From IMG/VR virus record IMGVR_UViG_3300025010_000145, positions 1 to 37,660 of that record: DNA of 37,660 bases, one strand, 5' to 3'. This DNA comes from a virus. This document shows, in pieces, positions 1 through 37,660 of the stretch; the first letter of the stretch is position 1, and each line of letters starts with the position of its first letter. A model generated the notes under the pieces. That model made no database searches and was not told where the DNA came from. It saw only the letters and a program-made list of their open reading frames with translations. Made by a program: the position numbers and the translations under genes.

Positions 1-477
1 CATGATTTGCCTCCCGAGAAGTGGCCTTCATTTCTTGGTGCTGGGCAAGGATGGGGAGATAAGATAGTTCCTGATCATTTCGGTAAGGCTAGGCTTAATC
101 CTGCAGGACTTTGTCATGATGTAGAATGGGCCTGTTCAGCAAAGAACTTGAGTGCATTTTTGGGGGCTAATGGTAGGTTCTTCTTGAACTGTGTATCACT
201 TATTCTTGCTTCAGATATGGAAGTATGGCCTAAGATAAAGACCATGATTTTTGTTAGTGGACTGTATCTTACGGCAGTAAGCACTATAGGAATCTTGTTC
301 TTTTCTTGGTTTACTAAGGAGCGAAAGGAAGATGTTGATCCATTGCAGAATTCTATTGTAAGAGATAGGTTGAGAAGACTGGCTACAGCGCGGAATAATC
401 ACTGGGCGAAGATTCTTGATACTCGGTTACCTGATAATGAAGATATGCTTTATAGAGATGATGAAAGGACAATATAA
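1..477 (+). CDS. Membrane-anchored protein with phospholipase A2-like HD motif (5' partial)
   Basis: The frame is open to the left edge (CAT GAT before a TTG at position 7), so the true start is probably outside the window. About residues 15-60 hold a glycine-rich stretch (GAGQGWGDK), then PAGLCHDVEW and ANGRFFLNC. The HD dyad with a following aromatic and a later N-R-F-xx-N run resembles the small phospholipase A2-like folds of some phages and parvoviruses. One hydrophobic helix (about residues 80-102) is followed by a charged tail. It overlaps the next gene by one base (TAATG), which implies coupling, and heads a run containing a lysozyme. A membrane-acting lysis or entry accessory role is inference; the catalytic motif is only partly convincing. 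Confidence 0.6.
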   Translation, partial: HDLPPEKWPSFLGAGQGWGDKIVPDHFGKARLNPAGLCHDVEWACSAKNLSAFLGANGRFFLNCVSLILASDMEVWPKIKTMIFVSGLYLTAVSTIGILFFSWFTKERKEDVDPLQNSIVRDRLRRLATARNNHWAKILDTRLPDNEDMLYRDDERTI

Positions 478-830
478 TGACTGAAGAAGTTGAAATATAT
501 GCCGGACACAGTTATGAGGACCGAGCAGGATCTAGACGGAGATATAATCTTACTAATGAAGATCTTGAAGCAATCACTGCAATTGTTGAAGCTGTAGTTT
601 ATAAGCAACAACATACAGATACGAATTGTCGATTTGCTGCTATTCAACCTGGTGATCTTAAAGCGATGGTTGATGCACATAAAAAGTTTACTGTTATGAT
701 GGATGATAATAGAACCGTGGTTAGAAGATTTGTTCTAGTCTTGATATTGACTGGAGTAGCAGGTACAACAGTTTATGGTTATTGGGCAAAATTTGTTGAT
801 GCAGTTAAAAAAGTAACAACTGGGAGCTGA
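477..830 (+). CDS. Small single-pass membrane protein, possible holin or spanin-like factor
   Basis: 117 residues. The N-terminal two thirds are polar (acidic start, RRR, predicted helices), then a hydrophobic helix at about residues 84-104 (RRFVLVLILTGVAG) and a short basic end. The ATG overlaps the stop of the upstream gene by one base. I do not recognise a family. The single helix near the C-terminus and the position two genes before a lysozyme fit a lysis accessory such as a pinholin or anchor, but a virion membrane protein is equally possible. Confidence 0.6.
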   Translation: MTEEVEIYAGHSYEDRAGSRRRYNLTNEDLEAITAIVEAVVYKQQHTDTNCRFAAIQPGDLKAMVDAHKKFTVMMDDNRTVVRRFVLVLILTGVAGTTVYGYWAKFVDAVKKVTTGS

Positions 831-831
831 G

Positions 832-1557
832 ATGATACTTAAAGATGGTAGTGAAACTCAAGATCCTCGTTGTGGATTGATCTTTCAAGCTGATCCTACA
901 GCACCTAATCTTCTTGCTGTGCCACCGATTGATGATGGTATTGACCTGCGATATCGAGAATTGATCAGTAAATATCGAGTAAAGAAATTTAAAGAGCCTT
1001 TACTTAATCAAGGTAATTGGAGTGCTTGCGGAGGATTTGGATTTGCTGGTTTTATGGAGCATGAGCCTGGGATAAGAACTCTTGGAGATGAATGGGCTCT
1101 TGAGTTTTACTTTCGGTGTCAAGATAATGATCAGTGGCCAGGTTCAGAAAGACCTGGAGCAAAACCAATTAGTTATGGTACATCACTTGCAGCAGTAATG
1201 CAGACTGCAAAGCAAGAAGGATTGATTGAATCATATTGTCGAGCAAGGACTGTTGATGAAGTAATTCGTGGCATCGACTATTACGGCAGTGCTATACTTG
1301 GTCTGGAATGGACTGAGGGTATGATGTATCCTCGTGAAGTAGATGGATTAAGTACTCTTGGTGGAGAAGTAGTTGGTGGACACTGTACAGCTGGAACATT
1401 CATTAATTTACATCAACGAATTATTGGTGGTCCAAATTCATGGCCGGATTGGAACTTATTGCGTAATGGCTATTGGGTAATGGATTTAGATGACTTTGCC
1501 GAAGTATTTATGAAACGCGGTGGTGAATGTGCATTTGCACGGAAGGCGGTAATATGA
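832..1557 (+). CDS. Papain-like (C1) cysteine peptidase
   Basis: 241 residues. The order of the papain triad is visible: NQGNWSACGGF supplies the oxyanion Gln60 and nucleophile Cys66, GGHC supplies His184, and GPNSWPDW supplies Asn202 followed by the Ser-Trp typical of C1 peptidases. A later NGYW echoes the family's C-terminal GYW. There is no signal peptide or prodomain, and the size is that of a bare catalytic domain. A GGGAG ribosome site precedes the ATG, and the stop overlaps the lysozyme start (ATGA). C1-like peptidases occur in scattered phage genomes. Beside the lysozyme it could cleave a peptide in the cell wall or a host or virion protein; the substrate is unknown. Confidence 0.75.
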   Translation: MILKDGSETQDPRCGLIFQADPTAPNLLAVPPIDDGIDLRYRELISKYRVKKFKEPLLNQGNWSACGGFGFAGFMEHEPGIRTLGDEWALEFYFRCQDNDQWPGSERPGAKPISYGTSLAAVMQTAKQEGLIESYCRARTVDEVIRGIDYYGSAILGLEWTEGMMYPREVDGLSTLGGEVVGGHCTAGTFINLHQRIIGGPNSWPDWNLLRNGYWVMDLDDFAEVFMKRGGECAFARKAVI

Positions 1558-2030
1558 ATATGAAAGTTGATGATAAATTTTATGAGTTTTTAAAACTTGT
1601 TGAGGGAAGTCATAAACAAGTTTATCCTGATTCAGGTGGAGAACCTACTATCGGTATTGGCCATTTATTGACACTCTCTGAGCGAAGATCAGGAAAGCTC
1701 GTAATTGGTAAAGCTGTTGTAGAATATAGACATGGATTAACTGATGAACAGATATTAACTCTTTGCATACAAGACATTCGAGTTGTAGTTAAGATAGTAA
1801 ATCGCGGAGTTAAGGTAATACTTACACAAAATCAATTTAATGCCTTAGTAAGTTTTACTTTCAATGTAGGTGATGATGGTTTTCTGAACTCTACTTTACT
1901 TCGATTACTTAATCAAGGGCATTATGTTGCTATTCCTACTCAATTGCGTCGATGGAAATATGATAATGGAAAAGTAGTTCAAGGTTTAATTAATCGACGA
2001 GAAAAAGAAATTCGATTGTGGTTGTCATAA
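1554..2030 (+). CDS. T4-type lysozyme (GH24 endolysin)
   Basis: 158 residues. The enzyme hydrolyses the beta-1,4 bond between MurNAc and GlcNAc. The triad Glu17, Asp26 and Thr32 lies in VEGSHKQVYPDSGGEPTIGIGH, with the same 9- and 6-residue spacing as Glu11-Asp20-Thr26 of T4 lysozyme. The downstream QNQFNALVSFTFNVG block is also characteristic. The start at 1554 is preferred because GGAAGGCGG lies just upstream and the ATG overlaps the peptidase stop (ATGA); an in-frame ATG at 1527 lies inside the previous gene. No signal or anchor is seen, so release would need a holin, perhaps one of the two membrane proteins upstream. Confidence 0.95.
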   Translation: MNMKVDDKFYEFLKLVEGSHKQVYPDSGGEPTIGIGHLLTLSERRSGKLVIGKAVVEYRHGLTDEQILTLCIQDIRVVVKIVNRGVKVILTQNQFNALVSFTFNVGDDGFLNSTLLRLLNQGHYVAIPTQLRRWKYDNGKVVQGLINRREKEIRLWLS

Positions 2031-2041
2031 AGAGGTAAGCA

Positions 2042-2281
2042 ATGTCATATAAACCTGGTGATTATTTAGTAATTTGCGATCAATGTGGCTTTCAGCGTTA
2101 TGCATCTGAATGCCGGATGACTTGGGATAAGTTGTTTGTTTGTGCTGATACATGTTGGGAAGAAAAGCATCCACAGTATACTGATCCAAAACCATTAGGC
2201 GAGAAGCAAAGTGTTCCTGTACATAGGCCGGAACCAGAGGAAAATTTTATAACTGTTCCAATTACACCAGATGATCTTTAA
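2042..2281 (+). CDS. Small zinc-ribbon-like conserved phage protein
   Basis: 79 residues. CDQCGFQRYASECRMTWDKLFVCADTCWE contributes four or five cysteines in CxxC-type pairs, then a proline-rich tail (VPVHRPEPEE). A short Cys-rich protein starting MSYKPGDxxVICDxCGF and ending in PxPxxxF recurs in many tailed-phage structural clusters; its function is unknown to me. AGAGGTAAGC precedes the ATG. It may be a minor virion or assembly factor that binds one zinc. Confidence 0.75.
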   Translation: MSYKPGDYLVICDQCGFQRYASECRMTWDKLFVCADTCWEEKHPQYTDPKPLGEKQSVPVHRPEPEENFITVPITPDDL

Positions 2282-2289
2282 GGAATTTT

Positions 2290-2958
2290 ATGACTACTTT
2301 TAGTGAATTAAAAAGTAAAGCTGATGTTCTTGTTGCTGATCCTTCTTTGACTGATTATTTAGGGGACTTTATTAATCAAGGAGTTTCTGAAATTGCTGGC
2401 GGAATGCTTTCGTTATTAGATGGAATTGAGAATCCAATACCGAATGCACTTACGCCGCCGTTGCCTGAATTATTTACTATAGGTACTGTAACAACTTCAA
2501 CGACTGCTGCTTTTGTAGCTATGCCAACTAATTTTCATCGAGACTTGCAATTAGTAGTTTCACCTACTGGAAGTGAGATTGATATAGCACATTCGTTTAT
2601 TGAATTTACAGAGACTTATCCTTTGCTGAATAAGTCAGGAAGAATTTCTGAATCTATTGAACATGGAAGAAAATTATATTATCAAGGTATTCCTACAAGT
2701 GCTGAGACATTAACATTACATTATTATAGAAAACCCGTTGATATGGTTCTTGATGCTGATGTTCCTGATGGCATTCCTTCACATTTACATATTTCTTTGT
2801 TGGTGAACTTTGCAGCTTGGAAAGCTTATGAGCATATTGAAGATGGGCTTGAAGGTGAAACACCAAATACTATTAAATTTAAAAAGCTTTTTCTTGAAGC
2901 AATGAGAACATTTGAATTAACACTTCCATTTTATTCTCGTGGATTCATGCTTAAATAA
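2290..2958 (+). CDS. Head-tail adaptor / connector-like protein
   Basis: 222 residues. It resembles the phage adaptor family found beside tail genes: an N-terminal helix with DYLGDFINQGVSEIAG, a central beta region with LYYQG and TLTLHYYRKP, and a C-terminal helical part with PDGIPSHLHISLL and EDGLEGETPNT. These proteins sit under the portal and join head to tail. The order (adaptor, small protein, fibre-like proteins) fits a podoviral or siphoviral tail module. It starts 8 bases after the previous stop with a weak GGAATTTT ribosome site. Confidence 0.7.
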   Translation: MTTFSELKSKADVLVADPSLTDYLGDFINQGVSEIAGGMLSLLDGIENPIPNALTPPLPELFTIGTVTTSTTAAFVAMPTNFHRDLQLVVSPTGSEIDIAHSFIEFTETYPLLNKSGRISESIEHGRKLYYQGIPTSAETLTLHYYRKPVDMVLDADVPDGIPSHLHISLLVNFAAWKAYEHIEDGLEGETPNTIKFKKLFLEAMRTFELTLPFYSRGFMLK

Positions 2959-2977
2959 TTTAAAACAGAGGTATACT

Positions 2978-3172
2978 ATGGCATTGGAAGAAGGAAAAAG
3001 AGCAAAGTTGAAACAACCGCCTGTTGAAGGAATTGTAGTTGATGTGCAGTACAACAAGCAGGAGCGATGCCTTGAGCATTGCCTCGAATGGACCACGGAT
3101 GTTAATAATGATGGAGTGCCAGAAACTCATAGGCGCTGGTTTCTTGAATCTGAATTGGAAGAGGTGATGTGA
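2978..3172 (+). CDS. Small conserved hypothetical protein
   Basis: 64 residues starting at the ATG at 2978, chosen because AGAGG lies 8 bases upstream; an in-frame ATG at 2939 is inside the previous gene. It is a short, charged, probably beta-rich protein (VEGIVVDVQYNKQER, then a DVNNDGVPE turn that resembles a calcium-binding loop). Its stop overlaps the next start (TGATG), so translation is likely coupled to the structural protein downstream. Family not recognised. Confidence 0.65.
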   Translation: MALEEGKRAKLKQPPVEGIVVDVQYNKQERCLEHCLEWTTDVNNDGVPETHRRWFLESELEEVM

Positions 3173-3876
3173 TGGAAGAAATTAGAACTGAATTTTCACA
3201 TGGTCTCTCAGTTCAGGGTGCGAATATTGGCAGAGGTGTTGAAGCACTAGAACAGTCTAAAGCAATTGGTAGGTATGATGTTGAATGTATTGGCCCGGTT
3301 GAAGAATTTCGAGCACAGTACGTGTTGCTTTGTGATAAGATTCTCTCTTTCAAGCAGATGGGCAAGGTCAGACGATTCTTGCAAAGGATGGATATTGCCA
3401 AGACGCTCTCCGACTTTGCTGCAGTTCCGATGGAGGCCAAGTGGACTGAGGCATTTGATAATCTTGTTACTACTGCTGGCAAGAATGATATGCTGGATAA
3501 GTATCTAGCTGGTTCATCTTATACTGCCGCTTGGTATATTGGACTTATCGGATCGACAAGTTATACAACTGGTGCTGCGGTCACTAATACGATGGCCTCG
3601 CATGGAGGTTGGGCTGAGGATGTTGAATATTCTCAGGCAGCTCGGCCGACTACAGCGTGGAGTGCAGCAGCAGCTGGAAGTAAAGCTCTTTCTGCGGCTT
3701 GTGTTTTTTCAATTAATGGTGATGGCACAACGATTAAAGGTTGTTTTCTTAACTCTGTAGCTACTAAGTCTGGTACCACTGGCACTTTGTTCTCGGCTGG
3801 ATTATTCACTGGCGGCGACAAGGTTCTCGCCAACGGCGACACGCTGAACGTCAGTTATACCGCCACCTTGACTTAA
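3172..3876 (+). CDS. Virion structural protein with conserved phage C-terminal beta domain
   Basis: 234 residues from the ATG at 3172, which overlaps the previous stop and follows GAGGTG; a GTG three bases earlier is the alternative. Residues 1-85 are mixed helical. From about residue 100 the chain shows TTAGKNDMLDKYLAGSSY, TMASHGGW, AARPTTAW and a C-terminal GTTGTLFSAGLFTGGDK with NGDTLNVSYT. This arrangement recurs in phage minor structural or decoration proteins and looks like an all-beta domain. Base composition becomes GC-richer through the last 100 bases and continues so into the next gene, suggesting that the 3' end belongs to a transferred block. Confidence 0.7.
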   Translation: MEEIRTEFSHGLSVQGANIGRGVEALEQSKAIGRYDVECIGPVEEFRAQYVLLCDKILSFKQMGKVRRFLQRMDIAKTLSDFAAVPMEAKWTEAFDNLVTTAGKNDMLDKYLAGSSYTAAWYIGLIGSTSYTTGAAVTNTMASHGGWAEDVEYSQAARPTTAWSAAAAGSKALSAACVFSINGDGTTIKGCFLNSVATKSGTTGTLFSAGLFTGGDKVLANGDTLNVSYTATLT

Positions 3877-6560
3877 TAGGTTGATGTGGGGGCTGTTCCG
3901 TATTACATAAATGCAGGTGCGTTTACCAGTGGCAGCGGGGCTATTTCAGTCCCGATTCCCACAGGGGCCGGTTATACCGATGGTGATCTGCTTGTTCTCT
4001 TGGTAGCGACGGCGAATCAGGCCATTACTACCCCTGACGGCTGGACCGAGGTAGCTAATAGTCCACAAGGCACAGGCCCTGCCGGATCAGCCGGTGGGGT
4101 GATGCTTGCGGTGTTTTGGCGGATAGTGTCAGGGGCACCCTCTGCAGCGGAGATTGCTGATTCAGGAAGTGTCACTATCGGGCAGATGCTTCATATTAAT
4201 GGCGTTGACCCGACCGGCCCGATCAATATAACTGCTGGCGGAGTTAATGCCACAGCGTCTACTGACTGGTCCTGCCCAGCCGTGACAACCACCGTTTCAA
4301 ACTGCCTCATTCTGAACTGCATCGCCCAGGACCAGGATGCCAATTCTACCACTTCCCTCACCTACTCCTGGAATACCAACCTCACCAGTTTTACCAAGCG
4401 GATTGATCAGACGGTTAGCACAGGGGCGGGCGGCGGCCTGGGATTATGTACCGGCGAAAAAGCCACTCCTGGAGATATTGGGACGACTTTTATAACCAGT
4501 GCAGTATCTACCACGGCGGCGTTCATCACAATTGCCTTACAGTCACAGACTGTTTTTGGGGTGTCGCAGTCGGAAACCACGGCAGCTAGCGAGGCATCTG
4601 TCGGTGGCAGTAGCGAGCAGGTCAATGCGGAGCAGACCGATTCGGCAACACCGGGAGAATCCTCTACAGGGACTGCGCCCATAGATGCGGAGCAGACTGA
4701 TTCTGCATCTGCAACAGACGAGTATCTGCCATTCAGGCAAGTTAAAGTTGTCGGGATCGTGTCTCTTCCGCCGAAGGACAATGCTTTTGGTGATCATGCT
4801 GGGACTTACACTGTTACCGTGCCGGATGATGCTGATTTTTGTGTACTGTTTCATGGGTCCAGAGATACGTATGTTGATGATGTTCCGCCATATACTGATG
4901 ACTTTATGGTTGGTGAATATTTCCTTGGGGGTCAACCATTCGTATTTTTAGCCAGGAGCGAGGAGTGGGATGAACATCTTGGAAATAATGAATATATCTC
5001 TGATGTAGCTGCATATGGCATAATCGGACCAAGGCTTGGAGAGCAGGCATTCAGTTGGGATTTTTTTTACCCGCTATCAGATTTCCATTACTTCAGTCTC
5101 GTCTTTTACTCAAACGTCCACCAGACCGCCCCTCTAGTCTACCAAGAGGATCGGCCTGCCGATCAGCATTACTTCAATGCGTGGGCCACCGCCTCCGATA
5201 CACCAGTCACCAGATCTCTGGCTATCGTTGATATGGAGGGCGGGCTAGTAGTCGGCGCAGTGTCTACCACAAGCACGACAGCCACCATAGAGACAGGCAA
5301 CCAGTTGCTCAGGTTGACACATGGAACTGGAGAGTATCCGTATTTTATCATCACAATGGTAGGCGACTATCCTGCCGGGTCGGCAACCTCATTTGACTTC
5401 ACCAATATCTCTTACGCGGGTTTTCTCGCATTCGCTCTTCGTTCATCTACGGGAGTGTTGCACCGAGTCTTTCAGACCGAATCCGCTGGCACCATTGCAG
5501 AAACAAGCATCGGGCAGGATCAGACTCAGTATGTGTATTCAGCGGCGGCAGAAGAAGCCTTGCTGGATGCCTTGGAGCAAGCAGTATCCGCTGAGAGCGT
5601 TGAGCAAGTAGACAGTGTATCCGCAAGTGCAGACCCTGACAGTGAACTTATCCCATCTGGTGCAGAGATAACTGAGACAGGACAGGCAACTGATGAGGAA
5701 GACAGTTTCGCCACCAATGAGGGGTTCGACCGGGGAGTAGGTGAATGGGCCACGCCAAGCGCTGAGGCGGGATCTACTGCGGAAAAACCAGGCACGGCAA
5801 CAGAGACAACCACAGTCCGCAACATCAACGGACCCTATGTCGATATCCCGACTGGGATGATGTTCTCTGACAGCCGAGATTATCAGGAGCATGTGCAAAT
5901 CAACTCAGCGGCGGGGAGCAGATCAGTCACAATCCATCCCGATACCGATCTACTGATCTTCACCTACAGCACTTTATTCAGCACCCCATCGTGGATACAG
6001 GAGGGAAACTATACCCTGACATTAGGAGGAGTGGCGATTGCACATCTCGCCAACACAAACGCAGTTGGCTACAACGTCATGGTTGCGTATGTCAAAAACC
6101 CGACATCGGGGACCATCGCCTGGAATTTCCCTAATCCTAATTTCGGCGGGGCGGCTGACATTTATGACATCATAAAAATCTGCCAGTTTACCAACGTCGA
6201 TGTGTCGGGCGACCCGTTCCGTAGTGTGATTGACCCGATAACCGATGGGTACATAGAAGAACTTACGCTTTCTGATATCTCGTTTAATGAAGGGGATATG
6301 GTCGTCGGTATTGAGTACGGACCAGGGGGTGGGATCTTCGGGCAAGTCTCATACAACGTAGGCCGGCAGCCAAATATAATCACCGGGGGAGTCTACAACA
6401 CCTCATATGGTTGGTCGATTCGCACAACGGTAGGTGTCATCCCATGGGGTGCGAGCAGCATTACAGCAACTGCTGGCGAAGGTGGCACTGGAGGGATAGA
6501 AGAAGATATCTCCATGATGGCTGTTGTCCTCAAAGTGAAACTGGAGGGGTGGATTGCTTC
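3780..6560. other. GC-rich compositional island inside the structural cluster
   Basis: Hand counts show the contrast: 4201-4260 is 35/60 G+C, whereas 12781-12840 is 18/60. The block starts near the end of the preceding structural gene and stops abruptly within the fibre gene around 6560, where codons return to AT-ending forms (GCT GAA GAA). No transposase, intron or att-like repeats are visible at the edges. The likely explanation is replacement of the receptor-binding domains by homologous recombination from a higher-GC phage. Confidence 0.6.
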
Positions 6561-7428
6561 ACCAGCAACTGCTGATTCAGGATCACTCACACCATCTGAT
6601 ACTTTAACCAGTACTAGTCTTCATGCTGAAGAAGCGGATAGAACTGATTCTTTAGAGGTAACTGAATCACATGATGGAGTTTCTTCTGCTACTGAAGAAG
6701 CCTATAGGACTGACAGTGCTGCAATTGCTGAAACACCAGTTGGAGCACAATCTTATGGAGGATCAGTTACAGATAGTTTGTTAATTGCTGATGATCGAAT
6801 AGCTAGTCGCTATGTTTATGGTACAGGTTATGCATGGGCTATAGTTAGAGCAACACAGAATAGTCATAAGACAGTTGATTCCTCAGTTAGTGATACATTA
6901 ATTCCTAGTGAAGAGGTTATTGCATGGCGAGGACTTTATACTTCTCTGGCAGATATAGCAACCATTGAAGAGATAGTGTCAGCATACAATGCTGCATCTG
7001 GAGTAATTGCTGAGAGCATGGGAATAGATGCTGACACAACGACAATAATGGTCAGTTGGGGATTCACGGTTGAGACTTCATTTACTGTTGCTGTACCAAC
7101 GAATACTGCTATCATGAATGCTTCAAGGATAGAATTGTTCACGATTCTTGATGGTTATTCAGCAAGCAGAATTGAATGCTATTTCCCTGAGATGACTATC
7201 ACTTATGGGGAAACAGTATATACTGCTACTCTGTTTGTTCCGACAATAGAAGCAATCTTTAACAGTGAGACAATTATGGGGACGTTGCAAGATAATGAGA
7301 TAGAAGCAATTTTCAGCCAAAATGAAATTACTGCTGTTCATGATACACCTGAAATAGAGGCTATAGCAGCTGGTGCAGTTGTTGCGACTCTCAGTCAAGC
7401 TACATACATCGCAACAAAGGGAGAATGA
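3886..7428 (+). CDS. Large multidomain tail fibre/adhesin-like protein
   Basis: 1180 residues starting at a GTG with AATAGG just upstream. Three related beta-sandwich-like domains can be seen (about residues 1-220, 290-520 and 645-890), each ending in a TxxxFxxIALxS-like strand (TIALQSQ, AFALRSS, AVVLKVK). Between them lie low-complexity acidic linkers rich in Asp, Ser, Thr and Glu with recurring AEQTDSA, RTDSA and VTDSL units (about 225-285, 525-640, 890-1000). A C-terminal part holds short NEIEAIF/TPEIEAI units. This layout suits a long extended virion appendage that binds cell-surface sugars; the ligand is unknown. Codons 1 to about 890 are GC-rich while the rest is AT-rich like the genome, so the gene is mosaic. 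Confidence 0.7.
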   Translation: MGAVPYYINAGAFTSGSGAISVPIPTGAGYTDGDLLVLLVATANQAITTPDGWTEVANSPQGTGPAGSAGGVMLAVFWRIVSGAPSAAEIADSGSVTIGQMLHINGVDPTGPINITAGGVNATASTDWSCPAVTTTVSNCLILNCIAQDQDANSTTSLTYSWNTNLTSFTKRIDQTVSTGAGGGLGLCTGEKATPGDIGTTFITSAVSTTAAFITIALQSQTVFGVSQSETTAASEASVGGSSEQVNAEQTDSATPGESSTGTAPIDAEQTDSASATDEYLPFRQVKVVGIVSLPPKDNAFGDHAGTYTVTVPDDADFCVLFHGSRDTYVDDVPPYTDDFMVGEYFLGGQPFVFLARSEEWDEHLGNNEYISDVAAYGIIGPRLGEQAFSWDFFYPLSDFHYFSLVFYSNVHQTAPLVYQEDRPADQHYFNAWATASDTPVTRSLAIVDMEGGLVVGAVSTTSTTATIETGNQLLRLTHGTGEYPYFIITMVGDYPAGSATSFDFTNISYAGFLAFALRSSTGVLHRVFQTESAGTIAETSIGQDQTQYVYSAAAEEALLDALEQAVSAESVEQVDSVSASADPDSELIPSGAEITETGQATDEEDSFATNEGFDRGVGEWATPSAEAGSTAEKPGTATETTTVRNINGPYVDIPTGMMFSDSRDYQEHVQINSAAGSRSVTIHPDTDLLIFTYSTLFSTPSWIQEGNYTLTLGGVAIAHLANTNAVGYNVMVAYVKNPTSGTIAWNFPNPNFGGAADIYDIIKICQFTNVDVSGDPFRSVIDPITDGYIEELTLSDISFNEGDMVVGIEYGPGGGIFGQVSYNVGRQPNIITGGVYNTSYGWSIRTTVGVIPWGASSITATAGEGGTGGIEEDISMMAVVLKVKLEGWIASPATADSGSLTPSDTLTSTSLHAEEADRTDSLEVTESHDGVSSATEEAYRTDSAAIAETPVGAQSYGGSVTDSLLIADDRIASRYVYGTGYAWAIVRATQNSHKTVDSSVSDTLIPSEEVIAWRGLYTSLADIATIEEIVSAYNAASGVIAESMGIDADTTTIMVSWGFTVETSFTVAVPTNTAIMNASRIELFTILDGYSASRIECYFPEMTITYGETVYTATLFVPTIEAIFNSETIMGTLQDNEIEAIFSQNEITAVHDTPEIEAIAAGAVVATLSQATYIATKGE

Positions 7429-7429
7429 T

Positions 7430-7771
7430 ATGGCAAATGAAAACGATATTAGGATGTATAGGGGTGATTCATACGATCTTACTTTTACGATTACTGATAG
7501 TGATACAGCTCTTCCTGTATCTCTTAATGGTGCAACATTGAAGATGACTGTTACAACAATTAAAGACCCACCTGATGCTACTACCAAACTATTCGATATG
7601 ACTGGTACTATTAATGCAGACCCAACAACTGGGATAGTAGTATTCAAGCCAACTTCAGTGAATACTGCGGCTATTGGAAATTATTTTTATGATATTCAAT
7701 TGACAAGTGGAACGGATGTAAGGACTGTTCAAAAGGCAAAATTTGATATAGTTCAGGACAATACGAAATGA
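7430..7771 (+). CDS. BppU-N-like baseplate/tail beta-sandwich protein
   Basis: 113 residues. The start at 7430 is chosen for the GGGAGAATGAT site just upstream; the longer in-frame start at 7373 is inside the fibre gene. MANENDIRMYRGDSYDLTFTI, then PVSLNGATLKMTV and IGNYFYDIQLT, follows the pattern of the phage BppU N-terminal family: a strand with GDS or GDT, a membrane-free beta sandwich and a closing YxYDIQL strand. In lactococcal phages that domain plugs a receptor-binding complex into the tail. Position directly after the fibre gene suggests an adaptor for it. Confidence 0.6.
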   Translation: MANENDIRMYRGDSYDLTFTITDSDTALPVSLNGATLKMTVTTIKDPPDATTKLFDMTGTINADPTTGIVVFKPTSVNTAAIGNYFYDIQLTSGTDVRTVQKAKFDIVQDNTK

Positions 7772-9153
7772 TTATAAAATTGTTTTCTGGAACTACTGGA
7801 TGGAACAATATTGCTGATCCAACTAGGCTTAAGATTGACTTTGAAACTGGTATAGTCGAATTGGCAGAGGCTCTTGATGTAGATATAGATGATAATGGGC
7901 GAATATCCAGAAGATTAGGACAAGTCAGAATTGCTACAGGTAGTTATCATTCTATATTTTATGAGGGAGTTGATTGCTTTGTTGTTATTGAGCTAGCAAG
8001 TGAAGCAGCAATTTACAAAGTCAATACTGACAATACTCTGGTTGGAGTTCGATCTGGATTGACTCAAGGATTGAGAATGGGTTGGTGTCAGACTAAGCTT
8101 GGCCTTTATTACAGCAATGGTGTACAGAGTGGTCGCATTGTAGCTGGAGTTTCTTATACCTGGGTTGCAACTACTTATGTAGGACCTCCAACTACTAGGA
8201 CATTTGGAACACCTCCACTTGGCACTCGTCTTGCTTTGTTTGCCACTAGTATGTGTGTAGTTAATGGTTCCATTGTTAACTATTCTGAGCCATTAGGATA
8301 TGGTTTATTTGATAATGCGCGATCAAGATTGCGGTTTGGTAGTGATGTAAAGATGTTTAAGCCCATTGATGGTGGGGTATGGGCATCTGATAGCAAGCGA
8401 ACTTATTTTCTTGAGGGCTCAAATATTAAAGAACTCATCAGGCATCCACGTCTTGAATGTCCTGCACACGAATACTCAGAAGCCATAGGATATATCAATG
8501 GTGCAGACTTTGGACTTTCACCAGATGTAGGAGAGTGTGCAGCATGGTCGTGCAATGATGGACTGTGTATAGGCACACCACAGGGGCAGTTGATTGTAGT
8601 TACTAAGGACAAACTCAATTATCAGGCTGGAACTAGGGGTGCAAGTGTTATTTTAGGTAGTACAGTTATCAATACAATTGATGATTCAGTTTGCATCAGA
8701 ACCAATCTTCGTGGAGCAGCATCTAGTAAGTATCAGAATTATGGATTTAACTCGATGGTTAAGTTTAATGGTGGCTTGTATGGTGCAAGGAGTGATGGAC
8801 TTTTCCAGCTTGCCAGCGGAAGTACTGATAACACTGCACTGATTGCTTCTACATTTACTTTGCCTACTACTGACTTAGGTTCACAAAATAACAAGCACAT
8901 TCGTTTCTGGTACATGGGGGTAAAAACTGATGGCAAAATACAACTTGACTTGACAGCAGAAGGTAAGACGACTAGTACTAAATCATTCAGGATTTCACCT
9001 CCAAGGAATGTACACCAAGTTGTTAGGACACCAATAGGGCGTAACTTGTATGGAAGATATTGGACTCCGAAGATATCAAATGTTCTTGGAAGTGATTTTT
9101 CTATAGATACAAATGCAGTATTACCAATTATTAAATCAAGTGGAATTTCATAG
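7768..9153 (+). CDS. Tail protein, beta-propeller-like (tail stabilisation type)
   Basis: 461 residues, overlapping the upstream stop by four bases (ATGA). The N-terminal block with DIDDNGRISRRLGQVRI, followed by repeating short beta strands, is shared by a family of podoviral tail proteins. Glycine-aspartate turns recur every 40-50 residues (SDVKMFKPIDGGVWASDSKR, AAWSCNDGLCIGTPQGQ, FNGGLYGARSDGLFQL), as in beta-propeller blades. A C-terminal beta domain has KIQLDLTAEGK and a GRNLYGRYW strand. It probably forms part of the tail hub or nozzle. Confidence 0.65.
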   Translation: MIIKLFSGTTGWNNIADPTRLKIDFETGIVELAEALDVDIDDNGRISRRLGQVRIATGSYHSIFYEGVDCFVVIELASEAAIYKVNTDNTLVGVRSGLTQGLRMGWCQTKLGLYYSNGVQSGRIVAGVSYTWVATTYVGPPTTRTFGTPPLGTRLALFATSMCVVNGSIVNYSEPLGYGLFDNARSRLRFGSDVKMFKPIDGGVWASDSKRTYFLEGSNIKELIRHPRLECPAHEYSEAIGYINGADFGLSPDVGECAAWSCNDGLCIGTPQGQLIVVTKDKLNYQAGTRGASVILGSTVINTIDDSVCIRTNLRGAASSKYQNYGFNSMVKFNGGLYGARSDGLFQLASGSTDNTALIASTFTLPTTDLGSQNNKHIRFWYMGVKTDGKIQLDLTAEGKTTSTKSFRISPPRNVHQVVRTPIGRNLYGRYWTPKISNVLGSDFSIDTNAVLPIIKSSGIS

Positions 9154-9162
9154 GAGATAGTT

Positions 9163-10614
9163 ATGGCAGATTTTGTATCATCCGCAGGAGTAGTACTGCC
9201 TGTTGCAACAGTTACTCCAAACCTTCCAGATATTCATGTCCCTGATCCGCCTATCATAATTGGTGGTACACGTACTTTAGTTGAAACAAAACTGACTTCG
9301 ACCATGCAACTGGCCGATGACATGATGGTCAGGCTGGTCGGACTTGATGGAACAAGCGGTTATCTTGGAACACTTAACTCATTGATTACCACTTATTCGG
9401 AACCAGTTCTTGATCCACTTTCTGTTACCCTGACAACAACTGCGGTAACTATTCCAGATCGTCCATTGCCTACTGGGCTTGCTTCATTGATTACTGATTT
9501 TGGTACATTTAATACAGCCGCGCCGACTATGGCAGCAATGCCGGCCATTGACACGACGGCTCTGACTCCAGGCACTGCTCCAGTTGCACCTGATGCAAGT
9601 ATCACATGGTCTGAGACTGCGCTTGCTACTTCTGTTTATACACCATTGTTGGCGAAAATCCTTGCCACTATGGCAGATGATTCCACAGGGCTAGATCCGT
9701 TGGTTGAGCAGGCTATTTATGATAGAGCCATTGCAAGAAACCTGACTACTAATAATAAGATGCAAACCGAGGTCGAGACTTATTTCTCGGCCCGTGGTTG
9801 GGATGAACCACAGGGTGCACTTGAGGGAAGACTTCTCGAAGTATCTGCTGAGATTGCTAGAAACGAAACTGATGTTACTGAAAAGATAATGATCGAGCGC
9901 GCTGATCTGGCACAGAAAAATGCTCAGTTCATCATCCAACAAGCAACTGAATTAGAAAAATTAATTCGTGCTACCAGGGATGGAGAATCACAGCGAGCAC
10001 TTGATTATTCTAAGGTTTCTGCAGAGATTGTTATTCAGTTATATTCAGAAAGTGTCAAAGGTTATGTTGCTACTCTTGAAGCTAAGAAAGCATATATACA
10101 GGCACAAGTTGAAGTTCTGCGTGGAGTTATAGAAAGTAACAAGGGCTTGCTTGATGTGTATAAAGCACAATCTGAAGTATTCAAGATTGGTGTTGAGGCT
10201 AAGGCTAGTATTAATGATGCAATTATCAAAGGCTTTGAGGCTGAGATAACTGGTTATGAAGCTGAAACTAAAGCACTTACTGCTAGCCAAATGGCTCTTG
10301 TTGAAGATAACAAAGCAAAGATCGAAAAGGCTGATCTTGAATTACGTCTGATGATTGCCCAGATTGATGCTGCAATTCGAGCCTATATAGGCGAGTCTTC
10401 TTTGAAGGAAAAAGTCAGTAATGACTTAGCTCAGATTGCTGCACAGTCTGTAGCTTCTGCATTGAATGCAGTCAATGTTTCTGCTTCAGTCGGTGCGACT
10501 GAAAATGAAAGTCGATCTGAGGATTATAATAAGAGTGAATCAATTACTGAACAACATAGCTTCCATTCTAGCATCTCTGAATCACACGATTATACACATA
10601 ATCCAACAGCATGA
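9163..10614 (+). CDS. Long helical virion protein
   Basis: 483 residues, preceded by TAGGAGATAGTT. Residues 1-150 are proline- and threonine-rich and extended. About residues 175-430 form continuous predicted coiled-coil helix with dense Ala, Glu, Lys and heptad-like hydrophobics (EVSAEIARNETDVTEKIMI, AKASINDAIIKGFEAEITGY). The last 50 residues are Ser-, Glu- and His-rich and probably disordered. Proteins of this shape accompany the previous tail protein in related phage clusters and may be a tail needle or long fibre shaft. No enzyme motif is seen. Its stop overlaps the next start (ATGA). Confidence 0.65.
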   Translation: MADFVSSAGVVLPVATVTPNLPDIHVPDPPIIIGGTRTLVETKLTSTMQLADDMMVRLVGLDGTSGYLGTLNSLITTYSEPVLDPLSVTLTTTAVTIPDRPLPTGLASLITDFGTFNTAAPTMAAMPAIDTTALTPGTAPVAPDASITWSETALATSVYTPLLAKILATMADDSTGLDPLVEQAIYDRAIARNLTTNNKMQTEVETYFSARGWDEPQGALEGRLLEVSAEIARNETDVTEKIMIERADLAQKNAQFIIQQATELEKLIRATRDGESQRALDYSKVSAEIVIQLYSESVKGYVATLEAKKAYIQAQVEVLRGVIESNKGLLDVYKAQSEVFKIGVEAKASINDAIIKGFEAEITGYEAETKALTASQMALVEDNKAKIEKADLELRLMIAQIDAAIRAYIGESSLKEKVSNDLAQIAAQSVASALNAVNVSASVGATENESRSEDYNKSESITEQHSFHSSISESHDYTHNPTA

Positions 10615-12521
10615 TAGTTCCTATTAAAATAACATATACCGGAGATACTTTTACTGGTAAGAATTTTGCTAAGCAAGCTAGAGTTCAAGTTGGCATGCTG
10701 AAGGATGATATGGCTCGACTTGGGCTTAAACAAGGCAGACGTTTTGTTCCTGTTGCTCCAGGTGTAACTATTGAATCGCGCTCAGTATTTGGATTTGATG
10801 AAGCAAGGGTTCATGTTGCACCTTTAAATAGAAAGAAACTTGGCAAACACTTACCCATCGAAGAAAGGTATGAATGGTACTGGTATGCCTTAGCAGTTTC
10901 TACAGACACTATACAGACTCTTATTTCAGGTGGTGGGCTATCAGATATTGATGTTGATACAATGGGCAACGTAATTGTAGTTGGTTACACTAGAACAAGA
11001 GATTTTGCAGATGCTTCGTCAGACTTATCAAATGAAGCATACGTTCAATATTATGATAATGATGGATGGTTTCAGCGTCGTCGAGTATTAGAAGGTGGAC
11101 TGTTAAGTGGAGTGAATCGGAATGAATCTGGTACTGGAGTTGCAATTGATCCTACAGTTCCGACAGAACTTGATACTGATTATGGTGGAGTTTATGTCAC
11201 AGCAGATATTTATAAGTTGCGTGATGATAATTGCTATGATATGAGTCTGATCAAGTATGCTTCAGATGGCGTAACGATTAAATGGAAGAAACGATTTTCT
11301 CTTGGAGCGACTGGAATTGATGACCTATTCAGTTGGGGAGTTGATGCTGATGCCACAGGAAATGCTGTAGTGATTGGCAGGCATGATGCCTACGATATCA
11401 CAGAGCCGTATTACAGTGATCCTTATGCATTGCTGTATAATGCTGGGTACATTGCTTCACTGAGATATGATGGTGTTCTTAATTGGGCGCTGCAGCTTGG
11501 AGATAGCTTACTTGATGAAAATGGACACCCAACAGTAATGAACTCCGTAAGTCCTTATGATGTTGCTGTCGATTCAGCAGGAGACATTGTTGTCGGATGT
11601 GGTATCAGGGAAGTGGAGACAAGTTTTGTGCATCCAATGGGACTGCTCACCAAACTAAATAACGAAGGCACAGTTCAATGGCACCGAGTTCTTGAAGGCA
11701 GGTTCAAGCAGGCGAACGGGCTTTATGGCTGGTATGGCGTCGGCACCAGTATGAGCGGACTGAATATCAGGGGCTGCGCGATCGACAGTAATGGAGATAT
11801 TTACTGTATTTCAATGACAAAGATTGAGATTGCTACTGATAGTGGTTGGTGGCATTTTCATCTTTCTAAAGTATCTTCTGCTGGCGCATTACAGTGGCAG
11901 CGGTTTGCTGAGGTGCAATATCACGACGATGCTGATGCAATCCTTTGTGTTACTCAAGTCGATGTTGCTCCTGATGGAGTGTATATTATTTTTCCCAGTT
12001 TCCCTAATGGAACTGATGGATGGGGAGCATATATAATTAAGTTTCAAAAGTCTGATTCTGTTAATCCATTATCTCCACAGGCAGGAGATGTACTTTGGAA
12101 AAGGCATCTGGCCCTTGAACTTACACAAGCACAAGTTGCAGGAAATACAGGAGTTATTCCAAGAGCAATTCGAACAGTAGGTTCTGATATTTATTTTGCA
12201 GGTTCGATTATTGCTGATAAGTCACCACTTACAGCAAAACTTCCTGGTAGTGGAGGATTTATTGGCAATCACATGGGGTTAGTATTTACCAATCCTGCTT
12301 TGACTATATATGATAATCAAGCAAGTATTCCTGTACATCAAGATCCTGGTGAGGGCGAAGGAACACCAGGGTACGAGTTCTTCTGGCACAGTGATGTAAC
12401 AGTCAACACAACTACCGGGGCGGCAACCATCTTAACACCAAGCGAAGGTGATTACGATTCGCCACTCTGGACGCAAACGAATAAAATTATCAAGAAAACA
12501 ATTTATACTCAAGGAGAATAA
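10611..12521 (+). CDS. Virion beta-propeller protein (SBBP-like repeats)
   Basis: 636 residues. After an N-terminal beta domain (about 1-80), repeated blades contain an outer strand and a D-x-x-G-D/N turn: VDTMGNVIVVGYT, VDADATGNAVVIGRH, VDSAGDIVVGCG, IDSNGDIYCISM and VAPDGVYIIF, each preceded by a W-K/Q-hydrophobic strand (IKWKKRF, LNWALQL, VQWHRVL, LQWQRFA). This is the signature of SBBP-type or seven-bladed propeller repeats. The C-terminal 60 residues form a separate small beta domain. The protein is probably an exposed tail component that binds a partner or a surface glycan. Blade count could not be fixed by eye. Confidence 0.7.
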   Translation: MIVPIKITYTGDTFTGKNFAKQARVQVGMLKDDMARLGLKQGRRFVPVAPGVTIESRSVFGFDEARVHVAPLNRKKLGKHLPIEERYEWYWYALAVSTDTIQTLISGGGLSDIDVDTMGNVIVVGYTRTRDFADASSDLSNEAYVQYYDNDGWFQRRRVLEGGLLSGVNRNESGTGVAIDPTVPTELDTDYGGVYVTADIYKLRDDNCYDMSLIKYASDGVTIKWKKRFSLGATGIDDLFSWGVDADATGNAVVIGRHDAYDITEPYYSDPYALLYNAGYIASLRYDGVLNWALQLGDSLLDENGHPTVMNSVSPYDVAVDSAGDIVVGCGIREVETSFVHPMGLLTKLNNEGTVQWHRVLEGRFKQANGLYGWYGVGTSMSGLNIRGCAIDSNGDIYCISMTKIEIATDSGWWHFHLSKVSSAGALQWQRFAEVQYHDDADAILCVTQVDVAPDGVYIIFPSFPNGTDGWGAYIIKFQKSDSVNPLSPQAGDVLWKRHLALELTQAQVAGNTGVIPRAIRTVGSDIYFAGSIIADKSPLTAKLPGSGGFIGNHMGLVFTNPALTIYDNQASIPVHQDPGEGEGTPGYEFFWHSDVTVNTTTGAATILTPSEGDYDSPLWTQTNKIIKKTIYTQGE

Positions 12522-12523
12522 GT

Positions 12524-13597
12524 ATGCTTAATGATTTTCAAGCAGCAGCAGCTGAAGAAGAAAAGAAAAAAAGAAAGTTGTCTCTTCTGCCTACTACAGA
12601 TGATGCATTTACAGGTGAAGCTTGGAATGTTCCTGTTCCTATAAAGAAACAAGCACCAATGACTCCAGGCGATCCGATGAATGAATCATTTTATGGTGGA
12701 AGTAATCCATTAAGAGATATTAATTCTCGTCCTGATAGAATAGGGCAAGGAACTAGAGTAGTTGAAAGAAATATGTTACCTTCAGTAAATATTGAAAGCC
12801 CTAAGATTAATGAAATTCCTAATGCACAAAGAAATGCAGAGTTAGGCGAAATGACTGTAGCAAAAAATGGAAATACAACTACTTATGATATTGGAGGAAA
12901 TACTCTTTCATTTGAAGGAGAAAAACCTACTAGAGCATTAAACAGGATGGCTGGAGCAAACCCAGGACAAAGATCAAACATGGATGTATCATTTGATTCT
13001 AGTGTAGCACCTGAAGCAAGAAAAAGATTCTTAGAAAATCCTGTTGCACCAACTGGTCAGATGGCTCAATATGAAAAGTACATGAACACTCCGCGAGGGC
13101 AGAATTTTGGCGTTACTAAGATTGACAATACTCCACCACCTCCTATGGGCTGGAGAACTCGTAAAGATCTTATGACGCAAGAATTAGCTAATCAACAATC
13201 AAGAGAGAATAATTTAGCTAATCTTGAATCGGCAACTCTTGATAGAACACAACGAGCTAATATAGATACAGATAAAAATCGCATAGATGAAATGGGTGTT
13301 ATAGCAGAAAATAAATTACGTGATATTCAAGGTCAAGCATTGCAAAATCCTCCAGTTAAAGAAACTGAATTAAAGCCATTAGTAATAAAAGAATATGATG
13401 CTTTAGGTAATGTTATTGGTGAAAGGATTAAACTTCCTGGTCCTGATAGTACATATGGAGAAGCAAACCAAACAACATTTATAACTCCAAAGCCAGCTAC
13501 TACAGAAAAGCTATTAAAAATGCGCGCTTCTAAAGATCCTAATTTTGCTGCTGCTGAAGTTGAGTATAAAGCAAGGTTTGGAAACCTTCCGTATTAA
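12524..13597 (+). CDS. Disordered, charged virion-associated protein
   Basis: 357 residues, preceded by AAGGAGAATAAGT. The start is Lys- and Glu-rich (EEEKKKRK); the remainder is rich in Asn, Pro, Thr and Gln with few hydrophobics, so it is mostly disordered, with one probable helical segment (about residues 215-265). It lies between tail proteins and the giant ejection-type protein. Short, disordered companions of giant internal proteins are common in podoviruses and may act as scaffolding or be ejected too. No family recognised. Confidence 0.6.
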   Translation: MLNDFQAAAAEEEKKKRKLSLLPTTDDAFTGEAWNVPVPIKKQAPMTPGDPMNESFYGGSNPLRDINSRPDRIGQGTRVVERNMLPSVNIESPKINEIPNAQRNAELGEMTVAKNGNTTTYDIGGNTLSFEGEKPTRALNRMAGANPGQRSNMDVSFDSSVAPEARKRFLENPVAPTGQMAQYEKYMNTPRGQNFGVTKIDNTPPPPMGWRTRKDLMTQELANQQSRENNLANLESATLDRTQRANIDTDKNRIDEMGVIAENKLRDIQGQALQNPPVKETELKPLVIKEYDALGNVIGERIKLPGPDSTYGEANQTTFITPKPATTEKLLKMRASKDPNFAAAEVEYKARFGNLPY

Positions 13598-13622
13598 TAA
13601 ATTAAAACTATAGGAATATAAA

Positions 13623-16600
13623 ATGGCTGGATTTTTTGATGATACAGAAGAAACTACTTCGCCAGTAGTAAAAAGTTTTTTTGATGATACAGAAGAAATT
13701 AATACTCCTACTCCAACTGATTCTGATTTTATACCTGGAGTAAAAAGAGGACTTCAGAATCTTCAGGCATCTGCATATGGTGCTACTGCTCTTGCAGGAT
13801 CAGGATTAAAAAAGCTTGGAATTGATTCTGCTGGCCAGAATTTGCAAGACTTTGGCATGGAGGGATATAACAGGAATATTGAAGAAGCCAAACAGTATCC
13901 TAAGAAACATTCTTTTAAAGATGTATATACTGGTAAAGCAGGAATTGGTGGTGCTGTTGACTGGGCTCAAGGAACTCTAGGTGAACTTGTACCAAGTATG
14001 GCTGAAGCAGCAGTTGGTGCGATTGCTGGATCTGTTGTTGCTCCTGGTGCAGGTACTGTTGCCGGAGGTTTGGCAGGTAGAACAATTCTTAAGAAAGGAA
14101 TTGATGAAGCGGTAAAGCAGTCTATTAAACGTGGAATTGGTGACTTGACAGAAGCTCAGGTAAGGAAACAACTTACTGGACAAGCACTGAAGAAGTTTGG
14201 TGGTAAAGTTGGTATTGCTGGATCAGTAATGCCGTTAGAATCTGGTGGAATGTACGCAGAGTTGTTGCAAAATAAAGGCATTGATGCTCCTGAGACTGCA
14301 TTACTGTTTGGTGCTTTGGCAACATCATTAGAATTTGCTGGTGGTAATAGTAAGTTAGTTGATACTTTTGTTGATGCCTTGAGTAAGGGGTCTACTGGAA
14401 CTATTAAAAAGTCTGCAAAGGAACTGCTTACAAATATTCCTCAAGAAGCTCTTCAGGAAGGTGGCCAGGAGCTGCTTAGTGTTCTTAATACTGTAGCAAA
14501 TACAGATGAGAAGTTACTGACTGCTGATAATGTTGAACGAATTATTGAAAGTATGGCTGCTGGAGCTATTGGTGGTGGTGCTGGTGCAGCAGTTAATGCA
14601 GGCTTCTCCGCACAAGCAAAAGATCCTGGGCCTGGAAAGACTGATGCAGAGATTGAGCTTGACAGGCGAGCAGCAAATATTCTCAATTTGAAAGAAGATG
14701 AACTTGGTAAGAGTATTCAAACTTTAAATGCTACTCTTAACTTGAATAAAGAAATTCTTGATGATCCTTATAAACTTGATCAGAAGGCAAGAGAGTTAAA
14801 TGTTGATCCGGCTGAATTAATTAGAAAGACTGTTGAAGATAATAAAAATAATCAAAGCCTTCTTGATCGGATTAATTCAGGAATCCAGAAGAAAGAAGAA
14901 CTGGCTAAGAAAGAATATGAAGCTCTTTCTCCTGAAGAGAAGCAAGTAAAAGAAATTGAAAATAAGTTAGCTGAGAAGAGAATTGCTGATGCTCAGAAAA
15001 TTAATGATGATCTTGATACAATTAATAAGAGAGAAGAAATAGCTCTTAAGCAATATAAGGATGAAACTGATCCGGATAAAAAGGCATCAATTGCTGATCG
15101 GATTTTTAATCTGAAGAAGGAGAAAAATACTCTTCTTGATCGACAGCTTCAGCAGAAAACTAATCAGGTTAATGAATTCGAAGAGCCGAAGAAGGCTGAT
15201 GAAATTCGTCAAGAGAAAGAGAACTTCTATAACCAGCTTTGGCTCGGTGGAGTTAATAAAGATGCAACTGAGTCTGCAAAAGTCTTTGGTGAAAAATCTA
15301 CTGAGCAGCAAGACATACTAGATAGACTTTCAACACAGATTGCAAATACTCAAAGTCAGCAAAAGAAACAAGAATTACAGAAAGTTTATGATGGATTGTT
15401 TCAGACTTTTGAACGTGACGCAAGTGAATCTGCAGAAACTATTGCTAACGCAGACACTAGTCAGTTTGATCAACTTGTTAAAGCCAAAGATCAGGAACGC
15501 CTTAACAGTATTCTTGAATCTATAGTAGTTGAACCTGATCCTCAAGCTAGGCAAACACTGTATGAGAAGATGTTCATGCAGCCTGGAGTTAAAGACGCTG
15601 CTGATTCTGCTGAGGTATTTGCTGCTCAAGGTGAAGACGCCATTGCTAACCAACGAAAGCAAGAACTTCAAAAAGTAATGTCTTCGATTACTCAAGAGAG
15701 TGATCCGGCTGTAAGGCAGAAGCTTTATAATCAAATGTTTCTTCAGCCTGGAGTTAAGAATGCTCAGGAGTCAGCTGAAGTATTTTTAACACAGAAATTT
15801 ACTGAAAGAGAAAAATCTGTTATAGAAGATTATTGGCAAGAGGTTAAGAAAGAACTTAATCTTCGCAGTGAAAAAATGACTCCTGGAACGGAAGCATTTA
15901 TGCGAAAGAAGTTCTTTGAGACTCAACTTGCTAATATTGAGAAAGATGTTCAACAAGAAGCTAAGACTCAAGATGCTGCGAAACAAAATGTTGTTCCGTC
16001 TTTAGCTGAACAGAATAAACGCCAGGTAAGGTTTCGTCAAATTGCTGAAAGCCTCGGAGATATTCCATCAGTAAATAGCCAGGCAGTTGAAACTGAGGTT
16101 CCTAGAAACTTGCCCGGAGGTTTGCAGAGTGGGTTCACTAATGAACAACAAGTAGCAGGTACTCCACAGTTTCAAGTAAACGAAAATCAAGAAACTTTAA
16201 ATAAAGTAAATCTTGATGACATTAAGAAGACTTTTCCAAATCAAGTAATTAATCAAAATGATGATGGTTCAGTCTCTGTTCAGTTCAAGAATGGTAAAGG
16301 CGTAAAGATTAATAGCATTCAAAATGCAGGTGAAGGCTTCATCAAGTTAGCTATTGAAACTGGGCAGATGTCCAAAGATAAAGTAATTTTTGGTATTACA
16401 ACGGGGAATGAAATTCTTCTTGATGAAAACTTTGCAGACAATAAGACTCTTTGGCATGAGAACAAGCATGTTCTTGACAACCTGGGATTGATTACAGAAG
16501 CAGATGATAGCGCGCTTAATAAGGAGTTTAATAAACTGAGAAAGGCAGGCAAGCTTGACTTTGCTCTGAGTACTTATAATGACCCAAAGAAGAGTGAAAA

Positions 16601-19600
16601 TGAGAATAAGAAGCAGCGGATGGTTGAGAATCGTGCGAACATGTTTGCTCAGATTATGGTCAACAGAGCTGAATATCGCAACACTGCGTTTGGTAAAGTG
16701 ATTCAGAGGGTAATGGATTTCTTTCAGCAGCTGCTAAGTTTTGGTAAGCAAACAGTCTCAGGGTTGGCTCGTGAAGTAGAAAGTGGAAAGCTTTATGAGC
16801 GTCAAGTTAATGGCCAGACTGTTCAAGTTACTGTTCCCCAGGCTGAAGAAGTAGCTAGTAAGTGGTACTCTGCACTTGAGAATGCAGTTGCAGGATTTAA
16901 TCAGAAGCAAGCAACACCTGATCAATGGAAAGGAATGATTAAGAACTTTCCAGGTATAAAGCAGGATGAACTTGATTGGGTTGGTGTGAATGATTGGCTT
17001 GATAAGCAGGAAGGAAAAGTCAGTCAGGCAGCTTTGCTGAAATTTGTTCAGGATAATAATGTTCAGCTTGAAGAAGTTGTTAAAGGTGATAAAACATATC
17101 TCTATAATTCTGTTGATGATTGGGATAATGCTATTGATAATGCACAGACAAATGAAGAACAGCATAGATTAGAAGTCTTAGAAGCTGAATGGGCATCAAG
17201 AAATTTGATTGAAAGAACGGATACTAGACATTCAAGCTATCAACTTCCAGGGGGGAAAAATTATAAAGAATTAATACTTACTCTACCACATGAATCAAAG
17301 CAACAAACATATCAAGAATGGGTAGCAGATGGTATGCAAGGAGAATGGAATAGTAAAGGAATTACTTCTGATAAAAAGATTTATACTCACGAAGTTCATT
17401 GGCCAGGTATTGCAAATCCTTTAGCTCATATCAGATTCAATGAACGAACTGATGCAGATGGAAATAAAGTTCTTTTCCTTGAAGAGATTCAAAGTGACTG
17501 GCATCAGGAAGGGAGAGAAATAGGTTACAGAGAACTCTTAGATAAACGATTTAAAGAATTAGATGCAAAAATATTAGCAGGAGAAAAACTTACTGAAGAA
17601 GAAAAGAAATGGTATCAAGATAATGAGATGCTGATGGGTGTTCCAAATGCTCCATTCAAGAACTCTACTCAGTGGTCTCTGCTTGCAATGAAGCGAATGG
17701 TTAGGTATGCTGCTGAGAATGGTTTTGATAAAATTGCATGGACTACTGGACAGCAACAGTTTGATCGTTATGCTCAGGGCACTGAAGAGGAACAAGCTAA
17801 AAGACTTCATGGAATGCAAGAGTTTTATGATAAAATACTCCCGAATACTTTTAATGCAGAGTTCAATAAGAACAAGTGGGGAAACGCAAGAGTTGAAGTA
17901 ACTAACATTCCTCAAGGAGAATTCAATCCATTAACTAAGAAGTTTTATAAAGATGGGTATGAAGCTGAGGCACTTCAGCAGCTTTCTATTCCAATCACGA
18001 ACCGCATGAAATCTAAGGCACTGCGTGAAGGTATGCCTATGTTCGAGGTTCGTGAAGCTCCAACTCAGAAGATTAGCGATGATGTTTACCACCAAATGTT
18101 CAGCGAACAAAATAGTTTGGTTCGTACAATCGGCCAGATGCTTCGTATGCGCGGGCATGAAATTAAGCAACTCATTGACAAGGGATTAGGGTCTATTTCA
18201 ACTAGGCTTAAAAACGTAGATCCTATGCTCAGAGCAGAGATTAGAAACCTAGACTTTCGGACAGCTCAAAAGATTGTAAATGCATTACGAATCGCTCATC
18301 CACTCCTGGAGAAGACTAAACAAATGAGTCTGCAAGACAAATTTGTTTGGGATGCAGCTAGGAGAAACTCAGACGAAGTTAAGATAAAAGAGATTGCAGA
18401 AAAATACAACATGATTGCTGATCAAGAAAAGCTGCGGTCAGTCTTAGATCAGATTAGGCAGGATGCAATTGATGTTGGTTACGATGTAGGATTTATTGAA
18501 GAATACTGGCCTCGCATAATCAAGGATCAAGAAGGCTTCTTGCAGGCAACTAAAGGAATTTCTCAACGACCAGTTATTACTGATGCAATCAAAGTTTATG
18601 CAGACAAACTTGGAATGACTGTTGAGAAGTTTGAACTTGCATATCCTGAACAAGCAGCAGATATTGCAAGCAATACAATACTTGGCAGGAACCTTGGTAT
18701 TGGTGGGCCAGGCAATATTCAAGCTAGGCAATATGAAACTGTTCCGCCTGAGTTGAATAAGTTCTACATGGATAGTGATGCAGCATTGATGCAATACATC
18801 TATAGTATGACCAAGAAAATTGAAGCACGGAGATTCTTTGGTAAGGTTCCAGAGAGAATAGCAAGCCTGAAAACTGAAAAGAAACGAAAGCAGGTAATGC
18901 TTACAGAATATGAAAAGGCTAATAATACTGCACGCATAGAAGATGTTTCAGGCGACTTGATTAGAATAGAGCAAGAATTGGATAAGTACAAACTGCAAAG
19001 AGACTATACTGAAAATATTGGTACATATATTAATGACTTGCGAATGTCTGGTCGAATCCAAGCAGATGATGAAAAAGTAGTTAGGGATATTCTTGATGCA
19101 AGGTTCCACGAGCACGGGGCTACAGGAATAGTTAATGCCTACAAAAATATGTCATACATCGACGTGATGGGTTCGCCTATATCTGCGCTGACTCAGATTG
19201 GAGATTTGGCTTGGGCGATGTATGTAGGTAAGGTATGGACACCACGTGGCCTTGCTGATACGGTTAAGAATGTTGGTAAAGCCATAACTAAGAAGTCTGA
19301 AATAACTAAGGAAGACTTAGGAATTGAAAGGATTGCTCAGGAATTTGCAGACGGAACTACGTTGGGGAATGCAGTTAGTTGGGTATTCAAAAAAGTGCAG
19401 CTTGAAAGAATAGATTCGATCGGCAAGGAGACATTAATTAACAATGCATTTAGCAACTACAAAGCTATGGCTAGCACAGAAGCTGGAAGACAAGCATTGT
19501 TGAAGCAAATCAAGCCAATCTTTGGAACACAGTCTGATAGTGTAATAAATGATTTGCTTGCCGGAACACCAACAGACAACGTAAAGATGTTACTGTACCA

Positions 19601-20438
19601 TAGATTGTTAGACTTCCAGCCTGTAGCGCTTTCTGAAATGTCAGAGCAATATCTCAAGAGTGGAAATGGGCGAGTGTTTTATATGCTCAAGACATACACA
19701 CTTAAACAGTTTGATGTTTTCAGAAATGAAGCATGGCACAAAATTAAGACTGGCGAACGGGATCAGGTTATTGAAGGAATTGGTAACATGATTAAGCTGG
19801 TGAGTTTACTTACACTTGCTAATGCTGGAGCGGATGAGTTGAAAGATTTGCTGTTGGGTAAAGAAACAAAGTTTGAAGATCACGTGATTGAGAATTTTCT
19901 TACGATGGGAGGTGCATCAAAGTATGTGAGGATGCAGACTACTCGGGAAGGTTTGGGATCTGGATTGATCGGGCAGATTTTGCCTCCGTTCAGGTTTGTA
20001 AACTCCATCAGTAAGGATCTTAATCAATTGTATGGATCTTACATTACGGGGGATACAATTGATTATGATCACGCCAGAATTGTAGAGTCCATTCCGATTG
20101 GTGGAAAGATTTATTATTGGCACTACGGCAGAGGTGAAGATTACAAAAAGAGTAGCAATGAACAAGAGTTTGGTAAGGTCAGTAAGGAAGTAGACATCTT
20201 CAAGAGGCAGCTTGAAAATTCTGAAGACAAACGAACTTTCTTGAATTCAAACCTGGATGGCTTTAAGCAAATGAAGTTACATGAAAATTTTCAGAGTGCC
20301 CTCAATCGGAACCAGGCAGTAATTAATAAGCTGAAAAAGATTGACCAGACAACAAATGTACGGGAAAGGCTTGGACAGTTGCAACAGCAACGAGAGATGA
20401 TATTGAAAAGATATTTTGAAGTATCAGAAACCTTGTAA
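13623..20438 (+). CDS. Giant polyvalent/internal virion protein with metallopeptidase motif
   Basis: 2271 residues. The N-terminus holds two FFDDTEE copies, then Gly/Ala-rich hydrophobic stretches (about 118-152 and 310-330) like those of membrane-crossing internal virion proteins. Coiled coil and four 55-residue repeats span about 340-800. HENKH at 945-949 with Glu1002 in MVENRANMFAQ is a zinc metallopeptidase pattern. LFLEEIQSDWHQEG (1284-1297) and NAPFKN...MKRMVRYAAENG...IAWTTG (1342-1380) are hallmarks of phage polyvalent proteins of unknown catalytic role. The last 450 residues are helical, with a conserved MGSPISALTQIGDLAW block. Polyvalent proteins are thought to be packaged, injected with the DNA and to act on host targets; that role is inferred here. 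It is the last + strand gene before a terminator. Confidence 0.8.
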   Translation: MAGFFDDTEETTSPVVKSFFDDTEEINTPTPTDSDFIPGVKRGLQNLQASAYGATALAGSGLKKLGIDSAGQNLQDFGMEGYNRNIEEAKQYPKKHSFKDVYTGKAGIGGAVDWAQGTLGELVPSMAEAAVGAIAGSVVAPGAGTVAGGLAGRTILKKGIDEAVKQSIKRGIGDLTEAQVRKQLTGQALKKFGGKVGIAGSVMPLESGGMYAELLQNKGIDAPETALLFGALATSLEFAGGNSKLVDTFVDALSKGSTGTIKKSAKELLTNIPQEALQEGGQELLSVLNTVANTDEKLLTADNVERIIESMAAGAIGGGAGAAVNAGFSAQAKDPGPGKTDAEIELDRRAANILNLKEDELGKSIQTLNATLNLNKEILDDPYKLDQKARELNVDPAELIRKTVEDNKNNQSLLDRINSGIQKKEELAKKEYEALSPEEKQVKEIENKLAEKRIADAQKINDDLDTINKREEIALKQYKDETDPDKKASIADRIFNLKKEKNTLLDRQLQQKTNQVNEFEEPKKADEIRQEKENFYNQLWLGGVNKDATESAKVFGEKSTEQQDILDRLSTQIANTQSQQKKQELQKVYDGLFQTFERDASESAETIANADTSQFDQLVKAKDQERLNSILESIVVEPDPQARQTLYEKMFMQPGVKDAADSAEVFAAQGEDAIANQRKQELQKVMSSITQESDPAVRQKLYNQMFLQPGVKNAQESAEVFLTQKFTEREKSVIEDYWQEVKKELNLRSEKMTPGTEAFMRKKFFETQLANIEKDVQQEAKTQDAAKQNVVPSLAEQNKRQVRFRQIAESLGDIPSVNSQAVETEVPRNLPGGLQSGFTNEQQVAGTPQFQVNENQETLNKVNLDDIKKTFPNQVINQNDDGSVSVQFKNGKGVKINSIQNAGEGFIKLAIETGQMSKDKVIFGITTGNEILLDENFADNKTLWHENKHVLDNLGLITEADDSALNKEFNKLRKAGKLDFALSTYNDPKKSENENKKQRMVENRANMFAQIMVNRAEYRNTAFGKVIQRVMDFFQQLLSFGKQTVSGLAREVESGKLYERQVNGQTVQVTVPQAEEVASKWYSALENAVAGFNQKQATPDQWKGMIKNFPGIKQDELDWVGVNDWLDKQEGKVSQAALLKFVQDNNVQLEEVVKGDKTYLYNSVDDWDNAIDNAQTNEEQHRLEVLEAEWASRNLIERTDTRHSSYQLPGGKNYKELILTLPHESKQQTYQEWVADGMQGEWNSKGITSDKKIYTHEVHWPGIANPLAHIRFNERTDADGNKVLFLEEIQSDWHQEGREIGYRELLDKRFKELDAKILAGEKLTEEEKKWYQDNEMLMGVPNAPFKNSTQWSLLAMKRMVRYAAENGFDKIAWTTGQQQFDRYAQGTEEEQAKRLHGMQEFYDKILPNTFNAEFNKNKWGNARVEVTNIPQGEFNPLTKKFYKDGYEAEALQQLSIPITNRMKSKALREGMPMFEVREAPTQKISDDVYHQMFSEQNSLVRTIGQMLRMRGHEIKQLIDKGLGSISTRLKNVDPMLRAEIRNLDFRTAQKIVNALRIAHPLLEKTKQMSLQDKFVWDAARRNSDEVKIKEIAEKYNMIADQEKLRSVLDQIRQDAIDVGYDVGFIEEYWPRIIKDQEGFLQATKGISQRPVITDAIKVYADKLGMTVEKFELAYPEQAADIASNTILGRNLGIGGPGNIQARQYETVPPELNKFYMDSDAALMQYIYSMTKKIEARRFFGKVPERIASLKTEKKRKQVMLTEYEKANNTARIEDVSGDLIRIEQELDKYKLQRDYTENIGTYINDLRMSGRIQADDEKVVRDILDARFHEHGATGIVNAYKNMSYIDVMGSPISALTQIGDLAWAMYVGKVWTPRGLADTVKNVGKAITKKSEITKEDLGIERIAQEFADGTTLGNAVSWVFKKVQLERIDSIGKETLINNAFSNYKAMASTEAGRQALLKQIKPIFGTQSDSVINDLLAGTPTDNVKMLLYHRLLDFQPVALSEMSEQYLKSGNGRVFYMLKTYTLKQFDVFRNEAWHKIKTGERDQVIEGIGNMIKLVSLLTLANAGADELKDLLLGKETKFEDHVIENFLTMGGASKYVRMQTTREGLGSGLIGQILPPFRFVNSISKDLNQLYGSYITGDTIDYDHARIVESIPIGGKIYYWHYGRGEDYKKSSNEQEFGKVSKEVDIFKRQLENSEDKRTFLNSNLDGFKQMKLHENFQSALNRNQAVINKLKKIDQTTNVRERLGQLQQQREMILKRYFEVSETL
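15225..15860 (+). repeat. Four tandem ~55-residue protein repeats in the giant virion protein
   Basis: Repeat units begin at residues 535 (FYNQLWLGGVNKDATESAKVF), 588 (VYDGLFQTFERDASESAETI), 646 (LYEKMFMQPGVKDAADSAEVF) and 701 (LYNQMFLQPGVKNAQESAEVF). Spacing is 53, 58 and 55 residues. Units 3 and 4 are nearly identical in the first 20 residues, units 1 and 2 are degenerate. The shared pattern is [F/L/V]Y-x-x-[L/M]-[W/F] ... [D/E]-S-A-[E/K]-x-[F/I], followed by a variable helical part. Confidence 0.75.
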
Positions 20439-20451
20439 AGTATTTAAAACT

Positions 20452-20487
20452 AATAGGGCATGGAGAAATTCATGCCCTATTTTTTTA
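20452..20487 (+). terminator. Rho-independent terminator between convergent arms
   Basis: A perfect 11-bp stem (AATAGGGCATG at 20452-20462 with CATGCCCTATT at 20471-20481), loop of 8 bases, then six T residues. It lies 14 bases after the stop of the giant virion gene and 6 bases beyond the end of the opposing gene. On the - strand the tract after the hairpin is only weakly T-rich, so it may also stop leftward transcription less efficiently. Confidence 0.9.
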
Positions 20488-20492
20488 TTTGT

Positions 20493-20729
20493 TTATCCAA
20501 CTAGATGCTTTTCAAATCTGGCTATCTGTTTCTTAGTCAGCCCATATACATATAACGCTCCATTTCCATACTCTCCTGGAGTACCGAGCAGTCCGTATCC
20601 AGGTGCTCTTAGAACATACTTTGCACCTCCATTAAATCTAGATACACTGAAGTCTATGCCAGCAGGTATCCCCTTATAAAACTGATGATCCTGCCCAAAT
20701 CTTATGATGTTACCTGCTTTGAATTTCAT
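20493..20729 (-). CDS. Small conserved hypothetical protein
   Basis: 78 residues from the ATG at 20729, which overlaps the ThyX stop (ATGA) and has GGGAGG nine bases upstream; a longer in-frame start at 20819 would lie inside thyX and has no such support. The protein is Gly- and Tyr-rich and probably beta (AGNIIRFGQDHQFYKG, GNGALYVYGLTKKQIARFEKHL at the end). It is the last gene of the leftward unit. Family not recognised. Confidence 0.7.
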   Translation of the reverse strand: MKFKAGNIIRFGQDHQFYKGIPAGIDFSVSRFNGGAKYVLRAPGYGLLGTPGEYGNGALYVYGLTKKQIARFEKHLVG

Positions 20730-21592
20730 AAGAATTCCTCCCAAGGCATCATATTCATTACTCGCTGCATATCTGGATGGGCTGACTTTGCTGTCCGTAG
20801 CTTCCTGATATGTGCCCACTCAGCTGCATCTGCTGTGACTACGATCTCGGTCTTCAGGGCATTAGGCAGGACGGTTCTAGCTTGTTGGGGTTTGAGTTCT
20901 CCTAAATTAAGCATCCGATTATATGCAAGTTCGGCATGTTCACAACTAGATACAAAGTCACTTCTGGCATAATTGGTCCAGTCATCAAAATCAGCTGGCT
21001 CAATAAACCCCATAGCCTTGCCACCATAGTTCACATACCTGGTGCTTTCCTGAGCAAAAGAGCAAGGTCTATGTCGCACCAGTTCGTGACTGACTCCGCG
21101 ATCACAGATGAATTTTGCTGAGTAGCGGTGAAGTTCTTTGGGGATTTCGTCGTGAGGACAGATTTCCCAAGATGAATGTATCTCTACCATACTTTGATCA
21201 AACAGCTTTCCATATATTTTTACAAATGGAACAAGCACTGCAGCATATCTAATTTCCATAGTTATTTGCGCCCATGCTGTTAAGCTACCACCCACATAGA
21301 TAAAGTCTTTCCATACCTTGACATTAATATATTTTCCTAACTGTTCTGTCATCAATGCAATATATGTAGGAGGAAAACTGTTGATGGCTCGCACTACAAA
21401 ATTCGAGTGCTCAACCATAGCCAGATGCCCAGCCTTGATCAGCTTCTTAACAAATCCTTCTGCACTATCTTCAGTGATCTTGTCTTCTGACTTATAGCAA
21501 GTTCTGCCTGCCATCTCGATGAACTTAAGTGCTGCATTATATTCAGTCGGTACTGCTCCGAAAAACTCAACGCTTGGTTTGATTATTTTCAT
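20726..21592 (-). CDS. thyX: Flavin-dependent thymidylate synthase ThyX
   Basis: 288 residues. ThyX makes dTMP from dUMP using methylene-tetrahydrofolate, FAD and NADPH. The signature RHR-x7-S is present as RHRPCSFAQES followed by TRYVNYG (about residues 170-188). CYKSEDK near residue 35 and EHSNFVV in the middle are also family features. The start at 21592 is chosen because GGAG lies nine bases upstream; ATGs at 21613 and 21607 have no ribosome site. With the MazG-like protein and the uracil-glycosylase polymerase it forms a thymidine-supply and uracil-exclusion theme. Overlaps the following small gene by four bases. Confidence 0.95.
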   Translation of the reverse strand: MKIIKPSVEFFGAVPTEYNAALKFIEMAGRTCYKSEDKITEDSAEGFVKKLIKAGHLAMVEHSNFVVRAINSFPPTYIALMTEQLGKYINVKVWKDFIYVGGSLTAWAQITMEIRYAAVLVPFVKIYGKLFDQSMVEIHSSWEICPHDEIPKELHRYSAKFICDRGVSHELVRHRPCSFAQESTRYVNYGGKAMGFIEPADFDDWTNYARSDFVSSCEHAELAYNRMLNLGELKPQQARTVLPNALKTEIVVTADAAEWAHIRKLRTAKSAHPDMQRVMNMMPWEEFL

Positions 21593-21596
21593 AGCT

Positions 21597-21851
21597 TCAT
21601 TCTCCATCCTCATGATTTAAAGCTGCTATCAAATCATTATGCAAATCTTCTTTATAATCAATTATATCGTCTTTTTGGCTCTTCATTAAGTGCACTTTTA
21701 TATCAGCCAGAACTCGTATCTGAGCATAAAGTTGCTTAATCTTTTCATCAATAGCAATTATACTAGCTTCTGTTAGATCCTTAGTAAGGAACTCTCGAAG
21801 CAATGGAGCATTAATATTTGCTTGATCAAGTGTCTTCAGATGTGCTTTCAT
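21597..21851 (-). CDS. Small helical hypothetical protein
   Basis: 84 residues. The ATG has AAGGA eight bases upstream, inside the 3' end of the preceding gene, which it overlaps by 26 bases. Sequence is mostly amphipathic helix (KIKQLYAQIRVLADIKVHLM) with an acidic end (NHEDGE). No family recognised; the position directly upstream of thyX is the only clue. Confidence 0.6.
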   Translation of the reverse strand: MKAHLKTLDQANINAPLLREFLTKDLTEASIIAIDEKIKQLYAQIRVLADIKVHLMKSQKDDIIDYKEDLHNDLIAALNHEDGE

Positions 21852-22026
21852 TATTAGTTCCTTTAACTATTTTAATGCAATCTTTAATTGCCTGTATGGT
21901 AGCCGCTGCTGTAACTCCATTAGGAATTATTATGTTGGCTGCATCCATGATTGGTTCTGCCTCCCGAGAAAGTAAATAAGTTTGGAGTTTTTGCAACACG
22001 ATATATTTGAATGTAATTATTGGCAT
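21826..22026 (-). CDS. Small hypothetical protein
   Basis: 66 residues with a strong GGAGG eight bases before the ATG. The first half is hydrophobic and helical, the middle has ANIIIPNGVTAAATIQAIKD and the end is Ser/Thr-rich. It overlaps the next gene by 26 bases in another frame, a sign of compaction. Not recognised. Confidence 0.6.
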   Translation of the reverse strand: MPIITFKYIVLQKLQTYLLSREAEPIMDAANIIIPNGVTAAATIQAIKDCIKIVKGTNNESTSEDT

Positions 22027-22056
22027 TGTTACACCCTCCAGGTGTAGTTAATCACT

Positions 22057-22293
22057 TCAGGTTTTGCATGGAACTTCTGGTTCAACAGAATTGCCAGTTT
22101 TAATCACAGTTTGTTTTGCCCTCACAGAAAAGCCTTTGACAAGTTTCTTCTCTACTACATGTCCTAGTGATTCATTCAATCTCTTAATCATGCCAGCCAG
22201 CCAGTCTCCATGTGATTTAAACTGTAATAATTCGCATTCATCTAAAGCGTTTTGTAAGTCTAGTTCAGTTAGTTTTTTCATAAATTTATTCAC
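22057..22293 (-). CDS. Small helical hypothetical protein
   Basis: 78 residues from a GTG that overlaps the upstream stop (GTGA); the ATG at 22281 is an alternative, and neither has a clear ribosome site, so coupled translation is likely. Two amphipathic helices (TELDLQNALDECELLQF and WLAGMIKRLNESLGHVVEKK) precede a basic tail. Not recognised. Confidence 0.55.
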   Translation of the reverse strand: MNKFMKKLTELDLQNALDECELLQFKSHGDWLAGMIKRLNESLGHVVEKKLVKGFSVRAKQTVIKTGNSVEPEVPCKT

Positions 22294-22487
22294 TTAGACT
22301 CTGTTACTAATTGCCATGATCTAACAGTTGCTTTAGCTCCACGTTTAGTTTTAATCTTTAACTTATCACATCTTCCAGTATGGAAAGCAACTAATTCTGC
22401 CGCATGTTTTTCAGTTGCACAAGTAGATGCAACATAATGCATACCTTTTCCCCACTGGATAGTGATTATAAATTTTTGTATTTCCAT
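22290..22487 (-). CDS. Small basic hypothetical protein
   Basis: 65 residues, with AAGGA six bases before the ATG. A short alpha/beta pattern (KFIITIQWGKGMHYVAS, then a helix ATEKHAAELVAFH) ends in a basic strand (KLKIKTKRGAKATVRSW) that could bind nucleic acid. Overlaps the next gene by four bases. Not recognised. Confidence 0.55.
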   Translation of the reverse strand: MEIQKFIITIQWGKGMHYVASTCATEKHAAELVAFHTGRCDKLKIKTKRGAKATVRSWQLVTESK

Positions 22488-22495
22488 AAATATCC

Positions 22496-22828
22496 TTATT
22501 CATGCATGATTATTTTATCAATCTCTTGGGTTTCTTCAGCAAGTTTTGTATAAAGCATCCCTGCATAGTGTGCAATCTTTAACAGGTCAAGCATCTGTTG
22601 GCCTTCACGAGAGTTTTTTCCATAACGATTTAGATACTTTTTCATTTGGGTGATAAAGTCAGCTTCGCTAAACTCTGAACATTGATCGTTACCCTTATCT
22701 CCGTATTGTGGCACTGTGTAGGATTCAATATGATTGAAGACTCTAGTAGCAAAGCTTTGCCATTCAATTGCACGTAAAGAATGGCTTGGCTCATAATCAT
22801 CTTCTGATGGACAAGGATCAATTTGCAT
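22496..22828 (-). CDS. Hypothetical acidic helical protein
   Basis: 110 residues, with GGAG seven bases before the ATG. It is acidic at the N-terminus (PCPSEDDYEP) and helical later (ADFITQMKKYLNRYGKNSREGQQMLDLLKIAHYAGMLY). The C-terminal helix pair suggests a small protein-binding domain. It sits in the nucleotide-metabolism half of the leftward unit. Function not recognised. Confidence 0.6.
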   Translation of the reverse strand: MQIDPCPSEDDYEPSHSLRAIEWQSFATRVFNHIESYTVPQYGDKGNDQCSEFSEADFITQMKKYLNRYGKNSREGQQMLDLLKIAHYAGMLYTKLAEETQEIDKIIMHE

Positions 22829-22830
22829 AG

Positions 22831-23001
22831 TTAAACTCCATTATTATGTTTTTCTATTTTTGATACAAGATCTTTTAAGCCTTTTTCAATCTTATAAAGT
22901 CTTTCAAGTTCAGTAGCAGCCTGTAATCTTGCTGTACGTAATTCAAGTTCATCAATACCATAATGATTTCTAAGGTAAGATATCATAATATTTCTATCCA
23001 T
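22831..23001 (-). CDS. Small coiled-coil protein (56 aa)
   Basis: This 56-codon frame fills the gap between two genes: ATG at 23001, TAA at 22831-22833. AGAGGG lies upstream of the ATG within the end of the exonuclease gene, and its own last codons (GGAGTT) supply the ribosome site of the following gene. The product is one long amphipathic helix (IDELELRTARLQAATELERL, then YKIEKGLKDLVSKIEKH), probably a coiled-coil dimer. Context, spacing and codon use match neighbouring genes. Function unknown. Confidence 0.7.
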   Translation of the reverse strand: MDRNIMISYLRNHYGIDELELRTARLQAATELERLYKIEKGLKDLVSKIEKHNNGV

Positions 23002-23002
23002 A

Positions 23003-23626
23003 TTAACCCTCTAAGTTAGGAGTAACAATTCCTCTATTCACCAACTCAAAAAAGCATCGCTTAGTTGCACTGATATCTGCATATGCATCATGAGCACCAT
23101 CAAAGCATTCACCAAATAAGTGTTCATGCAACTCGGTTAGTTTGGGCCATTTTGCACGGCCAGCCTTGTTTTTTAATCCACACATTTTTACTACATTCTT
23201 ATCTTTCATGGTACAATGGTTTGGCAGGTCAAGATAGAATGCACTTCTCGCCAGGTCTGATAGCTCTTCCAAGTTGCGTTCCATCATCTGGTAAACGTAG
23301 TTCCAATCAAAAGCAAAGTTATGGCAGACAACCAGATCAGCTTCTCTGAGCATTAAACCAAATTGTTCGGCAGCAATTAGTTCGTCTATTCCTTCTTGGT
23401 CGGCTCTCTCAATGGTGATGCCATGCACTTCTTGGGCATAATAGTTCATTGAACGGCCGTTACTTTTGATGATGACATTCATTTGATCAAATTCTTCTTC
23501 TTGACTGGCAAGAATTGCTCCTATCTGTACTGTCCAGGCCTGCTCGGGATCATTGGCAGAGAGAGCTTTTTTAATAAAATCTGAAGTTTCAGTGTCAAAG
23601 AATAGTACTTTTGTAGCTGGTGTCAT
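23003..23626 (-). CDS. DnaQ-like DEDDh 3'-5' exonuclease
   Basis: 207 residues. All exonuclease motifs are visible: FFDTETSDF (Asp11, Glu13), VCHNFAFDWNYV (His102, Asn103, Asp107) and GAHDAYADI (His179, Asp184). The first resembles proofreading subunits and phage Cren7-like RNase T relatives. It would remove 3' nucleotides from DNA or RNA with two metal ions. The polymerase in the window already has its own proofreading domain, so this one is more likely for repair, nucleotide scavenging or host DNA or RNA turnover. AAGGAG lies six bases before the ATG. Confidence 0.9.
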   Translation of the reverse strand: MTPATKVLFFDTETSDFIKKALSANDPEQAWTVQIGAILASQEEEFDQMNVIIKSNGRSMNYYAQEVHGITIERADQEGIDELIAAEQFGLMLREADLVVCHNFAFDWNYVYQMMERNLEELSDLARSAFYLDLPNHCTMKDKNVVKMCGLKNKAGRAKWPKLTELHEHLFGECFDGAHDAYADISATKRCFFELVNRGIVTPNLEG

Positions 23627-23646
23627 GTAAGCTCCTTAAATTAGTT

Positions 23647-24156
23647 TTATTTATTTATCCAATCAAGCCAAAAATCTTGTTGCTTTTTATTAAATAAATT
23701 ATAGATAGGTACTTTGTAATGTTCGGCAATTGAAATTGCAGTGCCAGTACCTCCAGTTTTACGAGAACGAGTTTCATGATATTCACAACCGTCAGGTGTC
23801 CAACAAATCAATAATCTGCTAGGCATATTGAGATTAACACCAAGAACTTGAAATGCATTACGTCCATGAAGTTTTCGAGCATATTCTGAACAAGCATTCC
23901 AAGCATGATGAAATTGTTTAGCAATAGCCATAGCTTTAATAGTACATTGATTAGCAAGATATATTTCTTTAGGGCCTTTCATATCATTACAACCAGCTTC
24001 AAAAGCTGAATCAGCACCGTCAGCTCCTCCAGACCTAAGTATAATATTATTCATTGCCATCTTCTTAGCAATTTTAATCATAAGTTTCATTATATTTCCA
24101 GGAGTTTTTCTTGATCCTACACCAGTATAATGTTCTATATGAGGCATCTTTTCCAT
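23647..24156 (-). CDS. SLOG-superfamily Rossmann protein
   Basis: 169 residues. YTGVGSRKTP near residue 10 followed by LRSGGADGADSAFEAG near residue 40 is the nucleotide-binding start of the SLOG (SMF/DprA-LOG) superfamily. A conserved AFQVLG and a late TGGTGTAISIAEHYKVPIYNL complete the fold. Members bind or cleave nucleotide-derived ligands; DprA relatives bind ssDNA and others process nucleotide signals. The phage role is unknown. It starts four bases after the previous stop; the ATG at residue 4 is an alternative start. Confidence 0.8.
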   Translation of the reverse strand: MEKMPHIEHYTGVGSRKTPGNIMKLMIKIAKKMAMNNIILRSGGADGADSAFEAGCNDMKGPKEIYLANQCTIKAMAIAKQFHHAWNACSEYARKLHGRNAFQVLGVNLNMPSRLLICWTPDGCEYHETRSRKTGGTGTAISIAEHYKVPIYNLFNKKQQDFWLDWINK

Positions 24157-24160
24157 TTAT

Positions 24161-25432
24161 TTAGTTCTTCTCCATTTGATTTTTAATAACATTCCGATCC
24201 ATCAACCTAAAGATTGTTCTATCAAGATATGTTGGATCACGAATCTTTTGTTGCTTACGAATGGTGGTATACATGCAAGTTGTCGCAGAATTCTCGGCTT
24301 TGAGTATTCCAGATTGCTCAGCCATTTCAACATAGCCACGTAGCTGAGGTATGTTGTCTACATCTAGGTGGAAATTCCTAACCAGTTCTGTCCATTCAAA
24401 AGATTCATGACTATCAATAAATGAAAGTATCTTTGCATAGATGTTAGCCTGACTAGATAAGCCAAGTCCATAGAATGCGTTTGGCATCTCAAGTTCTGTT
24501 GCTTGCATTATTGCCAAGGCTTGCTCGAAATGTTCAGCCGTGATTATCATGTCGTCAGATTCAGCGGCACATACAAGCATACAAACCTTATTCAAATGAA
24601 GGGGCCTCCTATGATTATAACCTAAAAACCTCTCACTTGGTACTCCAGATTCGTCATAGTCTTGCTCATACCAACGCACATAAGTTTTGAGAAAATCCTT
24701 ACTAAGGGTGAATTGTCCAGATAAGTTTGCAATTTCCTGCAAGTCGTTTTCTAACTTTTTTTGTGTATCTTCCTCCTCTTCAGTCAAAAACTGCAAGGCT
24801 CTTCTTTGCTTGGGACCCTGGCCAACTACGAAAATAATCCGAGAGATTAAGCCACCACCAACTGCGTCTTGACTCAGTTTAGATTGCAAAAGACTAGGAG
24901 TAATACATCCAAATAATGTTAGCCAACAATTGGATATGTCTTCAGTCTTTCTTGCTAAGGTTTTATACTTCCAAGTATCTGCACAATCAAACAGATCGGT
25001 TAGGGATGCTAGAAGCATCTGATCTCTGTCGTTCAAGAAGACTTGAAATTCTTCTGACCAGATTGATACGCTCTTATGCTTACGAGTAAGTCCAGCATGA
25101 TCAACATAAGTATCTTCGCTGTCCATGAGTTCTCTGTACAACGCCTGGGTGGATCCTAATGAATCTGCACCGATATTAACATCTAGTTTTTGTACAAAGC
25201 TCTTTGCAATTTTCATGGCTGTGCCTTTCCGTCCTCCAGGTGGACCGACAAGAGATACAAATAAGTTTGGATAAACATAACCACGAAGTGCTCCCCAGTT
25301 ACAATAGCACTTTCTTCGTAATGCGGAAGCTATTGCAGTCAGTCCAGACCACAAATGGTATAGTTCTGGTGGCTCTGTTCGCTGTGTGTACTTCATATAA
25401 TGAGCTAACCAATTATCTAATTGCCTCGACAT
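24161..25432 (-). CDS. DUF3987-like P-loop ATPase, possible replication helicase/primase partner
   Basis: 423 residues. GPPGGRKGTAM at 63-73 is a modified Walker A loop (Arg-Lys-Gly-Thr rather than Gly-Lys-Thr), typical of DUF3987-related phage proteins. VSIWSEEFQVFL near residue 125 supplies a Walker B-like acidic pair, and TLFGCITPSLLQSKLSQDAVGGGLISRIIFV is a sensor/arginine-finger-like segment. The C-terminal third is helical and could be a winged helix. No separate replicative helicase is visible in the window, so this is the best candidate for a DNA-unwinding or loading ATPase; that is inference. AAGGA lies ten bases before the ATG. Confidence 0.7.
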   Translation of the reverse strand: MSRQLDNWLAHYMKYTQRTEPPELYHLWSGLTAIASALRRKCYCNWGALRGYVYPNLFVSLVGPPGGRKGTAMKIAKSFVQKLDVNIGADSLGSTQALYRELMDSEDTYVDHAGLTRKHKSVSIWSEEFQVFLNDRDQMLLASLTDLFDCADTWKYKTLARKTEDISNCWLTLFGCITPSLLQSKLSQDAVGGGLISRIIFVVGQGPKQRRALQFLTEEEEDTQKKLENDLQEIANLSGQFTLSKDFLKTYVRWYEQDYDESGVPSERFLGYNHRRPLHLNKVCMLVCAAESDDMIITAEHFEQALAIMQATELEMPNAFYGLGLSSQANIYAKILSFIDSHESFEWTELVRNFHLDVDNIPQLRGYVEMAEQSGILKAENSATTCMYTTIRKQQKIRDPTYLDRTIFRLMDRNVIKNQMEKN

Positions 25433-25497
25433 GAAAAGGTTCCTTGAATAGCGACATACGATTGTTGAATGGGCTTTCCCATTTTATTATCTCTTAA

Positions 25498-25557
25498 TTA
25501 AAAACCTATCTTCTCAATTGCTTTATCACATTCTTCCTGAGTGAACTTACCAATATT
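25498..25557 (-). pseudogene. Displaced copy of the DNA polymerase C-terminal tail
   Basis: On the - strand these 60 bases read NIGKFTQEECDKAIEKIGF and a stop, closely matching the end of the present polymerase (EISNFNQESIDKAINKIGF and stop): 11 identities of 19, the same stop position, and 12 identical bases over GATAAAGCAATT. It has no start codon, is out of frame with the HNH gene and cannot be expressed alone. The GAG, AAG and CAG codons resemble the body of the polymerase gene, so this is probably the original tail left behind when the HNH gene was inserted. Confidence 0.75.
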
Positions 25558-26091
25558 AATAAGAATATTATACTTTTATATGACCCCATTTTTTATTTGC
25601 TTTAATCATACTAATTGTTACTTCTGACACATTATATAATTTTGCTAATTTTCTAGATAATCCATGCTTGTATTTAAATTTTAACATCCATTTAATAACT
25701 TTAATAGCTTCTTCATTTAATTTTCCTTTGTAATAATTTACATTATTACTATTATAATAATCTTTCATATTATCACAATAATTACCTTCATATAAGTGTT
25801 TTGGATTTACACATTTACGGTTATTACACTTATGCAAGATAAGATTATTTTTATCTTTCATTTCATTACAACTCATAAAAGATATTCTATGTGCTAATTC
25901 TGTATATCCATTTAAATGAAATTGTCCATAACCTTTTAATAAATATGCTTGCCATTCCCAACATTCATCTTTTGTTTTAATATTAACTTTATCCCAAAAT
26001 CTTTTTATATCTTTTTTGTGTATTAACATAATTAAAATCCTATTTTATTAATTGCTTTATCTATTGACTCTTGATTAAAATTAGAAATTTC
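25558..26091 (-). mobile_element. Homing endonuclease insertion with replacement polymerase tail
   Basis: Inferred element: the HNH gene plus the last 20 codons of the current polymerase gene. Both are strikingly AT-rich and use the same AT-ending codons, unlike the upstream polymerase body. The old tail lies immediately beyond the HNH stop. The borders are estimates: one is set by the first codon of the displaced tail, the other by the matching codon in the polymerase. No terminal repeats or target duplication are obvious. Confidence 0.55.
25568..26029 (-). CDS. HNH homing endonuclease
   Basis: 153 residues. CWEWQAYLLKGYGQFHLNG, AHRISF (His47), ILHKCNNRKCVNPKHLYEG (His66, Cys68, Cys73, Asn75, His78) and DNMKDY form the HNH_3-type nuclease of SPO1-intron-like endonucleases. 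The C-terminus (about 103-153) is a helix-turn-helix DNA-binding module (LSRKLAKLYNVSEVTISMIK). It starts two bases after the polymerase stop and is far more AT-rich than its neighbours. It probably cuts the uninterrupted polymerase gene of competing phages; the target sequence is inference. Confidence 0.9.
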   Translation of the reverse strand: MLIHKKDIKRFWDKVNIKTKDECWEWQAYLLKGYGQFHLNGYTELAHRISFMSCNEMKDKNNLILHKCNNRKCVNPKHLYEGNYCDNMKDYYNSNNVNYYKGKLNEEAIKVIKWMLKFKYKHGLSRKLAKLYNVSEVTISMIKANKKWGHIKV

Positions 26092-28554
26092 AGCAGTATT
26101 TCCGGCCCATTGAGTACCTACCTTGGCATCAAGTCCGATTGTGAAGCTCTTTCCTTTGTAAGTAAATGTGTGTGTCAGATGATCTTTAATGATAAGAAGA
26201 ATCTGAGGCAAGTTTGGAATCTGGCTTTTGTGAAACCGAAATACAAATGAGTCATGAACAGTTGTCATACACCGAATGTCAAAACCATCCTTGCCAAGCC
26301 TAGGATCATTCACTACTTTAATCATTCCACGATTGAGCAACTCTGCTACTGTTGATTGAGGTTTGTAGCTATAAGCATTTCTGAATAGTGCTGCATTCAT
26401 TTCACCTAAGAACCTGCGAGGCCGCCCAAACAAATTGTAGAGAACGCGATTCTTCTGAACCTCTTCTTCGATTGATCTATGCCATCGTTTTAGGCCAGGA
26501 AAGCGATCAGAATAATTATCAAGTAAACGCTTACAATCTGATTGAGATTTGAAAATTTCTTCTTTAGCAAGATTGTCAGAGAATGTTTGAGCCCCCATTG
26601 AATAATTGGATGCATGGACAACCTTTTTGCCCATATATCTCATGGTAGATTTTTGGTCTGCCTTTTTTGTCTTAGCCTCATGAATTATTTCTTCGATTGG
26701 AACACCAAAAATCTTGCTTGCATTAAAGCTATGTACATCTATTCCTGATTCGAACGACTGAATCATGTTAGAATCTTGGGTAAGGTATGCAACTACATGA
26801 GCTTCAGCCTTGGCAAGATCACACTCACACATAATCCAATCAGGATCGGCCAATAAGTAGTACTTAAAAATATATACCTGGTTCTGTAAGTTTGTGCCCG
26901 TTCCAAAGTATGTCTTTTCTGTAGCAATCCTGCCAGAGACTGTTCCAGAGATTTTATGGTTACAACGAAGCTTATTATCCTCATCTACTGCAACATTAAA
27001 ATAAGTTGAAATGAGTTTCTGTAACTCACGCATACGAATGATAACTCTAGCTTCTGCAGAACCTTTAATTCCTTTCTTAGCAATTCTGTGCATAGCTACA
27101 GCATCGCACGATACAGCTCCAGTTTTGCGATTCACATATGGTTTGATCATGCAAATGCCATAGAAATATGCGATCATTTGCTTTGATGAAGACATATTTA
27201 ATTCTTTTCCAGCCAACTCATTCAACTGTTTTTGCAGATCAATCAGTTCAAGCTCAAGTTCTTTCTTTTTATTTTCAATGCCTGCTGGATCAGTTAATAT
27301 GCCGTTGAATTCCATTTCCATGAGTGGCTTATGAAGATTCATTGTATAATCCATGGCATCCATAGAATCAAATTCACCTAACTCTTCAAGGAGCTTCTCA
27401 GTGATAGGCAATAAGTATGCTGAGTCTTTGGCATTATAAGTCCAGTATTGTGGCCAGTTCTTAATAGCCTTAAGGTGAGATTGCTTTCCTTCGTCTTTGT
27501 AATAAGGATAGTATGTGTATGTAGAAGTTAGATAATCAAGTCCCTTTGGAAGTTCAGTATAACATATATGCTGTGCAAGCATGGTGTCAAAATAAAAGTT
27601 ATCTGTTTTAATCATCATGGTACGGAAAGTAAACATGATGTCGAACATTCCATTTTGACAAATTTTACCTATGGCTTCATCATTAAGTATTTCTGCTAGG
27701 CCAGTCCAGATTTTTATCTCTTCTGCTGTTGCCCAATAGTTGCCCTGGTTGTTCATTAGAGGAACAGACATGGAGAGAATTTTATTATCGTGGTAGACAG
27801 CCAATGAATAGCAGGTAATAAATTCTGGCGTAGCCTCAATGTCAAATGCTACATATTGCTTTGTCTTAATCAATGCATAGAATTGCATAATTTCTTCAAA
27901 GCAAGGCTTGATTTTTATTTCTACATTGTCAACGAGCAATTCTGGATCTTCAATAATACGCAGAGCTTTCGTTAAGTCTGCAATCATTGTATAGAAGTGG
28001 ATAGGCTGTCCGTATGGGAGGGTGAAAGATGGATGGTAAGACAAACCTATTATTTTACCAGCCAGTTTATCTTTCAAATGTGGGAAGTCTTCAGCATGGT
28101 AGAAAGAACCACGATACTTTGTGATTGAATCAAACTTAGGCTCATCGAGCAATAGCCTCATCGGAGTAGCACCAAGCAACATTATGACTTTGCCTGGAAA
28201 TTGTGCAAGCTCATCAATTAGGGCTGCTTGCAACTTGGCCCAGTCTGGATGACGATAACCTTTATCAGTCCATAAGACAGCGGTATTGTTTTTTGGGAAC
28301 TTAGTTTTGCAGGCATTAGTTAGATAAATTTTGTATCGTGCGAGTCTGACTGCTGCACAGATGCGATTAAGCTGAGAGCCTGTCGGACCAACGAATGGTT
28401 CGTTCTTCAGGACTTCTATTTCGCCTGGAGCTTCGCCAACCATAGCGATTTCAGCAGTAAGTATGTTGTCAGTTGGAGCGCACTCTACAGCCAAGCAATT
28501 GAAAGAACCTTCTTTCTGCGGAGTTGCTGTAGTTGATATGCTAGGAATTATCAT
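26032..28554 (-). CDS. Uracil-DNA glycosylase / DNA polymerase family A fusion
   Basis: 840 residues. Residues about 30-200 match family-4-like uracil-DNA glycosylase: VGEAPGEIE (39-47), EPFVGPTGSQL and a late YHPSF (His174). Cysteines at 20, 25, 66 and 82 are possible iron-sulfur ligands, though the first pair is not the usual CxxC. A proofreading domain follows: FDIE (Asp238, Glu240), CQNGMFDIMF and YNAKDSAYL. The polymerase palm has motif A CDLAKAEAHV (Asp579), motif B RYMGKKVVHASNYSMGA and motif C VHDS (Asp768). The Glu usual after that Asp is replaced by Ser769. It would replicate the genome and, through the first domain, remove or sense uracil. The last 20 codons appear to have been replaced by the HNH insertion. 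Confidence 0.93.
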   Translation of the reverse strand: MIIPSISTTATPQKEGSFNCLAVECAPTDNILTAEIAMVGEAPGEIEVLKNEPFVGPTGSQLNRICAAVRLARYKIYLTNACKTKFPKNNTAVLWTDKGYRHPDWAKLQAALIDELAQFPGKVIMLLGATPMRLLLDEPKFDSITKYRGSFYHAEDFPHLKDKLAGKIIGLSYHPSFTLPYGQPIHFYTMIADLTKALRIIEDPELLVDNVEIKIKPCFEEIMQFYALIKTKQYVAFDIEATPEFITCYSLAVYHDNKILSMSVPLMNNQGNYWATAEEIKIWTGLAEILNDEAIGKICQNGMFDIMFTFRTMMIKTDNFYFDTMLAQHICYTELPKGLDYLTSTYTYYPYYKDEGKQSHLKAIKNWPQYWTYNAKDSAYLLPITEKLLEELGEFDSMDAMDYTMNLHKPLMEMEFNGILTDPAGIENKKKELELELIDLQKQLNELAGKELNMSSSKQMIAYFYGICMIKPYVNRKTGAVSCDAVAMHRIAKKGIKGSAEARVIIRMRELQKLISTYFNVAVDEDNKLRCNHKISGTVSGRIATEKTYFGTGTNLQNQVYIFKYYLLADPDWIMCECDLAKAEAHVVAYLTQDSNMIQSFESGIDVHSFNASKIFGVPIEEIIHEAKTKKADQKSTMRYMGKKVVHASNYSMGAQTFSDNLAKEEIFKSQSDCKRLLDNYSDRFPGLKRWHRSIEEEVQKNRVLYNLFGRPRRFLGEMNAALFRNAYSYKPQSTVAELLNRGMIKVVNDPRLGKDGFDIRCMTTVHDSFVFRFHKSQIPNLPQILLIIKDHLTHTFTYKGKSFTIGLDAKVGTQWAGNTAEISNFNQESIDKAINKIGF

Positions 28555-28564
28555 TACTGGTTCC

Positions 28565-28750
28565 TTATAATTTTTTACCTACTTGAATTCCATTAGCAAG
28601 AGTTACAGTAAATACGTTATCACGAGTATCAAATGTAATTTTATCAACAACTATGTTTTCTCTTAATACTACATTATTTAACCAATATTGAACGCCTTGA
28701 GTAATACTATTAATAGTAAACTCCATTTGAACTGGTTTTTGATTTTCCAT
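28565..28750 (-). CDS. Small beta-rich hypothetical protein
   Basis: 61 residues. AAAGGTGATAAA just before the ATG matches the 16S anti-Shine-Dalgarno very well. The sequence alternates hydrophobic strands (QMEFTINSITQGVQYWL, VVDKITFDTRDNVFTVTL), giving a small beta protein. It directly precedes the polymerase gene in the unit, with a 10-base gap. Not recognised. Confidence 0.6.
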   Translation of the reverse strand: MENQKPVQMEFTINSITQGVQYWLNNVVLRENIVVDKITFDTRDNVFTVTLANGIQVGKKL

Positions 28751-28772
28751 TTTATCACCTTTAATAGGTAAG

Positions 28773-28967
28773 TTACTCTATATTCTTTGCATCTCTAGAT
28801 TCTAATTCATCATCTAAAGTGTTGATAAATGTATCTAAAGTCATATTAGTTCTCTTTCTAGGATCTCGTTTTATTTCAAATAAGATTTTTGAAATATCAT
28901 TATTTATTTGCTCTAAGAATTGGTAGCCAAATCTATTAAGAACAGCTTTAAGCTCTGACTTTTTCAT
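28773..28967 (-). CDS. Small helical charged hypothetical protein
   Basis: 64 residues. Its ATG overlaps the stop of the upstream gene (ATGA). The protein is helical and charged (SELKAVLNRFGYQFLEQI and KILFEIKRDPRKRTNMTLD) with an acidic end. No motif identifies a function. Confidence 0.6.
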   Translation of the reverse strand: MKKSELKAVLNRFGYQFLEQINNDISKILFEIKRDPRKRTNMTLDTFINTLDDELESRDAKNIE

Positions 28968-29236
28968 ATCCTATCCTTTGTTAATGCTCCTGGATTCGGA
29001 GCTTTAATTTCCTGTTTGCAATCCAAGCAAAGGTAAGAACGAACCCGGATAACATTTGCACTTATGATGTTGATAGCAAAGTTATAATTTGGCTCATTCT
29101 TATAGCCGTTCGGCCAGCTCTTAGAGGCAAAACCTATTTCGAGTGGCACGATGTTTTTGTGTAGGCAACAGTTGGAACCAGGCGTGATGGGGATTTTCTG
29201 TTCAGATAGTTGGCCTACTTTATATTTTGTCATCAT
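28964..29236 (-). CDS. Small Cys-containing hypothetical protein
   Basis: 90 residues. CCLHKNI at about residue 23 and LCLDCKQEI at about residue 69 supply four cysteines and a His, compatible with a zinc site built from distant pairs. Between them is a YNFAINIISANVIRVRSYLCL beta strand pair. Two ATGs in tandem (29236 and 29233) follow AAAGG. It overlaps the next gene by four bases. Possibly a DNA- or protein-binding adapter. Confidence 0.6.
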   Translation of the reverse strand: MMTKYKVGQLSEQKIPITPGSNCCLHKNIVPLEIGFASKSWPNGYKNEPNYNFAINIISANVIRVRSYLCLDCKQEIKAPNPGALTKDRI

Positions 29237-29247
29237 GATTACCTTTA

Positions 29248-29430
29248 TTAATAACTATCTGTAGCACCGCAAATAGAACATTTGTAATGATCTTTATGTG
29301 AATCACGTCCATCATCTTGCCAATCATGCTCACATATATCTTGTAAATCTTTTATAGCTTTATCAAGTTTCATAATTATTTCATATAAAATACTACGTTC
29401 TTTAAAGAGTTTATTAATTTGTTCTTTCAT
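29248..29430 (-). CDS. Small coiled-coil zinc-ribbon protein
   Basis: 60 residues. An N-terminal helix (about 1-30, heptad-like) leads into CEHDWQDDGRDSHKDHYKCSICGA, in which Cys, His, Cys and Cys form a treble-clef or ribbon-like zinc site. The ATG directly abuts the stop of the methyltransferase (TAA then ATG), with GGAGGG seven bases upstream. Such tiny zinc proteins are widespread in phage early regions; function unknown. Confidence 0.65.
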   Translation of the reverse strand: MKEQINKLFKERSILYEIIMKLDKAIKDLQDICEHDWQDDGRDSHKDHYKCSICGATDSY

Positions 29431-30861
29431 TTATAATCCCTCCACTTCAGCAGTTATTCCCAAATAATTTTCAAGTCTTTGATAAAATTCTGGAATATAT
29501 TTCTGGCTCTTATCACATCCAACTGGTATCATTTTTTCTTTAGCTGCACTAATCAAGCAGTTTCCAGAACCAGCAAAGAGACTCATAAATAATGTACCAG
29601 GTTTACCTAAAGCTTTTAAGAAATGATCATAAAGTTCAATCGGTTTTTCCCACTGATGGATTCGTTGACTAGAACTGACTGTGCTTATGTTAATTGAAGA
29701 CGACAAGCTAGGAGTATTGAACTGTGCATTTCCCTTACGGAGCAAGAGAAACATTTCCCAGTTGCTCACCATGTTTGTTTTAGGCTTATTGGTGCTGCCA
29801 CCAACTTTGTTCCATGAACCAGGAGACTGAACTCCAAATCCTATGTCTCTAGCAATGTTGTTGATCTGAATGAAATGTTCCTTACCTGTCCAGACTAAAA
29901 CCCAACTACAGTCAAGCATCTTCTCATATACTAACGGAAGATAATTGAAGTAGAAGTCATAAAGTTCTTTTTCATCCCAGTCTTGAGCTTTACATTCGAT
30001 CTTGTTTGTTTTACCATAATTATCGTTGAAATCAATTGCATATGGTGGATCAAGTTCTACCATACCCACAGAATTGCTTGGAATCTTATCGAGGAATGTC
30101 TTGTAGTTTTCGGCCACATAAATTACTTGAATGTTAGATCTGATTGGTTCTTGTTCGTCTTCGAGTTCTTGTTCATCTTCGTCAAACTCGGTAAGTCTTT
30201 CTTTGGCTTGCTTGGTTTTCTCAAATACAGTTTGGTTTACCGTATTTTTTATAGGTGCAGTCATGGTTCCGTTTTGTAGAGCAACTAAACGCCCTTTTTC
30301 AGCATCGGTGAAACTTCCCATTCGCTGAAGTGCCTTAGCTTGTTCACCAAGAGCTTTGTATGCTTCTTTAGCTCGACTCTTAGTAGACTGTTCTTTAAGG
30401 ATCGGAAAGACTTTGAGAGCTTCTGCGAAAGCAAGATCAGTAGATAAGCCTCCTAGACTGCACTTGAGCCTCTTGGCTGTTTCTCTGTAGCCCCAAGATT
30501 TGCCTTCCTTGCTTGCTGCTTCTACCCAATAGTTGTGCAGCTTATACTTGAGGTCAATTTCCTCGTGCCACAGAAATTCCTTGCGGTCCATGTTACTAAG
30601 AAGCTCGATCAAGAAATGATCATCTTCAGTAATGCCGTCAAAGACTCGGACTTCGATTGTTTCTTTACCAAGTTTTTTAAATGCTTCGATGCGATGAAGG
30701 CCATCGATTAAGACGTTATTTGAATCTATAAGAATTGCATGAAGTTGGCCAACCATCGAGATTGAATCAGCCAAGCTGGAGATGTCGCCAACTGCTGAAC
30801 GTGCGCGATTTTTGATGATAATGTCTGATATGTTACGTTCTTCTATTTGAAAGAGTTGCAT
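29431..30861 (-). CDS. ParB-like domain fused to DNA adenine/cytosine methyltransferase
   Basis: 476 residues. Residues 1-80 are a ParB/sulfiredoxin-like domain (LADSISMVGQLHAILI, LIDGLHRIEAFKKLG). About residues 95-190 contain a helix-turn-helix part (WGYRETAKRLKCSLGGLSTD). An acidic linker (225-239) leads to the methyltransferase: DPPY at 271-274 precedes FAGSG at 429-433, the permuted order of beta-class amino-methyltransferases. DPPY points to N6-adenine or N4-cytosine methylation with S-adenosylmethionine. No restriction partner is present, so self-protection against host restriction or control of replication or packaging is likelier. The ParB-like domain may target the enzyme to DNA. 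Confidence 0.9.
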   Translation of the reverse strand: MQLFQIEERNISDIIIKNRARSAVGDISSLADSISMVGQLHAILIDSNNVLIDGLHRIEAFKKLGKETIEVRVFDGITEDDHFLIELLSNMDRKEFLWHEEIDLKYKLHNYWVEAASKEGKSWGYRETAKRLKCSLGGLSTDLAFAEALKVFPILKEQSTKSRAKEAYKALGEQAKALQRMGSFTDAEKGRLVALQNGTMTAPIKNTVNQTVFEKTKQAKERLTEFDEDEQELEDEQEPIRSNIQVIYVAENYKTFLDKIPSNSVGMVELDPPYAIDFNDNYGKTNKIECKAQDWDEKELYDFYFNYLPLVYEKMLDCSWVLVWTGKEHFIQINNIARDIGFGVQSPGSWNKVGGSTNKPKTNMVSNWEMFLLLRKGNAQFNTPSLSSSINISTVSSSQRIHQWEKPIELYDHFLKALGKPGTLFMSLFAGSGNCLISAAKEKMIPVGCDKSQKYIPEFYQRLENYLGITAEVEGL

Positions 30862-30870
30862 AGCTTTAAC

Positions 30871-31161
30871 CTAGTTTAAATTTTGAAACTGCCTCTTGAT
30901 TAACTCTATTTGAGCTGCTGAAAGTTTTCCAAGCAAGTCTGTTGCATTCTTAGTAGGATCAGCCAGCATTTTCTTGCCGCGCTTTGTTCCAGAGTTCTTG
31001 GAAATATTTTTCATGGCAGACTTTGTGATCTTTTGAGATTTAACAAGTGCTGCATTCAGTGCAGATGTTCGCATAGTCCGAACGCGTTCAATCAGTCTGG
31101 CTTGCTCTGGATATGACATTTCTAAGAATGATCGGCAGTAAATACGATCCATTAGAGACAT
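30871..31161 (-). CDS. Basic hypothetical protein
   Basis: 96 residues, very lysine- and arginine-rich in the middle (VKSQKITKSAMKNISKNSGT and KRGKK), with helices at both ends (EQARLIERVRTM, AAQIELIKRQFQNL). AGGAGG lies before the ATG. The charge suggests nucleic-acid binding. It lies between a MazG-like gene and the ParB-methyltransferase fusion. Not recognised. Confidence 0.6.
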   Translation of the reverse strand: MSLMDRIYCRSFLEMSYPEQARLIERVRTMRTSALNAALVKSQKITKSAMKNISKNSGTKRGKKMLADPTKNATDLLGKLSAAQIELIKRQFQNLN

Positions 31162-31173
31162 AAATGATCCTCC

Positions 31174-31500
31174 TTATCTATGATCTCCAGAACCACCTAG
31201 CTTGTTGCGTTCTTTACGATCAGAAAGTTTGTTAATATTCATTATTGCTATATCTTCAAGTGATATTTCGAGGTCGTATGCTGTACAAGCTACATACCAC
31301 AAAACATCTCCAAGCTCTTTAGATATTTCAAGTACATCAGTTGGTGAAATAAGTCCATCTTTGTCACGATAAATCTTTTTGAGCTTGCCTGCTACTTCGC
31401 CAGCTTCATTAGTAAGTCCAAGAATATGGCAATCAAGAGCTTTATCGGGTGGATAAATGTCAGTTGAATTTGCCAAGGCTTGATATTCATTAAAGGTCAT
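31174..31500 (-). CDS. MazG-like nucleotide pyrophosphohydrolase
   Basis: 108 residues. The MazG metal-binding pattern ExxE...ExxD is visible: EAGEV (Glu32, Glu35) and KELGDVLWY (Glu62, Asp65), with KLKK after the first pair. These all-alpha enzymes hydrolyse NTPs or dNTPs to monophosphates and pyrophosphate. Phage MazG proteins may alter (p)ppGpp, cleanse dUTP or other nucleotides, or supply dNMPs. With ThyX and the glycosylase-polymerase it supports nucleotide-pool management. The domain has its usual compact single-unit length. Confidence 0.88.
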   Translation of the reverse strand: MTFNEYQALANSTDIYPPDKALDCHILGLTNEAGEVAGKLKKIYRDKDGLISPTDVLEISKELGDVLWYVACTAYDLEISLEDIAIMNINKLSDRKERNKLGGSGDHR

Positions 31501-31502
31501 GG

Positions 31503-31712
31503 CTATTCCTCAATTCCTGGCAAAGTTAATGCCTTACCCTTGTACATATAATCAAGAACTTCATTCAGTTTTCCACCATTAATGATGCTTTTCAGCGAAA
31601 GGAATATTTGCCGAAACAGTTTTGTTTGTTGTCCATGATGGAAGTGTTCCTGGACTTGCTCGTACAAGTCTTTGTCTATTCGTGCAGTTACTTTACATTC
31701 TTCTTTGAGCAT
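31503..31712 (-). CDS. Ribbon-helix-helix-like small protein
   Basis: 69 residues from the ATG at 31712, which has GGTGA five bases upstream; a GTG at 31721, overlapping the ligase stop (GTGA), would add three residues. KVTARIDKDLYEQVQEHFHHG is a strand-helix pattern like the N-terminal part of ribbon-helix-helix regulators, then FRQIFLSLKSIIN. A small DNA-binding repressor is possible, but the second helix-turn cannot be confirmed by eye. Confidence 0.6.
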   Translation of the reverse strand: MLKEECKVTARIDKDLYEQVQEHFHHGQQTKLFRQIFLSLKSIINGGKLNEVLDYMYKGKALTLPGIEE

Positions 31713-31717
31713 TTTGT

Positions 31718-33472
31718 TCACCGTAATAAGTTAAAAAGTTGTTCCTCAGTTATCTGAGGGATGTTGTAACGAGTTGCCTTTTCTATCTTAGTTCTGCCTG
31801 GATCATCTCCGACGACCAAGTAGTTTGTTTCCCTCGTTACTCCAGATGAAAATTCATATCCGTAAGTGTTCAAAATTTCGATCATAGTTTCTCGTGACTG
31901 ACTTAATGATCCTGTGATGCAATAAATTGCTTTCGCTTCACTGGGTAGTGCGGCGAAGGAGAAGTTTTTCATCTCTTTAATGGCTTCAGTATAAATAGTA
32001 GCTGCTTCAACAAAGCTGCGTTTAGCATTATCAGTTATGTGAATGTTAATCTGACCAGTCTTTAAATATTGGCAAAGCCGCAAAGATGATTTATATGCTA
32101 ATCCTGGTAAGCCAAGGCCAGCTACGAAATGTGCCATTGTGCATTGATTGTTCATTGAAAATACTTGCTCAGCGATATTACTATAAATGGCTATGCCAAT
32201 TGTATTTATAATGTCTGGCACAAGGTCATAGCTAAGTGGATCGAGAAGTGCCCAGGGCTTTGTTGAAAGAACTGAATAACATTTTTCATTCTGAAGGAGT
32301 TTTTCTATAATGCCTTCACCTACTCCGTCGATTTTGATTCCTTTCTGAGAATAGAAATAAGCAATGGATACAATGAGTTTAGCTATGCAGTTATTTCCAT
32401 TACAGACAAGATGTACTCCATCCCAAGATAATACATCATTACATTTTGGGCAAAAAGCTGGAAGTTGTTCATGTGCATCATGTTCAGAGGGTTCTTTAAC
32501 ATTAATTATTTTAGGAATTATCTCTCCAGCTTTTCCTACAGTTATAATTGAATTAGATGTGATTCCTTTATTTATTATCCAGGCTGCATTATTGCCTGTT
32601 ACGCGGTTATTGGTAGTGCCACAAAGTTCAATTGGTTCATAAATGACTGTTGGAATTGCTCGACCGAGCCTACTTATATTCCATTCAATATTAACAACTT
32701 TTGTTTCTTTAACTTGGATTGGAGGCTTCCAGGCTATACTCCAGTTATTGGTCTGGCCATTATTACCTGCAACCAGTCGCACTTTTTCATCCGCCACTTT
32801 GATCATAAGTCCATCCATCGGATAGATCTTCGACCATTTGTTATATGTCTCAAGCAGAAAATCTCCCATAGCTTCTAAGCTACCGGAGTAGGTGTATTCT
32901 TCAAAGAGGTTGCCATGATTATGGGGGATTGCTGTCATCATGGCAGAAGGCTTGTCATATTTGCGATCTAGCCAGCCAGCGACTACATTTCTTGGATTTG
33001 CTCCATAATCTGGATTCCACTCATTCAATGGGATGAGAATTTCAACTGGTTGAAAGTGCCTAAGCTGGAATGGAAACGTAATGTATGTCATTAAGTGAGT
33101 TATGTCTCGTCCACATCTACCGTCACCTTCAAGAGTAATGTTTACTCCAGAGTCTGTGAGTGTTATAACTGCTGCACAGCCATCGTATTTTGGTTCGATC
33201 CGAAGTTTGTATGAGCCAAACCTTGTAAGGAATGGCTTAAGGTCGAGCATATTAAATGCTTTGTTCGTTCCATAGATTGGGTGCTTGTGCCAGGTTTTGC
33301 CCGTAAGAGCAGTCCGTCCTTGTGCAGTATGGTAGAGGATATTATTATGTGGATCGATTGCATAAAGTTGTTGCCATAACAGATCGTATTCGCTATCTGT
33401 CATGAATGGTATGCCAGAAGCATAGGCCATGTTTGCTTGGGAGATTTCTTTTAAGAGCTGCTCTTTATTCAT
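31718..33472 (-). CDS. ligA: NAD-dependent DNA ligase
   Basis: 584 residues. The Ia region has SEYDLLW; the nucleotidyl-transfer lysine is Lys95 in EPKYDGCAAV. GDGRCGRDIT, an OB-fold PPIQVKETKVVNIEWNISRLGR, a four-cysteine zinc finger (FCPKCNDVLSWDGVHLVCNGNNC), a helix-hairpin-helix part (LGLPGLAYKSSLRLCQYL) and a BRCT domain at the end (TNYLVVGDDPGRTK) complete LigA. It seals nicks using NAD+. Bacterial LigA is about 670 residues, so this version is trimmed. The start at 33472 is preferred, five bases after GGTGA; the ATG at 33475 and a TTG at 33484 are alternatives. Confidence 0.95.
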   Translation of the reverse strand: MNKEQLLKEISQANMAYASGIPFMTDSEYDLLWQQLYAIDPHNNILYHTAQGRTALTGKTWHKHPIYGTNKAFNMLDLKPFLTRFGSYKLRIEPKYDGCAAVITLTDSGVNITLEGDGRCGRDITHLMTYITFPFQLRHFQPVEILIPLNEWNPDYGANPRNVVAGWLDRKYDKPSAMMTAIPHNHGNLFEEYTYSGSLEAMGDFLLETYNKWSKIYPMDGLMIKVADEKVRLVAGNNGQTNNWSIAWKPPIQVKETKVVNIEWNISRLGRAIPTVIYEPIELCGTTNNRVTGNNAAWIINKGITSNSIITVGKAGEIIPKIINVKEPSEHDAHEQLPAFCPKCNDVLSWDGVHLVCNGNNCIAKLIVSIAYFYSQKGIKIDGVGEGIIEKLLQNEKCYSVLSTKPWALLDPLSYDLVPDIINTIGIAIYSNIAEQVFSMNNQCTMAHFVAGLGLPGLAYKSSLRLCQYLKTGQINIHITDNAKRSFVEAATIYTEAIKEMKNFSFAALPSEAKAIYCITGSLSQSRETMIEILNTYGYEFSSGVTRETNYLVVGDDPGRTKIEKATRYNIPQITEEQLFNLLR

Positions 33473-33716
33473 CATAATCACCAAAAGTTATTACATTTAA
33501 ATACATTGGAATAAACTTTCCGATGTTATTAGAAACCTCTAAGAGAGCATTGCAAGCAAAACAAGTAACTTTTTCACCATATAGATCAACAGCTATTCTT
33601 GATGGAACTTCAGAACGGTCATATTCTTTCATTCTACATTCATCAGCTTTTGATTGCACATGAATTGATGATCCACAAGCTGGACAATAAAAATTAACTG
33701 TATCAAAAGATCCCAT
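33465..33716 (-). CDS. Zinc-ribbon protein
   Basis: 83 residues. CPACGSSI at about residue 11 and CFACNALL at about residue 52 form two CxxC knuckles of a zinc ribbon; between them is a charged helical insert (DECRMKEYDRSEVP). AAAGGAG is near the ATG and lies in a small hairpin that could mask it. The 3' end overlaps the ligase start region. Probably binds DNA or an RNA polymerase partner; not recognised as a named family. Confidence 0.7.
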   Translation of the reverse strand: MGSFDTVNFYCPACGSSIHVQSKADECRMKEYDRSEVPSRIAVDLYGEKVTCFACNALLEVSNNIGKFIPMYLNVITFGDYDE

Positions 33717-33724
33717 TGGTAAGC

Positions 33725-33737
33725 TCCTTTAGAAGGA
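33725..33737 (-). promoter_or_regulatory. Hairpin overlapping the ribosome site of the zinc-ribbon gene
   Basis: On the - strand TCCTT-CTA-AAGGA forms a 5-bp stem with a 3-base loop and includes AAGGA of the Shine-Dalgarno (AAAGGAG). Folding would hide the site. It could modulate translation, but a stem this short may also be chance. Confidence 0.35.
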
Positions 33738-33795
33738 TATTTATCTTTGCTAAACATTAATATTTTAGCCGATTAATTCTTAGTAAAGATAAATA
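33738..33795 (-). promoter_or_regulatory. Long AT-rich imperfect hairpin upstream of the zinc-ribbon gene
   Basis: Arms 33738-33753 and 33780-33795 pair over 16 positions with one mismatch (for example TTTATCTTT with AAAGATAAA, and CTAA with TTAG), loop 26 bases containing two ATTAAT copies. It lies between the strong terminator and the ribosome site of the zinc-ribbon gene. It may mark the 5' end of the next transcript, act as an operator or protect the RNA. No convincing -35/-10 pair was found. Confidence 0.5.
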
Positions 33796-33800
33796 AAAAT

Positions 33801-33861
33801 AAAAAGATGCCGTTCACTTACTTGCGAATCATTCAACAGTTCGTTCATAAGTGAACAGCAT
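33801..33861 (-). terminator. Strong leftward rho-independent terminator
   Basis: A 14-bp stem on the - strand, ATGCTGTTCACTTA (plus 33848-33861) with TAAGTGAACGGCAT (plus 33807-33820), has one G-U pair and a 27-base loop that can itself fold through CGAA/TTCG. It is followed by C and TTTTTATTTTTATTT. It closes the structured locus and would separate the recombination genes from the ligase-methyltransferase-polymerase genes. Confidence 0.8.
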
Positions 33862-33908
33862 GTTTTGCTTATTTCGACATTTTTGTAGGCGTCACATCAA
33901 CGCCTCGT

Positions 33909-33992
33909 TCAGAATGACATTGTTCCGGCAATGCCAAACCTAGTTAACTGAAAGTGGTAACTAGACTCTAATATCGAATTAAACTTGATCAT
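33909..33992 (-). CDS. Possible 27-codon leader ORF within the structured locus
   Basis: An ATG at 33992 has AAGGA five bases upstream and runs 27 codons to a TGA at 33909-33911. It contains the CTAGTTA/TAACTAG and GGCATTG/CAATGTC hairpins. It may be a leader peptide whose translation reshapes the RNA, or a chance frame. No family or codon evidence separates these. Confidence 0.25.
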   Translation of the reverse strand: MIKFNSILESSYHFQLTRFGIAGTMSF

Positions 33993-34122
33993 AATTATCC
34001 TTGTTTAAAATGAGTGGATAGTCTGTAGTTTCGTATCACTTAATCTCAGCCTCGGCGGGACATCACGGCCAGGTTCTACTGGTAGCAGACTGTTTACCTA
34101 TTCCACTCATAGTTTTTATTAA

Positions 34123-34545
34123 TTAAACGACTCTTGCAATTTCATTCCGGGGCTGGCCGACCTTGATCGGATTGCCATCATCGTCTGTCGACATGCCATC
34201 ATTAAAACTGAGTTCAGCCGTAAAATTGAGGCCAACCAGATCAGATTCGTCAGTTTCCTGATCGGGATCAAGTCCCAGTGCGCGAAGGAAATCTTTAACC
34301 ATCCTCCACATGAGGTTATTCTTTTCCTCATCATCGCCCTGATAATCTTTGTAATTTCCATACCAGAGAGTGTGAAAGATAGTTGAAGCGTTATCTTCTC
34401 CGTCGACGTTAATGATGAGTTGACAACCATATCTTCCGGTACGCTGAGACTTGGTCTCTTTAACCTTAGAGATGGTCAAGTCATATTCGCCAGCTTCAAC
34501 AGGTGCTTTGTCAGGAATTTCGGACAGATTAGGAATCATAGACAT
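34123..34545 (-). CDS. DUF669-type protein, candidate ssDNA-binding protein
   Basis: 140 residues. GEYDLTISKVKETKSQRTGRYGCQLIINVDGED then TIFHTLWYG, MVKDFLRALGLD, LVGLNFTAELSFNDG and a QPRNEI end follow the DUF669 pattern of phage recombination cassettes. DUF669 members lie beside Sak4-like ATPases and have been proposed to bind single-stranded DNA. Here the Sak4-like ATPase and Cas4-like nuclease are two to five genes upstream, which supports that role. The C-terminus lacks the acidic tip of SSB. Its ribosome site lies in the loop of an AT-rich palindrome. Confidence 0.75.
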   Translation of the reverse strand: MSMIPNLSEIPDKAPVEAGEYDLTISKVKETKSQRTGRYGCQLIINVDGEDNASTIFHTLWYGNYKDYQGDDEEKNNLMWRMVKDFLRALGLDPDQETDESDLVGLNFTAELSFNDGMSTDDDGNPIKVGQPRNEIARVV

Positions 34546-34565
34546 AATTAATACTCCTTTAAATA
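34545..34565 (-). promoter_or_regulatory. Ribosome site in the loop of an AT-rich imperfect palindrome
   Basis: On the - strand TATTTAAA, GGAGT and ATTAATTA: six of eight arm positions pair and the GGAGT loop carries the Shine-Dalgarno. Same geometry as the perfect palindromes before the 147- and 268-residue genes. Upstream 34566-34659 holds no gene; an imperfect hairpin (ACCAA/TTGGT, 34580-34611) is the only structure seen there. Confidence 0.45.
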
Positions 34566-34659
34566 GGTTTTGTTACGTGACCAAAGAACGATTCTTCGAT
34601 CAAAGATTGGTTTGATTGATAGTTTTCGTTTTAGTTTAGGTGTTTTATTTTCTCCTTTT

Positions 34660-35103
34660 TTATTCGTTAGTCTTAACTACCATTGCAGATTCGAAATGCT
34701 TTGTAAAGTTGTCCAAGAAATAATTTTTCTTCCGAATCAAATCTTCTACTTCCTTCTCCTTTGTGGCAATCTCACGATCCATCTTGGTAATAACATCACT
34801 CTTATTAAAGATCAGGTCTGATTCTCTACATGGAGCAATATCAACTTCTTTTGAGTCACTATTAAAATATACAAACTTAATAGTTGCTTCGTTGTAGCCG
34901 ATTTTAAGGTATGCAACAGTGATGGTTGGCAAATCTTTGAAGTTATCAAAGCCTACGATGATGCCAGGACATACAATTTTCTCAGAATATTCTTTAATTA
35001 AAACATTTACTTTATCCCCGATTTTATATTCGGAAATAATCTTCGCACTGTTCATATCAACTTCAAACTTTACACCATTAATTTCCACGATTTGCTTTTC
35101 CAT
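34660..35103 (-). CDS. Conserved phage early protein with C-terminal coiled coil
   Basis: 147 residues. An N-terminal beta part (EINGVKFEVDMNSAKIIS, IGDKVNVLIKEYSEKIVCPG, IIVGFDNFKDLPTITVAYL) is followed by a C-terminal helix (about 105-140; ITKMDREIATKEKEVEDLIR). This architecture and the phrases KVxVLxKEY and PGxIVGFDxFKxLPTI recur in early regions of many tailed phages, without a known function. It is flanked by recombination genes, so a co-factor is possible. Its ribosome site lies in a palindrome loop. Confidence 0.7.
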   Translation of the reverse strand: MEKQIVEINGVKFEVDMNSAKIISEYKIGDKVNVLIKEYSEKIVCPGIIVGFDNFKDLPTITVAYLKIGYNEATIKFVYFNSDSKEVDIAPCRESDLIFNKSDVITKMDREIATKEKEVEDLIRKKNYFLDNFTKHFESAMVVKTNE

Positions 35104-35123
35104 AATTAAAACTCCTTTAATTA
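35103..35123 (-). promoter_or_regulatory. Ribosome site in the loop of a perfect AT-rich palindrome
   Basis: Arms TAATTAAA and TTTAATTA are perfect (8 bp), loop GGAGT is the Shine-Dalgarno; the arm ends at the first base of the start codon. The exposed site in a hairpin loop may either favour ribosome access or bind a regulator. An early-gene operator is also possible because the palindrome works in DNA too. Confidence 0.55.
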
Positions 35124-35146
35124 AGCTGAGATGGATTGTGGAATAA

Positions 35147-35389
35147 CTATTTATTTAATAGTCCTTCTTTAGCAATAATTATCTGTCCATATTCATCTTT
35201 AGTTACCCAACCACTTGATGATTCAACAAAACAGCCACCAAAAAGTTTATACTTTGTGTTTCTATTTGTTATTTCTTGATAATTATCACATGCCGTTTTC
35301 TCACAAATAAAAATAGTTGGAAGCATAATTATTGCTACAATTAATACAGCAGCAATAATAATTCCTAAAAATTCAAAAAGATCTTTCAT
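35147..35389 (-). CDS. Small membrane protein with Cys-containing exterior domain
   Basis: 80 residues. A strongly hydrophobic helix (about residues 5-28, FLGIIIAAVLIVAIIMLPTI) is followed by Cys29, Cys34 and Cys53, TKYKLFGGCFVESSSGW and a KDEYGQI end. The orientation with Cys outside would allow disulfides. This short membrane protein recurs in phage early regions; function unknown. Its ATG overlaps the stop of the ATPase gene (ATGA). Confidence 0.65.
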   Translation of the reverse strand: MKDLFEFLGIIIAAVLIVAIIMLPTIFICEKTACDNYQEITNRNTKYKLFGGCFVESSSGWVTKDEYGQIIIAKEGLLNK

Positions 35390-36192
35390 TGTATATTTCC
35401 TCCTGGAATAACTGTTTTGCCTGCCAGATAGGCTGCTGCCAACTGATCCATTGATATTCCTTCAACCTTTGGCATATCAAACACACGAGACTTTGCTTCG
35501 AATGCGAGTTTTTCAGTAAAGAAGATTTGCCGTTTCGTTCCTTGTGTCGTCAATAAGTAGGCCTCATCAAAATCAGCAGCCAATAACTGCCTGAACTGTC
35601 CATTTACTGCAGGATACCTTGCAACTACTTCCTGGTCAGAATTCATAAGTGTATGCAGATGGACAGTTACTGCAACTGCACAAGGTAATTCCTGGAGTGA
35701 ACTTACCAAAGTACTCATCCAATTCAATAATTGGCCCCAATGCGCAGGCGCCATGCCCATCTTCATGTCGATCTTCTTACCTATGCCACTTGGAGTAATT
35801 CCAGACTTCTTTTCGATTTCGTGGATTGCTTTCTTGTTTGCGTTAGTTAAAGAGTCCAGGACTAACATGCCTGACTGTTCCTTCAGCCATTGAAACAAAC
35901 CATTCTTTTCATCTTCCTGGAATGTTCGCCAAAAATCGGAAAAGAGTAAAGAGTCGGCGGAAAAGTTATCAATTGTAATGTCGTTCCGTTTGGATGATAT
36001 TTTCTCTATTGTTTTTTCGCCTCCCTTATCAAACATATAATAATGAAGTGGCCCTTTAGTGTAGGTTGCTGTGAAGTGGGTTTTTCCACTACCTGAATTA
36101 CCGGTCAAGAGAAATTTGAGGTTAAAATATCGTTTCTTCTCAACTAGCTTTGTTTTGTTGAAATTTGGAACTGTAGATGCTTGTGGGTTCAT
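35386..36192 (-). CDS. Sak4-like RecA-fold ATPase (phage recombination)
   Basis: 268 residues. Walker A GNSGSGKT at 31-38, Walker B GMLVLDSL (Asp112), a strand with AVTVHLHT and a late VNGQFRQLLAADFDEAYLL follow the phage nucleotide-binding AAA_24/Sak4 type. These proteins are thought to promote single-strand annealing or recombination together with a DUF669-type binder. The sequence is of full length. Its neighbours on either side (Cas4-like nuclease upstream, DUF669 downstream) make a recombination cassette. The start codon lies within a palindrome whose loop holds GGAGT. Confidence 0.85.
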   Translation of the reverse strand: MNPQASTVPNFNKTKLVEKKRYFNLKFLLTGNSGSGKTHFTATYTKGPLHYYMFDKGGEKTIEKISSKRNDITIDNFSADSLLFSDFWRTFQEDEKNGLFQWLKEQSGMLVLDSLTNANKKAIHEIEKKSGITPSGIGKKIDMKMGMAPAHWGQLLNWMSTLVSSLQELPCAVAVTVHLHTLMNSDQEVVARYPAVNGQFRQLLAADFDEAYLLTTQGTKRQIFFTEKLAFEAKSRVFDMPKVEGISMDQLAAAYLAGKTVIPGGNIQ

Positions 36193-36210
36193 TTAAAACT
36201 CCTTTAAATG
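36190..36210 (-). promoter_or_regulatory. Ribosome site in the loop of a perfect palindrome before the ATPase gene
   Basis: Arms CATTTAAA and TTTAAATG are perfect, loop GGAGT. The right arm contains the ATG itself, so folding would pair the start codon and leave the Shine-Dalgarno free. It matches in size and design the element before the 147-residue gene, though the arms differ in sequence, so structure seems to be what is conserved. Confidence 0.55.
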
Positions 36211-36219
36211 ATAATAATC

Positions 36220-37191
36220 TTAAACTTCACTCAATCTCTGTTTAGTCTTTGCATCATGCAATTCTGGATCCCATTCGGAATGAATAAATCCTTGAGGTGC
36301 TTTTTCCATCCAATGCAATGGATTATTTCGGAGTCTACAAAGATCATAATAAGGACAAACTGAGCTAAACGTAGTGCAGGCGTATCCTGGATTGCGATGG
36401 AAGGATTGCAGCACATCCGAGCGTTCCCGGCAGTTAATCTTATCTTCTTCAAGCAGGTTTAAGTTTTGCTGAATCTCATCTGCATAATGACAAAGATCAG
36501 ACAAGAAGTGTTCAATCGCAGCAGAGCGTTTGTTGATTGTAATTGGAACAAAGTCAATCTTGCTTTTCTGACAAAGAGCAACACGATAAGTAATTGTAGG
36601 AATTTTATCATAAAAAATTCTGCCAGCGGTTAAGTAACCGTCTGACTGGAATGACATTTCAAAAGTTTGTGGTGTCGTAGAGTAGATAGCTTTCGCTGTT
36701 TTATGGTCTAGAATATCGATTCCGTTTTCACCGCTGGAAAAGATAAGATCAATGCGGCCAATATAATTTGGCAGCTTCAAGCCCTTTACAGAAAGGTCGA
36801 TGGAAAATGGTGCTTCAACAGCCAAGATTGAACGATTTTTTACATCACTTACAAGGAAGCGATCCCAATAGCCTTTGTACATATTGGCTGCATGTCCAGG
36901 GGACTTAGGAAAGATTGCATCTTCATTCTTCCAAAATGGTTCGCCATCAAGCTTCCAGAGCTTGTGGAATGCTTTGATAGCTATTTCAGTTGCATCAAGT
37001 ACAGATGGGGAAGAATCCTTAATTAAGATGTTGTACGTGGCTTCTAGGCCGTAATGCCAGCATGATCCGAACACAAGATGAATGGATTGTCCGGCAGGTT
37101 TGAGATTCATTACATATTGGAACAAGAACCTGCGTGGACACGTGAGATAGGTTGAAAGTGCACTGTAGTCTATTTTTTCGTAAAAATTCAT
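36220..37191 (-). CDS. Cas4-like PD-(D/E)XK nuclease with iron-sulfur cluster motif
   Basis: 323 residues. His46 in SCWH, Asp148 in GRIDLIF, Asp162 and Lys164 in LDHKTAK and Gln182 in FQSDGYL make the RecB/Cas4 nuclease core. Cysteines 18, 272, 279 and 285 (YLTCPRRF; CTTFSSVCPYYDLC) match the one-plus-three cluster pattern of Cas4 and AddB. It probably acts as a 5'-3' or 3'-5' exonuclease that makes ssDNA for the Sak4-like ATPase and DUF669 protein. No CRISPR array or Cas1/Cas2 is in the window, so a CRISPR role is not indicated. The leader carries TAAAGTTCAACGAGAGGA. Confidence 0.88.
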   Translation of the reverse strand: MNFYEKIDYSALSTYLTCPRRFLFQYVMNLKPAGQSIHLVFGSCWHYGLEATYNILIKDSSPSVLDATEIAIKAFHKLWKLDGEPFWKNEDAIFPKSPGHAANMYKGYWDRFLVSDVKNRSILAVEAPFSIDLSVKGLKLPNYIGRIDLIFSSGENGIDILDHKTAKAIYSTTPQTFEMSFQSDGYLTAGRIFYDKIPTITYRVALCQKSKIDFVPITINKRSAAIEHFLSDLCHYADEIQQNLNLLEEDKINCRERSDVLQSFHRNPGYACTTFSSVCPYYDLCRLRNNPLHWMEKAPQGFIHSEWDPELHDAKTKQRLSEV

Positions 37192-37199
37192 TTGAGAAA

Positions 37200-37217
37200 T
37201 CCTCTCGTTGAACTTTA
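37200..37217 (-). repeat. 18-base leader repeat, copy 1 (before nuclease gene)
   Basis: TAAAGTTCAACGAGAGGA on the - strand is identical to 37522-37539. It includes a GAGAGGA ribosome site and ends eight bases before the nuclease start codon. Two exact 18-base copies before consecutive genes suggest a shared translational leader or protein-binding site. Confidence 0.7.
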
Positions 37218-37232
37218 ATTTATATTATTGCA

Positions 37233-37514
37233 TTACAATCTATTTGGTTGATAAACTTTACGTTCAGGACCGCCTGTTTTTCTGTTAATATCTGAGATAG
37301 CTTTTTCTTCTACTAAATCAATTTGAGGCTCATCAAAAAAATATGCCTCTTGCGGAGCACCATCTTTTAATGTTTGAGGTTTTACAGAATATGTATTGCA
37401 ATTGTTAATCCATTGATGACGCCCAATAACAATTCCTTCAAAGCTGGTAATTTTATATCTAATCTTATCACCAAGATTAAATTTAAATTCAGGCTCTTTT
37501 GTCCATCCAAACAT
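37233..37514 (-). CDS. Small SH3-like conserved phage protein
   Basis: 93 residues. FKFNLGDKIRYKITSFEGIVI and GRHQWINNCNTYSVKP, then a FFDEPQIDLVEE strand, resemble the small SH3-like beta barrels seen in phage early regions. The last 20 residues are basic and probably flexible. It has a strong GAGAGGAGC ribosome site in the second copy of the 18-base leader. Function unknown; first complete gene of the leftward unit in this window. Confidence 0.65.
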   Translation of the reverse strand: MFGWTKEPEFKFNLGDKIRYKITSFEGIVIGRHQWINNCNTYSVKPQTLKDGAPQEAYFFDEPQIDLVEEKAISDINRKTGGPERKVYQPNRL

Positions 37515-37521
37515 TTTTAGC

Positions 37522-37539
37522 TCCTCTCGTTGAACTTTA
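37522..37539 (-). repeat. 18-base leader repeat, copy 2 (before SH3-like gene)
   Basis: Identical to the copy at 37200-37217 and also carrying the ribosome site of the gene that follows. The flanks of the two copies differ, so this is not one long duplication. Confidence 0.7.
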
Positions 37540-37660
37540 CTAAGAAGCCGATTCCAACATCGTCATGCTGGCGATACCTGTCAATTCAGGTCGAATGGTG
37601 CGCATGGACTTGCTATCCAATGCGTTTCCGGCAGTAAGAGTTAAAAAGTAGTGGGCAGGA
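37540..37660 (-). other. GC-elevated edge segment, possible 3' end of an upstream gene
   Basis: On the - strand one frame stays open from the window edge for 39 codons to a TAG at 37540-37542. G+C of 37561-37620 is 31/60, higher than the adjacent genes. It also contains a hairpin (CGCAT-GGA with TCC-A-ATGCG) and CCTG/CAGG. It could be the end of a gene or the end of a structured RNA; the window is too short to decide. Confidence 0.3.

Follow-up and report, generated by a model that had tools for sequence, protein, structure and literature searches.

The put RNAs of phage HK022 are two simple hairpins that act as antiterminators. In leader-peptide attenuators, the choice between a terminator and an anti-terminator is set by translation. 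Phage genomes furthermore contain small solitary RNAs that are directed at the host, such as the RNA anti-CRISPRs (Racrs), which mimic CRISPR repeats (PMC10651486). Here we describe a gap between early genes of a phage that contains two separate structured RNAs, RNA-A and RNA-B, together with a DNA-level dyad and a leader hairpin. The two RNAs are independent of each other, and in related phages the same place (the slot) holds both of them, RNA-B alone, neither of the two, or other structured and tRNA-like RNAs.

The stretch of DNA that we analysed (the window) is a 37,660-base IMG/VR viral record of an unclassified bacterial virus. Its right half is a leftward early region with genes for a PD-(D/E)XK nuclease, an AAA ATPase, a DUF669/ssDNA-binding-like protein, a zinc-ribbon-like ORF, an NAD-dependent DNA ligase, a DNA methylase, a DNA polymerase A with a uracil-DNA-glycosylase domain and ThyX. 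In the family A polymerase (26032-28554), the uracil-DNA-glycosylase domain is fused N-terminally; the best annotated relative of the protein belongs to a Desulfofustis phage, at an identity of only 31%. The preliminary description had reported about 400 bases without a sizable gene in a packed genome, and we indeed find a gap of 406 bases (33717-34122), which is the largest non-coding stretch of a window that is about 96% coding. On its upstream side lies the DUF669-like gene (34123-34545, minus strand), which is the conserved anchor of the slot and whose product matches Pfam PF05037 (E 3e-4) and the single-strand DNA-binding protein PHROG 378 (E 2e-4). The downstream gene in the window is a small zinc-ribbon-like ORF (33465-33716, minus strand), with a Pfam zinc ribbon match below the curated cut-off, and then comes the ligase (31718-33484, minus strand, by Pfam). 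Among GenBank phages, there was neither a DNA match to the gap region nor a relative of the DUF669-like protein.

The minus strand of the gap has a folding energy of -106 kcal/mol compared to -78 +/- 5 kcal/mol for dinucleotide shuffles (z about -5), and none of 100 shuffles folded equally well. For comparison, z-scores range from -2.8 to +0.1 in four other gaps that are 60 bases or longer, and across 20 coding windows, each 400 nt in length, they average -0.3 with a minimum of -3.3. The gap had been described as holding six hairpins in series and as encoding a discrete RNA of about 310 bases. The hairpin positions agree with our folds, including a 101-base domain with stems of 9 bp and 6 bp (RNA-A), a 14-bp hairpin (element C) and an AT-rich hairpin (element D). 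However, the three hairpins given as 7, 7 and 6 bp are not serial but together form a single four-way junction (RNA-B) with arms of 7, 8 and 6 bp, whose 8-bp closing stem (33971-33978 with 33873-33880) had been missed. Instead of a single RNA, the gap thus contains two independent RNA families, a dispersed DNA dyad and a leader hairpin that in relatives is attached to varying downstream genes. The G+C content of the first domain is 48% and not 52%, with nearby genes at 31-44%. The central proposal, an undescribed structured RNA rather than spacer, is supported: neither RNA-A nor RNA-B matches an Rfam 15 family at the gathering thresholds, the best sub-threshold matches are far below these and none is convincing, and both RNAs show strong covariation and are conserved among relatives.

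RNA-A (34010-34110, minus strand) consists of the stems P1a (9 bp) and P1b (6 bp), a P2 hairpin of 4 bp and a P3 of 3 bp. A 10-nt/1-nt internal loop (AYAGGKAAAY) lies between P1a and P1b, and the short P3 encloses the conserved core GAUGUC-NNN-CCGAGGCUGAGAU-NAAGUGAUA. As the energy signal of RNA-A by itself is modest (z -1.6), its case is carried by covariation. Among five distinct sequences, 10 of 20 pairs are changed on both sides and none is broken, with L013 and L201 as the only sequences that contribute double-sided changes. This was reached by none of 500 shuffles, a count that is not a probability because the shuffles ignore the relatedness of the sequences. Four of the sequences are slot variants, and the fifth was detected with a core-pattern scan in the late-region contig L201, which belongs to a related phage and shares a metagenome with other copies. 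There, RNA-A lies between two ORFs, and the sequences of P1a and P1b both differ with intact complementarity; the internal loop and the core are almost unchanged. An RNA-A model (R2) matched 8 of 51 phage records with E-values of about 1e-30 or better, RNA-A being absent from the other 43, and only short chance matches were found in the plasmids searched. Two further core-pattern matches (L199 and L200) are probably due to chance, as their phages are unrelated and their neighbourhoods differ. For the RNA-A core, resemblances to a hammerhead, a k-turn or box C/D motif and a TPP riboswitch were weighed by eye and rejected, as defining residues are not kept between the copies or there is no Rfam match. 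By eye, the core resembles part of the peptidyl-transferase region of 23S rRNA, but local alignment is no better than for shuffles, and the local similarity of both RNAs of the window to 16S and 23S rRNA scores below the shuffle means; rRNA mimicry was thus rejected.

RNA-B (33873-33978, minus strand) is closed by P1 (8 bp) and has three arms: P2 (7 bp with an 11-nt loop), P3 (8 bp with a 6-nt loop) and P4 (6 bp with a 7-nt loop). Loops 2 and 4 may form a 3-bp contact (CAC with GUG, and CGC with GCG in L027), for which the support is a single covarying pair. In an alignment of 13 distinct copies, 99.5% of the cells in P1-P4 and the loop contact are standard pairs, and when the structure is slid along the alignment, paired cells collapse to 29-47%. 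Ten pairs are changed on both sides, with six double-sided pairs in P3 alone; none of 500 shuffles reached this, again a count rather than a probability, since relatedness is ignored. In the most diverged copy (L027), most of P3 is rewritten. The wobble cells comprise 34 G-U compared to 1 A-C; RNA-B is therefore on the minus strand, which is also the strand of the flanking genes. Pattern scans detected RNA-B in 20 viral contigs, in the slot wherever its position was examined, and a model run over the collected loci gave no further convincing copy.

To compare the slot across relatives, we used 35 viral loci retrieved with the DUF669-like protein, two more found by profile and one further locus on a contig of 11.6 kb that is listed under a metagenome-assembled genome of Bacteroidales. 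In the loci examined, the stretch after the DUF669-like gene is non-coding for about 100-670 bases, and the mean fold z over the slots of 29 loci, with the window among them, is -5.2. RNA-A and RNA-B occur together in the window and L003, with a tRNA-like RNA in L001, with another RNA in L015 and with a candidate RNA E in L013. RNA-B occurs without RNA-A in seven loci (L002, L004, L006, L009, L016, L018 and L027), of which L002 has RNA-B alone, L009 a tRNA-like RNA in addition and L004 RNA E in addition; L005 and L012 have neither A nor B. Thus, the slot contents differ between close relatives whose flanking gene is 88-95% identical. For instance, the flanking gene of the window is 95% identical to that of L012 and 94% to that of L002, whereas the slots hold A and B, neither, and B only, respectively.

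More distant members have other structured candidates (E, F and those of L019, L021 and L024) or tRNA-like RNAs with aberrant anticodon arms. Candidate RNA E is found in L004, L013, L017 and L018, candidate RNA F in L017 and L103, and other candidates are in the slots of L015, L016, L019, L021 and L024. RNAs E and F also keep complementary stems, and the closing stem of F is kept through sequence changes. The further candidates had no Rfam matches where scanned, nor was there an above-threshold match at A or B in the slots of relatives that carry them; the only family above thresholds in the scanned slots was tRNA. The tRNA-like RNAs (L001, L009, L021, L023, L034, L103 and L198) have an acceptor and a T-arm, and their anticodon domain is missing, enlarged or aberrant; those of L021 and L034 pass the Rfam tRNA threshold and have aberrant anticodon arms. 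The tRNA-like RNAs of L001 and L009 carry AGTAGCGGCGAGCGAA, which is identical to a conserved 23S rRNA segment, and their similarity to 23S rRNA over the whole RNA is only borderline.

Although the gap has no sizable gene, as the preliminary description had stated, a mini-ORF of 27 codons (MIKFNSILESSYHFQLTRFGIAGTMSF, then stop; 33909-33992, minus strand) with the Shine-Dalgarno-like sequence AAGGA enters RNA-B. Its start codon and frame are kept in all 13 copies of RNA-B (one start is TTG) and the Shine-Dalgarno-like sequence in 12 of 13; the copies have indels of 3 and 6 nt and stop at codons 17-27 with a variable C-terminus. Such conservation speaks for the main rival explanation, a cis-acting translation-coupled regulator, where a ribosome starting at the mini-ORF would unfold RNA-B and thereby influence either whether transcription ends at element C or what becomes of the downstream mRNA, with RNA-A as a further cis element. 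It would also fit that hairpin C and its T-rich tract come after RNA-B in the window and that all elements are on the sense strand of an operon. We nevertheless consider this explanation doubtful. The same downstream genes occur with or without RNA-B in front of them (L005 and L012 are without it), and RNA-B is followed by tRNA-like RNAs, other RNAs or several different genes. Other RNAs part it from element C in L001, L009, L015 and L103, the T-tract after C is not general, and the Shine-Dalgarno-like sequence is lost in L103. Furthermore, RNA-A has no mini-ORF of this kind and is also present in a late-region context. The anatomy is only partly compatible with a leader-peptide attenuator; what speaks for a cis role coupled to translation are the conserved start codon and Shine-Dalgarno-like sequence that lead into RNA-B, which a trans role does not explain.

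Element C (33808-33860, minus strand; z -5.8) is followed in the window by a T-rich tract (33791-33807) and is possibly a terminator; in some relatives, the second arm of the hairpin and the T-tract are not conserved. Element C starts with the dyad GTTCANNNNTGAAC (33843-33856, no strand assigned), which each of the 35 loci retrieved with the DUF669-like protein has in its slot. With up to 2 mismatches, every one of the records G000-G026 contains 2-11 matches to the dyad, which lie on either strand and also within genes, compared to 0-2 for a reversed-pattern control; as ACTTGNYGTTCANNNNTGAAC, it is found at 33843-33863, with a second strong copy at 16133-16153. The dyad is best read as a putative DNA site bound by a phage protein, which would be operator-, stoperator- or centromere-like. 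Its dispersed and strand-independent occurrence also agrees with the notion that the gap contains only DNA-level elements (an origin, a recombination or a packaging site) whose palindromes merely look like RNA. We keep this reading for the dyad, but for RNA-A and RNA-B it is already disfavoured and we regard it as very improbable: the excess of G-U over A-C cells in RNA-B is expected for an RNA of one strand and not for DNA cruciforms, A and B are not simple palindromes but combine several helices with unpaired cores that are conserved, and both are absent from many phages of the family.

Element D (33739-33794, minus strand; z -3.5) is an AT-rich hairpin that immediately precedes the ribosome-binding site of the next gene. 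It is near-identical in most close relatives (e.g. L001, L002, L008, L012, L013 and L015) and stands ahead of different downstream genes, as genes other than the zinc-ribbon-like ORF occupy the first downstream place in relatives; it thus looks like a shared leader. The leader is constant before varying genes, as if leader and RNA slot together formed a recombination joint. The position of D directly after the slot, the slot's location inside an operon and the tRNA-like RNAs that keep acceptor and T-arm without a normal anticodon arm could all be read as processing punctuation, where the elements, including the anticodon-defective tRNA-like RNAs, would mark sites of the early polycistronic mRNA that are cleaved or shielded by host RNases (P, Z, III or E). 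We find this unlikely, as it explains neither why A and B have long unpaired cores that are conserved nor why some phages have several such elements in series.

We therefore favour, at a confidence evenly poised between yes and no, that this phage family has a slot for RNA genes in its early region, represented in the window by the gap, and that the RNAs of the slot are predicted trans-acting, host-directed accessory RNAs. That A and B would be trans-acting RNA genes is suggested by their optional presence, the lack of a fixed downstream gene, the fast replacement and the second context of RNA-A. RNA genes are further favoured by the strong covariation of A and B, the strand bias of B and the mean z of the slots. 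Against them counts that no promoter-like site lies directly before A or B, and the conserved start codon and Shine-Dalgarno-like sequence of RNA-B would not be needed in a purely trans role. RNA-A and RNA-B would be released from the early transcript by cleavage or termination, fold independently once freed and act in trans, and such RNA genes would be gained and lost like counter-defence or host-takeover genes. An accessory or counter-defence role of A and B is inferred only from their location and turnover; they might, for instance, serve as decoys for a nuclease or an RNA-binding protein of the host, where the host-directed step is the least certain. More tentatively, the slot may be a dedicated exchange site for structured RNA genes, with A and B as two of many trans-acting effectors that are swapped; it would then correspond, in phages, to a defence or counter-defence island, but with RNA rather than protein as its cargo.

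If this is true, two RNA families without known relatives are added and, as the weightier point, there is a site at which the phages of one family repeatedly exchange structured RNAs and unusual tRNA-like genes. Searches for accessory genes of phages usually look for proteins, so that gene callers would miss such RNA cargo. With covariation-backed models, expression, binding partners and phenotypes become directly testable.

Phage accessory loci and phage non-coding RNAs are known kinds, whereas an RNA-trading slot is undescribed as far as the literature covered shows: the open-licence papers covered contain no description of a slot that trades structured RNAs. A type III toxin-antitoxin RNA, which would consist of tandem RNA repeats next to a ToxN-like gene, was rejected, as there are no such repeats and the downstream zinc-ribbon-like ORF matches no PADLOC family. 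As in leader-peptide attenuators, a mini-ORF with a Shine-Dalgarno-like sequence overlaps a structured RNA and a terminator-like hairpin follows; unlike in these, RNA-B is optional, has no one downstream gene and often does not adjoin the hairpin. The put-type RNAs are likewise structured RNAs in phage operons, and RNA-A occurs in two operon contexts; however, put RNAs are two simple hairpins, and RNA-A is missing from most of the phage records. Neither RNA-A nor RNA-B has an ARAGORN call or an Rfam tRNA match, and both differ from tRNAs and tRNA-like RNAs of phages in lacking a T-loop sequence and a CCA end and in having unpaired linkers of 3-9 bases. Yet the tRNA-like RNAs of relatives fill the slot that holds A and B, and RNA-B shares with them a junction of four helices, three of which are hairpin arms, and a candidate contact between loops; its linkers and loop sequences are not those of tRNA. 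In contrast to Racrs, A and B are 100-nt multi-helix RNAs without an Rfam match of any kind; they resemble Racrs as small solitary RNAs of phage genomes that, in the case of A and B by prediction only, would be directed at the host.
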